Shown here one piece after another: positions 1 to 64,000 of a stretch of DNA of 64,000 nucleotides (positions within the stretch are counted from its first letter, which is position 1; every line of letters begins with the position of its first letter). Under the pieces are notes generated by a model, which was not told where the DNA came from, searched no databases, and was given only the letters and a program-made list of their open reading frames with translations. This DNA is from Terriglobia bacterium. GTDB taxonomy: Bacteria; Acidobacteriota; Terriglobia; UBA7540. The translations under genes were made by a program, and so were the position numbers. The stretch lies in contig DASTAW010000020.1 of assembly GCA_035712365.1 (NCBI GenBank), positions 62,001 through 126,000 of the forward strand, given 5' to 3'.

Positions 1-2
1 AC

Positions 3-803
3 GGTGAGTGCCAGGCCATTCGGCGGTACGCAGCGTCAGGCGGTTCTGTCTGGGCGACGTTCGAAACGTCCCTTTACAATGAATGGGGAGTGCGCCGCGA
101 AGACTTCGGGCTATCGGACGTTTTCGGAGTTCACACGGCAGGCGATCTGGTCGGGCCTGTTCGCAACAGCTACATGCATATCGACCGGCCGCATCCGATC
201 TCGGATATTTTCAAGAACACGGAAATTCTTCCCGGCACGGAATTTCGTGTCCCCGTCAGTCACCTGAATTCTGGATCGAGTTTCCTCAATCTTATTCCGC
301 AGTATCCCGCGTATCCGCCGGAAATGGTCTATCCGCGCATTGCGAAAACGGAAGAACCCACGGCGGTGTTCCGCGAAGGTTTCGGAGGGTCCGGGAGGGT
401 CGTGTATTTCCCAGGTGACATTGCCCGCACAGCGTGGAAATCGGGCAACCCGGACCTGAACCGCCTCGTCATCAGTTCCGTCAACTGGCTGATGAAAAGC
501 CAGCCTCGTCCCGCGACGGTTGACGGAGAAGGCCTGCTCGAACTCTTTGCGTGGGAAACAGAGACCGGATGCGCCCTCCATATCCTCAACTACACGAATC
601 CCAACGCCATGCGTTCTTCTATTCGGCGGTTCTATCCAATCGGGCCGCTCCGTGTTGCCATCAGGGTGCCGGAAGGGAAAAAGATTTCCGGAGCGCAGGC
701 GCTTCGCGCCGGCCGCAGCCTTTCCTTCAAACAGACGAACGAAATCATGACGGCGGATCTCCCCACCGTAAGAGATTACGAAGTCGTTGCCTTGAGGTAC
801 TGA
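3..803 (+). CDS. Glycosidase-like protein, C-terminal part (5' end outside window)
   Basis: The reading frame is already open at base 3 and ends with TGA at 801-803, so only the last ~266 residues are present. The first visible residues continue directly into the segment around base 90 and align with the second half of the 45491-47689 protein. Shared blocks include a glycine-rich GGSVWATFETSLYNEWGVRR stretch (GGNLVATWETSLYDEWGVRR in the other copy), a GRVVYFPGDIART block and a C-terminal beta-rich region with an LNYTNP motif (LVNLTNP in the other copy). These blocks resemble the class I glutamine-amidotransferase-like (trimerisation) and C-terminal domains of GH42-type beta-galactosidases. 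The catalytic N-terminal barrel lies outside the window, so substrate cannot be given. A strong promoter and leader peptide follow immediately, so this is the last gene of its transcription unit. Confidence 0.75.
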   Translation, partial: GECQAIRRYAASGGSVWATFETSLYNEWGVRREDFGLSDVFGVHTAGDLVGPVRNSYMHIDRPHPISDIFKNTEILPGTEFRVPVSHLNSGSSFLNLIPQYPAYPPEMVYPRIAKTEEPTAVFREGFGGSGRVVYFPGDIARTAWKSGNPDLNRLVISSVNWLMKSQPRPATVDGEGLLELFAWETETGCALHILNYTNPNAMRSSIRRFYPIGPLRVAIRVPEGKKISGAQALRAGRSLSFKQTNEIMTADLPTVRDYEVVALRY

Positions 804-815
804 CTCGTAAAGCCG

Positions 816-844
816 TTGACATTCAAGGCGTGCTTCGTTAGAAT
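816..844 (+). promoter_or_regulatory. Sigma-70-type promoter of the sulfite reductase operon
   Basis: TTGACA (816-821), a 17-base spacer and TAGAAT (839-844) make a near-consensus housekeeping promoter. The expected transcription start near 851 is only about 7 bases before the ATG of the cysteine-rich leader peptide at 858, so the leader would be translated from a nearly leaderless mRNA. Confidence 0.75.
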
Positions 845-857
845 AGCTTTTAGTCCT

Positions 858-926
858 ATGGGCAAGAGACTCCACAGCGGCGATTGCATGTGTTGTTGCA
901 CATCCGCGCCGGCGTGTGGTGGGTAA
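858..926 (+). CDS. Cysteine-rich leader peptide (22 aa)
   Basis: ATG at 858-860 to TAA at 924-926 encodes 22 residues, of which five are Cys (positions 10, 12, 13, 14 and 20), including three consecutive Cys codons at 891-899. It lies between a strong promoter and a terminator hairpin, directly upstream of a sulfite/nitrite reductase gene, whose pathway ends in cysteine. No convincing Shine-Dalgarno precedes the ATG, which is close to the predicted transcription start. An in-frame ATG at 888 would give a 12-residue version that keeps four of the five Cys. Family knowledge: polycysteine short ORFs act as cysteine-responsive attenuators in mycobacteria; regulation by cysteinyl-tRNA supply here is inferred from layout. 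Confidence 0.75.
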   Translation: MGKRLHSGDCMCCCTSAPACGG

Positions 927-966
927 TTTTAACCGTTATTTAGATCAGGAATAATACGAACCCACC
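918..966 (+). promoter_or_regulatory. Candidate antiterminator pairing of the cysteine attenuator
   Basis: GGTGGGT at 918-924, the last two codons of the leader plus the first base of its stop, is exactly complementary to ACCCACC at 960-966, the 5' arm of the terminator. It duplicates the terminator 3' arm (GGTGGGT, 985-991), so the two compete for the same partner. A ribosome stalled on the Cys codons at 891-899 would leave 918-924 free; one that reaches the stop would cover it. This is the logic of amino-acid attenuators such as trp or his. Confidence 0.65.
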
Positions 967-1002
967 GTCGGAACAAACACTGGCGGTGGGTTTTTGATTT
1001 TT
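959..1002 (+). terminator. Intrinsic terminator of the attenuator, just before sulfite reductase
   Basis: ACCCACCG (960-967) pairs perfectly with CGGTGGGT (984-991); an extra A-T pair (959/992) is possible. The loop is 16 bases. A T-rich tract follows (TTTTT at 991-995, then TTTTT at 998-1002). It ends one base before the GGAG ribosome-binding site (1003-1006) of the reductase ATG at 1017, so it terminates before the structural gene rather than after one. Confidence 0.8.
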
Positions 1003-1016
1003 GGAGCGGCGACACG

Positions 1017-3275
1017 ATGAAAGTTTCGAATCCATTGTGGAGGGAGCGTCTGGAGGGAAGGATGCCGCCGGCGCTCGCGCGCGAGCTTGACATTTTCGAG
1101 GCCGAAATCAGCCTGAAGAAGCTAGGCAAGCTCGAAGACCGCGTATTTGCGGAAACGCGCCTGCGCAGAGGCGCCTACGGACAGCGCTATGACAACGGCG
1201 AGCGGCATGACGGGACGAAGGTCCAGCAGATGGCTTACGCCCGGCGCGAATTGACCAAAGGGCCGAACACGCTGTGGGACGCCCCAGGGATGCAGCGCAT
1301 CAAGATTCCAGGCGGGGGCCTCGACGCCGCGCAGCTTGAAACTTTGGCTGATCTGGCCGAAGAATATTCCGACGGCATCGCACACATCACCACCCGCCAG
1401 GACGTACAACTGCACTACGTCCATATCGAGGATACGCCCTCGATCATGCGCAGGCTCGCCGCTGCCAACATCACGACGCGAGAGGCTTGTGGCAACTCCG
1501 TGCGGAACGTGACGGCCTGCCCGTACGCCGGCGTCTGCGAGGATGAAGTTTTTGACGTGACGCCATATTCCAAAGCGCTTTCAAGATTCCTTTTGGGGCA
1601 TCCGGACACCCAGCAATTCGGCCGGAAGTTCAAGCCGTCATTCAGCGGCTGCTCGCAGCACGCCTGCGCTCTCGCCAATTTGCACGACATGGGCCTGGTG
1701 GCCGCAATACGTGTGGAGAACGGGGAAGAGAAGCGCGGCTTCGCCCTGTATGTAGGAGGAGGCCTTGGGGCCGTTCCTTATCAGGCAAAGCTGTTTGATC
1801 CGTTCGTCCCTCTGGAGGAGCTGCTGCCGCTGGCGCAGGCCATCTCGAGGGTGTTTGCACGGCTTGGAGAGAAGAAGAACCGCAGCCGCGCCCGCCTGAA
1901 GTTTCTGGTCCAGGATTTGGGAATCGAAAAATTCCGCGAACTAGTTCTGGAGGAGCGCAAGATATTGGAGCCGGACCCGCGATGGACGGGTTACATCACA
2001 GAAGCTGAGCAGTATAAGGAAGATCCCCTGAAGCCCGCGGGCAAGTTGCAGCAGCAGATCGGTTCAGAGACCTTCCAACGATGGCTGAAGACCAACATCC
2101 GGCCGCAGCGGCAGAAAGGTTATGTGGTTGCGACGGTTACGCTGCCGATCGGGGATATTACCGCGCGCCAACTGAGGGCGCTGGCGGATGTTGTGCGGCA
2201 ATTCACAAAGGAAACCGTGAGGACAACGGTGGAGCAGAACATCGTCATCCGCTGGGTGAGTGAAAGCGACTTGCCTGAACTCCACCAGGCGCTCGATGCC
2301 GCCGGACTAGGATCTCCGGGCGCGGGAAGCATTGTTGACGTTGTCGCCTGCCCAGGAACCGACACGTGCAAGTTGGGCATATCCTCTTCACGGGGTCTCG
2401 CCGGCGAACTACGGAACCGCCTGATCGAAAAAAGCTATCAGTTGGATGAGGCGGTCAAGGACCTCCACATCAAGATCAGCGGCTGCTTCAACAGTTGCGG
2501 CCAGCACCACGTGGCGGACCTGGGATTCTATGGCGTCAGCCGCAAGATGTCGGGATACGCCGTGCCGCACTTCCAGGTGGTACTGGGCGGCGAATGGGCG
2601 CACAACGCAGGCTCCTATGGCTTGCCGGTGGTGGCCGTCCCGTCAAAGAATATTCCTGAAGTGGTGAGCCGCCTGACCGACCGCTACGTGGCGGGCCGGC
2701 AGAGCGGAGAGTGCTTCAAGGACTTTATCAAGCGGATCGGAAAGGCGGAGGTGAAGAAACTTCTTGAAGACCTGACGCGTCCGCCCGATGACGCGAGGGA
2801 CCGCTCGTTTTTCAGGGACTGGGGCGACCCTCGCGAGTACACGCTGGGCGATATGGGTGTGGGCGAGTGCGCCGGCGAAGTGATTTCAGCCACCGACTTC
2901 GAACTGGCTGCGGCTGAAAGGCTCCTGTTCGAGGCGCAGGTGGCCTTCGAAAATGATGAGATTGAGCGTGCAGGCAAGGCTGCCTATCAGTCCATGCTTC
3001 GCGCCGCCAGGGCGCTGGTCAAGACCGAATTGCCCGGCATTCCCGATGACCCCGATCAGATAGTTTCTGAATTCCGCGGGCGGTTCTACGACACGCAAAG
3101 GTTCTTTGACACATACGCGGGCGGCAAGTTCGCTCAGTATCTGTTTGCCGCGCACGAGAGGGCTGGGGTTCCTTACACGGCCGACTCGGTGCGCCTTCTG
3201 ATCGACGAGGCAGGGCTGTTCATCGAAGCCTCGCACAACTTCTCCAGCCGGGCAGAAGTACCGGCTGCGGTCTGA
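1017..3275 (+). CDS. Ferredoxin-type sulfite (or nitrite) reductase, siroheme/[4Fe-4S]
   Basis: This 752-residue protein has the two-fold repeated architecture of assimilatory sulfite/nitrite reductases: a ferredoxin-like half with the TTRQDVQLHYVHIED substrate-site block near residues 125-139, then siroheme/Fe-S halves. The four cluster ligands are visible as Cys445-X5-Cys451 and Cys490-X3-Cys494. The six-electron reduction of sulfite to sulfide (or nitrite to ammonia) occurs in the cytoplasm. Sequence alone does not separate the two substrates, but the cysteine-rich leader and attenuator in front argue for sulfite. About 150 residues beyond the usual end (from ~600) form an extra Ala-rich helical region, possibly HEPN-like, whose role is unknown. 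ATG at 1017 follows GGAG at 1003-1006. Confidence 0.9.
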   Translation: MKVSNPLWRERLEGRMPPALARELDIFEAEISLKKLGKLEDRVFAETRLRRGAYGQRYDNGERHDGTKVQQMAYARRELTKGPNTLWDAPGMQRIKIPGGGLDAAQLETLADLAEEYSDGIAHITTRQDVQLHYVHIEDTPSIMRRLAAANITTREACGNSVRNVTACPYAGVCEDEVFDVTPYSKALSRFLLGHPDTQQFGRKFKPSFSGCSQHACALANLHDMGLVAAIRVENGEEKRGFALYVGGGLGAVPYQAKLFDPFVPLEELLPLAQAISRVFARLGEKKNRSRARLKFLVQDLGIEKFRELVLEERKILEPDPRWTGYITEAEQYKEDPLKPAGKLQQQIGSETFQRWLKTNIRPQRQKGYVVATVTLPIGDITARQLRALADVVRQFTKETVRTTVEQNIVIRWVSESDLPELHQALDAAGLGSPGAGSIVDVVACPGTDTCKLGISSSRGLAGELRNRLIEKSYQLDEAVKDLHIKISGCFNSCGQHHVADLGFYGVSRKMSGYAVPHFQVVLGGEWAHNAGSYGLPVVAVPSKNIPEVVSRLTDRYVAGRQSGECFKDFIKRIGKAEVKKLLEDLTRPPDDARDRSFFRDWGDPREYTLGDMGVGECAGEVISATDFELAAAERLLFEAQVAFENDEIERAGKAAYQSMLRAARALVKTELPGIPDDPDQIVSEFRGRFYDTQRFFDTYAGGKFAQYLFAAHERAGVPYTADSVRLLIDEAGLFIEASHNFSSRAEVPAAV

Positions 3276-3294
3276 ACGCAGAAAACCGGACCCG

Positions 3295-3876
3295 ATGGAA
3301 TTGCAGCACATCAACGTAAAGCTTCTGCTGAAAAAAGACCATGAGGAACTCGACCTCGCGCCCCTGATTCCGGTGTTTCATTCCTGGATACAGATGCAGG
3401 GTTGGGACGAATTGCTGCTGGACGTGGCCGACTACCGCCACGTTTTTGCTGGCCCCGGCGTCATCCTGATCGGACACGAGGCGAACTACAGCGTTGACAA
3501 TACCGGCAACCGCCCGGGCATTCGTTACAATCGAAAGGCCGCATTGGAAGGCAGCAATCAGGACCGCCTGAGACAGGCCACGGCCGCCGCGCTCAAAGCC
3601 TGTCGCCGTTTTGAATCGGACCCGCGGCTGAACTCAGCCTTCCTCTTCAACGGCCAGGAGATCGAGATTTCAATCAATGACCGCCTGTTGGCCCCGAACA
3701 ATCCGGAAACCCGGGAGGCCGTTCAGCCGGACCTTGCACCTCTGCTCCAGAAGTTGTTTGCGGGCGGGGGATATTCTCTCTCTTACGAAAATAGTCCGCG
3801 GAACCTGTTCTCAGTTTTAGTGACGTCCTCAGGCGCCTTCACGATCGAAGCATTGCTGCAAAATCTTTTAGATTAG
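3295..3876 (+). CDS. Uncharacterised protein encoded with the sulfite reductase
   Basis: A 193-residue soluble protein beginning 19 bases after the reductase stop on the same strand, so very likely cotranscribed and under the same attenuator. No signal peptide or membrane segment is seen. A conserved-looking central block, HEANYSVDNTGNRPGIRYNRK near residues 61-81, is rich in polar and basic residues, and the rest looks like a mixed alpha/beta fold with an acidic N-terminal half. I do not recognise a family. Position suggests an accessory role in sulfur assimilation such as reductase maturation or partner binding; this is inference from context only. Confidence 0.7.
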   Translation: MELQHINVKLLLKKDHEELDLAPLIPVFHSWIQMQGWDELLLDVADYRHVFAGPGVILIGHEANYSVDNTGNRPGIRYNRKAALEGSNQDRLRQATAAALKACRRFESDPRLNSAFLFNGQEIEISINDRLLAPNNPETREAVQPDLAPLLQKLFAGGGYSLSYENSPRNLFSVLVTSSGAFTIEALLQNLLD

Positions 3877-3972
3877 GGCCATGGGAGATGCCTCTGGGAC
3901 CCCGCTCAGGTGGCAACCAGCTACGTGGCGCCCGACCTGCCTAAGATTTCACTGAACATTTCAACGTAGGCT

Positions 3973-4001
3973 TTGGCTAAACGGCCGAACGCGAGTACAA
4001 T
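3973..4001 (+). promoter_or_regulatory. Promoter of the TonB-dependent receptor gene
   Basis: TTGGCT (3973-3978), 17-base spacer, TACAAT (3996-4001). The start codon at 4011 lies nine bases after the -10 box, so the mRNA would be leaderless or nearly so. No Shine-Dalgarno is present before the ATG, which fits. Confidence 0.55.
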
Positions 4002-4010
4002 ACAAGTTCC

Positions 4011-7000
4011 ATGTCCGGTTCAGTCAATTGCCTGATTCGTACCCTCTGCGGCGTGATGCTCTTGATCGTCGCGTTGTCGGCGCCTGGGTTTGCTCGCGCC
4101 TCCTGGAGCGGCGTTCTAAGCGACAGTGCTGGAAATCCTGTCGCTGGCGCGGTAGTCAGGCTGCACTCACCGAGTGGAAGGCTCGATTACTCCGCAGTCA
4201 CATCTTCGGTTGGCGCCTTCATGCTTGGCGGCATTGAGGCGGGCAATTACCAGCTTGCGGCCAGCAAGGACGGCGAGACCTGGAGGACTTCGACTCCGGT
4301 TGCCATCAAGGACGGACTCAGTCTGACCGCCGGGTTGCGCCTCTCTTCTGTGAATCAGCAACTTCAGTTGATGGCTGGGGCCGAGGGTTCCTCCCAGCGG
4401 GCCACCGGGGGTGAGAACCTCTCCAGCAAGGAAGTCTCCAGCCTGCCCCTCAACGAACGGGACTTCAGTAAATTGCTGCTGCTGGCAGCCGGCACCATGA
4501 CCGATACAAACGGAAGCGCCAACTTCACCCAGCAGTTTGCGGTGAACGGCCAGCGCGCCACCGCAACGGTTTTTGCGATGGACGGGATTGACACCACAGA
4601 CCCCGAGATGGGCGGCGCAACCTTTCCCAACTTCAATGTCGATGCGATCCAGGAAGTGCAGCAGAGTTCCGGGGTGATGCCTGCGGAGATCGGCCACGGA
4701 GCTGCCAGCTTTACCAATGTGGTCACCAAATCCGGCGCCAACCAGATCCACGGCAGCGTCTTTGAGTTTGTCCGTAATTCGGCGTTCGACGCGCGGAACT
4801 TCTTTGACCGCCAGAACGCCATGGATCCGCGCCGCATTCCTCCTTTTACCCGCAATGAGTTTGGCTTTACGACGGGAGGGCCGATGGTCATTCCCGGGGT
4901 CTATAATGGACGAAACAAGACCTTCTTTTTCGGTGAGTATCAGGGGTTCCGGCAGGTGCTGGGCACCACACAAGTCTTTGCCGTCCCAACGGCGGCGGAA
5001 CGCAATGGGATCGATACCACCGCATACGCTGGCGATACGCTGACGGTGCCCGTCAGCCCGGAAATTGTGCCGGTGCTGAACGGTTACCCGATGCCGAACG
5101 ATCCGCAGGGCGCCTATGGGGCCAGGACATACGCAGCGTCTTCTAAAGTTTTTACAGGAACGGACCAGTTTTCAATTCGCGTCGATCATCGCATTTCGGC
5201 TGAATCGTCCCTGTTCATGCGCTTCAGCTATAACCAGATCACCGGCCCGGTAACCAACCCTGATCAGACGGCCATCGACCCCAGTTTCGGCATCCAGTAT
5301 TTCGATCACCAGCGGAATGCGGGCTTGAAATATTCTCGGACCTGGTCACCTCATCTGACCTCTGTTACTTCAATTGGCTATACTCGGAGCACGCCCTTCT
5401 TTCCCGCCAGTAACCATTCCCAGCCCGCCATTACCTTCAGCGACGGCCTTTATGAATCTTACAATTCTGCTGATGGGTCCATCACGGGTTCCTTCGGAAA
5501 TCTCTTGCAGTTTAAGCATGACATGGCCGACATCCAGGGCAACCACACGTTCAAGTGGGGCATGGAGATCCGTGTAAACAGGGACGCCACAATTTGGGGC
5601 CTGAATCCCAACGGCCTGTATACTTTCGGCGGTGGGACCGCATACTCGCCCGTCGCCATTTCATCGGCAAGCGGGCAGCATGATGTGCAACCGGGAGACC
5701 CATTACCGGATACGCTGGCAGGTTTTCTGACCGCGTCGCCCTATTTGTATACTGTCAGTGCAATTTCAGACATAACTCCGGGCGGCGATCGTTTTGATGA
5801 GGCGGGCGTGCGGCGTCAGGCATACAACTTTTACTTCCAGGACAGTTGGAGAGCAACGTCGCGCCTGGCGGTTGATTATGGCCTGAGGTACGAGGCAAAT
5901 AGCCGCATCGCAGAAGTGCACAAGCGGACTTCGTTGCCTCTTATCGTAGGGCAGAACGGCTCCAGCGTGCCTTTTTGGGCCCCTGGAGCGAAACAGAACT
6001 TCGTTGTGAATCCACAACCTCCCTACACCAGAGATTTGAGTGGCTGGGGACCACGCCTATCCGTAGATTATCGTCTGAACGATCATACGACGCTGCACGC
6101 GGGTGGAGCAATCAATACGCTGCTGACGAACCTGTGGCAGGACAACTTCATGACTGGAAACATCCCATACCTGTTCACTCCTTATGCTTCCGCTGCTCCG
6201 GGTATTCCCGTGCCATTCAGCAACTCGATAGTGCACGTACAGCTCCCGCCGGTTTACACTCCTGGCGGTCAGCCCGTGTTTCCGACGGGTAACACTGCTG
6301 ACGTCCCCCCCAACACGGCAATCGATATTCAGCGGTTCCAGAATGATCTGGCTGCGCTGACGCCGGGAAATCAGATCCAGGCTCTCTCAACTTTTGGCGT
6401 CGCCAAGGATTTTCGCAATGGCTATATCGAAAGTTACACCGCCGGGCTGGACCATGACTTCGGGTCTTTCAAACTCAGCGCCAACTATGTGGCCACTGCC
6501 GGAGTGCACCTCGCGAGTATTTTTTCTCCGAATAGTTACAGCGGCGCTTCCCCGGACTTCGCACCGTTTACCCAGTTCAACTCCGCGGGCCAGGTAACGG
6601 GAGGCTTCGGGTCCGAAAGTTTGATGACCACACGGTCGCATTCCACCTATCACTCATTCCAGACCAGCCTGAGCAAGAACTCTGCCGAGTGGGGTTTGGG
6701 ATTCCAGGCCAGTTATACTTTCTCCAAGTCGCTCGATGACACGAGTTCGGCCCTGGGGAACCTTTCCGGAGGGCCTGGAGTCGTTCTTCAGACCTTGCCG
6801 CAAAACCCCTGGAATCCCGGAGCAGACAAAGGTCCCTCCTATTATGACGTGACCCAAGTCTTTGCCCTAAGCCTCATTCAGGCGCTTCCCTTCAATCGCA
6901 TCAGCTTCCTGAGGCCGTTGGGGAAATCCGTAACTGAGGGATGGCAGTTCCTGAACATTACAACTCTGATGACGGGACTGCCATTCACGGTTTACTCCGG

Positions 7001-7439
7001 CATTGAACAGACGGGGGCAGGTACGTCGGGCGCAGACCGGCCGGACCAGATTGCTCAACCCAGCTTTTCAACCAGCCGCGCCGTTCGGGAAGACTATTTT
7101 GGACTTGGCACGCGCAACGCCTCCTTCTTTACGACGCCGATCCACGTGGCGGGAGGTACTGGCCCCAACCAGGGGGTCTTCGGGACCCTTGGCCGTAATA
7201 CGTTCCGTGGACCTCAGTACCACAACCTCGACGTTGCCTTGATCAAGGACACATCTTTTGGAAGGCGGGGCGCCGGGGAGTTGGGTATTCTGCAATTCCG
7301 TGCGGAATTCTTCAATGCTCCCAATCTGGTGAATTTTGGCACCCCTTCCAATGTGCTGAGGGGCAGCGGTTTTGGTATTGTCAGCAAGACGGCCGGGACC
7401 TCTCGACAGATCCAGTTTTCGCTACGTTTGATCTACTGA
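4011..7439 (+). CDS. TonB-dependent receptor with carboxypeptidase-like regulatory domain (Oar-like)
   Basis: A 1142-residue outer-membrane protein. Residues ~1-30 are a signal peptide ending near an Ala-rich site. Residues ~30-110 form a carboxypeptidase-regulatory-like beta sandwich (GNPVAGAVVRLHSPSGR). A plug domain follows, with the PLNERDFSKLLLLAAGT and NGQRATATVFAMDGID blocks that mark the large acidobacterial Oar-like receptors. The remainder is a long beta barrel ending in the aromatic C-terminal strand QFSLRLIY. Such receptors import oligosaccharides or other bulky ligands using TonB energy; the ligand cannot be read from sequence. The gene stands alone between two intergenic gaps. 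The TonB-type gene at 41427 is broken, so its energiser must be elsewhere. Confidence 0.9.
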   Translation: MSGSVNCLIRTLCGVMLLIVALSAPGFARASWSGVLSDSAGNPVAGAVVRLHSPSGRLDYSAVTSSVGAFMLGGIEAGNYQLAASKDGETWRTSTPVAIKDGLSLTAGLRLSSVNQQLQLMAGAEGSSQRATGGENLSSKEVSSLPLNERDFSKLLLLAAGTMTDTNGSANFTQQFAVNGQRATATVFAMDGIDTTDPEMGGATFPNFNVDAIQEVQQSSGVMPAEIGHGAASFTNVVTKSGANQIHGSVFEFVRNSAFDARNFFDRQNAMDPRRIPPFTRNEFGFTTGGPMVIPGVYNGRNKTFFFGEYQGFRQVLGTTQVFAVPTAAERNGIDTTAYAGDTLTVPVSPEIVPVLNGYPMPNDPQGAYGARTYAASSKVFTGTDQFSIRVDHRISAESSLFMRFSYNQITGPVTNPDQTAIDPSFGIQYFDHQRNAGLKYSRTWSPHLTSVTSIGYTRSTPFFPASNHSQPAITFSDGLYESYNSADGSITGSFGNLLQFKHDMADIQGNHTFKWGMEIRVNRDATIWGLNPNGLYTFGGGTAYSPVAISSASGQHDVQPGDPLPDTLAGFLTASPYLYTVSAISDITPGGDRFDEAGVRRQAYNFYFQDSWRATSRLAVDYGLRYEANSRIAEVHKRTSLPLIVGQNGSSVPFWAPGAKQNFVVNPQPPYTRDLSGWGPRLSVDYRLNDHTTLHAGGAINTLLTNLWQDNFMTGNIPYLFTPYASAAPGIPVPFSNSIVHVQLPPVYTPGGQPVFPTGNTADVPPNTAIDIQRFQNDLAALTPGNQIQALSTFGVAKDFRNGYIESYTAGLDHDFGSFKLSANYVATAGVHLASIFSPNSYSGASPDFAPFTQFNSAGQVTGGFGSESLMTTRSHSTYHSFQTSLSKNSAEWGLGFQASYTFSKSLDDTSSALGNLSGGPGVVLQTLPQNPWNPGADKGPSYYDVTQVFALSLIQALPFNRISFLRPLGKSVTEGWQFLNITTLMTGLPFTVYSGIEQTGAGTSGADRPDQIAQPSFSTSRAVREDYFGLGTRNASFFTTPIHVAGGTGPNQGVFGTLGRNTFRGPQYHNLDVALIKDTSFGRRGAGELGILQFRAEFFNAPNLVNFGTPSNVLRGSGFGIVSKTAGTSRQIQFSLRLIY

Positions 7440-8056
7440 TTTTCCGCTGCTTTGTCGCGCTTGTCCCTTAAACTGACTGCACGGCGATTGCGAAACGGCG
7501 ACTGCGTTTACAATTAAAATAACCTCCCTGCGCTCCCGTCCTGGCTGTATTGCCTCTAAAGCCCAGGCCAGTTCCTGGCGATCAGGAACTTTTGGGGAAG
7601 ATACTCTCCCGTGGCCGCACAAACGCTACTACTCAGGTATTGGTGTGATTTCGACCAGTTTTGCTGAGGAGGAAGGCGAAGAGCAAATAGCCCAGCCGGC
7701 AGCTATACCTTCTGGCTTCAACTGGAAGTTACGTCACCGTTTTTCTGAGCATTTTTTACACGCCTGCTACTATTACTTGATTTCAACCAAATAACGATAT
7801 GCAATAACTGGTATTTACCGCCTAGGTAATTTCCCTTGACGCAGCATTTGGTCTGTGCGTATATTGGACACAATGAGACCGCGCGCGACCATTGTGACGG
7901 GCCCTGGTTTGGGAGGGGGAATCACGTCGATAGACTGATCGCCCCGGATCACGGGTCCGACATGCATTCGCGCAAGTGCCGGGGATTTGAGTCGGGGCGA
8001 CCTGTACAACCGCTGTTGAGTCGACCGTAGCGAAGACGAAACAGGATAGGGGACAA
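7440..8056. other. 617-base intergenic region before the polysaccharide locus
   Basis: No ORF here looks like a protein. It holds a CCTAGG palindrome (7821-7826) repeated twice upstream of the next regulator, and a sigma-70-like promoter (7836-7865) 190 bases ahead of the LuxR-type gene. The ~190-base leader downstream of that promoter is GC-rich (around 7890-8000) and could fold, but no known riboswitch was recognised. Confidence 0.5.
7836..7865 (+). promoter_or_regulatory. Probable promoter of the LuxR-type regulator
   Basis: TTGACG (7836-7841), 18-base spacer, TATATT (7860-7865). The CCTAGG palindrome at 7821-7826 ends ten bases upstream of the -35 box, a usual place for an activator site. 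Confidence 0.5.
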
Positions 8057-8716
8057 GTGAACGCCCAAGTGAACATTTTCCTTCTCGCACAAAACCGCCT
8101 GCTTCTTGAAGCTCTCGCAAGAATCCTTCGGAAAAAGGCTGAGTTTTCGGTTATTCATGCAGGCGCCTACTCTCCGGAATGTGTCAGGATCATGAATGGC
8201 TCGGATTGTGAAGTGTTGTTGCTCGACTCTTCGGTAACGGATGCGTTCGGGTTTCAGGTGATCCAGGACACTTTGGGAGGGACGGACGGCCTGAAAGCCT
8301 TAATGATCGGGATGGAAGAAGATGAAGAAACGTTTCTGAAAGCGGTGAGTGCCGGAGCAGCCGGCTACGTTCTCAAAGACGCCTCGGCGATGGATGTCGT
8401 GGCGGCGATCCGAGCTGTTGCGAGGGACGAGGCGGTATGTCCTCCGCGGCTTTGTCGGTCCCTTTTCCGCTACGTCGCCGGCACGTGTACCAGCTTGCCC
8501 AACATGAGGGTGAAGACGCAACTGGGGTTGACTCGCCGCCAGCAACAACTGGTGCCTTTGCTTGCACAAGGACTTACGAATAAAGAGATCGCGGTGCAAC
8601 TTAACCTTTCCGAACAAACGATCAAAAACCACATCCATCGAATGCTGCAAAAAGTGGGGGCAGACGATCGCCTTTCCGTGGTGGAGTTGGTCAAAGCCAA
8701 TCAGGTTTTCTTATAG
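8057..8716 (+). CDS. NarL/LuxR-family response-regulator-like transcription factor with atypical receiver
   Basis: A 219-residue protein with a receiver-like domain (~1-125) and a C-terminal LuxR helix-turn-helix (~150-215; LTRRQQQLVPLLAQGLTNKE, then SEQTIKNHIHRML). The GTG start at 8057 follows an AGGATAGGGGA ribosome-binding site. The phospho-acceptor Asp (VLLLDSS) and the conserved Lys (GYVLKDA) are present, but the acidic pair normally near residues 8-9 for Mg2+ binding is replaced by the stretch LLAQNR, so classical phosphorylation is doubtful. It opens the polysaccharide export cluster and is the likely regulator of that locus. No partner histidine kinase lies in the window. Confidence 0.85.
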   Translation: MNAQVNIFLLAQNRLLLEALARILRKKAEFSVIHAGAYSPECVRIMNGSDCEVLLLDSSVTDAFGFQVIQDTLGGTDGLKALMIGMEEDEETFLKAVSAGAAGYVLKDASAMDVVAAIRAVARDEAVCPPRLCRSLFRYVAGTCTSLPNMRVKTQLGLTRRQQQLVPLLAQGLTNKEIAVQLNLSEQTIKNHIHRMLQKVGADDRLSVVELVKANQVFL

Positions 8717-8752
8717 AAAATAACTCGTACATTTTCTGCCGTCGGGGTAATC

Positions 8753-8771
8753 CCCTAGGGTTAGACCTAGG
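8753..8771. promoter_or_regulatory. Two CCTAGG palindromes upstream of the second receiver gene
   Basis: CCCTAGGG at 8753-8760 and CCTAGG at 8766-8771, 12 bases centre to centre. A third CCTAGG sits just upstream of the promoter of the preceding regulator (7821-7826). A shared binding site for the LuxR-type protein or another regulator is possible. The hexamer is short, so chance cannot be excluded. Confidence 0.4.
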
Positions 8772-8889
8772 CCGAAATTGGTACTCTCGTGGTGCTAAGT
8801 ACCATTAACGGTCTAAGGAGCTTGGTCCTCAGTCCTGACCTCTCCTTTGTACCTTTTCTCCGAAGTGGCCATGCCGATAGCCTATTAGG

Positions 8890-9285
8890 ATGATCAGAAG
8901 CCGCATGACACGAAATGTGCGTGTGCTTGTCGCCAACCGGCCCAGGCTGATTCGAGAACTTATCCTGGCGACCATCGCAGACCAACCGGATATAGAAGTC
9001 GTTGGAGAAGTGCAGAATGAAGCCGACATCCTGGGGGCGGTGGAGCAGCAGCAGCCGGATTTCCTGATTGTGGCCCTGGATAACCCCGGCTCTCGTCCGC
9101 CCGTTTGTGACGTACTTCTCGAAAAGTTCCCCAACATGAAAATTCTTGCTCTGGCGCCGGAGCACAATAGCAGCATTTTCTACTGGGCCTCTATCGATAT
9201 CCATTCCTTCGATGTGGAAGCTTCTGAAGAAGGACTTCTGGCCGTCCTCAGGGGCCCGGGACGGCGGGCAGGAGGCTACCAGTGA
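8890..9285 (+). CDS. Stand-alone receiver-like protein
   Basis: 131 residues resembling the receiver of NarL-type regulators (VRVLVANRPRLIRELILATI, then GEVQNEADILGAVEQQQPDF) with no output domain. The acidic pair is again replaced, here by VANRPR, while an Asp remains at the expected acceptor position (VALDNPG). The end is shorter than usual and the conserved Lys is not evident. Its stop overlaps the GTG start of the SLBB exporter by four bases, so the two are translationally coupled. This suggests a role tied to export, for example as a protein-protein adaptor. Its phosphorylation competence is uncertain. Confidence 0.7.
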   Translation: MIRSRMTRNVRVLVANRPRLIRELILATIADQPDIEVVGEVQNEADILGAVEQQQPDFLIVALDNPGSRPPVCDVLLEKFPNMKILALAPEHNSSIFYWASIDIHSFDVEASEEGLLAVLRGPGRRAGGYQ

Positions 9286-12200
9286 GTGTCCGCTTCAGAA
9301 TCAGGCAATTGGTATTGGACCGCTACCCGCGATTCGCCGGGAGCGCGGCGCTGCTGGCGCTGAGCGTTTTGTTAATGTGCCCGGCCTTGATCGCGCAGCA
9401 AAAGCAGGACGCGCCACAGCGCACGCAGCAGGACGGGCAACCCGAACAGGCCGTCGAAGCAACGCCTTTGTCCGCTCTTGCCCGCCAAAACCTGGATTAC
9501 GTGGCTGCGTCCGCCCCTGACATCGAAAAGGTGCTGGAAGGACAACCGGGGCTTCTGGTGGAACTGCAGCACTGGATCGCGCGTGATGCCGCCGACCACG
9601 GCCAGATGGTAGATGAACAACAGATGAGCAAGGAGGGAATCTACGAGCGCCTTGACACTGACCTTAAGTTCCGCGCGGTAGCCACCCTCATGTTGCAGAG
9701 TTACGGCTATCTGACGCCGGAGGTCAACCCCAATTCGAAAATTGGCCGGGAGCAGCAGCTTCAATTCGCGGCGGCAGAAAGGCGGTTGGAGCTGATGCCC
9801 ACCCAGCAGGTCCCGACTGGTTACACGTTTCCGGGCCAGACTTATCCCGCCTACCAGCAAGTTCCGCCCGGCAACCAGCAAAGGGAAATGATCCTGCAAC
9901 CCCAGCAGGCGCCTGCCCTCCCCCAGTGGGGTCCCATACTCCGCTCACCGCAGGGCCAACCCGGCTTGAACAACCCGGACAACCAGCTTTTGAACATGCG
10001 CCAGGCCAACCAGACTCTGGACCTGCAATCGAACCCGAACTCCCTCGGCGCGATGGGCACTACGCTGCCGCTGGGTTCTTTGAATGCGATTAATATGGGA
10101 GACCAGAGCAGCCTCGGCGGTTTGGAGGACCTGGGCGGGGTGGGCGGCGTCTCCGGTTACGGACAGGACTCAAGCGGCCTTGCAGCGTTTGCGAATTACC
10201 CGTCGCTGTCCACGATGCAGCAGCCTGGGGGCAGCTTCGGACGCATGCAAATGGGGCAGGAATTCGGCGGACCGTCGATGATGCAGGCGACGGTACCCGG
10301 GGAGAGATCTCCGTCACGTCTCCTGCGGCCTTCCCCGGATGACCGCCAAACGGAGCAAACCTACCAGCAGGAAGCTCCGCAACCGCAAGTTGTCCACCGC
10401 GCGAATCCCTATTCGGACATTCCCTCGCTCTACGACCTTTATGAACAGGTGTCCCCTCATTCTCCGAAGCTTCAGCGCTTCGGTCTGGACGTATTCGAAA
10501 ACGCCCCCGCACGGGATACGGGAGAGCTTCCCATGGACCTGCCCGCCGGACCGGGTTACGTGGTGGGTCCGGGAGATGCCTTGACCATCAATACGTGGGG
10601 CAGCGTGTCGTCGCGCGTGTATCGCGTGGTGGACCGCGAAGGCCGCGTGACGCTGCCGGAGGTCGGACCGCTCATGGTGAGTGGAGAAACCATGAGCGCC
10701 GTGCAGCAGAGAGTGCAGCAGGCGCTGCGAACGCAGTTTCGAGACGTCTCTGCCGACGTCAGCCTGGTGAGGCTCCGCACCGTTCGCGTCTATGTGGTGG
10801 GCGAAGTCAAAAACCCGGGCGCGTATGACATCAGTTCGCTCTCGACGCCGTTGAACGCGCTGATTGCCGCCGGCGGGCCGGTGAAAGACGGTTCACTGCG
10901 AATGGTCAAACATTACCGCGGCAAGGAACTCGTCCAGACCGTGGACCTCTACGACCTGCTATTGCACGGAGTGCGCTCAGACCTCGAAAGGCTGGAGAAC
11001 GGCGACACAATTCTCGTGCCGCCAGTGGGTCCGGAAGTTACTGTGGAGGGCACCGTCCGTCGCCCGGCCATCTATGAGCTCCACGGAGAAGCGACGCTGG
11101 CCCAGGTGCTTCAATTGGCCGGCGGGATTCTTCCCACCGCGACTCTGCGCCACATCGAGGTCCAGCGCGTGGAAGCCCACGAGAAGCGGACGATGCTGAG
11201 CCTTAATATCCAGAACCCGAAAGGCTCGGAGGAGATTAACCAGAAGCTCGAATCCTTCGGCATTCATGACGGCGACGTCGTCCGCATTTTCCCCATAGCG
11301 CCCTACAACGAGGACGCGGTTTATCTTGAAGGGCACGTACTGCGCCCCGGACGCTACTCCTTTCACCCCGGAATGCGGCTGAGCGATTTGGTTTCGTCTT
11401 ATTCGGACCTGCTGCCCGAGCCCGCGACACATTACGCCGAAATCATCCGCTTGCGGGCGCCGGACTACTCTCCAAGCGTCGAAAGTTTTGATCTGTCCGA
11501 AGCCCTGGCTCATCCCGAATCTTCTCCGAAGCTGGACCCGCTCGATACGGTGAGGATCTTCAGCCGGTTCGATTTTAATTTTGCCCCGACCGTAACAGTG
11601 GGCGGCGACGTGCGCAATCCCGGGACGTACCGGACCTCGGGAGTGGTTCGCGTAAGGGACGCCATTTATCAGGCGGGCGGCGTTTCTCCGGACGCCTCTC
11701 TCGGCTCCGCTCAACTGGTTCGCAATCTGCCTGACGGCAAGCTGGAAATCAGGAGCCTCAACTTGCAGGAAGCGCTCGAAGGAGAGCCGAGCCAAAACGT
11801 GCTGCTCGAGTCGCGTGACCGCATCATGGTCCAACGGAATCCCCTGAGGGCCGACCCTCCCAGCGTTTACGTGGAAGGCGAAGTTGTGCGGCCTGGGCGT
11901 TTTCCGTTGACGGCAAACCTCAGAATCAGTGATCTGGTTGGACTGGCGGGCGGATTAAAGCGGAGCGCCGACCGCCAAACGGCCGATTTGACCCGGTACG
12001 CTGCTGGTAGCTCCGGGGCCGGAACAGACCAGCATCAGGAGATCAACCTGGAAGCGGCACTGAGCGGAACCAATGGACGGGACCCTGTGTTAAAGGACGG
12101 CGATTTGTTGACCGTCAAGGAGATTCCTGCCTGGAAGGACATCGGGGCGTCAATCACGATCCGGGGTGAGGTCAGACACCCTGGAACTTACGGGATCGCT

Positions 12201-12899
12201 CCCGGCGAGCGGCTCAGTTCAGTGCTGGAGCGGGCGGGCGGGTTCCTGCCGACAGCATATCCAACCGCTGCCATTCTTGAACGGATTTCAGTGAAGCAAC
12301 TGCAGGAGAAGAGCCGGAATGAACTCATCCAGCAGGTCGAGCAAAGCGCCACCAACGTGAAGGTGTCAATAAATTCCACCGCCTCGGAGGCGGCGGCTTT
12401 GCAAAGCGCCGCACTACAACAGCAGCAGCAGGTCCTCGCCGCCTTAAAAAATGCTCCAGTTACAGGCCGCCTCGTCATTCATCTGAGGACAGATCTAAAA
12501 GCGTTTGCAAATTCTCAGGACGACGTCCAGGTGCAGGCTGGCGATACTTTGATGATTCCCAAGCGTCCCGACTTCGTAGTCGTGACGGGTCAGGTGTACA
12601 ACTCAAACGCTATCACTTACGAGCCTGATCGGACGGCGGGTTGGTATCTGAGGCGCGCAGGGGGCGCCACCGACCTGGGGAATAAGGGCGCGATCTTCGT
12701 TGTGCGGTCCGATGGGTCCGTGGTGAGCGGCAGTGGGAACGGCTGGTGGCGCGGTGATGTCCTGTCGGCGCGCGTCGGCCCAGGTGACACAATCGTCGTC
12801 CCCGAAAAGCCCATCGGTGGTTCACTGTTCTGGAAGAACCTGCTTCAAATCAGCCAGGTGGCGTCTTCGACAGCAATCGTCGCCGCGCTGATTCCCTAG
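9282..12899 (+). CDS. Large SLBB-domain polysaccharide export protein (Wza-like)
   Basis: 1205 residues, far longer than Wza (~380). A signal peptide-like segment (~20-40) is followed by a ~360-residue Gln/Pro-rich low-complexity region. A polysaccharide-export (Poly_export) domain starts near residue 420 (GPGYVVGPGDALTINTWG), followed by at least six SLBB modules recognisable by repeated V-x-G-E-V-x-x-P-G-x-Y motifs. The C-terminus ends in a hydrophobic stretch. The protein should form the periplasmic/outer-membrane channel for exopolysaccharide. GTG at 9282 overlaps the preceding gene by four bases, and its stop overlaps the next start by one base, giving a tight operon with the Wzi-type gene. 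Confidence 0.88.
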   Translation: MSVRFRIRQLVLDRYPRFAGSAALLALSVLLMCPALIAQQKQDAPQRTQQDGQPEQAVEATPLSALARQNLDYVAASAPDIEKVLEGQPGLLVELQHWIARDAADHGQMVDEQQMSKEGIYERLDTDLKFRAVATLMLQSYGYLTPEVNPNSKIGREQQLQFAAAERRLELMPTQQVPTGYTFPGQTYPAYQQVPPGNQQREMILQPQQAPALPQWGPILRSPQGQPGLNNPDNQLLNMRQANQTLDLQSNPNSLGAMGTTLPLGSLNAINMGDQSSLGGLEDLGGVGGVSGYGQDSSGLAAFANYPSLSTMQQPGGSFGRMQMGQEFGGPSMMQATVPGERSPSRLLRPSPDDRQTEQTYQQEAPQPQVVHRANPYSDIPSLYDLYEQVSPHSPKLQRFGLDVFENAPARDTGELPMDLPAGPGYVVGPGDALTINTWGSVSSRVYRVVDREGRVTLPEVGPLMVSGETMSAVQQRVQQALRTQFRDVSADVSLVRLRTVRVYVVGEVKNPGAYDISSLSTPLNALIAAGGPVKDGSLRMVKHYRGKELVQTVDLYDLLLHGVRSDLERLENGDTILVPPVGPEVTVEGTVRRPAIYELHGEATLAQVLQLAGGILPTATLRHIEVQRVEAHEKRTMLSLNIQNPKGSEEINQKLESFGIHDGDVVRIFPIAPYNEDAVYLEGHVLRPGRYSFHPGMRLSDLVSSYSDLLPEPATHYAEIIRLRAPDYSPSVESFDLSEALAHPESSPKLDPLDTVRIFSRFDFNFAPTVTVGGDVRNPGTYRTSGVVRVRDAIYQAGGVSPDASLGSAQLVRNLPDGKLEIRSLNLQEALEGEPSQNVLLESRDRIMVQRNPLRADPPSVYVEGEVVRPGRFPLTANLRISDLVGLAGGLKRSADRQTADLTRYAAGSSGAGTDQHQEINLEAALSGTNGRDPVLKDGDLLTVKEIPAWKDIGASITIRGEVRHPGTYGIAPGERLSSVLERAGGFLPTAYPTAAILERISVKQLQEKSRNELIQQVEQSATNVKVSINSTASEAAALQSAALQQQQQVLAALKNAPVTGRLVIHLRTDLKAFANSQDDVQVQAGDTLMIPKRPDFVVVTGQVYNSNAITYEPDRTAGWYLRRAGGATDLGNKGAIFVVRSDGSVVSGSGNGWWRGDVLSARVGPGDTIVVPEKPIGGSLFWKNLLQISQVASSTAIVAALIP

Positions 12900-15466
12900 T
12901 GAGGAAAATTGGAGCGCCTTTGCAGAAGCTGATGATGCTTATATGTGCCATTGCGACGATTTCCGTTCCGGGTCCTGCACAGACCAGTCCTGGAAGCGCA
13001 GGAGCAGCGGTCCCGAGCGTGACGCCTGTCCGCCGTCCGCACCGGCAGGTTGATTGGTGGGGACATCACAAGAAAAAAGACGGACAGCCAGTTCCAGACT
13101 CGACCGAATACCAGAATGGCCTGGGGCTTCCCCTGGTGAAACACATGGCCGGCGACCAGAAAGCCATCTGGACCAGCCCCTTTCATGTTCGCTTGCGCGA
13201 TGCTGACTGGCTGGTGCCGCTTGGGGGACTGGCGGCTGCGCTATTTGTTACCGACACTGACGTCAGCCGGCATCTTTCGACCGATCCCACACGGATCAGC
13301 AACAGCCGGACATTCTCCAATATGGGAGCTGCTACGCTGCTCGGCGGAGCGGGCGGGCTTTACCTGTTGGGAAAGCTCCGCCACAACGAGCACATGCGCG
13401 AAACGGGCCTGTTGAGCGGTGAGGCCGTCATCGGCAGTTTATTGGCCACAACTGCTATCAAAAGCGCTGCCGGCCGTGAGCGCCCTTACGTCGCCAATGC
13501 CGAAGGGAGTTTCCGGCAAGGCGGAAATTCGTTTCCTTCGGAGCACGCGACGGCTGCGTGGGCGACGGCGGGCGTCCTGGCGCATGAATATCCTGGCCCG
13601 CTGACCAGATTGTTTGCCTACGGCCTGGCGTCGGCCATCAGCGCTTCCCGTGTGACAGGCAAAGAGCACTTTCCGTCGGACGTGCTGGTGGGCAGCGTTC
13701 TCGGCTACCTGATTGCCCAGCACGTTTATCATGCGCACCATGATCCCGCAATCTGGGGCGGAAGCTGGCAGATGCCGAGCCGCGATGGCGATGCAGAACG
13801 TTTCCGTGATCCAGGACACATGGGTTCACCCTACGTGCCACTGGACAGTTGGGTGTATCCGGCATTCGCGCGGCTGGAAGCGAGGGGATACGTGCAGACG
13901 GCCATGCTCGGCATGCGGCCATGGACGCGGCTTGAATGCGCGCGTCTGGTGCAAGAGGCGGCTGACACCCAGAGTGCACAGGAAAATGACCGGCCCGTAC
14001 TGGACCGCCTGATCAATAGCCTTGAAGCAGAATTTGCACCGGACCTCGTCCTGCTGGGCGGTGGCCGCAACCTGAGCGCCGAGTTCGAGTCGGTCTATAC
14101 ACGGTTCAGTGGGATTTCGGGCCAGCCGCTCACCGACGGTTACCACTTTGGCCAGACGATCACCAATGACTTCGGCCGGCCGTATGGCGAGGGATTCAAC
14201 AGCGTGACGGGAGTCTCGGGTTGGGCTTCTTCGGGGCCCTTCACGGCCTATCTGAGGGGCGAATACCAACATGCTCCGGCGGGTCCGACACTTCCGCTGT
14301 CGGCGCGGCAGTTCATCCAAAGCGCTGATTATGGTCTCCCGCTACCGCCATCCCAGTTCTCGCCTTCCGTGGATCGTTTCCACGCCATGGACGCCTACGT
14401 AGCGATGAACATCGAGGACTGGCAGCTCTCGTTTGGAAAGCAGAGTCTCTGGTGGGGACCCGCCGAGGGCGGCTCGATGATGTTCAGCGATAACGCCGCG
14501 CCGATGGTCATGCTGAGATTGAGCAGGGTCACTCCGTTCAAGCTGCCGAGCATTTTCGGGTGGCTGGGCCCCATGCGGGCGGAGCTGTTTGTCGGACGGC
14601 TCAGCGGCCAGGAATTTGTTTATGGCGCACCAACTGGACTGATTGGCGAGTGGGGCAAAGCGCTTTCAGACCAGCCCATGATTCATGGGGAACGGATCAG
14701 CTTTAAGCCGACACCCAACCTGGAGTTCGGGTTTTCAAGCACAGCACTGTTTGCGGGCGCCGGGGTGCCGTTTACCGCGAAAACATTCTTACGCAGCGTG
14801 TTCTCGACCGGCAACGGCACACCGGGGTGCTTTGAGATCAGCGCGGTTTGCCCTCGAATTGATCCGGGTGACAGGAGGTCGGGATTTGATATGACCTACC
14901 GCCTTCCGGGCCTGAGGAACTGGGTTACGTTCTACACGGATTCGTTTACGGACGATGAAATTTCGCCGGTCGCCTATTTTGACCGGTCGGCAAACAGTGC
15001 TGGACTGTATTTTCCCCATCTGCCGAAGTTGCCGAAGATTGATCTACGCCTTGAAGGCATTTATACCGACAATCCGATTGGTAATGCGACGAACAACCTC
15101 TGCTGCGGGTTCTATTATTCCAACACCCGCTATCGGAACGGTTATACGAATGATGGCAACCTCATCGGAAGCTGGGTTGGGCGTGATGGACAGGGCGAGC
15201 AAGCCTGGTTGACTTATTGGCACAGCCCGCGCAGTTACCTTCGGTTCCGCTACCGACACCAGCAAGTGAGTCACCAGTTTGTTCCTTACGGTGGAAAAGT
15301 GGATGACGGCGGGGTCGAAGCCAGTTTCTGGCTGGGACGGGAACTTAGCGTCTCGGCATCCCTGCAGTATGAGAAGTGGGACTTTCCGGTGCTGCGGCCG
15401 GGGCCGACCTCAAATTTCACCTCTTCGGTCCAGTTCACTTACTGGCCGCGCTGGCGGGTGCATTGA
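12899..15466 (+). CDS. PAP2 phosphatase-Wzi fusion protein
   Basis: An 855-residue exported protein joining two activities. After an N-terminal signal (~1-28), residues ~105-280 are a type 2 phosphatidic acid phosphatase domain with all three motifs intact: Lys188-X6-Arg-Pro, PSEH at 213-216, and Ser-Arg251-X5-His257-X3-Asp261. Residues ~310-855 match the Wzi/CapA-type capsule-assembly beta barrel, including a SLWWGPAEGG block and a terminal aromatic strand. PAP2 enzymes dephosphorylate lipid (pyro)phosphates such as undecaprenyl pyrophosphate; Wzi binds capsule at the outer membrane. GTG at 12899 overlaps the exporter stop by one base. The fusion suggests carrier-lipid recycling linked to surface assembly, but the compartment of the PAP2 half needs thought, since Wzi is in the outer membrane. 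Confidence 0.85.
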   Translation: MRKIGAPLQKLMMLICAIATISVPGPAQTSPGSAGAAVPSVTPVRRPHRQVDWWGHHKKKDGQPVPDSTEYQNGLGLPLVKHMAGDQKAIWTSPFHVRLRDADWLVPLGGLAAALFVTDTDVSRHLSTDPTRISNSRTFSNMGAATLLGGAGGLYLLGKLRHNEHMRETGLLSGEAVIGSLLATTAIKSAAGRERPYVANAEGSFRQGGNSFPSEHATAAWATAGVLAHEYPGPLTRLFAYGLASAISASRVTGKEHFPSDVLVGSVLGYLIAQHVYHAHHDPAIWGGSWQMPSRDGDAERFRDPGHMGSPYVPLDSWVYPAFARLEARGYVQTAMLGMRPWTRLECARLVQEAADTQSAQENDRPVLDRLINSLEAEFAPDLVLLGGGRNLSAEFESVYTRFSGISGQPLTDGYHFGQTITNDFGRPYGEGFNSVTGVSGWASSGPFTAYLRGEYQHAPAGPTLPLSARQFIQSADYGLPLPPSQFSPSVDRFHAMDAYVAMNIEDWQLSFGKQSLWWGPAEGGSMMFSDNAAPMVMLRLSRVTPFKLPSIFGWLGPMRAELFVGRLSGQEFVYGAPTGLIGEWGKALSDQPMIHGERISFKPTPNLEFGFSSTALFAGAGVPFTAKTFLRSVFSTGNGTPGCFEISAVCPRIDPGDRRSGFDMTYRLPGLRNWVTFYTDSFTDDEISPVAYFDRSANSAGLYFPHLPKLPKIDLRLEGIYTDNPIGNATNNLCCGFYYSNTRYRNGYTNDGNLIGSWVGRDGQGEQAWLTYWHSPRSYLRFRYRHQQVSHQFVPYGGKVDDGGVEASFWLGRELSVSASLQYEKWDFPVLRPGPTSNFTSSVQFTYWPRWRVH

Positions 15467-15506
15467 ACAGAAGTGTCGATGCCCAGGCTTTTGAAGGGAG
15501 TCGTGC

Positions 15507-16922
15507 TTGAGCGATCGCCGGACTGAAACGGCCCTGAGTCGCGAGCGGACTTACGTTCCGGAAGAACTCGTCATCGAGGCCATTGATGAAGTGGCGATGC
15601 GGGAGGCGCGCGAGCGCACGGCAGCCCGTGTGCGGCTGCTCTGGAACACCCGTCGCTTCGTGGCTCGGGCAGCAATCGCGGGGCTCGTGGTCGCTACGGC
15701 GGTCGCATTTCTGATCCCAAACAGATACCAGTCTACCGCCCAACTGATGCCTCCTGATCAGTCAATGACTTCCGGGACCGCGATGCTCACCGCCCTGAGC
15801 TCCCGGGTGGGCGAAGACCTGGCGGGGCTGGCGGAAAACGCGATGGGGATGAAAACCAACGGCGCCCTGTTTATCGGAATTCTGAAAAGCGATACGGTCA
15901 AGGACGACCTGATCCGAAAATTCAACTTGCAAAAACTTTACGGTAATCGCTACATCGAGTCCGCACGAAAAAAATTGGCGTCAAAGACGGACATCTCTGA
16001 GGATCGGCAAAGCGGAATCATCACCATCAGCGTCACCGATCACGACCCGAAGCGGGCAGAGGCGATGGCGCAGGAATATGTCGATCAACTGAACTGGGTG
16101 GTGACCCACTTGAGCACTTCTTCTGCACACCGCGAGCGAGTCTTCCTCGACCAGCGTCTGACCCAGGTAAAGGCTGACCTTGAAGACGCCGAAAAGAACT
16201 TCAGCCAGTTTGCGAGCCAGAAGGGCGCCATTGATGTTCCAGCCCAGGGCAGGGCAATGGTGGTGTCGGCGGCCAGCCTGCAGGGACAGTTGATTGCTGC
16301 CGAGTCAGAACTGCAGGGCCTGAAGCAGATTTATACGGACAGCAACGTGCGAGTGCGGGCCGCGCAGGCGCGAGTCAATGAGCTGCGTGACTCTCTGCGG
16401 AACATCGCAGGCAAAGGCGCCAACGAGACCAGTTCAGCCGGACAACTCTACCCGTCGCTCCGCGAACTGCCGCTGCTCGGGGTGACGTATGCCGACCTGC
16501 TGCGCCGCGCCAAAGTGCAGGAGGCCATCTTTGAGACCCTGACCAAACAGGACGAACTGGCGAAGGTGCAGGAGGCCAAAGAAATCCCGAGTGTCAAGGT
16601 GCTGGACCAGCCCCAGGTGCCCCAGAGAAGATCGTTTCCTCCTCACCTGCTGATTATGGTGCTTGGGCTGGTGTTGGCCGCCATCGGCGCCATCGCCTCG
16701 GTCCTTGCAGGGGCGGTCTGGCAGGCAACTCCTTCGAACGACCCGCGTAAAGCGGTGGCGATTGAGGTTTGGTCTTCCGTTCGTGGCAGCCTGCCGTGGA
16801 ACTCTGGAAATGGTTCGCTGCCGAGTATGTCAACGGATTGGGTGCGGCGAAAATTTCGCCGGAAAGCAAACGCGCCTCCGGGCGAAGGCGAGCCCGAAGA
16901 CGCACAAGCAAAAAGAAATTAG
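15507..16922 (+). CDS. Wzz-type polysaccharide chain-length/co-polymerase protein without kinase domain
   Basis: 471 residues with the polysaccharide co-polymerase layout: cytoplasmic N-terminus, transmembrane segment (~53-70), a long periplasmic coiled-coil region (~190-310), and a second transmembrane segment (~378-400) preceded by the Pro-rich VLDQPQVPQRRSFPPH block typical of Wzz. The C-terminal BY-kinase domain of Wzc proteins is absent and only a short basic tail follows. The TTG start at 15507 is chosen because AAGGGAG ends six bases before it. The protein controls chain length with the polymerase at 20275 and connects to the SLBB exporter upstream. Confidence 0.87.
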   Translation: MSDRRTETALSRERTYVPEELVIEAIDEVAMREARERTAARVRLLWNTRRFVARAAIAGLVVATAVAFLIPNRYQSTAQLMPPDQSMTSGTAMLTALSSRVGEDLAGLAENAMGMKTNGALFIGILKSDTVKDDLIRKFNLQKLYGNRYIESARKKLASKTDISEDRQSGIITISVTDHDPKRAEAMAQEYVDQLNWVVTHLSTSSAHRERVFLDQRLTQVKADLEDAEKNFSQFASQKGAIDVPAQGRAMVVSAASLQGQLIAAESELQGLKQIYTDSNVRVRAAQARVNELRDSLRNIAGKGANETSSAGQLYPSLRELPLLGVTYADLLRRAKVQEAIFETLTKQDELAKVQEAKEIPSVKVLDQPQVPQRRSFPPHLLIMVLGLVLAAIGAIASVLAGAVWQATPSNDPRKAVAIEVWSSVRGSLPWNSGNGSLPSMSTDWVRRKFRRKANAPPGEGEPEDAQAKRN

Positions 16923-17005
16923 TGCTGCAGTTGCACCACACCAATTGGAACAGGGTTAGGTCACAGAAACCCAGCGAAGTGACGGGGCGGAGCTACAAGG
17001 CAATT

Positions 17006-17569
17006 ATGGCGGCAGGCATATCGCAACGGCTACGCGGGCACCCCTTTGCAGAAGGCGAAGCGACGCCAGCCGAAAGCTTCAGGACATCTTGGTACGCGGT
17101 GTACACGCGCTCGAGGCACGAGAAGTCGGTCGCCGAACAACTGCACGGCAAAGGCGTGGAGACGTTTCTCCCGCTCTATCAAACCGTACGGCGCTGGAAA
17201 AACGGGGAGCATAGAGTGGAACTCCCGCTGTTTCCCGGCTACGCGTTTGCTCGCTTCTCGCTGGCAGACCGGCTACCGGTTCTTAAGGTTCCGGGAGTGG
17301 TGCGGCTGGTGGGATTCAATGGCGTTCCTGCGGCGCTCGAAGACCGGGAAGTTGAGGACCTGCGGCAAGCGCTCGCTGCAGGTGTTGCTGCCTGGCCGCA
17401 TCCGTATTTGACCGAGGGATCTCGGGTCCGCATCACGGCAGGTCCGTTGGCGGGCCGGCAGGGGATACTCGTGCGACGGCAGGGTACGGTTAGAGTGGTG
17501 CTGTCAATCGACCTGATCCAGCGGTCGGTGTTGGTTGATGTTGCCGCCGATTCGTTGGAGCGTGCCTGA
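17006..17569 (+). CDS. NusG paralog (RfaH/UpxY-type antiterminator) of the polysaccharide locus
   Basis: A 187-residue protein with a NusG N-terminal domain (WYAVYTRSRHEKSVAEQL, residues ~29-46, then FPGYAFARF) and a C-terminal KOW motif (EGSRVRITAGPLAGRQGILV). The frame is open further upstream, to 16769, but that would overlap the wzz gene by ~150 bases, and ATG at 17006 with AAGG about ten bases ahead gives a normal NusG N-terminus. Specialised NusG paralogs encoded at the head of polysaccharide operons bind elongating RNA polymerase and allow it to read through long clusters. The ~11 kb same-strand run beginning with gmd, 196 bases downstream, is the likely target. Confidence 0.85.
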   Translation: MAAGISQRLRGHPFAEGEATPAESFRTSWYAVYTRSRHEKSVAEQLHGKGVETFLPLYQTVRRWKNGEHRVELPLFPGYAFARFSLADRLPVLKVPGVVRLVGFNGVPAALEDREVEDLRQALAAGVAAWPHPYLTEGSRVRITAGPLAGRQGILVRRQGTVRVVLSIDLIQRSVLVDVAADSLERA

Positions 17570-17720
17570 GCGCAAGATTTACACGCTGTGTCAGAAACAG
17601 ACATAAACCAATGAACAGCTCAAAAGGCGTATCTGGAAGTAAAGCATTATCAGCGATTTACAAATTATACAAAAGCTGGGGGGAAAAGTCCCATACGTCC
17701 CATTTTGAGGGGCGCGGACA

Positions 17721-17741
17721 CTCGATAGCCTACATATCGAG
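17721..17741 (+). promoter_or_regulatory. Inverted repeat in the leader of the gmd operon
   Basis: CTCGATA (17721-17727) and TATCGAG (17735-17741) form a perfect 7-bp inverted repeat around a 7-base loop, 24 bases upstream of the gmd ATG. As DNA it could be an operator. As RNA or non-template DNA hairpin it could be the loading element for the adjacent NusG paralog, since related factors use a leader hairpin. Function is inferred from position. Confidence 0.4.
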
Positions 17742-17765
17742 GCTTAATTCACTTCAGGAGGAACA

Positions 17766-18752
17766 ATGCGAGCGTTGATCACCGGCATCACAGGGCAGGA
17801 CGGGTCCTACATGGCCGAGCTGCTGCTGGACAAGGGGTATGAGGTGTACGGCCTAGTGCGGCGGAGCAGCGTTGAGAAGTTCGACCGGATCGGGCCGATG
17901 GTTGAGCGGCTGCAACTGGTGGAGGGCGATCTCACGGACCAGTCGTCGCTCGACAACCTGGTGCGGGAAATCCAGCCGGACGAGGTCTACAACCTGGCCG
18001 CGCAGAGTTTCGTTCCGACGTCGTGGACGCAGCCGGTGCTGACCGGCGACGTCACGGGCCTCGGCGTGCTGCGGATGCTCGAGGCGCTGCACAAGCATTG
18101 CCCAAAGGCGAAATTTCTGCAAGCGTCGAGCTCGGAGATGTTCGGCAAGGTCCACGAAACGCCGCAAACAGAAAGAACGCGATTCTATCCGCGCAGCCCG
18201 TACGGCGCGGCAAAAGTCTTCGGCCACCAGATCACCATCAATTACCGCGAAAGTTATGGGATGTTCGCCTGCGCCAGCATCTGCTTCAACCATGAATCGC
18301 CCCGTCGCGGCCTGGAGTTCGTCACGCGCAAGGTCACCTATCAGGTAGCGCGCATCAAGTGCGGGCTGGCGCGGCGGCTGCGGATGGGCAACATGGACGC
18401 GCAGCGCGACTGGGGCTTTGCCGGCGATTACGTGCAGGCCATGTGGCTTACGCTCCAGCAGCCGGAGCCCTGCGATTTCGTCATCGCCACCGGGGAAACT
18501 CACAGCGTGCAGGAACTGGTGGAAATCGCCTTCTCGACCGCCGGGCTCGACTGGCAGGAGTACGTGGAAATTGATCCCAAGTTTCTGCGGCCGGCCGAGG
18601 TCGATCATCTCTGCGGCAACGCGGCCCTGGCCCGCGAAAAGCTGGGCTGGGAACCGCAGGTCGGCTTCGAGGAACTCATCCGCATGATGGTTGAGTCGGA
18701 TTTGCAACTGGTGCGCAGTCAGGCACCCTCAACTGCTGCTTCCGTAGTGTAA
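17766..18752 (+). CDS. gmd: GDP-mannose 4,6-dehydratase
   Basis: A 328-residue extended SDR enzyme. It has the NAD(P)-binding [12 protein letters not shown] motif at residues ~7-18, the SSSEMFGKV substrate block, the catalytic Tyr-X3-Lys in SPYGAAK, and the NHESPRRG block characteristic of GMD. It converts GDP-D-mannose to GDP-4-keto-6-deoxy-D-mannose, a precursor for rhamnose, fucose and related sugars. An optimal AGGAGGA site ends six bases before the ATG. It is the first gene of a long same-strand set with only short gaps or overlaps. A reductase for the next step (fcl- or rmd-type) was not recognised in the window. GDP-mannose would come from the manA/manC/phosphomannomutase genes at 51.9-55.5 kb. 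Confidence 0.93.
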
Positions 18753-18784
18753 TCGTGCGGGATTCGGGAGAAGGGCAGGCCCGA

Positions 18785-20242
18785 GTGAGTGTTTCTGAAA
18801 GTAATATCGAGGTGGTTGCAAATTCGTCGGCGCGGGATCCGAAATTCAGGGATGCCGCTCTCCTAACTGTTTCACAATTCGCTCGCCTCGGGCTGAGGTT
18901 AATCTTCATGCTGGCGGCGGCGCGAGCGCTCGGGCCAGATCGCTTCGGCGTGTATGTCCTGGTTCTTGCTGTACTGGAAATGGTTGCCGTGGCGGGAGGC
19001 GCCGGCTTCGTCGATTTCCTTACCCGCGAGACGGCAAAAGATGAGGGTCTCGGCTGGCGCGCGGGAATCCAGTTAATCCTTCTGCGATCCTCGTATGCGG
19101 CTCCTCTGGCTATGGCCGCGCTCGGCGTGCTGTGGCTCCTCGGGTATCCCGGTGCGGTCCTGTCGTGGGCAGCCGTAATGTTTGCAACGCTCATCCCGCG
19201 GGCCGCAAGCGAGTGTGTTCAGGGGGTGCTTCGAGGCGTCTGTCGTTACGGGTCTTTTCTGCTCATCGATCTCACGGTGGGAGTTGTACTGGTAGCTGGT
19301 GGCGGCTGGCTGCTGGTCCGAGGGAGCGGCGGCGTCAGTTTCGTGGTGGGAACGGAGCTGATGGCGGCAATTGCCGCCGCAATGCTGGCGCTGACATTCT
19401 TGGTTGTGACGGGCAAGGCGCAGCGGAAATGGTTGTCGTGGCGTGGGCTCGTGACGAAGACGCTCGTTTTCAACTACTACCCGCTGGCCACGACGATGTA
19501 CGACAGAATCGATGTTGTCTTGCTGTCAAAGCTGGCCGGCGATTTTGCAACGGGCATCTACGGCCTTGCCTATCGGGCCTTGAGCGCGCTGCGGTTGATC
19601 CCCTACGGGGTGCTATTCAGCATCCTCCCAAGCCTGTCTCGCGATACGTGGGGCGCAGCCGAAAAACAACGGCTGGAACGGGCCATGGGGCTGCTGCTGA
19701 GTGTCGGGTATTTGGCGGTGCTTGGGACGGTGGCCTTTGCCGGGCCGGCAGTGGATATGCTGCTTGGGCCGCGCTATGCCGGGTCGGCGCTGGCGATCGA
19801 GATCCTGATCTGGGCCATCGTTCCCATGTACATCAACTTCGCGTTGAATACGGGATTGCTAGCCACAAGCCGCGAGAAGGTGTTTACGTCCACCTCGTCG
19901 GTGTGCCTTGCGGTGAACCTTATTTCCAATCTGGTCCTGATTCCGTTTTTCTCCTGGAAGGGAGCGGCGGCGGCCACACTTGTCACCGAGGCGACCCTGT
20001 TGCTCCAGAACATTTTCTGGATTCGCAAAACCATGGGGTCCGTGCCTGTGCCTTCGCACGCTGTGCGCACCACGTTCGCCTTTCTGGTGCTCCTGGCGGC
20101 TCTGCTGGTGGGCGGGCATTTTGCGCCTCCACTTCTGGTCGGAACGATGTGTGTGCTTGCCTTTCTGGCCTACCTTTACCAGGCGCAGGCGCTCTGCCAG
20201 TTTGCGGCAACTTGGAGGCAGGAGCGAGGCAGCCCGGCTTAG
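18785..20242 (+). CDS. Polysaccharide flippase (Wzx/MOP superfamily)
   Basis: An integral membrane protein of ~485 residues with about 12-14 hydrophobic segments, starting after a short polar N-terminus; the block LTVSQFARLGLRLIFMLAAA and the following ALGPDRFGVYVL motif are typical of oligosaccharide-repeat flippases. It would move lipid-linked repeat units across the inner membrane. The frame opens at GTG 18755, but GGAGAAGGG (~18767-18775) is well placed for the in-frame GTG at 18785, which I prefer. It follows gmd directly and precedes the polymerase/ligase gene. Confidence 0.85.
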   Translation: MSVSESNIEVVANSSARDPKFRDAALLTVSQFARLGLRLIFMLAAARALGPDRFGVYVLVLAVLEMVAVAGGAGFVDFLTRETAKDEGLGWRAGIQLILLRSSYAAPLAMAALGVLWLLGYPGAVLSWAAVMFATLIPRAASECVQGVLRGVCRYGSFLLIDLTVGVVLVAGGGWLLVRGSGGVSFVVGTELMAAIAAAMLALTFLVVTGKAQRKWLSWRGLVTKTLVFNYYPLATTMYDRIDVVLLSKLAGDFATGIYGLAYRALSALRLIPYGVLFSILPSLSRDTWGAAEKQRLERAMGLLLSVGYLAVLGTVAFAGPAVDMLLGPRYAGSALAIEILIWAIVPMYINFALNTGLLATSREKVFTSTSSVCLAVNLISNLVLIPFFSWKGAAAATLVTEATLLLQNIFWIRKTMGSVPVPSHAVRTTFAFLVLLAALLVGGHFAPPLLVGTMCVLAFLAYLYQAQALCQFAATWRQERGSPA

Positions 20243-20274
20243 GCCGTTCGGATGGCTGGGCAGGCGAGCTTTAG

Positions 20275-21810
20275 TTGTCCTCGTTTACTTTGGGGATTCC
20301 CCCGGGATTGCAGTGGTTCAAGGCAGGAAACTTGCAATCGCATCTTGACGGTAGAGTGCCTTACACATGGTTCGGTCGCGTCCCTGAGTGGACTTTCCCG
20401 GCATTGCTCGGCCTGGCTGCGGGTGTCTCCGCGGCTCTCTTCGTCACAGCTCACTGGACCGTAGCGGTGGCGGGAGCGATCCTTGTCTTGGCCCTTTCCG
20501 CAGTCGGGTGCGAACTATTTCTGTTCGCCGTGATCTTTTTCTTGCCCATGGGCTGGACCCTCGGACCCGGTTCACCAGTTGGGGATGTGGCGACGGCGGC
20601 TCGATTCGCCACCGTAGGGGGGTTCTTTTTCGGTTGTTTCTGGCGCGGGGAGCTTTGCTTTGCGCAGCTTTGGGAACCACGGATGACACGCGCTACTTTG
20701 TTGTTTTCCGCAGCGGCATTGGCCTCAATCCTTTTTGGCACTAACGGGGTGACGCGGGATTCTGTACACAACCTGTACCGCTTTCTCTCGTACGTCGCAT
20801 TTTACCTTTTCTTGCTGGCCTGGGTGGATTCGAAGCGACGGGTCAAGAGAGCGGTCGCCGTGTTGCTATCTTCTGTGGTCCTCCTGGCTGTGTACGGCGC
20901 CATCCAAAGGCTAGCTGGAGGCTACACTTCGCTCTGGCTGTACCTGAATCCTCGTGGCCCAGAGCTTCCCCCCTGGGACGGCAGGATACCCTCGCTGCTC
21001 AACTACTCAAACTCTCTTGCGGGTTACCTTAACCTCATCCTACCGTTGGCCCTAGCCTGCTCGATTTTGCCTGTCGGGAGGCGCTTTAGGCAGGCGGGGG
21101 CACTTGCGCTCGCGTTGGGCACCCTGACGCTGCTTTTCACTGGGAGCGTCGGCGGCCTTGTCGCCTTTGGGTGTGTGGGAGGGCTCGCAGGTTTCTGGCT
21201 GTTCAGGGGATTTGCCAGACGCTTCATTTGGCTCGGTGGCCTTGCGGCTCTCGCAATCGCGTTTTTTGTTGCTAGAAGTTTCCTGAATCCTGTCCACACT
21301 GTCAGCCTGGTAGGGTACGACGTAGGAACGCGATTGCTCCTATGGACAACCGCGTGGCATTTTTTCATTCAATCGCCTATCTGGGGGATTGGCTGGGGAA
21401 ATTTCGTCGGCGCATATGGTAGCTACCTCAACCTATCGTGGATGCAAAGCGGGGTTTACGAAGTCCATAACATCTACCTTCAGTTGCTTTCCGAAACGGG
21501 GGTTGTTGGCTCGTTTGCATTCTTTGGGCTGATCGTTCTTGCGCTCCGTGAGGCTCGACGTCAAATGAAGTCAGCCTCAGAGCCCTTTGAAATGGCCCTG
21601 GCCTTCGGGTGTTTCGCCGCCATGGTCACTGTGCTTATCCACGGCTTGGTCGATTTCCTCTTTGAGGTTAGCCCGCCCTTCGGAACGTTGTTCTGGATGC
21701 TGCTGGCGCTTCTGACTGTCAGTGGACGACTCCGGAAGGGGCCACGAACGCGGCGGGCGCTGGCGAGGTGTGGAAAACCGGCAGCGGGAGACGTACACAA
21801 GTGCGAATAG
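20275..21810 (+). CDS. O-antigen polymerase/ligase family membrane protein
   Basis: 511 residues with ten or more transmembrane segments and a large periplasmic loop containing the Wzy/WaaL-type patterns: NSLAGYLNLILPLALA, then GTRLLLWTTAWHFF, then GIGWGNFVGAY and a His-containing EVHNIYLQLLSETG block. It polymerises lipid-linked repeats or transfers the finished chain; the two activities cannot be separated by sequence here. As the only such protein in the locus, polymerase is the more likely role. The TTG start at 20275 is uncertain and ATG or GTG codons further in are possible. Its end overlaps the next gene by ten bases. Confidence 0.82.
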   Translation: MSSFTLGIPPGLQWFKAGNLQSHLDGRVPYTWFGRVPEWTFPALLGLAAGVSAALFVTAHWTVAVAGAILVLALSAVGCELFLFAVIFFLPMGWTLGPGSPVGDVATAARFATVGGFFFGCFWRGELCFAQLWEPRMTRATLLFSAAALASILFGTNGVTRDSVHNLYRFLSYVAFYLFLLAWVDSKRRVKRAVAVLLSSVVLLAVYGAIQRLAGGYTSLWLYLNPRGPELPPWDGRIPSLLNYSNSLAGYLNLILPLALACSILPVGRRFRQAGALALALGTLTLLFTGSVGGLVAFGCVGGLAGFWLFRGFARRFIWLGGLAALAIAFFVARSFLNPVHTVSLVGYDVGTRLLLWTTAWHFFIQSPIWGIGWGNFVGAYGSYLNLSWMQSGVYEVHNIYLQLLSETGVVGSFAFFGLIVLALREARRQMKSASEPFEMALAFGCFAAMVTVLIHGLVDFLFEVSPPFGTLFWMLLALLTVSGRLRKGPRTRRALARCGKPAAGDVHKCE

Positions 21811-22934
21811 GAATCAACGCAGCCTTCCTCGGTGGGAGGTCCGATGGTTTAACCACATATACGCGGTCTATCATCGGGGAGCTTTCCGCTTCAGGTCACG
21901 AGGTTCTCGTTTATACGTCGGACGAGCTTGAATCTCACTGGGCTGGCAACGCCACGAGGCGTCGAATCCCGTCACCCTTGCGGGCGGGAAACGGTACCGT
22001 GGGGAACACGCTGCGCGTGACGGCGTGGTGCCAAGCCGCGCTCCCGCTCTGTGTGGCGCTTGATCGGGCACAAGTGTTGTTGTGTACTTTGCCCGAAGGC
22101 ATGGTTGTCCCAACTTGTCCGCAGGTGGTCGTTGTTCACGATATTATCCCGTTGCTATTCCCAGATACAGGATCGCGATGGAGCACCTATTTCAGATACG
22201 TCTTGCCTTGGGTACTTAGGGCGTCCCGTTGTGTGATAGCCGATTCACAACATACTAAGAACGATCTAAGGAGACATTACGGGTTGCCTGAGGGAAGGAT
22301 CGAGGTGGTCTACCCCTGGGTCGATCCGGTGTTTTTCTCCCACCTTCCCGATCTGCCTCCGCAGGATCACGAGGACGGGCCTTTTTTTCTATTTGTCGGT
22401 CGTTTGTCACCGAATAAGAACCTCGAAATGGTGGTTCGGGCGTTCGCTGCTATTCGCCGTGATGTTCGCCACAGACTGGTCTGCGTCCTAGGCATCACAG
22501 ACGACAGAGACCGGAGATGTCTTGCGGAGATTCTAGATGTGGCAGTGCGCCTCGGGGTTCGTGACCGGCTTCATGTCTATTCGGGCCTCTCTCGCGCTCA
22601 GCTTCTTTTTTTGTACCGGAACGCCACGGCGCTGGTCTTGCTTTCAAAGTACGAAGGTTTCGGTTATCCGCCGCTGGAGGCGATGGCCACGGGGACACCC
22701 GCCATTGTCAGTGATTCAACCTCTCTTGCCGAGGTTGCGGGCCCCGCCGGGTTGTGCGTTTCCAATACTGAGCCAGACCAGGCGGCAGAAGCGATGAAGA
22801 GGCTGGCCTGCGACCCGCCGTACCGGGCGCAACATTCTGAGGCAGGAAAAGCGCACGCCCGCACCTTTTCACGAGAGCGCAGCGGGCGCATGATCAGGTC
22901 GATTCTCGAGCGGTGCGCAAAGGGGGTGGCATGA
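21801..22934 (+). CDS. Glycosyltransferase, GT4 family
   Basis: A 377-residue GT-B glycosyltransferase. The N-terminal domain begins MRIGINAAFLGGRSDGL, a donor-domain block FLFVGRLSPNKNLEMVVRAF lies mid-protein, and the GT4 signature with its E-X7-E pattern is near the end (SKYEGFGYPPLEAMATGTP). GTG at 21801 is preferred over the upstream GTG at 21768 because GGAG lies about 11 bases ahead and the protein then starts at the Rossmann strand. It overlaps the polymerase gene by ten bases and the next glycosyltransferase by four (ATGA), so translation is coupled. The sugar added is unknown. Confidence 0.87.
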   Translation: MRIGINAAFLGGRSDGLTTYTRSIIGELSASGHEVLVYTSDELESHWAGNATRRRIPSPLRAGNGTVGNTLRVTAWCQAALPLCVALDRAQVLLCTLPEGMVVPTCPQVVVVHDIIPLLFPDTGSRWSTYFRYVLPWVLRASRCVIADSQHTKNDLRRHYGLPEGRIEVVYPWVDPVFFSHLPDLPPQDHEDGPFFLFVGRLSPNKNLEMVVRAFAAIRRDVRHRLVCVLGITDDRDRRCLAEILDVAVRLGVRDRLHVYSGLSRAQLLFLYRNATALVLLSKYEGFGYPPLEAMATGTPAIVSDSTSLAEVAGPAGLCVSNTEPDQAAEAMKRLACDPPYRAQHSEAGKAHARTFSRERSGRMIRSILERCAKGVA

Positions 22935-24124
22935 CGATTCTTACCGGCGACGTTTCGCACGCGAAAATATTGGAAAGGGAAGGTGCTGCCACGCGGCCGG
23001 AGCAGGCAGCGGCGAACGGAGTGAAAGCACGGCTGACAATTGATGCGCGAATTTGGAAGGCCGGGATTGGAACGTACACGCTGAACCTGCTGCGGGCGAT
23101 GCGGGGCGTGAACGGCGGAATGCGTATCAGCGCCATTGTGCGGGCTGAGGCGGCAGACGCGATTTCCGGACTGTGCGATGAGATTCGGGTAGTGGACGCG
23201 CCCATTTACACGCTGAAGGAACAGATTCAGATTCCTGCGGCGGCGCGAGGGTCGGACCTGCTGCACGTGCCGCACTACAATGTGCCTGCGCTCTATCGAG
23301 GGCCAATGGTCGTGACGATCCACGACCTGACCCACGTGACCGAGCCGGGATACCGCAATTCTGCCAATGCCTGGCTCTACTCGCGGCCCATGCTGAAAAT
23401 CGCAGCAAAAAAGGCCCTGCAGGTGATTACAGACTCAGAGCACTCAAAGCAGCGGATTGTCGAGCGGCTTGGTGTGAAACCAGAAAAAGTAAGCGCCATT
23501 TATCTTGGGCTTGGACCGCAGTTCCGGCTGCTGGACCGCGAAAAGGCAGCGGATGACGTGGAGAACGCTCTCCTAATCAGCCGACCGTACCTGCTGTATG
23601 TGGGCAGCCTCAAACCGCATAAGAACCTGGGAGCCTTGCTACGCGCCTTTGCGCTGCTGCGCTCGCGAGGGCACATGAACCACGCGCTGCTGCTGGCGGG
23701 CGACGACCGGAAGCGAAGGCGAGGTGTGCTCGACGACTGCGCCCGACTCGGGATCACCGGGGCCGTACGGCATATTCCATGGGTGTCGGAGAATCTGCTG
23801 CCCCAATTGTATGCAGCGGCGGAGCTAGTGGTGATGCCGTCGACTTCGGAGGGCTTTGGCTTGCCAGTGGCGGAGGCGATGGCCTGCGGGACGCCGGTGG
23901 TATGCTCGAACGCGGCTTCGTTGTCGGAGGTGGGCGGCGACGCCGTGGAATATTTTGATCCCTACAGCGTGGAGGACATGGCGGCCGCAATCGAGCGGGT
24001 GCTCGACTCACCGGCGCGGCGGGCCGAGATGGGCGAGAAGGGGCTGAGGCAGGCGGCGAAATTTACCTGGGAAGAGTGCGCGCGGAAGCACCTGGAAGTC
24101 TATCGACGCGTGCTGGCATCTTAA
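22931..24124 (+). CDS. Glycosyltransferase, GT4 family
   Basis: A 397-residue GT-B enzyme with TIDARIWKAGIGTYTLNLLR near the N-terminus, YLLYVGSLKPHKNLGALLRA in the donor half and the GT4 E-X7-E signature PSTSEGFGLPVAEAMACGTP. ATG at 22931 follows an AAAGGGGG ribosome-binding site and overlaps the previous stop in ATGA; the earlier GTG at 22913 is less likely. It resembles mannosyltransferases of exopolysaccharide loci, consistent with a GDP-mannose supply, but the donor is not proved. Confidence 0.87.
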   Translation: MTILTGDVSHAKILEREGAATRPEQAAANGVKARLTIDARIWKAGIGTYTLNLLRAMRGVNGGMRISAIVRAEAADAISGLCDEIRVVDAPIYTLKEQIQIPAAARGSDLLHVPHYNVPALYRGPMVVTIHDLTHVTEPGYRNSANAWLYSRPMLKIAAKKALQVITDSEHSKQRIVERLGVKPEKVSAIYLGLGPQFRLLDREKAADDVENALLISRPYLLYVGSLKPHKNLGALLRAFALLRSRGHMNHALLLAGDDRKRRRGVLDDCARLGITGAVRHIPWVSENLLPQLYAAAELVVMPSTSEGFGLPVAEAMACGTPVVCSNAASLSEVGGDAVEYFDPYSVEDMAAAIERVLDSPARRAEMGEKGLRQAAKFTWEECARKHLEVYRRVLAS

Positions 24125-24137
24125 AGTTTGGAGTGTG

Positions 24138-25415
24138 ATGGACCGAATAGGGGAATCGGGGACAGTGATGGATTCGATGGCGAGACCTGGCGTGCCTGCC
24201 GAAACGATGAGCCGGCTGCGGGTGGCCGTGGTGCAGTTCTGGCTCTCCGGTTATGGCGGTTCGGAAAAGGTGCTGGAGGCGATCGGGGAAATTTTCCCGC
24301 AAGCCGACTTCTACGCGCTGGTGGTGAGGGACGGAGCCATTCCGCCCTCGCTGCGGGGACGGAAATGGACCACTTCCTTTGTGGACCGCATACCCGGTGC
24401 AAGGCGCTGGTACCGGCACTTTCTTCCGCTGTTTCCGTATGCCCTGGAGCAGTTTGACCTGAGCGGCTACGACCTGGTAATCAGCTCGGAATCCGGGCCG
24501 GCCAAAGGCGTACTGACCTCTCCACGGGCCTGCCACATCTGTTATTGCCTGAGCCCCATGCGCTACATCTGGGACATGTACCACGAGTACCGGAAGAAGA
24601 TGAATCCTTTGGCGCGCGCGGCCTTCTCGCTGACGGCCCACTACGCCCGGCAGTGGGACGTGAGCACGGCGGCCCGCGTGGATTACTTTGCCGCCATCTC
24701 GGATTACGTCGCCGCGCGCGTTCAGAAATATTACAGGCGCGAAAGCACGGTGATTTATCCGCCCGTTGACGTATCGAAGGGTTACCTGTCAGACGAGAGG
24801 GAAGACTACTACCTTGCGATCAGTCGGCTGGTGCCGTATAAGCGCCTGGACCTGGCCATCGATGCCTGCAACCGGCTGGGACGCCGCCTCCGGATTGTGG
24901 GCACGGGGCCGGAATACAATCGGCTGCGAAAATTGGCTGGCCCCACCATCAGGTTTCTCGGGAAGCTGGACGAAAATTCGTTGCGAGAGTGCTACGCGCG
25001 CTGCCGGGCCTTCCTGTTCCCGGCAGAGGAGGATTTTGGAATCGCGCCGGTGGAAGCACAATCGTTTGGAAGGCCGGTGATTGCCTACGGACGCGGCGGA
25101 GCAGTCGAGACCGTGATCGGGCTTGCGGACGACGCCGGCGCTCAGTCAGCCACAGGAATTTTGTTTGCGGAGCAGACAGCGGAATCGCTGGCCGGCGCCA
25201 TCGTCAGATTTGAAGAGGCCGAATCGTCGTTCAGCCCGGAATTCATCCGTGCCAGCGCGCAGCGATTCAGCCTTGAAAGATTTAAGGAAGAGTTTGTGAA
25301 ATTTGCTGCGGGCCGTCTGGCCGAATTCCAGGAAGAGTCCGGCGGATGGTCACAGCGAAGAGAAGCGCGCGACTTGGCGCAGGTTCCCGCAGGCGGAGCA
25401 GGAGGCGACGGCTGA
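24138..25415 (+). CDS. Glycosyltransferase, GT4 family (mannosyltransferase-like)
   Basis: 425 residues. The GT-B fold begins near residue 25 (LRVAVVQFWLSGYGGSEKVL) and the sequence contains the long CHICYCLSPMRYIWDMYHEY block seen in a subgroup of GT4 mannosyltransferases. The donor-site signature is AFLFPAEEDFGIAPVEAQSFG with its two Glu residues. ATG 24138 follows GGAG closely; a GTG at 24135 or the in-frame ATG at residue 25 are alternatives. The stop TGA shares its last base with the ATG of the sugar-phosphate transferase. Confidence 0.86.
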   Translation: MDRIGESGTVMDSMARPGVPAETMSRLRVAVVQFWLSGYGGSEKVLEAIGEIFPQADFYALVVRDGAIPPSLRGRKWTTSFVDRIPGARRWYRHFLPLFPYALEQFDLSGYDLVISSESGPAKGVLTSPRACHICYCLSPMRYIWDMYHEYRKKMNPLARAAFSLTAHYARQWDVSTAARVDYFAAISDYVAARVQKYYRRESTVIYPPVDVSKGYLSDEREDYYLAISRLVPYKRLDLAIDACNRLGRRLRIVGTGPEYNRLRKLAGPTIRFLGKLDENSLRECYARCRAFLFPAEEDFGIAPVEAQSFGRPVIAYGRGGAVETVIGLADDAGAQSATGILFAEQTAESLAGAIVRFEEAESSFSPEFIRASAQRFSLERFKEEFVKFAAGRLAEFQEESGGWSQRREARDLAQVPAGGAGGDG

Positions 25416-26137
25416 TGGGGAACTCTTCGATTGCCCGCCCGGAAACCAACGCGCCTTCTGTTGAGGCGGGGAAAGATGCGGCTGCCGTGGAGGCAGTTTC
25501 CCCTGGCATGGAAAAGCGCTACGGCCCCGCAGCCAAACCGTTGCAGCGGGCTTTGAAAAATGCGCTGGACTTTGTTGGAGCGATGGCCGGGCTGGTCCTG
25601 CTCTCGCCTGCGCTCCTGATTATCGCTCTGTGCGTGAAGCTCGACGACGGCGGAACCGTTCTCTACCGGCGGCGGGTGGTGGGGCAGAACGGCGAGTTTG
25701 ATGCTTTCAAGTTTCGAACCATGGTGACCAATGCGGAGGCTGTTCTGAAAGCCGATTCAGGACTTCGCCAGCAGTACGAGCGGAACTTCAAGCTCAAAAA
25801 CGACCCACGAGTGACTCGCACTGGAGCGTGGCTGAGGAAGTACAGCCTGGACGAACTGCCGCAACTGATTAACGTCGTGCGGGGACAGATGAGTCTTGTG
25901 GGGCCGCGGATGTGCACACCGGAGGAATTGAAGCGGTACGGCCGTTGCGGGGGCCTGGTGCTGAGCGTGCGGCCGGGAATCACAGGCTACTGGCAGGTGA
26001 ATGGGCGGCAGAACGTGTCATTCGATCAGCACGTGGCGATGGATGCGTTTTACGTGAAGAACTGGAGCCTGAAGATGGACCTTGGAATTCTGCTCCAGAC
26101 ACCGCGCATTGTCATCAGCGGCGAGGGCGCCTACTGA
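25415..26137 (+). CDS. Polyprenyl-phosphate sugar phosphotransferase (small PGT, initiating enzyme)
   Basis: 240 residues: a polar N-terminal tail (~1-45), one membrane-inserted helix (~52-72) and a monotopic phosphoglycosyl transferase domain with KFRTM (99-103) and the catalytic Asp146-Glu147 in SLDELPQLINVVRGQMSLVG, plus SVRPGITGYWQVNGR. It transfers a sugar-1-phosphate from a nucleotide sugar to undecaprenyl phosphate, the first committed step of repeat-unit assembly. ATG 25415 is chosen because AGGAGG lies about ten bases ahead and it abuts the preceding stop. It lacks the N-terminal CoA-binding-like domain found in the neighbouring 26299 protein. Confidence 0.9.
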   Translation: MGNSSIARPETNAPSVEAGKDAAAVEAVSPGMEKRYGPAAKPLQRALKNALDFVGAMAGLVLLSPALLIIALCVKLDDGGTVLYRRRVVGQNGEFDAFKFRTMVTNAEAVLKADSGLRQQYERNFKLKNDPRVTRTGAWLRKYSLDELPQLINVVRGQMSLVGPRMCTPEELKRYGRCGGLVLSVRPGITGYWQVNGRQNVSFDQHVAMDAFYVKNWSLKMDLGILLQTPRIVISGEGAY

Positions 26138-26298
26138 CAATGCGTAAAGTACCATCGTGGAGCAGCGGCGCTCTCGTTGTGAATAAATAACGGGCTCGAG
26201 CGAACCGCAGAATTTCCATCCTTGAGGCCCCGGCCGCAGTGACTTGCGCTCCCGCCAGAAAATCATGATGAGGCCCTGCCGCTCCGGGAGTAGTAATC

Positions 26299-27753
26299 AT
26301 GCCAAGACCAACTCGTGAATTTGGAATTATAAGAAGCCGCAGAATCTCCTTCCTCATTCTCGCGGCGGACATTCTGTGGATTGTGCTGGGGTTCTATCTC
26401 GCTTACGAGTGGCGCTACGGGTTCACCTTCAGCGTGGGCGACGTGTGGGCCTGCTTCTCGTTGTTCGGAGAATTGGCAATTGCCGCGGTGCTCATCTGGA
26501 GCTTTCTGGCGCTGGTAATGAAGCTGGACGGGTTCCAGGGCGGCTGGACCTTCCGCTCCGTCTTTTCCGACCTGTTTGTCGGGGTCGTACTGCTGATGGC
26601 GCTGCTTCTGGCGAACGGTTACCTGTCCCGCGTTTACCATTCGCGGCTGGTGCTCATCTATTTTGCCGTTTTGGCGCTTGGGGGCTTCCTCGCCATCCGT
26701 TGCCTGGCCTGGCGGGCGCTCCGCTCCAAGCACTATCGAGGCTTGGGGCGCCGCATCGCGATTCTGGGCGGCGGCAGGATCGCCCGAGAACTTTCCACCA
26801 AAATCGCCCGTCACCCGGAGCTGGGCTGGCAGATTGTCGGCTATATGTGCCCCGACACCGAGAATGGCGTGGCGGGAGGGGCGGAGAAGCAGACCCGGCG
26901 GGTCCCGACGCTCGAGGTGGCGGGGTTTCTGGCCGCGCACAAGGTTGACGAGATTATTGTGGCCATCTCCAATCCCGCCCGCCAGACGCTGGACGTGGTG
27001 GCGCAATGCGAGCGCCTTGGCATCGGCGTCCTGGTGGTCCCTCAGGCGTATGAGCTTTATATCTCGCGCCCAACGCTGGCCGAACTCGACGGGCTGCCGC
27101 TGATTGCGATTGACCAGTACAACCTGCCGGCGGGCGGGCAGGCGGTCCGGCGTCTGACGGACCTCGTGCTGGCTCCCCTGATGCTGGCGGCTACGCTGCC
27201 CACCCTCCTGGTGGCGGCCGTAGCTCTGATTCTTCGTAAAGGCAGCGCTTTCCGCAAAGAACTTCGCTGTGGCGAGGATGGCAAGACATTCGGGATGTAC
27301 CGCTTGAACGTTGACCGCGAAATGCCGGTCCTGCCCGCGTATGAAAAGCTATTCGTTGATTTAGGAATTACGGAGTTGCCGCAGCTCTGGAACGTGCTTC
27401 GCGGAGACATGGATCTGGTGGGCCCGCGGCCGGAGCCGCCGGAGCGCGTCAAGCACTACTCGGACTGGCAGCGGCAGCGTCTAAAGATCCGGCCGGGGAT
27501 TACCGGCCTGGCGCAGATCCAGGGGCTGCGCGAACAGCACTCGGCGGAACAGAAAACGCACTATGACCTGCAATACATTGTGCGCTGGTCGCCATTTCTC
27601 GACCTGTCGCTCATCCTTCAGACCGCCTGGACGCTGGCGGCGCGGTTGTGGAGAAAAAAGAGCGTCTGGCCGGGGCCGCTTGCGGGACGCTCCCCATGGC
27701 CCGTTCAGGCGGAAACACACCCAGAGGAGGTTCTCTATGTTGATCACCCGTAG
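26299..27753 (+). CDS. WcaJ/WbaP-like sugar transferase with altered catalytic pair
   Basis: 484 residues with the long form: four N-terminal transmembrane segments (~15-140), a CoA_binding_3/Rossmann-like cytosolic domain (~150-260; RRIAILGGGRIARELSTKIA), a fifth hydrophobic segment (~288-312) and a C-terminal phosphoglycosyl transferase domain with RGDMDLVGPRPE and RPGITGLAQIQGL. The catalytic Asp-Glu pair is Thr358-Glu359 here (ITELPQ instead of DELPQ), the FKFRTM block is replaced by GMYRLNV, and ~20 residues are missing between them. By the known mechanism of this family the Asp is the nucleophile, so the protein may be inactive or regulatory. It lies 161 bases after the intact small enzyme. 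Confidence 0.82.
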   Translation: MPRPTREFGIIRSRRISFLILAADILWIVLGFYLAYEWRYGFTFSVGDVWACFSLFGELAIAAVLIWSFLALVMKLDGFQGGWTFRSVFSDLFVGVVLLMALLLANGYLSRVYHSRLVLIYFAVLALGGFLAIRCLAWRALRSKHYRGLGRRIAILGGGRIARELSTKIARHPELGWQIVGYMCPDTENGVAGGAEKQTRRVPTLEVAGFLAAHKVDEIIVAISNPARQTLDVVAQCERLGIGVLVVPQAYELYISRPTLAELDGLPLIAIDQYNLPAGGQAVRRLTDLVLAPLMLAATLPTLLVAAVALILRKGSAFRKELRCGEDGKTFGMYRLNVDREMPVLPAYEKLFVDLGITELPQLWNVLRGDMDLVGPRPEPPERVKHYSDWQRQRLKIRPGITGLAQIQGLREQHSAEQKTHYDLQYIVRWSPFLDLSLILQTAWTLAARLWRKKSVWPGPLAGRSPWPVQAETHPEEVLYVDHP

Positions 27754-28843
27754 CCCTGTCCGGATCAGCTTTGGCGGCGGAGGAACGGACCTGCCCGCTT
27801 ACTACGAGCAGTTCGGCGGCGCCGTGCTCAGCACGACCATCAACAAATATTTCTATACCGTGCTGAGAAAGAGGGATGACGGCAAGGTCCAGGTAATATC
27901 CTCCGACCTCCGAACGCTTGAGACGTGGGAAAACATTGCCGGTATGAGCTTTGAGCGGAGCGAACTGGAAATTCCCCTGGCGGTGATGAAGGACCTGGGA
28001 CGCAGCGTGGCGGTGGACCTGTTCCTGGCGTCTGAAATTCCTCCCGGCACCGGCCTGGGATCTTCCGCGAGTGTCTGCGTGAACGTTCTGAAGGCCTTGT
28101 CCACCCACCTGCATCTGGACCTCTCAAAGTATCAACTGGCAGAGCGGGCGTTTCACATGGCGCGCAACGTCCTGGGCAATCCGGTGGGCAAGCAGGACGA
28201 ATACGCCGCAGTTTTTGGCGGGATGAACTACATTCGCTTTGAGAGGAACGGGTCGGTAATGGTGGAACCCGTGGAACTGGATGCGGTGCTGTTGCGCGAA
28301 CTGGAAGAGAACCTGATGCTCTTCTTCACGGGCGCTACTCACCAGTCGCAGACAATCCTCGAGGAGCAGGAGAGGGCAACGCGCGATGACAGCCGCCGGG
28401 CGCTTGAACCTCTGCACGCCATCGCGGCGCTGGCCGACCGCATGAGGGCCACGCTCGAGGACGGAGACCTCCACACCTTCGGCGCTCTGCTGGACGAGGG
28501 CTGGCAGGCCAAGAAGCGGATTTCGGGCAAGATTTCAAGCGACCAGATTGACGCCCTCTACCGCACCGCAAAAGAGAACGGAGCGGTGGGAGGGAAAATC
28601 ACCGGCGCCGGAGGGGGAGGTTTTCTGCTGCTCTACTGCGAGCGGCCCCACCAGGAGGCGGTAAACAGGGCCCTCTCCGCGGCAGGCGCGCGCGAGATGA
28701 CCTTTCGGTTTGATTCCAAAGGGGCCCAGGTGATCGTGAACGATCCTTTCATCGACGGCGACGAGTCGGCCGGTGGGAGCTGGCAATTTATTCCCTACTC
28801 GACGGCAAAAGGGACCGCCATGGACTTGGCCTGGGACGCCTAA
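27737..28843 (+). CDS. GHMP kinase, D-glycero-D-manno-heptose 7-phosphate kinase-like
   Basis: A 368-residue GHMP-superfamily kinase starting MLITRSPVRISFGGGGTDL, which matches the HddA/LmbP group. The ATP-binding motif PPGTGLGSSAS is at 102-112, and the C-terminal motif GGKITGAGGGGFLLLY is near 289-304. HddA phosphorylates D-glycero-D-manno-heptose 7-phosphate at C1 on the way to GDP-heptose. ATG 27737 follows GAGGAGG and overlaps the previous gene by 17 bases. The nucleotidyltransferase at 29810 would give the next step. No GmhA isomerase was recognised in the window, and a fucose- or mannose-kinase role cannot be excluded. Confidence 0.8.
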   Translation: MLITRSPVRISFGGGGTDLPAYYEQFGGAVLSTTINKYFYTVLRKRDDGKVQVISSDLRTLETWENIAGMSFERSELEIPLAVMKDLGRSVAVDLFLASEIPPGTGLGSSASVCVNVLKALSTHLHLDLSKYQLAERAFHMARNVLGNPVGKQDEYAAVFGGMNYIRFERNGSVMVEPVELDAVLLRELEENLMLFFTGATHQSQTILEEQERATRDDSRRALEPLHAIAALADRMRATLEDGDLHTFGALLDEGWQAKKRISGKISSDQIDALYRTAKENGAVGGKITGAGGGGFLLLYCERPHQEAVNRALSAAGAREMTFRFDSKGAQVIVNDPFIDGDESAGGSWQFIPYSTAKGTAMDLAWDA

Positions 28844-28865
28844 GCGCGCCAGGAAGACTGGCAGA

Positions 28866-28917
28866 TGTAGCGCCCACCTTCAGGTGGGCAGGCGCCGAGT
28901 CAAAGCTCGGCATTACA
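28866..28917. repeat. Tandem-hairpin intergenic repeat, left of the VapBC-like pair
   Basis: Two adjacent stems: GCCCACCT/AGGTGGGC (28872-28879/28882-28889, 2-base loop) and GCCGAG/CTCGGC (28894-28899/28906-28911), framed by TGTA at 28866-28869 and TACA at 28914-28917. A degenerate second copy of the right stem plus its flank is at 29678-29705, on the other side of the toxin-antitoxin pair. It may also terminate transcription from the polysaccharide operon. Confidence 0.55.
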
Positions 28918-28921
28918 CGTG

Positions 28922-28927
28922 TATAAT
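28922..28927 (+). promoter_or_regulatory. -10 box of the antitoxin gene
   Basis: A perfect TATAAT, ending eight bases before the antitoxin ATG. The expected start is then within 1-2 bases of the coding sequence, another nearly leaderless layout. No clear -35 box is seen at 17 bases. Confidence 0.4.
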
Positions 28928-28935
28928 CAAAGGAA

Positions 28936-29169
28936 ATGGAAGTAACCATCAAAGTGCCCGATAAGATGGCAGCCGAAGCCCGCGCGCATGGCGTGTCGGT
29001 CGAAGTCTACGTGCAAGAAATCCTGGCGAGGCAGGCGCTTGACGCGACGGGCGAGAAGGGTGCTCAGTCCGTTCGCGCGGCCATAGACCGAATCCGTGAG
29101 TTGCGCAAAGGCAACATGCTTGCAGGTCTTCGAACGAAGGATCTCATCCACGAAGGCCACAAATACTGA
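28936..29169 (+). CDS. VapB-like antitoxin
   Basis: A 77-residue protein beginning MEVTIKVPDKMAAEARAHGV, a ribbon-helix-helix or AbrB-like DNA-binding start, followed by a helical, charged C-terminal tail that would wrap the toxin. Its stop overlaps the toxin ATG in TGATG at 29167-29171, the usual arrangement of type II pairs. It probably represses its own promoter. The toxin is frameshifted, so the module is likely decaying. Confidence 0.65.
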   Translation: MEVTIKVPDKMAAEARAHGVSVEVYVQEILARQALDATGEKGAQSVRAAIDRIRELRKGNMLAGLRTKDLIHEGHKY

Positions 29170-29581
29170 TGCCCACTTTCGTTGTGGATGCCTCAGCGGC
29201 CTTGGCTTGGTGCTTCGAGGACGAAGCCGACAGTTGGACGGATGGGCTTTGGAGCGTTTGCGCCAGGGCGATCGAATGGTTGTTCCTGCGCATTGGCCCA
29301 CTGAAATCCTCAACGGCCTCCTGGTTGCTGCTCGTAGAAAGCGCATCAGGCCAGATCAGCCAGAGCAGTTCTGGGGCGAGCTTGTGCGCTTACCCGTCGA
29401 GACGGAACCGCCGCTCGCCGCAGTTCAGGCAACCACGGTCCTCCAATTCGCCGAAAAACACGGCCTTACGGTATATGACGCGGTGTATTTAGAACTGGTT
29501 CATCGGCGCCAATTGCCTCTCGGAACCCTTGACACGGACTTACGCAAGGCGGCGCAACTTGAGGGTGTTCCGCTGCTCTAG
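29169..29581 (+). pseudogene. VapC-like PIN-domain toxin, frameshifted
   Basis: The start at ATG 29169 gives a PIN-domain N-terminus (MPTFVVDASAALAWCFEDEA) with the first catalytic Asp. After about 25 residues, near base 29245, the homologous sequence continues in the -1 frame and reads RMVVPAHWPTEILNGLLVAA, then HGLTVYDAVYLELVHRR (with further conserved Asp) to the TAG at 29579-29581. A single missing base explains the change. The original frame runs on as non-homologous sequence to 29492. The full-length product would be ~137 residues, normal for VapC. A sequencing error could produce the same appearance. Confidence 0.75.
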
Positions 29582-29677
29582 ACCGACCTCCGTCTTAGCT
29601 TGCCACTCGTAGCCCGTCATCGCCGCCCTCGTGCTGGGGTCGAAAGTATCTGGAAAGCCCGCGAGCGAGAAGTTCCC

Positions 29678-29705
29678 TCGAGCCAAGTTGAAGCTCGGCG
29701 CTACA
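29678..29705. repeat. Degenerate copy of the intergenic repeat, right of the VapBC-like pair
   Basis: TCGAGCCAAGTTGAAGCTCGGC followed by GCTACA matches the right half of the 28866-28917 element (GCCGAGTCAAAGCTCGGC then ATTACA) with a few changes. The remaining sequence of the 228-base gap (29582-29809) shows no gene. Confidence 0.4.
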
Positions 29706-29809
29706 CCGGCAAGAAAGGGATGCAGCATCCCGGATATAAATTCACGTTGCTTTAACGCACTGCGCAAGAGTTCCAACCGCCGTCCACGCAACAACCACGG
29801 GCTAACATC

Positions 29810-30505
29810 ATGAAAGCTTTTCTTCTGGCCGCAGGTCTCGGCACACGGCTGCGTCCCCTGACCGACCAGACTCCCAAATGCCTTTTGCCCGTTCGGGGAG
29901 TGCCGGTGCTCGCCATCTGGCTCGACCTTTGCCACCGCCACGGCATTGACGAGGTCCTGATCAATGCGCACTCGCACGGCGAGCAGGTCAGGAAATATCT
30001 GGCAGCGCACCGGAACGGAGTGAACGCCAGGGTGGTTGACGAGCCGGTGCTGCTGGGAAGCGCGGGAACCATCCTCGCCAACCGCAAGTGGTTGGAAGGG
30101 GAACGCTGCTTCTGGATCATCTATGCGGACGTGCTGACCAACGCCAGCCTCGGGCAGATGATGCAATTCCACCGCGAGCGCCGGGGCCTTGCCACGCTCG
30201 GTGGGTATGAAGTCCCGGACCCGGAACGGTGCGGAATTATGCAGGTGGATGCCGACGGCCTGATCCAGCGCTTTGTAGAGAAGCCGAAAACGCCGGCAGG
30301 CCGTCTGGCATTTTCGGGCCTGATGATTGCCGACGCGGCTTTGCTTGAGCGGATTCCAGACAACCGGCCCGCTGATCTGGGCTTTGACGTGCTGCCCAAA
30401 CTGGCCGGAAAAATGTATGCCTGGCCTATCTCGGACTACCTGCTGGACATCGGAACATTCGAGAACTTCAAGCTGGCGCAGAAAACCTGGCCGGGCCTCG
30501 ACTGA
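29810..30505 (+). CDS. Sugar-1-phosphate nucleotidyltransferase (HddC/RmlA-like)
   Basis: A 231-residue nucleotidyltransferase with the GxGTRLRPLT..PK signature (LAAGLGTRLRPLTDQTPKCL, residues 6-25), an IIYADVL active-site Asp near residue 106 and FVEKPKTPAGRLAFSGLMI. It makes a nucleotide diphosphate sugar. Beside the HddA-like kinase, the best reading is the guanylyltransferase that makes GDP-D-glycero-alpha-D-manno-heptose, but UDP or CDP specificity cannot be excluded. It ends six bases before the HAD gene and is cotranscribed with it. Confidence 0.82.
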   Translation: MKAFLLAAGLGTRLRPLTDQTPKCLLPVRGVPVLAIWLDLCHRHGIDEVLINAHSHGEQVRKYLAAHRNGVNARVVDEPVLLGSAGTILANRKWLEGERCFWIIYADVLTNASLGQMMQFHRERRGLATLGGYEVPDPERCGIMQVDADGLIQRFVEKPKTPAGRLAFSGLMIADAALLERIPDNRPADLGFDVLPKLAGKMYAWPISDYLLDIGTFENFKLAQKTWPGLD

Positions 30506-30511
30506 GACGAC

Positions 30512-31177
30512 ATGAAGTGCCGGAGCGCGTGCAAGGGAGTGATTTTTGACATGGATGGAGTGCTGATTGACAGCCACCCCGTCCACAAAAAAGTGTGGAG
30601 GCAGTTCCTGGCCTCGCTGGACAGGCCGGTAACGGAACGGGAACTCGATTTTGTGCTGGACGGCAGGAAGCGCGAAGAGATCCTCCGCCACTTTCTGGGA
30701 GACCTTTCCGCGGAACGTATCAGGGAGTACGGACAGCGAAAGAACAGGATTTATGAAAAGACCACAAGGGACCTGAAGACCATTTCCGGCGTGGAGCAAT
30801 TTCTTGGCACGTTGGAATCAGCGGGCATCCCTATGGCAGTAGCCACCAGCGCCAGCTTCGAGCGCGCCCGGGACACCCTGGCAGCTCTCGGGATCCTTCC
30901 ACGCTTCAATGCCCTGGTGACCGGGAACGACGTTGTCAAGGGAAAGCCTGATCCTGAGGCGTTTTTGCGCGCCGCCCAGCGGCTGGACCGCGATTCACAC
31001 GAGCTGCTGGTGGTGGAGGACGCTGTTTCCGGAGTCAAGGCGGCAAAATCGGCGGGGATGAAGTGCCTGGGGATTGCTGCAGGCGGACGCATCGAGATAC
31101 TGCGGGCGGCCGGCGCCGACCACGTGGTGCGCGACTACCGCAAGATCAGCCTGGACGAAGTTCACCGGCTGTTCTGA
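30512..31177 (+). CDS. HAD-family phosphatase/phosphoglucomutase-like enzyme
   Basis: 221 residues with the four HAD motifs: the nucleophile/acid pair in IFDMDGVLIDSHPVH (residues 11-25), the motif II Ser/Thr in MAVATSASF, motif III Lys in VKGKPDPEAFL and the acidic motif IV in VVEDAVSGVKAA. The helical cap of subclass I resembles beta-phosphoglucomutase and sugar-phosphate phosphatases. It is not a GmhB type (no DRDGT start). In this operon it probably removes phosphate from a sugar bisphosphate or sugar phosphate feeding the nucleotidyltransferase. Substrate is inferred only. Confidence 0.78.
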   Translation: MKCRSACKGVIFDMDGVLIDSHPVHKKVWRQFLASLDRPVTERELDFVLDGRKREEILRHFLGDLSAERIREYGQRKNRIYEKTTRDLKTISGVEQFLGTLESAGIPMAVATSASFERARDTLAALGILPRFNALVTGNDVVKGKPDPEAFLRAAQRLDRDSHELLVVEDAVSGVKAAKSAGMKCLGIAAGGRIEILRAAGADHVVRDYRKISLDEVHRLF

Positions 31178-31238
31178 ACCTCGGCCAATGACGGACCTGT
31201 CCGCCGTATCGGGTTGGATGACATTGTCTTTGATTTAG

Positions 31239-31371
31239 TGAGGATTGCGTAATAGACTAACGGGCTTCCGTAGCGCCGGTCCCGCCCACCGGGAGCGGCC
31301 CTGAAAAGTGCCGCCGGGACGGCGGCGCTACGAACGAGCGGCGTCCCCACATTTTGCAATCCTCAATAGAC
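31239..31371. repeat. Nested inverted-repeat element (MITE-like)
   Basis: An outer perfect 10-bp inverted repeat (TGAGGATTGC 31239-31248, GCAATCCTCA 31356-31365) encloses an inner 9-bp one (CGTAGCGCC 31269-31277, GGCGCTACG 31324-31332). AATAGAC occurs just inside the left end (31251-31257) and just outside the right end (31365-31371). There is no ORF. The inner element shares its TAGCG ends with the repeat at 28866. It lies directly in front of, and probably supplies the leader of, the UDP-glucose dehydrogenase gene. Confidence 0.5.
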
Positions 31372-31404
31372 GGTTTTGCGATCATCGCAGGTAAGGGGTT
31401 CGGG

Positions 31405-32757
31405 GTGCAGATATCGGTCATTGGCTGCGGATACGTTGGCCTGGTTACAGGCGCCTGCCTTGCGGAGGCGGGCCATGAAGTGGTGTGTACTGACAAGGAT
31501 TCGGCCAGAATTGCCGTGCTGAACGATGGCGGAATTCCAATCTATGAGTTGTACCTGGACGAACTGGTTGCCAGAAATCGCCGCGAAAACCGCCTGAAGT
31601 TTACCTCAGACGCGGCGGAGTCGGTCCGCGCAAGCGAAGTCGTATTTATCTGCGTTGGAACTCCGCCGCTTGAAACCGGCGACTCTGACCTTTCCGCCAT
31701 TGACGCAGTTGCGCGGCTGATCGCCACCGCAGCCAAAACGCCGAAGTTGGTGGTTGAAAAGAGCACGGTGCCGGTGCAGACGGGGCGGCAATTGAAACAG
31801 GCGCTGAGCGTTTACGGGCGGAAAAGCGGCGTGGCGTTCCGCGTGGCTTCCAATCCGGAATTTCTTCGCGAGGGGACGGCGGTCGGGGATTTTTTGCATC
31901 CGGAGCGGATTGTGGTGGGCGTGGACGACGACGCGTCCGAAAAGCAGCTTCGGGAGGTTTACCAGCCGATCCTGGCGGGGAAATTCAACTGCCCCCTGCA
32001 TCCTGCCGCCTGCCCCGCGCTGGCGCCGCCGTCGTTTCTGGTGACCAACATCAACAGCGCGGAGTTGATCAAGCATGCTTGCAATTCCTTCCTGGCTTTG
32101 AAGATTTCCTACGCCAACGTACTCTCGGACCTGTGCGAATCGCTGGGCGCCAACGTTCGAGAGGTCACGCGCGCCATGGGGCTGGATGCGCGGATCGGGC
32201 CGCAGTTTCTGGCTGCCGGCCTCGGCTTTGGCGGGTCCTGCCTGCCCAAGGATGTTCAGGCGTTTATTCGTCTTTCCGAGCAGGCTGGGATGGACTTTGC
32301 CTTGTTGAAAGAAGTGGAACGCATCAATCGGCAGCGCGTCCAGCGTTTTGTCGAAAAGGTCCGCCGCGCTCTCTGGGTGATCAAAGACAAGAAAATCGCC
32401 GTGCTGGGCCTGGCCTTTAAACCCGATACGGACGATATTCGCTCCTCTCCGCCCATCAGCCTGGTGAAGCAATTGCTCGCCGAGGGAGCGCAGGTGAGGG
32501 CCTACGATCCTGCGGCCATGGACCGAACGCGCGAGCTGCTCCCGGAGGCTTGCCACAGCAGGGACGCCTATGAGGCCGCGCGCGGCGCTGACGCGCTGCT
32601 GATTGCGACCGAATGGCAGGAGTTTGCTGCGCTTGACTGGGAGCGGATCTACAACTCGATGGCCCGTCCACTGATTTTGGACGGCCGGAACCTGCTGGAC
32701 CCGGACCAAATGGCAAAGCGAGGTTTCGAGTATCATTCCTTCGGCAGGCCCGATTGA
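31405..32757 (+). CDS. ugd: UDP-glucose 6-dehydrogenase
   Basis: 450 residues beginning with a Rossmann dinucleotide site (MQISVIGCGYVGLVTGACLA). It has the VEKSTVPVQTG block, NPEFLREGTAVGDF, the catalytic Cys in LGFGGSCLPKDVQAF (near residue 273) and the C-terminal VLGLAFKPDTDDIRSSP block. It oxidises UDP-glucose to UDP-glucuronate with two NAD+, giving an acidic sugar for the polysaccharide. GTG 31405 is preferred to TTG 31354 because it has AAGGGG upstream and begins exactly at the first beta strand. This is the last gene of the polysaccharide region. Confidence 0.92.
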   Translation: MQISVIGCGYVGLVTGACLAEAGHEVVCTDKDSARIAVLNDGGIPIYELYLDELVARNRRENRLKFTSDAAESVRASEVVFICVGTPPLETGDSDLSAIDAVARLIATAAKTPKLVVEKSTVPVQTGRQLKQALSVYGRKSGVAFRVASNPEFLREGTAVGDFLHPERIVVGVDDDASEKQLREVYQPILAGKFNCPLHPAACPALAPPSFLVTNINSAELIKHACNSFLALKISYANVLSDLCESLGANVREVTRAMGLDARIGPQFLAAGLGFGGSCLPKDVQAFIRLSEQAGMDFALLKEVERINRQRVQRFVEKVRRALWVIKDKKIAVLGLAFKPDTDDIRSSPPISLVKQLLAEGAQVRAYDPAAMDRTRELLPEACHSRDAYEAARGADALLIATEWQEFAALDWERIYNSMARPLILDGRNLLDPDQMAKRGFEYHSFGRPD

Positions 32758-33085
32758 ACCGGCCTCTACCAAAAGCTTTGGCCAGGCGGTCGCTGCAATC
32801 GGCAGCGAGCGCCCGGAAAGTCTTCGTGGGTTTCATGCTTGATCCTGTGATGTCCGGCGAAATTCCGGAAGAGCTTCCTTCTTCCGTCCTTCACGCGATT
32901 TTTTCCTCCAGGCTGTTTCGTATCTTCCTGCCTTAAGAACCCTTCCTGAGCCGCGCCTTCCCCGAAAAATAAGCACGATAATTCGCCAGCCGCAATTGGG
33001 CCGGCGCCGATTGGCCTGCCCTGAAAACGGCACGACTGTCATTTCAACTTGCCTGACGGGCCGCGAAGCCTGAAAATAGCGTCGC
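32758..33085. other. 328-base intergenic region
   Basis: A 60-codon ORF at 32754-32936 has no recognisable features and no good ribosome-binding site, so I do not call it. The region near 32960-32990 is AT-richer than its surroundings and may hold the promoter for the prenyltransferase operon, but no clear -35/-10 pair stands out. Confidence 0.4.
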
Positions 33086-33979
33086 ATGAAACTGCTGAAG
33101 CTCTACTGGACTTTTGGCCGCCCCTTCACGCTGATTCCTCCCATGGTCGGCATTTTTTCCGGCTCGCTGATTGGTTATGGGGCAACGCACGTCCGCCTGG
33201 TCCCTTATCACATTGTGCTGGCGGTGTTGGCGGCGGGAGTTCTGAACGCGGCATCGAATGGCATCAACCAGATCTGCGATTTTGAAAACGACCGCATCAA
33301 CAAGCCGCACCGGCCGCTGCCTTCCGGACGAATGACCTGGCAGCAGGCCTGGGTGTTTGTGGTGGTCACCTATGTTGTGGCGCTGGCGATGGTGGCCGCG
33401 ATCAACTGGCAGATTTTTGCCATCTACGTCGTGGCGGCGCTTGCGACACTGGCCTATTCAGTGCCGCCGGTGAGGCTGAAGCGAAGCACCTGGGGATCGA
33501 ACATCATCATTGCGCTGGTCCGCGGCGGACTGCTGAAGGTGGCTGGCTGGGCGGCGGTGGCCACGGTGCTCCACTCGGTTGAACCGTGGTACATCGGCTC
33601 AATCTACGTTGTGTTTCTGCTGGGCGCCACCACCACCAAGGACTTTGCCGACATCGAAGGTGACCGCAAGGCGGGCTGCATCACGCTGCCGGTGCGCTAC
33701 GGCGCAACGTTCAGCGCCCGCGCCATCAGCCCGTCGTTTATCCTGCCATGGCTGATGCTGCCGCTCGGTTTGTGGCTGCGCGTTCTGAGCGGAAATTCCA
33801 CGGCGATTGTGGTTTTGAGTATCATCATGCTGGCGTGGGGAGCCTATGTGATTTACCTGATTAACGATGACCCCCGGCGGCTGGTGACGGAGGGAGAAAA
33901 TCATCCCGGATGGCACCATATGTACTGGATGATGATGGTAGGGCATCTGGGACTCGCAGCCGCGTACCTGATCAGCTAA
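33086..33979 (+). CDS. UbiA-superfamily prenyltransferase
   Basis: A 297-residue membrane protein with about eight to nine transmembrane helices. Both Asp-rich prenyl-diphosphate motifs are present: NQICDFENDRINKPHRPLPSG near residues 68-88 and KDFADIEGDRKAG near 189-201. The RPLPSG ending of the first motif resembles (bacterio)chlorophyll synthases, homogentisate phytyltransferases and digeranylgeranylglyceryl-phosphate synthases rather than UbiA itself. It would attach a polyprenyl group from a diphosphate to an acceptor in the membrane. The following SDR enzyme and prenyl-alcohol kinase fusion suggest it uses a salvaged prenyl donor. The acceptor is unknown. Confidence 0.85.
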   Translation: MKLLKLYWTFGRPFTLIPPMVGIFSGSLIGYGATHVRLVPYHIVLAVLAAGVLNAASNGINQICDFENDRINKPHRPLPSGRMTWQQAWVFVVVTYVVALAMVAAINWQIFAIYVVAALATLAYSVPPVRLKRSTWGSNIIIALVRGGLLKVAGWAAVATVLHSVEPWYIGSIYVVFLLGATTTKDFADIEGDRKAGCITLPVRYGATFSARAISPSFILPWLMLPLGLWLRVLSGNSTAIVVLSIIMLAWGAYVIYLINDDPRRLVTEGENHPGWHHMYWMMMVGHLGLAAAYLIS

Positions 33980-34029
33980 AGTGAGTTTTGCGGCCGGCGG
34001 CAGCTCGCGGCGGCGGATGCGGAAAGATA

Positions 34030-35007
34030 ATGATTCTTCTGACAGGCTCAAGCGGATATCTCGGCTCGCGCATTGCGCACGCGCTGGTGGCCCGCGGCGA
34101 GGCGTTCCGCGTGCTGGTGCGGGACCCAGATAAGCTGGGCCTGGCGCCCGCAGAAACCCGGTGCGAGATCATGGCCGGCGATCTTTGCGACCGCGAGGCC
34201 GTGGCGAACGCGCTGCGCGGAGTGCAGCAGGTGGTCCATTCCGCGGCGCTGGTTAAGATGTGGGTGAAGGACCCGCGGGAGTTCTGGCGGGTGAACGTCG
34301 AGGGGCTGAAATCCCTGCTGGAAGCTGCAGACCGGGCGGGCGTGGAACGCGTAGTCTACACGTCTTCGTTTATGGCCGCAGGGCCGTCGTCCGACTCGAA
34401 GGCAGGCGAAGGATTGAAGAACCACGGACCGTACTCGAATGAATATGAAGAAACCAAAGCCCGGGCGCTCGACTGGCTGCGGGCCGAAGGCTTTGCGCGG
34501 TTTCCGGTGGTGGCGCTGCTGCCGGGGGTCGTCTACGGTCCGGGTCCGCCGACCGATGGCAACCTGGTGGGCAGCATGATGCGCCAGTATTTGAGCGGAA
34601 AATTTCCCGGGCTGCTCGGTTCGGGCGAACAGCGATGGAGCTTCTCCTATATTGCTGAGGTTGTGCAGGCGCATCTGGCGGCGCTCGAAAAGGGCAGGGC
34701 GGGAGAAGAATATTTCCTTGCCGGCGACAATCGAAGCCTCAATGACCTGTTCCGCGTGATCGGGCGATTGGCCGACGTTACCTTTCCGGTGCGGCACCTG
34801 CCCTTTGCAATCGGGAAAGCGGTGGGAGCGCTGGAAGTCGCGCGGGCGCGGCTCTTTGATCATCGGCCGCAATTGACGCCGGGCGTGGTGGAAATTTTCA
34901 AGCGCGACTGGATCTATTCGAGCGACAAGGCCGTCCGCGAGCTGGGTTATCGCGTGGTTCCGCTCGAGGAGGGAATTAAAAAAACCTTGGAGGCGGGAAT
35001 TGGGTGA
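34030..35007 (+). CDS. Extended SDR NAD-dependent epimerase/reductase
   Basis: 325 residues with the glycine motif TGSSGYLGSRIAHAL (residues 5-19), a Ser in VVYTSSFMAAG, the catalytic YEETK (Tyr-X3-Lys) and LLPGVVYGPG. It is related to HpnA-like and dihydroflavonol-reductase-like enzymes. ATG 34030 (GGAAAG just before it) is preferred to the longer frame from 33988, which would add residues ahead of the Rossmann strand. It ends inside the next gene by eight bases and starts 50 bases after the prenyltransferase, so it belongs to the same operon. Its substrate is not evident. Confidence 0.8.
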   Translation: MILLTGSSGYLGSRIAHALVARGEAFRVLVRDPDKLGLAPAETRCEIMAGDLCDREAVANALRGVQQVVHSAALVKMWVKDPREFWRVNVEGLKSLLEAADRAGVERVVYTSSFMAAGPSSDSKAGEGLKNHGPYSNEYEETKARALDWLRAEGFARFPVVALLPGVVYGPGPPTDGNLVGSMMRQYLSGKFPGLLGSGEQRWSFSYIAEVVQAHLAALEKGRAGEEYFLAGDNRSLNDLFRVIGRLADVTFPVRHLPFAIGKAVGALEVARARLFDHRPQLTPGVVEIFKRDWIYSSDKAVRELGYRVVPLEEGIKKTLEAGIG

Positions 35008-36379
35008 CGCTTCGGTCTACAACGGAGTGGGGCGGCGACCGCTGATCTCCACGCGGAAGATGGTCCACATCTCCATGCTGTCGTTTGCGCTGCTGCTGCC
35101 TTTCCTGACCTGGGTGGAGGCGGCAGGGGCGGCGCTGGTGGCGCTCGCTTTCAACCTGTTCATACTGCCACGGCTGGAACTTGACCTCGGCAAGCAGTCC
35201 ACCCGCGGGGCAGGCGAAGCTCGGCCCATGCAGTGGACCGGCATCGTTGCATATCCTGTTTCTGTGCTGGTGCTGGTACTGCTGTACGGCAGGCGTATGG
35301 AAGTGGTGGGCGCCGTGTGGGCCATCATGGCGCTGGGCGACGGCTTCGCCAGCGTGGCCGGCGAATCCCTGCGAGGTCGCGCGGTCCCGTGGAACCGGGG
35401 CAAAACGTGGTCAGGCTTTGCCGCGTTTATCGCCATCGGCACGCTGGGAAGCTTTGCGCTGGCACGGTGGATCAATCCGTCAGTGCCCGAACTGAATTTG
35501 CTGATTGTCTGCGCGGCCACGGCGGCGGTGGGAGCGGTGGTTGAGACGCTGCCGATCAAGCTGGATGACAACATCTCCGTGCCGCTGGTCTGCGGCGGCT
35601 TCATGTATTGCGCGCTGCTCATCGAGTGGTCGGCGCTCCAAAGCAACCTGCCTTATCTCGGCGTGCGCGTGCTGCTGGCCGTTGGAATCAATGCCGTTTT
35701 TGCTCTGGCTGCCCTGGCGCTGCGCATGGTGAACCGCTCAGGCGCGCTGATGGGTTTCCTGATGGGAGCCCTCATCTACATGGGCTATGGCTATAAAACC
35801 TTCCTGGTGCTGCTGTCGTTTTTTGTGATCGGCTCGGTGGCAACTCGGCTTGGCTACGGTCGGAAGGCGGCGCGGGGCGTGGCGGAATCTCGCCGGGGCG
35901 CGCGAAGCTGGCGCGAGGCCACGGCCAATACGCTGGCGGCGGCGTTCTTTTCCGTGCTGGTGATCACGACTCACTACGAGGCGGCGTTCCTGGCGGCCTT
36001 CATCGCGGCGATGGCGGAAGCCGCAGGCGATACCATCTCGAGCGAAATCGGGCAGTGGCTTTCCGGGCGAGCCTACATGATTACCACCTTCAAGCCTGTC
36101 CCTGCAGGTCTCGACGGCGGCATTTCGCTGGTGGGAACGCTGGCGGGAATGGGCGCAAGCGCCGCGATTGTGGCCGTGGGCTACGCGCTGGGCCTGTGCC
36201 GGCCCGGCACCGCCGTCGTCGCGTTCATCGCCGCCGGGGCAGGGAACCTGTTTGACAGCTACCTCGGCGCCACCATCGAACGCCGCGGCCTGGTCGGCAA
36301 TGGCATCGTCAACTTTGCCGGTACCAGCTTCGCAGGTGGCCTGGCGTTGGGCCTGCTGCTCGCCTTACACCTGGTGTGA
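35000..36379 (+). CDS. Fusion of phytol/dolichol-kinase-like and DUF92 (phytyl-phosphate-kinase-like) domains
   Basis: 459 residues, almost all membrane helices. Residues 1-205 match the CTP-dependent phytol/dolichol kinase family: ALGDGFASVAG (111-121), NRGKTWSG (132-139) and ETLPIKLDDNISVPL. Residues ~215-459 match DUF92, the family of phytyl-phosphate kinase VTE6: IGSVATRLGYGRKAARG, AEAAGDTISSEIGQWL, PVPAGLDGGISLVGTLAG and GNLFDSYLGATIERRG. Together they would convert a prenyl alcohol to its monophosphate and then diphosphate, feeding the UbiA enzyme encoded upstream. TTG 35000 with GGAGG six bases ahead gives an eight-base overlap with the SDR gene. Substrate (phytol-like, geranylgeraniol or farnesol-like) is inferred. 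Confidence 0.82.
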   Translation: MGDASVYNGVGRRPLISTRKMVHISMLSFALLLPFLTWVEAAGAALVALAFNLFILPRLELDLGKQSTRGAGEARPMQWTGIVAYPVSVLVLVLLYGRRMEVVGAVWAIMALGDGFASVAGESLRGRAVPWNRGKTWSGFAAFIAIGTLGSFALARWINPSVPELNLLIVCAATAAVGAVVETLPIKLDDNISVPLVCGGFMYCALLIEWSALQSNLPYLGVRVLLAVGINAVFALAALALRMVNRSGALMGFLMGALIYMGYGYKTFLVLLSFFVIGSVATRLGYGRKAARGVAESRRGARSWREATANTLAAAFFSVLVITTHYEAAFLAAFIAAMAEAAGDTISSEIGQWLSGRAYMITTFKPVPAGLDGGISLVGTLAGMGASAAIVAVGYALGLCRPGTAVVAFIAAGAGNLFDSYLGATIERRGLVGNGIVNFAGTSFAGGLALGLLLALHLV

Positions 36380-36427
36380 GAAGGTTTCGGCTTTGCGCCA
36401 GCCGTTGAGCTGAAGTGATTCTAAAGC

Positions 36428-36454
36428 CCACACTCAGGAATGTCCTGAGTGTGG
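36428..36454. terminator. Perfect 12-bp hairpin after the prenyl-lipid operon
   Basis: CCACACTCAGGA (36428-36439), loop ATG, TCCTGAGTGTGG (36443-36454). No T-run follows, so it is a strong stem that may stop 3' decay or terminate with help. It sits 48 bases after the operon stop and 55 before the recQ ATG. Confidence 0.5.
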
Positions 36455-36508
36455 CTGCCAGCCATCGGCTTGGCGCGCAGCCGGTGTTTACCAAGTGGGA
36501 CCGCACCC

Positions 36509-38578
36509 ATGCCAACCGACGATCTTCATAAGCTTCTGCGCAGTGCGTTTGGGTTCTCCTCCTTCCGGCCGAACCAGGAAGCTGTTTGCCGTGCGGCCAT
36601 CAAAGGGCAGGACATCCTGCTGGTCATGCCCACCGGGTCCGGCAAGTCGCTCTGTTACCAGTTGCCGGGCGTCTCGCGCAGCGGGACCACGCTGGTGATC
36701 AGTCCGCTGATTGCCCTGATAGAAGACCAGGTAGCAAAGCTCAAGGAGCGGGGTTTTGCGGTTGAGCGCATCCATTCCGGCCGCCCGCGCGCCGACCTGC
36801 GCCGTGTCTGCCAGGATTACCTGCGTGGAGTGTTGCAATTTCTTTTTATTGCCCCGGAGCGGCTGCGCGTGGCCGGCTTCCCGGAGATGCTGGCCAAGAG
36901 GCCGCCGTCCCTGGTCGCGATTGACGAAGCACATTGCATCTCGCAATGGGGGCACGACTTCAGGCCGGATTACCGTATGCTGGGCCAGCATCTGCCGGGC
37001 TTGCGCCCTGCGCCGCTGATAGCGCTGACGGCCACCGCCACGCCTATTGTTCAGAAGGACATCGTGGCGCAATTGGGGCTGGTGCGCCCGGCCCTCTTTG
37101 TTCACGGTTTCCGGCGCTCCAACATTGCCATTGAGGTTGTCGAAACTGCCCCTTTTCAGCGACCCGAACTTACCCATCAACTGCTGCGGGTGGCGGAACG
37201 GCGGCCGGCAATCGTCTATACGCCCACGCGCAAGCAGGCGCAGGCTCTGGCAGCCGAACTGGCCTCTTCCTTTCCCGCCATGGCCTATCACGCCGGCCTC
37301 GATGCCGGGATACGGCAGCAAGTGCAGGCCGAGTTTCTCAAGGGGCGGGTGGAGGTGATTGTGGCGACGATCGCCTTTGGGATGGGGATTGACAAAGCCG
37401 ATATCCGTACTGTAATCCATACGGCCCTGCCTGGCAGCATGGAAGCGTATTACCAGGAGATCGGACGCGCCGGCCGTGACGGAAAACCCAGCCGGGCCAT
37501 CCTGATGCACTCCTATGCCGACCGCTACACCCACGACTTCTTCTTCGAGCGCGATTATCCGGACATCAGAGTGCTTGATGGAATCTTTGCGCACCTTGGG
37601 CCTGCGCCGCAAACGAAAGCGGCGCTCCAGCGGCAGGTCCAGGCGGAGGAAGAGGACTTTGACAAGGCGCTGGAAAAGCTATGGATCCACGGAGGCGCCG
37701 TGGTGGATTATGCTGAAAATGTCAGCCGGGGCGCCACCGGTTGGCGCGACGCCTATCTTGCTCAAGCAGAACAGAAGCGGGCGCAAATCGATCAGATGAT
37801 CCGTTACGCAGAGAGCCGGCAGTGCCGCATGGCCAGTCTGGTGCGCCATTTTGGCGATCTTGCCGACGGGCAGAAGGCTTGCGGGATCTGCGATTTCTGC
37901 GATCCCACGCATTGCGGAGCACAACGGCTTCGGAGCGCCACCCAGGAGGAGCATGCCTGGCTCTTGCGGGTAGCGGCCGCCCTGCGCAAGACGAACATAA
38001 AATCAACGGGCAAACTTTATCTGGCGGTATGCCCGGGTCGTGAAATGGCCCGCAATGCTTTTGAAGAAGTGCTTGGGGCCATGGCACGGGCAGGCCTCGT
38101 AGAGCTAATCGACTCGGCCTTTGAGAAGGATGGCAAGTCGATCCCTTACCGTACTGCCAGGCTTACGGATGCCGGTTACGCCGTGGACGAGCGGACGCCG
38201 GTCAACTTCCTGATGAAAGAGAATGTGCTTCCACCCGACAAGCGCAAAAGGAAGAGGAAGTCCAAAGCTCCCGAGGGACGGAACAAGGCCTCAAGACCGG
38301 AAGCCGCAGCACGGCCTGAGGCGGCGGCGAACGCGAAAGGGGTGGAAAACAAAAACGAGGCCCGCCTGGAAGCGGCGTTGCGCGCCTGGCGCCTGGCCGA
38401 AGCCCGGCGGCGCGGCCTGCCCGCGTTCTGTATCTTCAACGACCGCACTCTGAGTGCCCTGGCCAGCAGCCGCCCGGCAACCACCGAAGATCTGCTCGCC
38501 ATCCCCGGAATCGGAATCAGCAAGCTCGAGAAATACGGACGAGACATCTGCCGCCTCCTGCGCGGGAATGGCGATTAA
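36509..38578 (+). CDS. recQ: ATP-dependent DNA helicase RecQ
   Basis: 689 residues: helicase motif I MPTGSGKSLCYQLP, motif II VAIDEAHCISQWGHDFRPDY, TATATP, and the second RecA domain with FGMGIDKADIRTVIHTALPGSMEAYYQEIGRAGRDG. A Zn-binding Cys set follows (CR..., CGICDFC, HC, near residues 445-480), then a Lys/Ala-rich linker and a C-terminal HRDC domain ending TTEDLLAIPGIGISKLEKYG. It unwinds DNA 3'-5' for recombination and repair. ATG 36509 is chosen because it begins directly before the helicase domain; the earlier frame start at 36449 lies in the hairpin described above. Confidence 0.93.
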   Translation: MPTDDLHKLLRSAFGFSSFRPNQEAVCRAAIKGQDILLVMPTGSGKSLCYQLPGVSRSGTTLVISPLIALIEDQVAKLKERGFAVERIHSGRPRADLRRVCQDYLRGVLQFLFIAPERLRVAGFPEMLAKRPPSLVAIDEAHCISQWGHDFRPDYRMLGQHLPGLRPAPLIALTATATPIVQKDIVAQLGLVRPALFVHGFRRSNIAIEVVETAPFQRPELTHQLLRVAERRPAIVYTPTRKQAQALAAELASSFPAMAYHAGLDAGIRQQVQAEFLKGRVEVIVATIAFGMGIDKADIRTVIHTALPGSMEAYYQEIGRAGRDGKPSRAILMHSYADRYTHDFFFERDYPDIRVLDGIFAHLGPAPQTKAALQRQVQAEEEDFDKALEKLWIHGGAVVDYAENVSRGATGWRDAYLAQAEQKRAQIDQMIRYAESRQCRMASLVRHFGDLADGQKACGICDFCDPTHCGAQRLRSATQEEHAWLLRVAAALRKTNIKSTGKLYLAVCPGREMARNAFEEVLGAMARAGLVELIDSAFEKDGKSIPYRTARLTDAGYAVDERTPVNFLMKENVLPPDKRKRKRKSKAPEGRNKASRPEAAARPEAAANAKGVENKNEARLEAALRAWRLAEARRRGLPAFCIFNDRTLSALASSRPATTEDLLAIPGIGISKLEKYGRDICRLLRGNGD

Positions 38579-38827
38579 TGACGCAGGTCGCACGCAGCCT
38601 GGGTAATGCAGCCTCTGCGGCTATTAATTTGGAAACCGGCGAAAAGCCGCCGACCGCGCGAACGGCGGGCTGCGCTACGGACTCTTGCCGAAGGTGGGAG
38701 TGGCGGACCGTGCCGACTTCATCCTGGCGGCGCTTGCGGAATAGCCGGTATACAGTGCGAAAATTGATTTATAGCAAGCAGCTCGCAGACCCTGCGGTTT
38801 AAGATTTGGAAACTGCCCATGTGGAAT

Positions 38828-40228
38828 CTAACGAGTTCCCAAGGTTTTCATCGTCTGGATTTTTTGTTCTGCAAGATGTTCTGCCACTTGTAAGGCATCT
38901 TCGGGTCTGACTTTCACATTGGGCCGCACACCCACTACCGCCCAGTCGGGTTCTGAGTAGGGATTAATCGCTCGCGTTTCGCGAATGCCCATTCCGAAAT
39001 GTTCGTCGATCCGATGGAAAGTTCCGACATCAGTAGCGCCGCCTGTGGTTTCGCCTACGAGTATGGCCCTCTTCAGCATTTTTAAGTTGTAGCTGAAGTG
39101 CTCTGCACCGGAAAACGTTCTGGCCGAGGTCAATACATAGATCGACTTGTCTGCGAGCTTGTTTCCTGGAACTGGCGACTGTGTCCATGATCGATCCGTC
39201 GTATTCTCTCTCGGGTTGTACATGTATTCCGGGTGGTCAAACAAGTAGGCCGCGATGAGCATAACCATTCTGGGGTATCCGCCATGGTTGTCCCGCAAAT
39301 CGAAGATGATCGCCTTGGCATCATTCAGAGACGCCAAGGCTGCCTTCGCTTCTGAACTGCAGATGGAAGGATCAGGAAACGAATTTAATTTTAAATAACC
39401 GATGCTGTGTGGCAGGACCTCGATTTTCTCGAAGTTGCAGTTGCTTTCTTCCAGCGCCCGCCGGTACTGTGCAAGGCGCTCGGCGTTCGGCCCCATCGGG
39501 CGATCCCGTAATGGAAGGCGGCTATAGACCACTTCCAGGCCCATGTCGCGGCTTGTGTCCCTCAGTTGCTTCGTCAGCAGAGCGGCGAATGCTGCGCCAT
39601 CCGTAATGCTTCCATAATCGCCGGCTTTTTGATGTGCCGCCAGCGCCTGCGCAACCTTGTCGGCAAGGTCTGGATGAATATAGTGCTCTCTCAAATTCGC
39701 GGCCACTGCTTCAATCACTCTCTGCTTTTCCGCCTCGCCCAGTTTCTCGCCCTCAGCCAGCCTGTGTCCTGGATCGTTCGGATTCGATTGCGAAGCCTGA
39801 AGTTTGCGGAATCCAAGTATGGCAAGCTCGGTACGTTGGGGCCTCATGGCCGGGGCGCTTGGCAGCCGCGAATTGCCGAAATGATTAATCAGAGCAGGGA
39901 CAGCGCCCAGGGTCGCGAGTGAAAGAACGCCCCCGAAAAGCAGCGCCGCCGGACGTGGCGCCTCGGCTTCCTGAACGCGAAATATAAATAGTCTTTCGAA
40001 ACTGCGGGAGGCTTGGATGCTGCCAAATTCCGGCACGATAGAGCTGTGCATACGGGGAAGCGAGACCGCGAGATCGAAGAGCAGATCCAGCCAAAGGCGA
40101 AGGCGCGGCAAGAATCCCCTTTCATCTCGTGCCCGGTCGCGAAACAGAAGGAGGGCTTCCACGCCAAATTCTTCGCGAAAATGAGAAGGGAATAGCCGAA
40201 ACAGCCAGGTGTAAACCTTTTCAGACAT
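38828..40228 (-). CDS. S41-family peptidase with N-terminal permease-prefix-like segment
   Basis: 466 residues. Residues 1-55 (MSEKVYTWLFRLFPSHFREE...) match the prefix region normally seen at the start of PadR-linked ABC permeases. A transmembrane segment lies near residues 95-115. Residues ~170-460 are a C-terminal-processing-protease (S41) domain, with IIFDLRDNHGGYPRMVMLIA, the probable catalytic Ser in TSARTFSGAEHF and GETTGGATDVGT. No PDZ domain is evident. The ATG at 40226-40228 follows GAGGGGA and overlaps the PadR gene by eight bases; a longer frame from 40303 would run inside padR. The protein is probably anchored in the inner membrane. Its target is unknown. Confidence 0.78.
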   Translation of the reverse strand: MSEKVYTWLFRLFPSHFREEFGVEALLLFRDRARDERGFLPRLRLWLDLLFDLAVSLPRMHSSIVPEFGSIQASRSFERLFIFRVQEAEAPRPAALLFGGVLSLATLGAVPALINHFGNSRLPSAPAMRPQRTELAILGFRKLQASQSNPNDPGHRLAEGEKLGEAEKQRVIEAVAANLREHYIHPDLADKVAQALAAHQKAGDYGSITDGAAFAALLTKQLRDTSRDMGLEVVYSRLPLRDRPMGPNAERLAQYRRALEESNCNFEKIEVLPHSIGYLKLNSFPDPSICSSEAKAALASLNDAKAIIFDLRDNHGGYPRMVMLIAAYLFDHPEYMYNPRENTTDRSWTQSPVPGNKLADKSIYVLTSARTFSGAEHFSYNLKMLKRAILVGETTGGATDVGTFHRIDEHFGMGIRETRAINPYSEPDWAVVGVRPNVKVRPEDALQVAEHLAEQKIQTMKTLGTR

Positions 40229-40571
40229 ATTCCCCTCGCAGGATTTTCTTGGCGCGTGCGACGCGCAATAAATCCGCCAGCCTTTCGGCCTCTGTTCGAG
40301 CAAGCTTGCGTCCTGCTGTGGTCAATCGATAGTAGCGGCGCCGCTCATGGTTGAGTCCTGGGTCTTCACGCAGATCAACTTCCTGGATGAATTTCTCTTC
40401 GAGTAAGACCTGGATTGAGCTATAAAGCGTTCCGGGTCCCAGGCGCATTCGGCCGCCGGTCTGGCTTGCCACTTGACGCATGATCCCGTATCCGTGCAGG
40501 TCTTCGCCAACCAGTGACAGCAGAATCTGGAACGCCGCCGAGGGTAAGGGGTCGAGTTTTCTTTTTGGCAT
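40221..40571 (-). CDS. PadR-family transcriptional regulator
   Basis: 116 residues with the PadR winged-helix: LPSAAFQILLSLVGEDLHGYGIM at the start, GPGTLYSSIQVLLEEKFI in the recognition region and RRRYYRLTTAGRKL in the wing, followed by a short C-terminal helix for dimerisation. The start at 40571 (MPKRKL) is preferred to 40643, which would extend through the promoter and operator. It is the first gene of a two-gene operon with the S41 peptidase, and it likely represses its own promoter. Confidence 0.87.
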   Translation of the reverse strand: MPKRKLDPLPSAAFQILLSLVGEDLHGYGIMRQVASQTGGRMRLGPGTLYSSIQVLLEEKFIQEVDLREDPGLNHERRRYYRLTTAGRKLARTEAERLADLLRVARAKKILRGEYV

Positions 40572-40577
40572 AGGTGC

Positions 40578-40600
40578 TCGATAAACGATATATCGATAAA
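40578..40600 (-). promoter_or_regulatory. Candidate PadR operator
   Basis: Direct repeats TCGATAAA at 40578-40585 and 40593-40600, with a perfect CGATATATCG palindrome at 40586-40595 between and overlapping them. The site is AT-rich in a GC-rich genome and lies 7-29 bases upstream of the padR ATG, covering the expected promoter. PadR proteins commonly bind such ATATCGAT-like palindromes and autoregulate. Confidence 0.55.
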
Positions 40601-40777
40601 TAAGTATATGCAAGTTCGACTCATCCTGCAAGACTCTTCTCACAGCCTTTGTGGCCGGCTAAAAGTGGGCACAGATCAGCGTTCTGCTAGGTACGGACCG
40701 ACTATGGCGGCTGGCAGAGATTTTCTCGCGTTGTCGTTCTATAATTGCCTGCCGGACCTTTCTTTGGAGGCATTGCG

Positions 40778-41323
40778 ATGGTTGTTGCCTTCCTCAGCTT
40801 GCTGGTCGCATTGGCGTTTGGACAGGCTCACAACGCTGGCGCGCCCACGCTGCCTTTTACCGATCCCGGAGCGTGCCCGTTCGAGTGCTGCCAGTACGGC
40901 GAGTGGACTGCAACGTCGAGCCAGCGGGCGTATAAGTCCACGAACAGAGAATCGGGCCTTGCGTTCACTGTTCGCCCCGGCGAAAAGATTACTGCGCTGA
41001 CGGGCGTGGTGATCACCCGGAAAGCCGGCCTCGTAATTATCCGGAAACAGACATCTTTCGAGGACATAACTGTTCCGGCAGGAGCGAAGCTCTTTCTGCT
41101 CCACCGCGTGGGCGAGGGCGTCGACCTCTTCTGGTATAAGGGAGCGACTCATTCCGCAGAGCTCTATGTAGATCAGGTCCGTAAAGCCAACGCGCAGTAC
41201 CCGTGGGACGTAATTTCGTTGCCGCAGACCGAATGGTGGGTGAAAGTGAAGAATTCGCGCGGCGCTTCGGGCTGGCTGCTCGAGCCACAAGGCTTCCGCG
41301 GCATGGACGCCTGCGGGGGCTGA
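40778..41323 (+). CDS. Exported protein with SH3-like C-terminus, function unknown
   Basis: 181 residues starting with a signal peptide (MVVAFLSLLVALAFGQAHN). A Cys-containing CPFECCQYGEW segment follows, then a beta-rich domain, and an SH3-like tail (WWVKVKNSRGASGWLLEPQ). It has the look of a bacterial SH3 periplasmic or cell-wall protein. GGAGG (40766-40770) lies seven bases before the ATG at 40778, which is why the longer frame from 40745 is rejected. I do not recognise a specific family. The gene stands between the padR promoter region and the broken TonB-type gene. Confidence 0.7.
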   Translation: MVVAFLSLLVALAFGQAHNAGAPTLPFTDPGACPFECCQYGEWTATSSQRAYKSTNRESGLAFTVRPGEKITALTGVVITRKAGLVIIRKQTSFEDITVPAGAKLFLLHRVGEGVDLFWYKGATHSAELYVDQVRKANAQYPWDVISLPQTEWWVKVKNSRGASGWLLEPQGFRGMDACGG

Positions 41324-41426
41324 TTGTTTTGGACCCTGGCCGTTGCCAGTTGGAAAACCTGCTGCACGGCCAGACCGGACGCGCTACAATTGCGCTTCTG
41401 CACCGGCCACTCGGGAGGGACCAGCG

Positions 41427-42425
41427 ATGGTTCGGAAACTTACACCTATTGTTCTGGCGCTGGCGGCCATCGCATCGGCTGCCGCGGATCAACATGCAAA
41501 TCGCGCGGAGATGCTTGCCCACCTCAAGAACGTGACGACGTGGTCAGAACTAGCTAAGAGAGATGTTCCACCCGTGGAATTCGAGATTCACTTTAAGGGG
41601 GCCGAACCCGGCGGCGGATGGCTTGACGGTACATATCGGAAACTGTGGTACGGCCCGAAAGGGTATCGCGTAGAGATCCAATCCTCGGCATATTCTGCAG
41701 TCGAGGTGCTTACTGACGCCGGAGTTTGGGAACAAAGCAGTCTCGATGACGAGCCGTACGCCATCAGCGAGGCAACAAGAGTTTTGCTGGGATACGGTTC
41801 CCAGGTGAATTCTGGCGACAAGCTCGGCCAGCCCAAGGACCAGACCGTCGGCGGGAAGCGGCTCGTCTGCTCCACCGTCAAACGCCCTAATCACATATCG
41901 GTCGATTTTTGTCTTGATCCTGATTCTCTGAGCCCCGTGTCGATTGCGTGGAAGTCCCGGCTCGAGGTTGTTGATCATTCCGACTTCATTCCGTGGGGCG
42001 CATGGCTTATGCCGAAGGCTGTACAGTCGCATGTGAGCGGGAGACCGAGGTGATCGCGGAGTTGACGAAGCTCAGTTCTCCTACCGAGAGCCTGGAAGCA
42101 GCTCTGACCCCGCCAAGCGGGCCGGACGTCCGTCATCATCCCGTGTGCGGCGAGTCAAACTCCGTTGATCCTGTTACCATCTCGCGGAAGCCAATCCCTT
42201 ACCCGCCCTTGCTGAGGCAAAGAGGAGAGGGAGGCATTATGCGAGTTTTAGCGGTTATTAGGGAGAGACGGACGCCTGCACAGCATTACCTTCGTTCAGT
42301 CGGTCGGCCCTGACCTTGACAGGCTCGCCGTTCAGGTTATGAACGAGTGGCGCTTCAAGCCCGGAACGTGTGGCGGCGTTCCCGTAAGTGTGCCGGTGGA
42401 ATTTGAATTTCACTTCGGCTTGTAG
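41427..42425 (+). pseudogene. TonB-type energy transducer, disrupted by two frameshifts
   Basis: ATG 41427 (GGGAGGGA ahead) starts an exported protein with a signal peptide. The first frame ends at 42053, but the homologous sequence continues in the -1 frame from about 42040 (VIAELTKLSSPTESLEAAL, then PPLLRQRGEGGIMRVLAVI). It returns to the first frame near 42260, giving GRDGRLHSITFVQSVGPDLD and a TonB C-terminal block NEWRFKPGTCGGVPVSVPVE before the TAG at 42423-42425. Joined, the protein is ~332 residues: the long N-terminal domain plus TonB C-terminus seen in acidobacterial energy transducers. Two compensating one-base changes fit either decay or sequencing errors. Confidence 0.75.
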
Positions 42426-42506
42426 TTCCCAAGTGATCATTCCAGGGGCTTGTGCTTAGAAAATCACCCGCTTGGCACGAGGCCGCCGACGCTTGCTGAC
42501 TGCCGC

Positions 42507-42863
42507 CTATGCGGGCTTTGGGCCGGCAGGCCGAAAATAGCGGGTGGCTGCGGAGCGGAAGAGGAAGAATGCCAGCACGGCGCAAAGCGTGGCGTGAATT
42601 GCCAGCTCGGGAATGTTATGGAAGATGCTCAGGACCACGTGGAAAGCAATCCAGGCGAGCGCCAGCCAGCGCGCCCAATTGTGGCCGCGCAGCATGTACG
42701 CGCCACTCAGAATCGCCGCGACAAAGATGAGTTCCACCCAGAGGATGTCGTAGGGAAACGGATGGAACGTTCTCTGCACGGCCGCGTGATAAACGAAGCC
42801 CACCACGCCCATTATTAAATAAATCCAGGCGATGATGGTTACGGAAAGGGGACGTTTATTCAC
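42507..42863 (-). CDS. Small multi-pass membrane protein
   Basis: 118 residues with four predicted transmembrane helices, about 7-30, 40-62, 64-86 and 88-108. The start MNKRPLSVTIIAWIYLIMGV is common among small uncharacterised bacterial membrane proteins. A GTG at 42863 is the preferred start; TTG at 42872 is in frame and would add three residues. There is no catalytic motif. It stands alone on the minus strand. Function unknown. Confidence 0.65.
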   Translation of the reverse strand: MNKRPLSVTIIAWIYLIMGVVGFVYHAAVQRTFHPFPYDILWVELIFVAAILSGAYMLRGHNWARWLALAWIAFHVVLSIFHNIPELAIHATLCAVLAFFLFRSAATRYFRPAGPKPA

Positions 42864-43197
42864 GATTGGCAAAGCATAGCATTGCCAACCGTGGGACTCA
42901 AGCTGGCGATTTCGGATCCCACACGGGTTTGACCGTCATCTGATCACCCGCCTTGAACGGAAGAATCGATCGTCCTCAATGGAGAACCAGAGAAGACTAG
43001 TGCCGTGCGTCTGAAAAGGATTTACAACGTGAAGACGTGACACGGGCGTCCGGCCCGTGTCGGACCACGGCCAAGATGGCCGTGCCACGGGGGAGATTGT
43101 GAAGGGTAAGGCGACGCACGACGCGAGGGGTGCAAGGCTGCGCGGCGGACGCAGCCCGTACCCGTTAGGGAGCCCCATGAGTCATGCGGCGATTTGT
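42864..43197. other. Intergenic region with tandem hairpins
   Basis: No supported gene. It contains two perfect hairpins at 43039-43084 and GC-rich flanks. It separates two minus-strand genes, and the hairpins may end the transcript of the 43198-43701 gene. Confidence 0.5.
43039..43084. repeat. Tandem-hairpin repeat
   Basis: GACACGGGC/GCCCGTGTC (43039-43047/43053-43061, 5-base loop), immediately followed by CACGGCC/GGCCGTG (43066-43072/43078-43084, 5-base loop). The layout of two adjacent short-loop stems matches the element at 28866 although the bases differ. Confidence 0.5.
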
Positions 43198-43701
43198 TCA
43201 GCGGGCCGCAGGGCCGCCCTCCATCACCTTCTTCGCTTGAAGTGACTTGGCCCACTCGCCCGCCACCTGCCGGGTGGCCACGTTCAGCCGGTTCCACACG
43301 TTGGTGACGGCAATCCACAGGACCAGGGTCGCCAGTTCTGATTCATTATAGAAACGCGCGGCCTCGTTCCAGATGTCATCCGGTACAGGGTCTGGCCGGT
43401 CGCTCAAGCGAGTGACGGCTTCGGTGAGCGCCAGGGCGGCGCGCTCGGCATCGCTGAACCAGGGAGCCTCGCGCCAGGCCGCCACGGCGAACAGGCGCTC
43501 ATTTGAATCGCCCGCCTTGTTAAAGCGCAGCGAGAGATCAACACAGACGCTGCATCCGTTAATCTGGCTGGCGCGCAGGTGGACCAGAGCGAGCGTCTTG
43601 GGCGGAATGGTGCTCCGTTCCACTGCCTTCGCAAGGTCTTGCATGGCCTGCATGGCCTCCGGATTAAACATTACCGGGTTCTTTATCCGTGCTTGAATCA
43701 T
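43198..43701 (-). CDS. Carboxymuconolactone decarboxylase/AhpD-like protein
   Basis: 167 residues of the AhpD-like fold. The redox-type Cys-X2-Cys and following acidic residues sit in QINGCSVCVDLSLRF (residues ~48-62), and RLFAVAAWREAPWFSDAERA is a typical CMD/peroxidase-associated block. The family includes decarboxylases and alkylhydroperoxidase-like proteins; a redox function is more likely given the Cys pair. It is encoded divergently from an ECF41-like sigma factor, the standard partner arrangement of that group, and a matching promoter lies 48 bases upstream. GGAGG lies six bases before the ATG. Confidence 0.88.
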   Translation of the reverse strand: MIQARIKNPVMFNPEAMQAMQDLAKAVERSTIPPKTLALVHLRASQINGCSVCVDLSLRFNKAGDSNERLFAVAAWREAPWFSDAERAALALTEAVTRLSDRPDPVPDDIWNEAARFYNESELATLVLWIAVTNVWNRLNVATRQVAGEWAKSLQAKKVMEGGPAAR

Positions 43702-43713
43702 CTAATACCTCCA

Positions 43714-43740
43714 TGTCACAAAGTTTGGATTTTGTACGTC
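43714..43740 (+). promoter_or_regulatory. ECF41-type promoter for the sigma factor gene
   Basis: TGTCACA (43714-43720), 16-base spacer, CGTC (43737-43740): the motif reported for ECF41 sigma factors. It points toward the sigma gene starting at 43777 and implies autoregulation. Confidence 0.7.
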
Positions 43741-43748
43741 ACCACTAT

Positions 43749-43775
43749 GACGGACGAAAACGAGGAGATGTGACC
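43749..43775 (-). promoter_or_regulatory. ECF41-type promoter for the decarboxylase-like gene
   Basis: Read on the minus strand: GGTCACA (43775-43769), 16-base spacer, CGTC (43752-43749), one mismatch to the ECF41 -35 motif and the same spacer as the plus-strand site. It faces the plus-strand promoter, so the two transcripts would overlap at their 5' ends. Confidence 0.6.
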
Positions 43776-43776
43776 G

Positions 43777-44658
43777 GTGGATGAAGGCAATTGGCTGGCG
43801 GAACGATTTGAAGACAACCGCGGTCACCTGCGGGCGGTGGCCTACCGGATCCTGGGGTCGATGAATGAGGCGGACGACGCCGTTCAGGAAGCCTGGCTGC
43901 GACTCAGCCGGTCCGACGAGAGCAGTATAGAAAACCTTGGCGGCTGGCTGACCACGGTGGTGGCGCGCGTCTGTCTGGACATGCTGCGCTCGCGCAATTC
44001 GCGGAGGGAAGAACCCATCGCTGGGCCGGCGAACATACCGGTCGCGAGCAGTGGGCCGGGGAGCGATCCCGAACAGGAGGCGCTGCTGGCTGACTCGGTT
44101 GGACTCGCATTGCTGGTTGTCCTCGGCCGGCTGACGCCCGCCGAGCGCGTTGCGTTCGTTCTGCACGACATGTTTGCAGTTCCTTTTGAGGAAATCGCCC
44201 CGATCATTGCACGCACGCCCGTGGCAGCAAGGCAGCTCGCCAGCCGCGCGCGGCGTCGCGTGCAGGGCGCTTCCGCGGTCCCATCCAATCTTATCGAGCA
44301 GCGGGCAGTGGCCAGTGCTTTCCTCTCGGCTTTGCGCGCCGGCGACATCGAAGGACTTGTCGCCGTGCTTGATCCCGAGGTCGTTGTGCATCTGGACGAA
44401 GCCTCTGCGCGCGCGGGAGGTCCCAGAGAAATCCGCGGCGCCCGAAACTGGGCCAGCGGAGCGGTCGCGTTCGCCGCTGTGGCCAAATCTGTGCAGCCGG
44501 CTTTGGTGAACGGATCGGTGGGGCTTGTGTGGGCCCCGCGGGGACGTCTGATGCGAGTGGTCACCTTTGCGCTCAAGCGCGGCAAAATCGCCCAAGTGGA
44601 AATTATCGCCGATCCAGCGCGCCTGCTCGAACTCGACCTGGCCGTCCTCAATCCCTGA
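43777..44658 (+). CDS. ECF41/SigJ-like RNA polymerase sigma factor
   Basis: 293 residues. Sigma region 2 (LRAVAYRILGSMNEADDAVQEAWLRL) and region 4 (LTPAERVAFVLHDMFAVPFEEIAPII) are followed by a ~115-residue SnoaL-like C-terminal domain (from ~175), which in this group regulates activity in place of an anti-sigma factor. The DGGGK-type motif usual for ECF41 C-termini is not present; ARAGGPREIRGA stands there, so control may differ. GTG 43777 has GGAGAT about eight bases ahead. It should drive its own gene and the divergent CMD gene through the two promoters between them. Confidence 0.87.
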   Translation: MDEGNWLAERFEDNRGHLRAVAYRILGSMNEADDAVQEAWLRLSRSDESSIENLGGWLTTVVARVCLDMLRSRNSRREEPIAGPANIPVASSGPGSDPEQEALLADSVGLALLVVLGRLTPAERVAFVLHDMFAVPFEEIAPIIARTPVAARQLASRARRRVQGASAVPSNLIEQRAVASAFLSALRAGDIEGLVAVLDPEVVVHLDEASARAGGPREIRGARNWASGAVAFAAVAKSVQPALVNGSVGLVWAPRGRLMRVVTFALKRGKIAQVEIIADPARLLELDLAVLNP

Positions 44659-44776
44659 CGGCACTCGGTATCGCCTGACGAACTCAAGGGTTGCGTTTTG
44701 CCTTTCCGTTGGTCGTGACGTTGCAGGATCTGAAAGATTCGTTTTCCTCTGGATTGCAGCTCCCGGATGGGCGCCC

Positions 44777-45265
44777 TTACGTCTGAGACGGAGACGGAGC
44801 GGGCGTAAGGCCGTGGCGGAGCATGATCTCAATCATCTTCGCTCTGTCCGGGGGCCCACCTGCGGCCGCGTTGATGACCTCGGCGGACTCGCGGAAAAAC
44901 TCCGGGCCGATGGCCGCCGGGGTGATCACGCAGAGGGCCTTCACGTCGAGGGCTCCGTGATTGTCAAAACGGTGGACAGCGCCGCGGGGAATGCAGAGCG
45001 CCTGCCCCGGTCCCACGTCAATCGGCTTTCCGTCGACGGTCCAGGTGAGCATTCCCTCAATCCCGTAAATTGTTTCTTCGTAATGGTCATGGCTGTGCGC
45101 AGGCGCAGCCAGTCGCTGCGCTGCCGGGACAAAGAACTCGAATGCCGCGACGCTGCCGCTTGAATTCCGCGCCGTGACCAGGAAGCGTACCACGAGCGGT
45201 CCCAGGCGGATCGTCTCGTCGGCGGGACTGGTCCTGACGTTCACGCTGGTGCTCTGTTGCCACAT
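44777..45265 (-). CDS. Cupin-domain protein (quercetin-dioxygenase-like)
   Basis: 162 residues with a single cupin barrel: metal ligands in HSHDHYEETIYGIEG (two His and Glu, residues ~58-72) and a second motif VGPGQALCIPRGAVHRFDN with its His. The metal-binding set is complete, so an enzymatic or sugar-binding role is possible, but the family is too broad to name a substrate. GGAGACC precedes the ATG at 45265. It is divergent from the glycosidase-like gene at 45491 across a 225-base gap with no other recognised gene. Confidence 0.78.
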   Translation of the reverse strand: MWQQSTSVNVRTSPADETIRLGPLVVRFLVTARNSSGSVAAFEFFVPAAQRLAAPAHSHDHYEETIYGIEGMLTWTVDGKPIDVGPGQALCIPRGAVHRFDNHGALDVKALCVITPAAIGPEFFRESAEVINAAAGGPPDRAKMIEIMLRHGLTPAPSPSQT

Positions 45266-45490
45266 GTCGTGGTCTCCTTCACTTAAATATTCCAGGCCTC
45301 AAAAGTATCTTGTGACTCAATCTTGCAGGCACCATTCTACATCGTGGCGCTCTGATTCGTTCGAATGGTTTTCCGTGGGAAGCCTGTTCTGAGCCGGCGT
45401 TGTGCATTACTCCGCCCGGCCCACGGTTCTGTGTTATTTTGTAAGGCCAACAGCGGCGGGTTTGTGCCATCCAGGCGGAGGCCGGGTTCA

Positions 45491-47689
45491 ATGACCATTG
45501 ACAGGCGTGACTTTCTGCAGGCGCTGGCAAGCGGCGCGCTGATTTCAAGCAGCGTGGCCGGCGACTCGATCGCCGCCGCTCCGCCGTCCCAAACATCCGG
45601 CTGGTACGATCGGCCCATGCGATGGGCGCAGCTTGTCTTTGTTGAAGATGATCCTGGCAATTACGACCGCGAGTTCTGGCTCGACTACTTCCGGCGTATT
45701 CACGCGGATGCGGCGTGCCTGAGCGCCGGGGGATGTGTCGCTTTTTATCCAACCGAAATTCCGCTCCATTATCGCAGCAAGTGGCTGGCCGATCGAGATA
45801 CGTTTGGCGAAATCGTCAAGGGCTGCCGTGCTCTGGGTATGAACGTGATTGCGCGAACGGACGCTCACGCCTGCCATCAGGACATGTACGACGCCCATCC
45901 GGATTGGATCATGGTAAACGAGAAGGGCGAGAAGGTGCGTCACTGGTCTGACCGGGACTTCTGGGTGACCTGCGCTCTGGGTCCCTACAATTTCGAATTC
46001 ATGACTTCCGTGCACACGGAAATAATGAGGCTCTATCGCGTTGATGGGATCTTCACCAATCGATGGGCCGGCTCCGGGATGTGCTACTGCGCTCACTGCC
46101 AGGAAAACTTCATTGCGTTCGCCGGAATGGAACTGCCGCGAACGAATAATCCCCAGAATCCCGCGCGGCGGGAATACATTGTTTGGCGTCAGAAAAGGCT
46201 GTTCGAGTTGTGGCGTGTGTGGGATGCCGCCATTAAGAGCATCAACCCGGACGCCAGCTTTATCCCGAACGCGGGCGGCGGTGCGCTCAGCGGACTCAAT
46301 ATGAAAACCATTGGCGAAAGGGCGCCGACCTTGTTCGCTGACCGGCAAGGGCGGAGCGGGCTGATGCCGCCCTGGATTAACGGCAAGAACGCAAAGGAAT
46401 ATGGCGCCGCCCTCGGCCGCAAGTCGATTGTCGGCATTTTCAGCGTGGGTCTGGAAGACAAGTACCGCTGGAAGGACTCCGTCCAGAGTGGCAATGAGAT
46501 CCGGACGTGGGTAGTGGACGGCATGGCGCATAATTTCCGTCCGTGGTTTACAAAATTCAACGCCAAGCCGATTGACAGGCGATGGCTTCCGGTGGTGGAA
46601 GAACTTTATAACTGGCACCACCAGAATGAGCGATACCTTCGGAACGAGTCTTCGCTGGCGAGGGTCGCCATGGTTTACTCTCAGCAGACCGCGGCGTTTT
46701 ATGGAGGCGAGCAGGCGCGCGCCAAAGTCGAGGACCCGTCACTTGGTTTCTACCAGGCCCTGGTCGAAGCGCGCATTCCTTTCGAGATGGTCCACGATGA
46801 ACTGCTGGATGCCGGGCACCTGGCGGCTTTCCGCACGCTCGTTCTTCCGAACATTGCGGCGCTTTCAGAGAAACAGTGTGACCAGGTCCGGCAATTTGTA
46901 AACGGCGGCGGCAATCTGGTGGCCACCTGGGAAACGTCTCTCTATGACGAGTGGGGCGTGCGCAGGGATGATTTCGGCCTGGCATCGCTGTTCGGCACGT
47001 CGTTTGCGGGGCGCACCGAAGGGCCGATGCAAAATTCGTATCTGACGCTCGAGAAGGACCCGGCCACTGGCCATTTCCATCCCTTGCTCGCAGGGCTTGA
47101 AGACGCGACTCGAATCATCAACGGCGTCAACCGGGTGATTGTGAAGCCGGCGATCGCAGGTTCGTATGCCCCACTGATCGTGGTGCCGTCGTATCCGGAC
47201 CTTCCCATGGAAGAGGTTTTTCCACGGCCGGACGAAACGAAGGAGGCTGGCGTCTTTATTCGTGAATCCGGGCGTGGCCGCGTGGTGTATTTTCCCTGGG
47301 ATGTGGACCGCACCTTCTGGGAGGTTCTGAACCCAGACCACGGCAAGCTGCTTCGAAATGCGGTGCGCTGGGCCACCAATGAGGCGCTGCCGGTCACGGT
47401 CGAGGGGCCCGGCATAATTGACCTTTCCGTCTGGACACAGACGAACTCCATGACCGTCCATCTGGTGAACCTGACCAACCCCATGATGATGAAAGGACCG
47501 GTGCGGGAGATTATTCCAACCCCCCGCCAGCAGGTGCGTGTACGCATCCCCGGGGGCCGCCGGATCGCGAAGGTCCACTTGCTGGTTGCGAAAACAGATG
47601 CTGCTTACCGTCAGGATGGCGGCGATGTTCGGCTGGAGGTGCCGTCGGTTGGATTGCACGAAGTAATCGCGGTTGATTTTGAGGCGTAA
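45491..47689 (+). CDS. Tat-exported glycosidase-like protein with GH42-type trimerisation domain
   Basis: 732 residues. It starts with a twin-arginine signal (MTIDRRDFLQALASGALISS). The N-terminal half (~45-400) looks like a glycoside hydrolase TIM barrel (PMRWAQLVFVEDDPGNYDRE, then DGIFTNRWAGSGMCYCAHC), and the second half has a glutamine-amidotransferase-like domain (~420-630) and a beta-rich end. It is a clear paralog of the partial gene at 3-803. Position 45491 is chosen for the Tat signal and a GGAGG upstream. It heads a three-gene same-strand set (with the enolase-superfamily and GH16 genes) suited to breakdown of a plant or algal polysaccharide. The catalytic residues could not be assigned with confidence. 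Confidence 0.78.
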   Translation: MTIDRRDFLQALASGALISSSVAGDSIAAAPPSQTSGWYDRPMRWAQLVFVEDDPGNYDREFWLDYFRRIHADAACLSAGGCVAFYPTEIPLHYRSKWLADRDTFGEIVKGCRALGMNVIARTDAHACHQDMYDAHPDWIMVNEKGEKVRHWSDRDFWVTCALGPYNFEFMTSVHTEIMRLYRVDGIFTNRWAGSGMCYCAHCQENFIAFAGMELPRTNNPQNPARREYIVWRQKRLFELWRVWDAAIKSINPDASFIPNAGGGALSGLNMKTIGERAPTLFADRQGRSGLMPPWINGKNAKEYGAALGRKSIVGIFSVGLEDKYRWKDSVQSGNEIRTWVVDGMAHNFRPWFTKFNAKPIDRRWLPVVEELYNWHHQNERYLRNESSLARVAMVYSQQTAAFYGGEQARAKVEDPSLGFYQALVEARIPFEMVHDELLDAGHLAAFRTLVLPNIAALSEKQCDQVRQFVNGGGNLVATWETSLYDEWGVRRDDFGLASLFGTSFAGRTEGPMQNSYLTLEKDPATGHFHPLLAGLEDATRIINGVNRVIVKPAIAGSYAPLIVVPSYPDLPMEEVFPRPDETKEAGVFIRESGRGRVVYFPWDVDRTFWEVLNPDHGKLLRNAVRWATNEALPVTVEGPGIIDLSVWTQTNSMTVHLVNLTNPMMMKGPVREIIPTPRQQVRVRIPGGRRIAKVHLLVAKTDAAYRQDGGDVRLEVPSVGLHEVIAVDFEA

Positions 47690-47776
47690 TCTGCTTGACG
47701 CAAGGTCAGCTTCGGGGTGAAATGGCACGGTTCGACATTGCCGTGCGGTAAACCGCATGTGGATGAGGAGGCATAG

Positions 47777-48940
47777 ATGAACAGAAGAGACGTGCTGCGT
47801 TCGGCGGCGGCGCTGCCGGCGCTCGGGGTGGCATTATCTGCGGCGGCTGAACAGCGGAAAACACTGAAGATTACCGGGCTTGAGACGGATCTGTTGAAAC
47901 CTCCTCCCGGCCAGCCCGAATATGATGCGCTTCAAACGCTGAACGTGGACAAGGGCGCCGTGGTCCTCCGAATCCACACCGACGCGGGCATCACAGGCTG
48001 GGCCAACAGTTCATTCGGCAATCGTGGTGAAGGCGCGCGCGTGGTGCAGTCGATCCTCGAAAACGAAGTCAAACCCGTAATTATGGGAAAGGACCCGGCG
48101 TTTCCGCGGGGAATCCGCGCTGAACTGTGGAACGCCATGAACTACCAGGGCGTCACCGGCGTGGCGCAGTTTGCGCTGGCGGCTACCGACATTGCGCTAT
48201 GGGATATTCTGGGCAAAAATGCGGGCCTGCCCGTCTGTAAAATGCTGGGCGCCTATCGTGACCGGATTCCAGTCTACTCGATGTGCGGCTGGTACTACGA
48301 CAACGATGAAGACCTTTCGCACTTCAAGCGGCAAGTTTCGGCGGCCATGGAACAGGGCTACAAAGCGGTGAAGATCAAGGTCGGGAAGTACACGCTGGCT
48401 GACGATGTCCGGCGAATCCGCATGGCGCTGGACACGATCGGGAAGGGCAAACGGTTGATGGTGGACGCCAACCAGGTGTTCGACCGCTCTGAAGCCTTGT
48501 TGAGAGGCAAGGTGTACCAGGAAATGGGTTGTTTCTGGCTGGAAGAGCCGCTCCCGCCGGAAGACATGGAAGGCTTCGCCATCGTGGCCCAGGCGCTCGA
48601 CATGCGGATCGCCACGGGAGAGAATTTGAACACCAAGTATGCTTTCGCCGATCTCATTGCAAGACGTGGCGCGGACATTGTGCAGCCCGACGATCGCCGG
48701 GCCGGCGGCGTGTGCGAGTGGATGGAAATTGCCGCTATCGCTGACGGTTACCACGTGGAGGTGGCCAGCCACGGTGGCGGGCAAACCAACCTGAACATGC
48801 TCCTGGCCATGCCCAACGCCATCTATATGGAATCCGGCGGGCCGCAGAAGATGATCGACGGCGAGGTGCTGGGGCCCGAGGCCCCGGGCATGAGCAGCGA
48901 AGTGAGCGCCGAGGAAATTCGGAAGTATAAAGTTTCTTGA
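47777..48940 (+). CDS. Mandelate racemase/muconate-lactonising family sugar dehydratase
   Basis: 387 residues with a Tat-type N-terminus (MNRRDVLRSAAALPALGVAL). The enolase-superfamily active site is visible: Lys199-X-Lys201 (AVKIKVG), metal ligands Asp230 (VDAN), Glu256 (WLEEP) and Glu282 (TGEN), and catalytic His332 (ASHGG). This pattern fits acid-sugar dehydratases such as galactonate or related dehydratases. A Tat signal on such an enzyme is unusual, as most are cytoplasmic. An RBS-like GAGGAGG lies shortly before the ATG. It follows the glycosidase-like gene by 87 bases. Substrate not determined. Confidence 0.85.
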   Translation: MNRRDVLRSAAALPALGVALSAAAEQRKTLKITGLETDLLKPPPGQPEYDALQTLNVDKGAVVLRIHTDAGITGWANSSFGNRGEGARVVQSILENEVKPVIMGKDPAFPRGIRAELWNAMNYQGVTGVAQFALAATDIALWDILGKNAGLPVCKMLGAYRDRIPVYSMCGWYYDNDEDLSHFKRQVSAAMEQGYKAVKIKVGKYTLADDVRRIRMALDTIGKGKRLMVDANQVFDRSEALLRGKVYQEMGCFWLEEPLPPEDMEGFAIVAQALDMRIATGENLNTKYAFADLIARRGADIVQPDDRRAGGVCEWMEIAAIADGYHVEVASHGGGQTNLNMLLAMPNAIYMESGGPQKMIDGEVLGPEAPGMSSEVSAEEIRKYKVS

Positions 48941-49011
48941 TCCCGCTATGATGGCTCTATTACGAGTCTAGCGCAGCCCGGCAGACTCTACAGGCTCGAG
49001 GAGGTACTTGG

Positions 49012-49878
49012 ATGATCACCCGCCGCAGCATACTGAAAGGGGCAATGGCTGCCGCAGGAGTTGCATCCACACGGAAGCTGCTTGCGAGCTCTGCCGAAAT
49101 TTCGGACGCGCCGCCGGCGGGCTATCGGCTGGTCTGGCAGGATGAATTTAATGCGAACGGGCGGCCTGACCACGCCAACTGGACTTGCGAACACGGCTTC
49201 GTGCGCAACGAGGAGTTCCAGTGGTATCAGCCGGAGAACGCGTTCTGCGCGGACGGGAAATTGATCATCGAATCCCGGCGGGAGAAAAAAGCAAACCCAG
49301 ATTATCACCAGGGCAGCAGCGACTGGCGCAGAAATCGGCGCGCCGCGGATTACACTTCGGCAAGTCTCACCACGCGCGGCATCCATAGCTGGAAGTACGG
49401 TTACTTCACCCTGCGCGGCCGGATTGATACGCGCCCGGGCATCTGGCCCGCGTGGTGGACGCTGGGGGTTTCCAGGCGCTGGCCTGCCTGCGGCGAAATT
49501 GACATCATGGAATATTACGCCGGACACGTGAACGCCAACGTTGCCTGGGAAGGAGCCGATGGTAAGGCAACCTGGGCCAGCATTTTTAAGCCGATCGCCG
49601 ACTTTCACGATCAGAGTTGGTCTGACAAGTTCCACCTCTGGGCGATGGAATGGACCCGCGAGTTTATTCATCTGTACCTCGATGGAGCGCTGTTAAATTC
49701 GGTGAACCTTCGCCGCACCCGCAACGCGCGCGGGAACGGCTTCAATCCTTTTCACCAGCCCGTCTATATGATCCTGAATCAGGCCATCGGGGGCGAGAGC
49801 GGCGGCAATCCGGAACAAACGCGGTTTCCGTCTCGATTTGAAGTGGACTACGTGCGTGCGTATCAGCGGCCAGAGTAA
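49012..49878 (+). CDS. Tat-exported GH16 beta-glucanase-like enzyme
   Basis: 288 residues. The Tat signal is MITRRSILKGAMAAAGVAS, and the GH16 signature GEIDIMEYY carries the catalytic Glu162, Asp164 and Glu167. Other family blocks are RLVWQDEFN (start of the jelly roll), IWPAWWTLG and FHLWAMEWTREFIHLYLDG. GH16 enzymes cleave beta-1,3 or beta-1,4 linkages in laminarin, lichenan, agarose and similar chains. AGGAGGT lies seven bases ahead of the ATG. It closes the three-gene exported carbohydrate group. Confidence 0.9.
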   Translation: MITRRSILKGAMAAAGVASTRKLLASSAEISDAPPAGYRLVWQDEFNANGRPDHANWTCEHGFVRNEEFQWYQPENAFCADGKLIIESRREKKANPDYHQGSSDWRRNRRAADYTSASLTTRGIHSWKYGYFTLRGRIDTRPGIWPAWWTLGVSRRWPACGEIDIMEYYAGHVNANVAWEGADGKATWASIFKPIADFHDQSWSDKFHLWAMEWTREFIHLYLDGALLNSVNLRRTRNARGNGFNPFHQPVYMILNQAIGGESGGNPEQTRFPSRFEVDYVRAYQRPE

Positions 49879-49980
49879 TCTTTCCGCTCCGTCAGCGACG
49901 CGCCTTTGCGGCCATGAGCAGGAACCTGCGGCAGGCTGTCGCCACCGAGAAACCCGGCCCTGACATTTCATAAAATCTGG

Positions 49981-50010
49981 TTTACAACATTTGAACGCAA
50001 CCGCTAAAAT
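49981..50010 (+). promoter_or_regulatory. Probable promoter of coaD
   Basis: TTTACA (49981-49986), 18-base spacer, TAAAAT (50005-50010), 47 bases ahead of the coaD ATG. Confidence 0.5.
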
Positions 50011-50056
50011 GCTCTATTAGTGCAGGGGCGCTGCTGCTGCACGCCTGCTTCGGAAC

Positions 50057-50557
50057 ATGTCAAACATTCTCGCGATTTATCCAGGGTCCTTCGACCCATT
50101 AACCAACGGCCACTTTGACCTGATCCAGCGAAGCAGCCGGATTTTTGACCATCTGATCGTCGCCCTGCTGACGAACGCGGAAAAGCAACCGCTCTTCAGC
50201 GTCGAGGAGCGGGTCGAGATGCTTGAGGAAGTGACGCGGGAAATGAAGAATGTGTCCGTGGACACCTTCAGCGGCCTGCTGGTTGAGTATGCCGTGAAGA
50301 AGAAAGCCCGTGCAATCGTTCGGGGCATCCGAGCTTTTTCCGACTACGAGTACGAAATTCAGATGGCCCTGACAAATCGAAAACTTCAGCCGAAGCTGGA
50401 AACGCTTTTCCTGATGCCGGCGGAAGAGTATGCCTACATCAGTTCGAGGCTGGTGAAGGAAATTTGCAGGCATGGCGGGTCCATGAAAGGTCTGGTTCCG
50501 CCATTGGTGGAAAAACGTTTGAGGAAGAAAGTCGTTTCAACGTTAGACGAGGTTTGA
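50057..50557 (+). CDS. coaD: Phosphopantetheine adenylyltransferase
   Basis: 166 residues, the usual size. The nucleotidyltransferase motif is PGSFDPLTNGHFDL (residues ~9-22, T/H-X-G-H), VRGIRAFSDYEYE is the substrate block and ISSRLVKEI is the second adenylate-binding motif. It makes dephospho-CoA from 4'-phosphopantetheine and ATP. It ends two bases before the aminotransferase gene, giving an operon of two core metabolic genes. Confidence 0.95.
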   Translation: MSNILAIYPGSFDPLTNGHFDLIQRSSRIFDHLIVALLTNAEKQPLFSVEERVEMLEEVTREMKNVSVDTFSGLLVEYAVKKKARAIVRGIRAFSDYEYEIQMALTNRKLQPKLETLFLMPAEEYAYISSRLVKEICRHGGSMKGLVPPLVEKRLRKKVVSTLDEV

Positions 50558-50559
50558 CC

Positions 50560-51732
50560 ATGCAACTTTCAGAACGTATTTCGCGCATTTCAGTTTCATC
50601 CACTTTGGCCGTTGTCCAGAAGGCCGCCCAGCTCCGGGCGAGCGGCGTGAGCCTGGTCGATTTCGGCGCAGGCGAGCCCGATTTTCCGACTCCTGACAAT
50701 ATCAAGAAGGCGGCCATTGAGGCCATTAATCAGAATTTCACGAAGTACACGCCTACCAGCGGCACCAAGGAATTGAAAGAAGCCATCATCGAGCGCCACG
50801 CCAAAGACTTTGGCTCCAACTACAAAGTGGAAGAATGTCTGGTGACCGTGGGCGGGAAGCAGGCCATCTTCGAGGCTGCCGCCGCCACCATCAACCACGG
50901 CGACGAAGTGATTCTGCCAGTGCCCTATTGGGTGTCGTACCTCGACATCGTCAACTACGCCGGGGGCAAAGTGGTGCCGCTCGAGACCCGCGAGGCAGAC
51001 GACTTCCAGGTGCGCGCCTCGAACGTTGAAAAACTGATTACGCCAAAAACGAGACTGATTATCGTGAATTCGCCAAACAACCCGACGGGCGCCGTGATTC
51101 CGGACGAGGAGATGGAGAAACTGCTGGCGCTGGCGAAGAGCCGTAACGTCCTCCTGATGTCAGATGAGTGCTATTGCCAGTTCCTTTATGACGGCCGGAA
51201 GCCCTTTTCACTAGGGCATTCGGGCGATCGCGACCATCTCATCATCACGGGATCGCTCTCGAAAACCTACGCGATGACGGGATGGCGCGTCGGCTTTGCT
51301 CTGGGCGCGAAAAACCTGATGAGCAACATGCTGAACCTGCAGAGCCATTCGACATCCAACACGACATCGATTTCGCAGAAGGCGGCTGTGGAAGCCCTGC
51401 GCGGGCCACAGGATTCCGTCCGTACGATGCTGGCCGAGTATCAGAGGCGCCGTGACAAGATTGTCGCCGGCCTGCGGGCGATTCCGGGTGTCACGTGCGC
51501 CAACCCCGCCGGCGCGTTTTACGTCTACCCGAACATAGGCGCTTACCTCAAGAAGAACGGTACCGCGGATTGCCAGGCGCTGGTGGACCGCCTGCTGGAA
51601 GAAGCGCACGTGGCAGTCGTGCCCGGGCCCGGCTTCGGTACTGACGAACACGTTCGGCTCTCCTATGCCACGTCCATGGAGAATATTGAAGAGGGACTCC
51701 AGCGGATGAAAAAGTTTTTCGGCGAAATGTGA
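50560..51732 (+). CDS. Aspartate aminotransferase (PLP class I)
   Basis: 390 residues of the aspartate aminotransferase I-gamma type. FGAGEPDFPTPDNIK is at the start, NSPNNPTGAVIP binds the cofactor and substrate, and the PLP Lys is in GSLSKTYAMTGWRVGF, with Arg in VRLSYATS near the end for the substrate carboxylate. It interconverts aspartate/2-oxoglutarate and oxaloacetate/glutamate. Some relatives also use prephenate. ATG 50560 is two bases after the coaD stop; the longer frame (50464) would overlap coaD. Confidence 0.9.
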   Translation: MQLSERISRISVSSTLAVVQKAAQLRASGVSLVDFGAGEPDFPTPDNIKKAAIEAINQNFTKYTPTSGTKELKEAIIERHAKDFGSNYKVEECLVTVGGKQAIFEAAAATINHGDEVILPVPYWVSYLDIVNYAGGKVVPLETREADDFQVRASNVEKLITPKTRLIIVNSPNNPTGAVIPDEEMEKLLALAKSRNVLLMSDECYCQFLYDGRKPFSLGHSGDRDHLIITGSLSKTYAMTGWRVGFALGAKNLMSNMLNLQSHSTSNTTSISQKAAVEALRGPQDSVRTMLAEYQRRRDKIVAGLRAIPGVTCANPAGAFYVYPNIGAYLKKNGTADCQALVDRLLEEAHVAVVPGPGFGTDEHVRLSYATSMENIEEGLQRMKKFFGEM

Positions 51733-51867
51733 GGCTGCGAAAGCCGGAGAGCTCCCTGCGGCAGCGCACGTTAGCGGGGGAACGGCGCTCGATGAAAAAG
51801 CCGGCCTTATGCAGAGACGGGCGTGGCTTCACCTCTCACGCACGTGGGGCGCTGCTGTCGCCCTGCG

Positions 51868-52965
51868 ATGATACTTATGCCAAGACTTGACACTCCGCTC
51901 AAGCTTTCGCCCATCTTCAAGCCAAAAATCTGGGGAGTGGATAGTCTGGCGCCGCTGTTCGATTGGCCCGAGCCTGCGAAGATCTCGAGTGACCGCGGAG
52001 CGTCCGCCCGGCCAGGTGAGGAAACCTTGATTGGCGAGGTATGGATTACTGATGAAAGTTCAGAGATACTGAACGGCCCTGCCGCAGGGCTTACCTTGGG
52101 GGAGGCTTCCGCCAGGTACCGTGGTGAATTAAACGGGGTCAACTGGAAGGACCGCCGCTTCCCGATCCTCTCGAAGTACATCTTCACCGGTGACTGGCTT
52201 TCGCTCCAGGTGCATCCGGACGACCGCTACGCTCGCAAACACGACCCAGGGAACCTGGGAAAGTGCGAGATGTGGTACATCCTGGACGCGGAGCCGGAGG
52301 CGGAAATCCTGCTGGCCATGAAGCCCGGGACGACGCTGGAAATGCTGAGGGACGCCTGCGAACGTGGCAAGAGCAAGGACCTGCTTTACCGGTTTCACCC
52401 GAAACGCGGCGAGGCAATTTTTGTGCCGCCTGGTACGGTGCATGCGCTGGGACCGGGATTGGTCCTTTTTGAGGCCGAGGAACATTCCGACATGACCTAC
52501 CGGCTGGACGATTTTGGTCGGGCTGGCCTCGATGGAAAGCCGCGGCCGCTTCATCTGGATAAAGGGTTCGGGGTAATCAGGCCGGATGCGGAGCCATTAC
52601 GCAATCTGCCGAGAGCTGTGGTTAGTGAGCCTTTTGGTAGCCACAGATATCTTCTGGGTTGTCAATACTTTGCGGTGGAGGAATTAAAGTTACGGATGAC
52701 AGCGCATTTTAAGTCCTCGCCGGACCGCGTGGAAACCCTATCCATCGTGGCGGGCAGAGGGCGGGTTGAGAGCGCGACAGGATGGCTGGGATACCAGGCA
52801 GGGGACACCTGGGTAATCCCACCCGGAGCGGGGCGGTATCGTCTTGCTCCGGTTGAGAAAACGCGCCTCCTCAAATTTTACGTGCCGAACCTTGACAAGG
52901 ATTTCAGGCGTCCGCTTTCGCGCCGTGGCAAGGCCGCGCAAGTCAGAAAGATTCTCTTCGACTGA
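51868..52965 (+). CDS. manA: Mannose-6-phosphate isomerase, class I
   Basis: 365 residues with the zinc site of type I phosphomannose isomerase (SLQVHPDDRYAR, then KCEMWYIL) and the FVPPGTVHALGPGLVLFEAEE block in the second cupin. It interconverts fructose-6-phosphate and mannose-6-phosphate, the entry to GDP-mannose. The start is uncertain: ATG 51868 or ATG 51877 (MPRLDTPLKL), with no strong ribosome-binding site for either. Eight bases separate it from the manC gene, and the phosphomannomutase follows, so the three supply GDP-mannose together. Confidence 0.85.
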   Translation: MILMPRLDTPLKLSPIFKPKIWGVDSLAPLFDWPEPAKISSDRGASARPGEETLIGEVWITDESSEILNGPAAGLTLGEASARYRGELNGVNWKDRRFPILSKYIFTGDWLSLQVHPDDRYARKHDPGNLGKCEMWYILDAEPEAEILLAMKPGTTLEMLRDACERGKSKDLLYRFHPKRGEAIFVPPGTVHALGPGLVLFEAEEHSDMTYRLDDFGRAGLDGKPRPLHLDKGFGVIRPDAEPLRNLPRAVVSEPFGSHRYLLGCQYFAVEELKLRMTAHFKSSPDRVETLSIVAGRGRVESATGWLGYQAGDTWVIPPGAGRYRLAPVEKTRLLKFYVPNLDKDFRRPLSRRGKAAQVRKILFD

Positions 52966-52972
52966 AAGAATC

Positions 52973-54082
52973 ATGGGCAGCACAGAGAAATCGCGGGCCT
53001 CACTTTACCATCACGTTTACGTGGTCATCATGGCCGGCGGCAGCGGGACTCGGTTCTGGCCGCTGAGCCGCCGCAGGACTCCCAAGCAGTTGTTGAACCT
53101 GTTTGGGGACACAACGCTCCTTGAACAGACGGTCGAACGCGTCAAGGGGATTGTGCCGCCGGAGCGGACCTATATTTTTGCCAATGATATGGTGCGATCC
53201 GAAATAGTGCGACTGCTGCCGCATATTCCGGAACGCCAGATCATTGCAGAACCGGCGCAGCGCAACACAGCGCCCACCATCGGCCTGGCCGCCTATGAGA
53301 TTCTGCGCCGTGACCCGGAAGGCATCATGGTGATATTGCCTGCCGACCACGTGATCCGCAAGCCGGGAGCATTCCGGGCGGCGCTGAAAGCGGGCTGTCG
53401 CTGGGCCGCGACGGAAGGCCGCTCGGTGGTCCTGGGAATTCAACCTACGCGCCCGGAAACGGGATACGGGTACATCCGGCTGGGTGGGCTGGCAGAGAAC
53501 ACGGGACAAGAAAAGATCTTTCGCGTGGAAGCCTTCACGGAGAAGCCCGGACTCACGGCCGCTAGACGCTATGTGGCCTCTAAACGCTACTTGTGGAATG
53601 CCGGGATGTTCATCTGGAGGGCATCAACGCTCCTTACCCATCTCCGTAGATTTCAGCCGGCGATGGCGGCGAGTCTGGACCGGATCGCCGCGAGAGGAGG
53701 CATCGACGGCCCACAAGCACTGAAGCGCCTGTTTCCAAGGCTTGAGAAGATCTCCATTGATTATGCCTTGATGGAAAAGATCGACAACGTATTCGCCGTG
53801 GCGGCCGACATGGGCTGGAGTGACGTGGGAAGCTGGGCCGTGGCCTACGACCTGCACGCGAAGGACAGTGACGGGAACGTGCGGCCGGAAGGTTCACTTT
53901 GCCTCGATTCCAGAGGAAACATGGTGGTAAACGGCGGGAAATTTGTTGTGACCATCGGCGTGGAAAACCTGGTGATTGTTGAGACAGGCGAAGCGCTGCT
54001 AATCTGCGCGCGTGAGCAATCCCAGAAAGTGGGCAAGGCCGTCCAGGAACTCGAACGACAGGGCAGAAAGAATCTGCTGTAG
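52973..54082 (+). CDS. manC: Mannose-1-phosphate guanylyltransferase
   Basis: 369 residues: IMAGGSGTRFWPLSRRRTPKQ (the GDP-mannose pyrophosphorylase signature) at the start, ILPADHVI for the catalytic Asp, FTEKPG and WNAGMFIW, plus a beta-helix C-terminus. The C-terminal phosphomannose isomerase domain of fused ManC proteins is missing, in keeping with the separate manA just upstream. It makes GDP-mannose from mannose-1-phosphate and GTP. ATG 52973 lies eight bases after the manA stop. Confidence 0.92.
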   Translation: MGSTEKSRASLYHHVYVVIMAGGSGTRFWPLSRRRTPKQLLNLFGDTTLLEQTVERVKGIVPPERTYIFANDMVRSEIVRLLPHIPERQIIAEPAQRNTAPTIGLAAYEILRRDPEGIMVILPADHVIRKPGAFRAALKAGCRWAATEGRSVVLGIQPTRPETGYGYIRLGGLAENTGQEKIFRVEAFTEKPGLTAARRYVASKRYLWNAGMFIWRASTLLTHLRRFQPAMAASLDRIAARGGIDGPQALKRLFPRLEKISIDYALMEKIDNVFAVAADMGWSDVGSWAVAYDLHAKDSDGNVRPEGSLCLDSRGNMVVNGGKFVVTIGVENLVIVETGEALLICAREQSQKVGKAVQELERQGRKNLL

Positions 54083-54095
54083 CGCGGAGGTTGTT

Positions 54096-55523
54096 CTGAC
54101 CAGAGAGGCTGACCAGATCAAATTCGGGACGGACGGCTGGCGCGGAATTATTGGCGACACATTTACTTTCGAAAACGTGCGCCGTGTGGCGACGGCTGTC
54201 GCCCGCTATGTTTGTCAGGAAGGACGGCCTGAGCGCGGCCTGATAGTTGGCTATGACGCACGCTTTCTTTCGCCCGAAGCCGCTCATGTGGCCGCTCACC
54301 AGGTCGCGGCGCAAGGGATTCCGGTGCTGCTGGCTGACCGCGTGACTCCGACCCCCGCCGTCAGTTACGCCGTGGTGGCACGGAAGACTGCGGGCGCCCT
54401 GATGGTGACGGCGAGTCACAATCCATACGTATGGAATGGAATCAAGCTCAAAGCTCCTTACGGGGGATCAGCCTCTCCGGAGATCATGCAACGGGTTGAG
54501 ACCTGCGTGCCTGCGGACGACCCGGCGAGGGAGGGGAGTTCAAATAAAGGCGCCGCCAATGTCAAAACGGCCGATCTGGTCAGCCCCTACCTTGACCGTA
54601 TTAGAACTCTGGTTTCGCTAGATCGCATTCGCGAGAGCGGCAGAAGGTTCGTGATCGATCCGATGTATGGTGCAGCGCGCGGATGCCTGGCGCGGTTGTT
54701 TGAAGAGGCCGGCATCAGGTTCATCGAGATCCACGGTGAGCACAATCCGCTGTTTCCTGGAATCAACCCCGAGCCGATTGATCCGCACCTGGCCGACTTG
54801 AGCCAGGCCGTTGTGAAAAGCAAATCAGATGCCGGTTTCGCTACGGACGGCGACGCCGATCGCATTGGGGCCGTTGACGCCCAGGGAAACACCGTGGATT
54901 CGCACAAGGTGTTTTCTATTTTGCTCAGGCATCTGGTTGCGGAACGCGGGCTGAAAGGTGAAGTGGTCAAAACGGTCTCGACCACCGAGATGGTTGCCAA
55001 GATTGCGTCAAAATATGGCCTGCCGCTCCACGTTACTCCCATCGGTTTCAAATACGTCTGTGACCTGATGCTGGCGCGGGACATTCTGATTGGCGGCGAG
55101 GAGAGCGGAGGCATTGCGGTCCGCGGACATCTGCCGGAGCGCGATGGCATCCTGAATTCACTTTACCTAGCGGACATCATCGCGCAGCGGGGGAAAAACC
55201 TGGGTGAACTGGTCCAGGAACTTCAGGGCGAATTCGGCCCGCACTATTACCGACGCCTGGATCTCGAAATTGACAAGAAAGCGGCGCAGCGCGTGGTGGA
55301 GCGGGTACGGCAGGGCAAGCTGAGCTCTGTAGCGAATTTCAAAGTGCTTTCCCTGGATGACCGGGACGGCGTCAAAATGATTCTGGGGAATTCTGAGTGG
55401 GTGCTGGTTCGGACCTCCGGGACGGAAAACGTTCTTCGCCTTTACGCCGAGGCGCCTTCGAAGGAGCAGGTGACGGCCCTTCTGGACGCCATCGCGGAGT
55501 TTGCGCGCCAGCAATCTCACTAA
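54096..55523 (+). CDS. Phosphomannomutase/phosphoglucomutase
   Basis: About 475 residues of the alpha-D-phosphohexomutase family: IKFGTDGWRGIIGD at the start, the phospho-serine loop in MVTASHNPYVWNG, the metal loop FATDGDADRIGAV, GGEESGGIAVRGH for sugar binding and the phosphate-binding RTSGTENVLRLYAEAP. It converts mannose-6-phosphate to mannose-1-phosphate (and/or glucose phosphates). The start is odd: the in-frame GTG at 54012 overlaps manC by 71 bases, whereas GGAGG at 54086-54090 points to a CTG at 54096. I place the start there provisionally. It completes the manA-manC-mutase set. Confidence 0.86.
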   Translation: MTREADQIKFGTDGWRGIIGDTFTFENVRRVATAVARYVCQEGRPERGLIVGYDARFLSPEAAHVAAHQVAAQGIPVLLADRVTPTPAVSYAVVARKTAGALMVTASHNPYVWNGIKLKAPYGGSASPEIMQRVETCVPADDPAREGSSNKGAANVKTADLVSPYLDRIRTLVSLDRIRESGRRFVIDPMYGAARGCLARLFEEAGIRFIEIHGEHNPLFPGINPEPIDPHLADLSQAVVKSKSDAGFATDGDADRIGAVDAQGNTVDSHKVFSILLRHLVAERGLKGEVVKTVSTTEMVAKIASKYGLPLHVTPIGFKYVCDLMLARDILIGGEESGGIAVRGHLPERDGILNSLYLADIIAQRGKNLGELVQELQGEFGPHYYRRLDLEIDKKAAQRVVERVRQGKLSSVANFKVLSLDDRDGVKMILGNSEWVLVRTSGTENVLRLYAEAPSKEQVTALLDAIAEFARQQSH

Positions 55524-55547
55524 CGGGGAAGTCCGGAAAAGTTGACC

Positions 55548-56651
55548 ATGGATGAAGCTAAGCGTGCCAAAGCGTATCATCGCGCCGGGCGCATTCTGGG
55601 GATTGCGGGATTCGCGCTCGATGTTGCGTTGCTGGCTGCTCTGCTTTTTGCTGGCTGGACGATCGGCCTGCGAACCTTCGCGGAAAGCGTGACGCCGCAC
55701 CCTGCCCTTGCCTTGTTGGTTTACTTCATCCTGTTCGGCCTGATCGTTCAATTACCCGGCGTTCCCCTGAGCTACGCGAAAGGCTACCGGCTGGAGCACC
55801 GTTACGGCCTGTCAAACCAGACCCTCTGGAGCTGGGTGAAGGACGAGATAAAGGGCCTGGCAGTGGGAGGCGCGCTGGGCCTGCTCGGAGTTGAATTCGT
55901 ATACTGGACCATGAGGGATTGGCCGGCCGCGTGGTGGGTGATTTCGGCCACGGCCTTCATTGCGTTTTTCGTCCTGCTGGCCAATCTGGCTCCGGTGCTC
56001 CTGTTTCCCATATTTTTCAAGTTCAAGCCGGTGGAAGATGAGAATTTGACCGGACGGCTGCTGGAGCTTTCGCGCCGCGCGGACACACGGGTGCGCGGGG
56101 TGTTCGAATGGAAGCTAAGCGAGAAGAGCAAGAAGGCCAACGCCGCGCTGGTAGGGCTGGGGAATACGCGACGCATCATCCTGTCTGACACGCTGCTGGA
56201 AAAATTCAGCGCGGACGAAGTTGAAGCCGTTCTTGCACACGAATTCGGGCACCACGTTCGCCACCACATCCTTCGCATGATCCTCGTCCAGGCGCTGACG
56301 ACATATCTTGGCTTCTATCTAGCCGATGTCTGCCTGCTGGCGTGGGGGAAGACGCTGGGTTTCACGGGCGTGGCGGACTTTGCAAACCTGCCGCTCCTGA
56401 TTCTGGTTAGCATGGGGCTTTCCTTGCTTCTTCTTCCGTGCGTCAACAGCCACTCGCGCTGGCTGGAAAGGCAAGCGGATGATTACGCGTTGAAGGCCAT
56501 TCCAAGCACAATGGCATTCATCACCAGCATGGAAAAACTTGCGGAAATCAATCTGGCGGAGCGCCGGCCGGCCGCCTGGATCGAATTCATATTCCATTCC
56601 CACCCATCCATTGAAAAGCGCATCGCATACGCCCGAAGCGCTGCGGCTTAG
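55548..56651 (+). CDS. M48-family membrane zinc metallopeptidase (Ste24-like)
   Basis: 367 residues with six to seven hydrophobic segments. The zinc motif is LAHEFGHHVRHH (His-Glu-X2-His) and the third ligand Glu is in WLERQADDYAL. The N-terminal LPGVPLSYAKGYRLEHRYGL block is typical of CAAX prenyl protease/Ste24 relatives. These enzymes cut membrane or misfolded proteins at the inner membrane. ATG 55548 (GGAAAAG upstream) is favoured over TTG 55542. It starts 24 bases after the mutase gene. Confidence 0.88.
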   Translation: MDEAKRAKAYHRAGRILGIAGFALDVALLAALLFAGWTIGLRTFAESVTPHPALALLVYFILFGLIVQLPGVPLSYAKGYRLEHRYGLSNQTLWSWVKDEIKGLAVGGALGLLGVEFVYWTMRDWPAAWWVISATAFIAFFVLLANLAPVLLFPIFFKFKPVEDENLTGRLLELSRRADTRVRGVFEWKLSEKSKKANAALVGLGNTRRIILSDTLLEKFSADEVEAVLAHEFGHHVRHHILRMILVQALTTYLGFYLADVCLLAWGKTLGFTGVADFANLPLLILVSMGLSLLLLPCVNSHSRWLERQADDYALKAIPSTMAFITSMEKLAEINLAERRPAAWIEFIFHSHPSIEKRIAYARSAAA

Positions 56652-56738
56652 TCGGGACTTCAGTGTCCGCTTCCTCGTCTGGGCGCTTCCGGGAGTATTC
56701 CGATAAAGTTTGGAAAACACCCTGCAGTCTCGGAGCGT

Positions 56739-57161
56739 TCACGCCTTGGGCTGGGGTTGAGGTAATGACTTCCAGATTGCATCCAGAACGCCATTCACAA
56801 ATTCCACGGAGTCTTCGCTGGCGAAGCGGCGGGCGAGTTCAAGAGCTTCATTGATGACGACCGTGCCCGGAGTTTCCGGGTGGTGAAGTATTTCATGGAG
56901 GGCCATCCGGAGAATATTGCGGTCGATTGCGGGCATACGATCTGTTCGCCAGTGCTCGGCATGCTGGGTGATGGTGCGGTCGAGTGTTGAAACTTCGAGG
57001 ACAGTCCCTTCGAACAGGCTGCGTGCAAAGTTGTCAACGTCTGGCGCGAGATTGCGCCCCTGCAGGAAAGTCTGCACAACATAGGCAGGAGCGTGCTTGC
57101 CGACCTCCCACTGAAAAAGCATCTGGAGGGCTAATTCACGAGATTTTGTTCTAGAACCCAT
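56739..57161 (-). CDS. nusB: Transcription antitermination factor NusB
   Basis: 140 residues, a normal size, of all-helical fold with SRELALQMLFQWEVGK at the N-terminus and the C-terminal pattern TVVINEALELARRFASEDSVEFVNGVLDAI. With NusE (S10) it binds boxA RNA to promote rRNA antitermination. It is convergent with the M48 gene and lies downstream of the crotonase gene by 46 bases. Confidence 0.93.
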   Translation of the reverse strand: MGSRTKSRELALQMLFQWEVGKHAPAYVVQTFLQGRNLAPDVDNFARSLFEGTVLEVSTLDRTITQHAEHWRTDRMPAIDRNILRMALHEILHHPETPGTVVINEALELARRFASEDSVEFVNGVLDAIWKSLPQPQPKA

Positions 57162-57207
57162 CGATAATTTGGGTCTCCGCGCGCTCCGGTGCGACGGTGC
57201 AATCTGC

Positions 57208-57990
57208 CTACTCGCCCGTGAATTTCGCCAGGCGTTTTTCCAGAAATGCGCGCGTTCCTTCTTTCATATCGGTCGTCGCACAGCAGAGTCCGAAAAGGCT
57301 GGCCTCGAGTTGCTCTGCCTCTGCTTCTGCCATTTCCAACCCGCGGTTGACAGCTTCAATAGCATAACGGACAGCGATGGGGCCGTTGGCCAGAATTCTC
57401 TGGAGCAGATTCTCAGAGGCCGATATCAGCTCAGTTGAGTTTACCACCTTGTTCACGAGCCCGATCAGCCAGGCTTCCTGGGCGCCGATGGGCTCGCCCG
57501 AAAGAATCAACTCGAGGGCCCGGCCCTTACCCACCAGGCGCGGCAGGCGTTGCGTTCCGGCGTAGCCGGGAATGATTCCCAGCCTGACCTCCGGCTGGCC
57601 GAAGCGCGCGTTCTCTGATGCAATCCGGAAGGTGCATGCCATGGCGAGTTCGCAGCCGCCGCCCAGCGCGAAGCCGTTCACGGCGGCGACAACGGGTTTT
57701 CCCAGGCTTTCAATCCTATTCATAAGCGCCTGTCCTTCGAGTGCCTTCTTGCGCGCTTCGATTGGAGTGAGTGCCGCCAGCTCACTGATGTCCGCGCCAG
57801 CCACGAAGGCTTTTTTGCCCACGCCGGTCAGGATGACGCCGCGCGCCTCAGGCTCCCTGGCAATCCGGTCAATGCAGTCACTGAGCTCGTGAATGGCTTT
57901 GTGGTTGAGAGCGTTGAGCTTTTGCGGCCGGTTAATCGTCACATAGGCGATTGCAGCCCGCGTTTCAAAAAGCAACGTTTCGTAACCCAT
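57208..57990 (-). CDS. Enoyl-CoA hydratase/isomerase (crotonase family)
   Basis: 260 residues. The oxyanion-hole pattern is KAFVAGADISELAAL (residues ~60-74), the catalytic Glu residues are in GFALGGGCELAMA and FGQPEVRLGIIPGYAGTQRL, and the C-terminal helical region ends with KEGTRAFLEKR. It hydrates 2-enoyl-CoA in fatty-acid or related acyl-CoA degradation. Both catalytic Glu are present, so true hydratase activity is likely. It precedes nusB on the minus strand. Confidence 0.9.
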   Translation of the reverse strand: MGYETLLFETRAAIAYVTINRPQKLNALNHKAIHELSDCIDRIAREPEARGVILTGVGKKAFVAGADISELAALTPIEARKKALEGQALMNRIESLGKPVVAAVNGFALGGGCELAMACTFRIASENARFGQPEVRLGIIPGYAGTQRLPRLVGKGRALELILSGEPIGAQEAWLIGLVNKVVNSTELISASENLLQRILANGPIAVRYAIEAVNRGLEMAEAEAEQLEASLFGLCCATTDMKEGTRAFLEKRLAKFTGE

Positions 57991-58130
57991 CCTGGCATAC
58001 TCCTGAAGATCACAACAACTGTTCGCGGTTTGCAGGGATCATTCGGCGCGGAAGCATGCACTATGCACACCTGACCGATTCCATTCATGTCTATGATAGC
58101 AGGAAGACGTGGAGGCTGATCGGCGCTAAA

Positions 58131-58159
58131 TTGACAGAACAGCATCGCTTTGTTAGATT
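58131..58159 (+). promoter_or_regulatory. Promoter of lepA
   Basis: TTGACA (58131-58136), 17-base spacer, TAGATT (58154-58159). It closely resembles the sulfite reductase promoter (TTGACA-17-TAGAAT). It gives a leader of about 95 bases to the lepA ATG. Confidence 0.65.
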
Positions 58160-58260
58160 TTCAAAGGGTCCACAATGACAGCTTTAGACAAAAAACCTGC
58201 CATCGATGCCACCCCGCGAGTTGTTTAGCTTCCTGTCTGCCAGAGGCAATCACTGACAAG

Positions 58261-60063
58261 ATGACCCAAGCACGTTATATTCGCAATTTTTCGATTGTCG
58301 CCCACATTGACCACGGCAAATCCACGCTTGCCGACCGATTACTGGAGTTGACGGGGACGGTTGCTAAGCGGGACATGGAAGCTCAGTTGCTCGACTCGAT
58401 GGACCTGGAACGAGAGCGGGGCATCACCATCAAGGCCCATTCGGTGCGGCTGAACTACAGGGCGCGGGACGGAAACGAGTATCAGTTAAATCTGATCGAT
58501 ACTCCCGGACATGTCGACTTTTCCTACGAAGTGTCCAGAAGCCTGTCCGCATGCGAAGGGGCATTGCTGGTGATTGACGCCTCCCAGGGAGTTGAGGCCC
58601 AGACACTGGCCAACGCGCAGCTCGCGATGAATAACAATCTGGAAATCGTGCCGGTTATCAATAAGATTGACCTGCCCGGAGCAAACATCGAGGAAACCCG
58701 GCGGCAGATTGAGCAGACGCTGGCCATCGACTCGAGCGAGGCCCTCCTGATCAGCGCCAAGCAGGGCACTGGGGTCGAGGAAGTGCTGGAAGCAATTGTG
58801 GCGAAAATCCCCGCGCCGGCGGGATCTCCGGAAGCTCCTTTGCAGGCCTTGATTTTTGATTCCTGGTTTGACAGCTACCGAGGTGTAGTGGTGCTGGCGC
58901 GGGTGGTGCAGGGGACCGTTGTGCCTGGCATGAAGGTCCGCCTCTGGTCCAACAGCCAAACCTATACGGTGGAGCAATTGGGGATCTTGACGCCTTCCGC
59001 GGTCCCCGTAGAAAGCTTGCAGGCCGGCGAAGTGGGTTTTGTGATTGCCAACATCAAGCGCGTGTCTGACACGAAGATCGGCGACACGATCACCCAGGAC
59101 GATCGCCCCGCAGCGGAACCGCTTCCCGGATTCGAGGACATTAAGCCTATGGTGTTCGCGGGGCTTTATCCGGTGGAATCCAGCGAATACGAGTCCCTGC
59201 GAGATGCGCTTGAAAAACTGCGATTGAACGATTCATCTCTCTTCTACGAGCCGGAAAACTCCGCGGCGCTCGGTTTCGGCTTCCGGTGCGGCTTCCTGGG
59301 CCTGCTCCACATGGAGATTGTCCAGGAACGCTTGGAGCGGGAATTCAAGCTGAACCTGATCACCACGGCGCCGGGCGTCCGCTATCGCGTTACAACAAAA
59401 GATGGGAATGTCCATGAAATCGATAACCCCACGCGGTTTCCCGAGCCTAACGAAATTTCCAAAATCGAAGAACCCGTCATTACTGCGATGATCTTGACCC
59501 ACGACGACTACCTGGGCGGCATTCTGGCGCTGGCGGAGGAAAAACGCGGAATCCAGAAAGGCTTTGAGTACGTCGCGCAGAAGCGCGTGCTGCTGACGTA
59601 TGAGCTGCCTTTGAACGAAGTTGTCCTGGATTTTTATGACCGGCTCAAATCTGTTTCGCGCGGCTATGCCTCGCTCGATTACCATTTTTCGGGATACTGG
59701 GATTCCAATCTGGTTAAAGTTGACCTGCTGGTGGCTGGCGAGCCGGTCGATGCGCTCTCGTTTGTCTGCCATCGCGATCACGCCCAGCCACGGGCGCGCA
59801 CACTCTGTGAGCGAATGCGAAAACTGATCCCTCGCCAGCTTTTCGAAGTAGCCATACAGGCTTCCATCGGCTCCAAGATTATCGCCCGTGAAAACGTTCC
59901 CGCCATGCGAAAGAACGTGCTGGCCAAGTGCTACGGCGGTGACATCACGCGCAAGCGCAAGCTCCTCGAAAAGCAGAAAGAAGGGAAGCGCCGTATGAAG
60001 CGCGTCGGTAAAGTGGACATCCCTCAGGAAGCTTTCCTTGCGGTCCTGCGCGTCAATGAATAG
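58261..60063 (+). CDS. lepA: Elongation factor 4 (LepA)
   Basis: 600 residues, the family length. GTPase motifs: [15 protein letters not shown] (G1), [13 protein letters not shown] (G2), [16 protein letters not shown] (G3), [12 protein letters not shown] (G4) and SAKQG (G5). The LepA-specific C-terminal domain ends with [20 protein letters not shown]. It back-translocates ribosomes or helps in initiation and biogenesis under stress. ATG 58261 gives the standard start [19 protein letters not shown]; the upstream frame start at 58150 lies in the leader. Confidence 0.96.
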
Positions 60064-60095
60064 AATCTTCCTGCTTAACCTCATGCGAGGTCCCG

Positions 60096-61052
60096 GTGCT
60101 CACAAGTATCTTTAGAGGCCCCGACGGCGTTCGGTCGGGCTGGCGGCTGCTGATTTTTATTGCTCTGGCAGCGGTTCCTTTCGTCACCATCCAAGTTCTG
60201 TTGGCGGCTGGCGGATTTCGGCCGGATATTGTACACGAGCTGCCGCCGACGGTGATTCTGGTGGGCGAAGGCCTGGAGTTTCTTTGCCCACTTTTTGCGG
60301 CCTGGGTGATGAGCCACTTGGAGGACAGGGCGTTCAGTGATTATGGATTGCCAGGTCGGGGAGCCTTTGGACGCAACTTCTGGGTGGGGGCGGGCATCGG
60401 GCTGATCGCTTTGTCGGTCCTGCTGGTCGGAATTCGGGTCGGCCACGGTTTTTATTTCGGCAGCGTTGCCCTCCACGCGCGTGGAGCGTTTTACTTCGGC
60501 GTGATGTGGGCCGTCGCATTTCTTGTGGTTGGCTTCGCGGAAGAATTTTTGTTTCGCGGCTATGCGCTGACTACACTTACTGACGGAATCGGGTTCTGGC
60601 CTGCGGCGATCGTGCTCTCGGCTATATTTGGCGCTGTCCACCTTTCAAATCTTCGCGAGAACCCGACGGGAGCTCTATCGGCCGGGCTGGTCGGACTGCT
60701 GTTCTGCTTCAGCCTTCACCGAACAGGGAGCCTGTGGTTTGCGATCGGGTTCCACGCCGCCTGGGATTATGGCCAGAGCTTTATCTATTCGGTCCCGAAC
60801 AGCGGTGTGCTGGCCCAGGGACACTTGCTGAATTCTCACTTGAATTCCGGTGCTCCGGCCTGGCTGACGGGCGGGGCTGTGGGGCCTGAAGGTAGCGTGT
60901 TCGTCTTCATCGTACTGGCGATGATATTCATTCTGATCGACCGGATGTATCCTGAAGTCAGGTTTCCCTCGCGTGTTGTCGCCGCTGAGCAGATTCCGCC
61001 AGGGGCAGGCGCGGTTTCAAGCGTGCCCGAGACTGCCCCAGGGAGGGACTGA
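60096..61052 (+). CDS. CPBP-family intramembrane metalloprotease (Abi/CAAX-like)
   Basis: 318 residues with about eight membrane helices. The catalytic Glu-Glu-X3-Arg pattern is in FAEEFLFRGYALTTL, and two further motifs follow (IFGAVHL, and FHAAWDYGQ with Asp). CPBP proteins act in prenyl-protein processing or immunity to bacteriocins; the role here is unknown. GTG at 60096 has AGG about six bases ahead and the frame follows lepA by 32 bases. Its stop adjoins the ATG of the next gene, so those two are coupled. Confidence 0.85.
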   Translation: MLTSIFRGPDGVRSGWRLLIFIALAAVPFVTIQVLLAAGGFRPDIVHELPPTVILVGEGLEFLCPLFAAWVMSHLEDRAFSDYGLPGRGAFGRNFWVGAGIGLIALSVLLVGIRVGHGFYFGSVALHARGAFYFGVMWAVAFLVVGFAEEFLFRGYALTTLTDGIGFWPAAIVLSAIFGAVHLSNLRENPTGALSAGLVGLLFCFSLHRTGSLWFAIGFHAAWDYGQSFIYSVPNSGVLAQGHLLNSHLNSGAPAWLTGGAVGPEGSVFVFIVLAMIFILIDRMYPEVRFPSRVVAAEQIPPGAGAVSSVPETAPGRD

Positions 61053-61535
61053 ATGGAACTGAAAATCGTAAAGATCGACAAGCCTGGCGACATGAACTTT
61101 ATCCTCGGGCAGTCCCACTTTATTAAAACCGTCGAGGACCTGTATGAGGCGCTTGTCCAGACAGTCCCTGAAATTAAGTTCGGTATCGGATTCTGCGAGT
61201 CGTCCGGCCCGGCGCTGGTGCGCTGGGCGGGCAACGACCTGAACCTGGTCCGGCTGGCCCAGGAGAACGCCTTTGCCCTTTCCTGCGGGCATTCGTTCAT
61301 CATCTTCATGGAAAAGGCTTACCCCATCAACATCCTCAATGTGGTGAAGAACGTGCCTGAGGTCTGCCGGATTTTTTGTGCTACTGCGAATCCCGTAGAA
61401 GTGATTGTGGCTGAAACAGAGCAGGGGCGCGGCATTCTGGGCGTGATCGACGGCGCCAAGCCCAAGGGCATCGAAACCGAAGCCGACATCAAGGCGCGCA
61501 AAGAATTTCTGCGGAAGATTGGCTACAAGTTGTAG
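61053..61535 (+). CDS. Adenosine-specific kinase-like protein (DUF355)
   Basis: 160 residues matching the small family described in Pyrobaculum as adenosine-specific kinase: [20 protein letters not shown] near the start, [20 protein letters not shown] centrally, and [20 protein letters not shown]. The family is compact, without P-loop, and its biochemical role in bacteria is not settled. The ATG directly follows the stop of the CPBP protease. No regulatory features seen. Confidence 0.8.
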
Positions 61536-61605
61536 GTCTCCAAGGGAATTCTGAGATTGCCGGAGCGTACCTGCGATGTCCCTGCCGGCCTGATCGTTTT
61601 GAGCC

Positions 61606-63120
61606 CTATTTTCTCTTCTCGCTTACCGTCGCTCCAAGCTCTCCACCCGCCAGACGAATTGATAGCTGATCTCCAACGTTAACAGCGGCGGCGTCGCGGA
61701 CGATCCTGTTTTCGGTGTCGCGCGTAATCGAATAGCCGCGGTTCAGGATGGTGAGCGGGCTGCGCTCTTCAAGCAGTGAGTGATAATGTTCCAGAAGGTG
61801 GCGGCGCTCAGTAACGATTCGGCCTATCCTGCCTTGAAGTTCCATGTCTCGTTGATGAACTGACGCAAGCCGCAGCCGCAGCGTTCCACGGAGGTTATTG
61901 CGCAGAACGCCGGAGGAAGCGTCCATCCAGGCAATCTGACTGGCGTGCAACCGCTCTCCGATCATCATGCTCAGTTCAGTTTCCACCCTGCCCAGCCGGG
62001 ATTTGCTCCGCTGGATTTCGATCCATCGGATTTCCAGCAGCCGCGTGGGCTCGAATCGAAGCAGGCGGGCTGTGAGTTCGAGGAACTGCCCCCGCGCCGC
62101 CTCCAGCCTGCCGCGAAGCGACCGTTCCATTTCACCCAGGAACTCATCGATCCGCTGGCTGCGTTCCTGGACCCGCGCTGGGAATTGTTGGATCGCGCGG
62201 TGCATGCGAAGCTCTGCCAATTCGCCCCGCGCTTCGGAAATCCTGAGCCGGATGTTCTGGGACATGTGTCGAACGCGATTTGCAAGCTCAAGTATAAAAT
62301 CTTCTCTGCGGTGGACCACCATTTCAGCGGCGGCAGAGGGCGTGGGCGCGCGCAGATCGGCGACGAAATCGGAAATGGTGAAGTCGGTTTCGTGCCCGAC
62401 AGCAGAAATGACCGGGACCTTTGAAGCGGCAATGGCGCGTGCAACGATCTCCTCATTAAAGGGCCACAGATCTTCCATCGATCCCCCGCCGCGGCCGACG
62501 ATGAGCACCTCAACCAGGGGATGCTGGTTGAAGTATTCGATACCTTCCACGATCTCTCCCGCTGCAGGCGCACCCTGGACCGCTGCCGGGTAAAGGAAAA
62601 TGCTCATGTTCGGGAAACGGCGCTTGAGCACACGCAGGATATCGCGAATCGCTGCGCCGCTGGGCGACGTTACAATACCAATGGCCCGCGGGAGCACAGG
62701 CAGGGGCTTTTTACGAGCCTGGTCGAAAATCCCCTCGGCGGCCAACCGCTGCCTCAGTTGCTCAAAGGCAAGCTGAAGGGCTCCCACGCCCGCCGGTTCA
62801 AGATATTCGACAGAGAGTTGATATTCGCCGCGTGCCTCATAAACGCCCAGGTGTCCTCTGGCAATGACGGCAAGGCCATCCTGCGGCCTAAATTTGAGAT
62901 AACGCGCCTGGTTCCGAAAACATACGGCTTTGAGCTGCGCGGACGCATCTTTCAAGGTGAAGTAGCAGTGCCCTGATGGGGCTGCCCGGAAATTTGACAC
63001 CTCACCCGTAACCCAAACGTCTGGATAGCTCGTCTCGAGCAGGTTTTTGACCGCAAAACTGAGCTCTGCGACGGTATAAATCTTCCTCTGCGGCACCAGG
63101 TTCAGCGGGATTTGGCTCAT
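61606..63120 (-). CDS. xseA: Exodeoxyribonuclease VII large subunit
   Basis: 504 residues. An N-terminal OB fold (YTVAELSFAVKNLLE, then VWVTGEVSNFR) is followed by the catalytic core with IGIVTSPSGAAIRDIL, VLIVGRGGGSMEDLWPFN and SAVGHETDFTISDFVADLRA, then a coiled-coil region and a C-terminal segment with NRGYSITRD. It degrades single-stranded DNA with the small subunit XseB, which was not seen next to it in the window. It is the last visible gene of a minus-strand run behind the ROK kinase and DUF2905 genes. Confidence 0.94.
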   Translation of the reverse strand: MSQIPLNLVPQRKIYTVAELSFAVKNLLETSYPDVWVTGEVSNFRAAPSGHCYFTLKDASAQLKAVCFRNQARYLKFRPQDGLAVIARGHLGVYEARGEYQLSVEYLEPAGVGALQLAFEQLRQRLAAEGIFDQARKKPLPVLPRAIGIVTSPSGAAIRDILRVLKRRFPNMSIFLYPAAVQGAPAAGEIVEGIEYFNQHPLVEVLIVGRGGGSMEDLWPFNEEIVARAIAASKVPVISAVGHETDFTISDFVADLRAPTPSAAAEMVVHRREDFILELANRVRHMSQNIRLRISEARGELAELRMHRAIQQFPARVQERSQRIDEFLGEMERSLRGRLEAARGQFLELTARLLRFEPTRLLEIRWIEIQRSKSRLGRVETELSMMIGERLHASQIAWMDASSGVLRNNLRGTLRLRLASVHQRDMELQGRIGRIVTERRHLLEHYHSLLEERSPLTILNRGYSITRDTENRIVRDAAAVNVGDQLSIRLAGGELGATVSEKRK

Positions 63121-63149
63121 CTTCTCCTCGGGCGGGGGTTGTTCCTATG

Positions 63150-63395
63150 CTAATGACGCATGAAACGGGAAATCAACCACAAGATCAAAGTGACCACCGC
63201 ACTCACTAGAATGCAGGTGGTCAACGGGAAATAAAAGCTTGTGTGCTTGCCCTTGTAACGGAAGTCGCCTGGAAGGTGCCCAAGTCCAAGCGCGGAAAAC
63301 TTTGGGGCCAGCATGAACAGCAGCCCAAGGACAACAAGCACGCCGCCCAGGATCACCAGCGCTTTTCCAATGTCGCCAGGGAGTCCAGAGTTCAT
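63150..63395 (-). CDS. DUF2905 small membrane protein
   Basis: 81 residues with two transmembrane helices (~10-29, ~53-77) and the family core GLGHLPGDFRYKGKHTSFYF between them. Such proteins are widespread and uncharacterised. It is 29 bases upstream of xseA and 21 bases downstream of the ROK gene. The overlapping 87-residue frame on the same strand (63145-63408) lacks these features. Confidence 0.85.
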   Translation of the reverse strand: MNSGLPGDIGKALVILGGVLVVLGLLFMLAPKFSALGLGHLPGDFRYKGKHTSFYFPLTTCILVSAVVTLILWLISRFMRH

Positions 63396-63416
63396 CGCGG
63401 TCCTGCACAGAAAGGG

Positions 63417-64000
63417 CTAGTCTTTCTCGGCTTCTTCGCCTTCCTGCAAGAACAGGCTGGCGGCGCCGAAGACGCCCACGTCCTTTTGGAGCTTGGCGGG
63501 CAACACGGGCGTATTTTTTGCCTGACGATTAACAGTGTAATGGGGAATCGTTTTACGGATCATATCGAACAGTGGCTTGCCGATTCGGGAAACTCCTCCC
63601 CCGATGACTATGGCGTCGGGATCCAGCAGGGTGATCATCGACGCCAGCCACACTCCGAGGAGATAGCCTGTCTCTTCGACGATCGCCTTGGCCACTCCAT
63701 CGCCTGTAGCGGCGCACTCCGCGATTATTTCCGGCGTAAGCCGGCGGAGATCGTTCTGGGTCCGTTCGCGCAGCAGGCTCTGGACCGTATGTTCCTGCTC
63801 CAGTCTCACGATGGTCCGCCGGACGATGGCAGGACCAGCCGTGAGCGCCTCAACATCACCCGGAGTCCCGCAACCGCAGATATACGGGCTGCGGTAGTCA
63901 ATGGTGACGTGGCCTCCCTCCGCAGCAAAGCCATTCTTGCCGTGATAGATCTTCTTGTTGATGATGATTCCAGTACCCACACCGGTTGAAACAGTGACGT
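63417..64000 (-). CDS. ROK-family sugar kinase (glucokinase-like), cut by the window edge
   Basis: The frame is open to base 64000, so the N-terminal part with the nucleotide-binding start is outside. Visible are VSTGVGTGIIINKKIYHG (phosphate-2 region), the catalytic/metal block GGHVTIDYRSPYICGCGTPG and the C-terminal IVIGGGVSRIGKPLF. ROK proteins normally carry a CXCGX2GCXE zinc site; here the third Cys position holds Asp (GCGTPGDVEAL), so Zn binding may be altered. A GTG at 63980 is an internal codon, not the start. Substrate is likely glucose or N-acetylhexosamine. Confidence 0.85.
   Translation of the reverse strand, partial: VTVSTGVGTGIIINKKIYHGKNGFAAEGGHVTIDYRSPYICGCGTPGDVEALTAGPAIVRRTIVRLEQEHTVQSLLRERTQNDLRRLTPEIIAECAATGDGVAKAIVEETGYLLGVWLASMITLLDPDAIVIGGGVSRIGKPLFDMIRKTIPHYTVNRQAKNTPVLPAKLQKDVGVFGAASLFLQEGEEAEKD

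Follow-up and report, generated by a model that had tools for sequence, protein, structure and literature searches.

What is the role of the 213 bases that separate the stop of one gene (803) from the ATG of a sulfite reductase gene (1017) in a Terriglobia bacterium (UBA7540; assembly GCA_035712365.1, contig DASTAW010000020.1, positions 62,001-126,000 of the forward strand)? We use "the window" for this whole stretch of 64,000 nucleotides. A preliminary description had read the bases 816 to 1016 as a complete attenuator of the cysteine type and had guessed, rightly, that the host is acidobacterial. All the parts of such an attenuator are indeed found between the two genes, in one consecutive order on the forward strand. 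The top-scoring promoter site of the region is the sigma-70-type TTGACA-17-TAGAAT (816-844), which matches the consensus at 11 of 12 positions, with its -35 hexamer TTGACA at 816-821, a spacer of 17 nt and its -10 hexamer TAGAAT at 839-844; a promoter of the TTGACA or TTGACT type also stands upstream of most of the relatives' leaders. The leader ATG follows the -10 hexamer by 13 nt and lies about 6-7 nt from the expected transcription start (around 851-852), and no Shine-Dalgarno sequence precedes it. Judged from the spacing to the -10 hexamer, the predicted 5' untranslated region (851-857) would be very short. The leader peptide ORF, MGKRLHSGDCMCCCTSAPACGG, comprises 22 codons (858-926, with ATG at 858-860 and TAA at 924-926), among them five Cys codons (at 885, 891, 894, 897 and 915), three of which are consecutive. 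The putative regulatory codons Cys10, 12, 13 and 14 lie in TGC ATG TGT TGT TGC (885-899), a Cys run that is conserved, as is a poly-Cys ORF before the orthologous genes. The strong promoter, the ORF some 7 bases further on, its length and its cysteines had all been described correctly.

Four RNA segments can be recognized in and behind this ORF. Segment 1, CCACAGCGGCG (872-882), is weakly conserved and could form a protector hairpin with segment 2 around the Cys codons. Segment 2, GCCGGCGTGTGGTGGGT (908-924), which includes the fifth Cys codon (Cys20, 915-917), is the predicted 5' strand of an antiterminator and has its conserved core at 909-919. Segment 3, ACCCACCGTCGG (958-971), would serve both as the 3' strand of the antiterminator and as the 5' arm of a terminator whose 3' arm is segment 4, CTGGCGGTGGGTTT (980-993). 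The intrinsic terminator (958-993) has 14 pairs and runs into a U-rich tail (991-1002), directly after which comes the presumed Shine-Dalgarno sequence GGAG of the sulfite reductase gene (1003-1006), just as the hairpin, T-tract and ribosome-binding site had been laid out beforehand. The repeats on which the preliminary description built its switch are exact: GGTGGGT at 918-924 is complementary to ACCCACC at 960-966 and identical to GGTGGGT at 985-991. The stretch 908-1016 folds with a z-score of -3.9.

The gene behind the terminator (1017-3275, plus strand) encodes a sulfite/nitrite reductase family protein (NIR_SIR) of 752 aa with matches to PF01077 (6e-57) and PF03460 (2e-39). Because the top NCBIfam scores, all from NirA-family models, lie below the cut-offs of those models, the name sulfite reductase is based on the domains of the protein and on the sulfur genes that make up the context in the set described below. 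A 193-aa ORF (3295-3876, plus strand), probably co-transcribed, follows it and has no match in Pfam or NCBIfam; since an ORF of this kind stands directly downstream of this type of sulfite reductase in almost all of the related loci, in several phyla, it is a candidate partner protein. Past the operon, at 4011-7439, the window encodes a CarboxypepD_reg/TonB-type outer-membrane receptor. Attenuator-type matches are found before receptors of the same family at five other loci (L141, L147, L149, L164 and L198), four of them with Cys leaders.

Could these parts have come together by chance? Three consecutive Cys codons in a short ORF turn up in 15 of 5000 shuffles of 804-1016 that keep the dinucleotides, and when the window is read in 2552 pieces of equal size, 25 of these contain such an ORF. 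Read across genomes, conservation in relatives is a much stronger argument against chance than either the shuffles or the z-score of the fold. Among the 30 closest orthologues whose upstream DNA is readable (identity of 69% or more), 23 have a poly-Cys leader ahead of the gene, and the seven without it are L008, L010, L011, L013, L017, L019 and L032; within the same family, every gene with its start on a contig, 16 in number, has the element, while G036 is cut by a contig end. Behind nearly all of the related leaders stands a terminator, and its 5' arm is able to pair with the stretch past the Cys codons. Farther afield, leaders occur in Anaerolineales (L056 and L068) and at L060; the two Anaerolineales leaders combine a poly-Cys ORF with two successive terminators. 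Four of the leaderless orthologues (L008, L010, L011 and L017) share a motif like GATTTGTTATYCT some 11-14 nt upstream of the sulfite reductase ATG, and this looks like a different, near-leaderless promoter.

The next question is which of the pairings are retained. An alignment of 12 leaders gives a conserved 2:3 pairing of CCGGCGUGUGG (909-919) with CCACCGUCGG (961-970), with one bulged U. The antiterminator first proposed, 918-924 with 960-966, therefore exists as a pairing and has to be moved as to its conserved part: the heptamer GGTGGGT (918-924) is not conserved and extends the 2:3 helix in the nearest relatives only. Across the alignment, pairing is kept in 92.5% of the cells for the 10 pairs of the antiterminator and in 98.5% for the 11 of the terminator, and shifting the partner by 1-3 columns lowers the pairing to 28-65%. 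The check that had been set in advance, an alignment of related leaders, thus comes out with conserved Cys codons and conserved competing stems, while the covariation that it was also meant to find is, within the closest family, small for both the 2:3 and the 3:4 helix and not above that of shuffles, because the segments there are nearly invariant. Individual changes are informative all the same. At L004, segment 3 has changed and both of its partners have changed to match, so that a C:G pair becomes U:A in the 2:3 helix and a G:C pair becomes A:U in the 3:4 helix, a telling case because segment 3 belongs to both; at L001, a G:U pair becomes A:U and the helix is kept.

Given so little variation in the closest family, complementarity across lineages was compared with shuffles and with control segments. 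Across lineages the sequences diverge and the complementarity recurs; at L018, for instance, CCAGAAGA serves as segment 1 and also as segment 3, with UCUUCUGG as segment 2. Among 79 class-wide Cys leaders, which are related loci and do not amount to 79 independent tests, the 2:3 pairing beats 95% of its shuffles in 37% of cases, as against 4% for upstream control segments of equal length, and its mean energy is -15.6 kcal/mol, as against -9.4 kcal/mol in the controls. In separate shuffle tests of single loci, the terminators were picked automatically, which took a wrong hairpin at L022 and the second terminator at L068. The 1:2 pairing is predicted in the window, where it overlaps the Cys codons, and 73% of the cells are paired in relatives, with covariation not above shuffles; since the per-locus shuffle tests of this pairing are mostly not significant, segment 1 is given here as plausible only.

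We turn to the position of the ribosome and how it would bear on the choice between these helices. The nascent RNA was folded up to 972-980 with an assumed ribosome footprint of 29 nt. When the A site is placed at Cys10, 12, 13 or 14, about 9-11 pairs of the 2:3 helix are expected once segment 3 has emerged; when it is placed at Cys20 or at the stop, none are expected; and without a ribosome the 1:2 and 2:3 helices compete. These foldings agree with the earlier proposal that a stall at the Cys codons leaves 918-924, the end of segment 2, free and that completion of the leader covers it. Once segment 4 has been transcribed, the terminator is the more stable structure at equilibrium in every ribosome state, so that the switch must be a kinetic one, as is generally held for attenuators of the trp type.

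The model that follows from these pairings runs as below. RNA polymerase would start about 7 nt upstream of the leader ATG, and a ribosome would translate the leader behind it. With scarce Cys-tRNA, the ribosome would stall between Cys10 and Cys14 and mask segment 1, and segment 2 (908-924), left uncovered, could pair with segment 3 (958-971) once the latter is transcribed; with the 2:3 helix formed, no terminator would form and the sulfite reductase operon would be transcribed. With ample cysteine, the ribosome would reach the stop (924) and mask segment 2, segments 3 and 4 would form the terminator, and transcription would end near 991-1002. In a leader that is not translated, segments 1 and 2 would tend to pair and the terminator would form too. 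We therefore favor, with a probability of roughly 0.88, a classical ribosome-mediated transcription attenuator of the trp type that senses cysteine, an in silico reading that draws on the parts and their alternative pairings, on how well these are conserved and on the sulfur genes that they accompany. The translation of the leader, the stalling of the ribosome, its coupling to the polymerase and the response to cysteine are what we infer from these.

Other readings of the same bases have to be weighed against this one. The near-leaderless poly-Cys ORF resembles the mycobacterial leaders, as cited in PMC13236596, and in the full fold the Shine-Dalgarno region GGAGCGG is paired with bases past the leader; the ORF might thus govern access to the ribosome-binding site, with a hairpin that is no true terminator. 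What speaks against such translational attenuation is the strong stem with its immediate U-rich tail, a form kept across the relatives, and the place of the Shine-Dalgarno sequence, which lies downstream of the U-tract and outside the conserved helices; we regard it as improbable, though it is the best placed of the alternatives.

Terminators often stand between genes, and a peptide rich in Cys might bind metal; the hairpin might then be a constitutive terminator for upstream transcripts and the ORF might encode a small functional peptide. A constitutive terminator at this place would cut the transcript of its own promoter, however, which lies between the upstream gene and the hairpin. Against a functional peptide speak its sequence outside the Cys run, which changes along with the RNA pairing, and the Thr- and His-rich leaders that accompany the same terminator before aspartokinase and hisI genes; this combination we consider very improbable. 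Slightly less probable still is a metabolite-binding riboswitch with an incidental ORF. A structured leader with a terminator would suit it, but conservation falls on Cys codons and one alternative helix rather than on an aptamer, and neither the window nor the other members of the set have an Rfam match above the gathering scores. A known RNA family or riboswitch was also sought in Rfam at permissive as well as gathering thresholds, and was set aside when only chance-level matches or a tRNA came up.

How does the cysteine attenuator that we favor relate to systems already described? With the trp, his and leu attenuators it shares a leader rich in codons for the product of the pathway, alternative antiterminator and terminator helices, to which a putative protector hairpin may be added, and a terminator before the first gene; it differs in that the predicted signal is cysteine, in that the leader ORF starts at most about 7 nt from the transcription start with no Shine-Dalgarno sequence, and in its host, Acidobacteriota. 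Of the classical arrangement we find the leader ORF with conserved Cys codons (its translation being predicted), the terminator before the first gene and an antiterminator that shares the terminator 5' arm; in the computations, the position of the ribosome decides the fold at the sulfite reductase leader.

Mycobacterial translational leaders had been named beforehand as the precedent, and they are one, though not the sole one. A Cys-codon transcription attenuator, uORFC-8-2, has been predicted before cysS in Rhodobacterales (PMC8632094), and like the present element it has tandem Cys codons in a uORF, two stems, an intrinsic terminator and a proposed sensing of Cys-tRNA. There, the gene is that of cysteinyl-tRNA synthetase, the Cys codons are two in tandem and the hosts are Alphaproteobacteria, whereas here the genes are those of biosynthesis, transport and redox functions and the runs have 2-6 Cys codons. 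Compared by description, the present element, with its sulfite reductase, its acidobacterial host and no match in Rfam, falls outside uORFC-8-2. The actinobacterial poly-Cys leaders reported by Seliverstov et al. (2005) in Mycobacterium, P. acnes and B. longum (PMC1262725) are likewise short, (near-)leaderless ORFs with a Cys run before sulfur assimilation genes; they have no conserved terminator, in contrast to the conserved intrinsic terminator and competing helix found here. Those of M. smegmatis are described as translation attenuation (Canestrari et al., 2020, as cited in PMC13236596), and with a conserved intrinsic terminator ahead of its Shine-Dalgarno sequence the present element does not belong to that type. 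A survey of attenuators assigned a function to almost none in Acidobacteria (PMC2965389). In the open-access literature, which leaves most subscription journals outside, we found no cysteine attenuator for Acidobacteria, nor one before sulfate assimilation genes elsewhere. The kind of attenuator is thus known; an acidobacterial cysteine set of many genes with almost no 5' untranslated region was not found in the literature searched.

Is the element a single case in its host? A covariance model (R1, Infernal) was built from the 12 leaders and used to search the host genome; a pattern search with TGCTGCTGC or TGYTGYTGY...CCCRCC had proved too unspecific and was given up for it. One further site is found (L181; G000:C48:332489-332643, minus strand), which precedes the gene of sulfate adenylyltransferase (ATP sulfurylase, sat). 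Behind its promoter TTGACA-17-TACAAT comes a leader MAVSMNKPVNGAGAQRMCMCCCTSSVGGRRVAGINDL with the residues CMCCC; the terminator has an energy of -23.5 kcal/mol, and the 2:3 helix one of -24.8 kcal/mol with p = 0.002 against shuffles. The stop of the sat leader lies well past segment 2, and since a ribosome at that stop would not mask segment 2, the ribosome would not decide the fold there in the same simple way.

Going by these matches, two such elements are found in the host genome, as part of a set that runs through the class. The model has matches in 141 of 299 Terriglobia genomes. For 103 matches the leader and the next gene of each were inspected, and 80 have poly-Cys leaders, most of them before sulfur genes; the model includes the Cys codons, which makes this share partly one of construction, and has no bias towards the kind of next gene. 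Poly-Cys leaders are present in 18 of 19 matches before rhodanese-type sulfurtransferases, in all 15 before sulfite reductases of several types, in all 15 before CysD and in 15 of 16 before peroxiredoxins, as counted by simple sequence signatures that miss, relative to clustering, a few members with CysD, peroxiredoxin, TauE and aspartokinase. Single or few cases precede a TauE-type transporter, TonB-type receptors, ATP sulfurylase, siroheme synthase, SsuA-type and sulfate-binding proteins and a porin. The 16 matches before aspartokinase or the adjacent asd, and the two before hisI, have no poly-Cys leader at all; the leaders inspected there are Thr-rich (such as MLSTTAKRITSKSSMSITSTTTKKTISASGAWRNS) or His-rich (MQSHRHHGHHHHHHGTTMPADCYGLM) with the same type of terminator, from which it follows that the terminator alone is enough for detection by the model.

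These exceptions deserve a remark of their own. Before aspartokinase genes (L148, L153, L154, L159, L160, L163, L165 and L169), the terminator of the same type is accompanied by Thr/Ser-rich leaders, which by their codons are probable threonine attenuators of Terriglobia. Two hisI-hisG operons (L229 and L237, the latter with the leader just given as His-rich) have His-rich leaders and a terminator, and are probable histidine attenuators.

Two further properties recur in the set. Where a promoter is recognizable, the leader start codon often lies 6-14 nt past the -10 hexamer, and 6-8 nt in most of the rhodanese leaders, a spacing from which the transcripts probably begin at the leader start codon or a few bases before it, a trait that they would share with the poly-Cys leaders of mycobacteria. 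The Cys codons of the leaders are 280 TGT and 136 TGC, as against 34 TGT and 286 TGC in the next genes (Fisher p ~2e-58), and in sulfite reductase leaders found without the model they are 133 TGT and 34 TGC. Beyond the single locus, we lean, with a little more than even confidence, towards attenuation by Cys-tRNA as a genome-wide regulatory system of Terriglobia, in which many operons would each carry a near-leaderless poly-Cys leader and a related terminator: those of sulfate activation, sulfite reduction, siroheme, sulfate and sulfonate uptake, rhodanese, outer-membrane receptors and the 1-Cys-type peroxiredoxin. The leaders before the 1-Cys-type peroxiredoxin gene (L166, L175, L178, L179 and others) have up to six consecutive Cys codons, and a redox use of Cys-tRNA sensing is possible there.

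What would such a system mean for these bacteria? The set is large enough to be named a regulon, if its function is confirmed, and its extent among the relatives suggests that in this abundant class of soil bacteria attenuation does part of the work that falls elsewhere to a cysteine-responsive transcription factor. With Thr, His and Cys leaders all found beside one terminator family, the class makes it possible to compare, in nature, how a single RNA switch has one set of regulatory codons replaced by another. The peroxiredoxin member hints at a possible link between the charging of Cys-tRNA and oxidative stress and, if the genome-wide reading is true, a lack of charged tRNA-Cys would be a redox signal there besides a sulfur signal.
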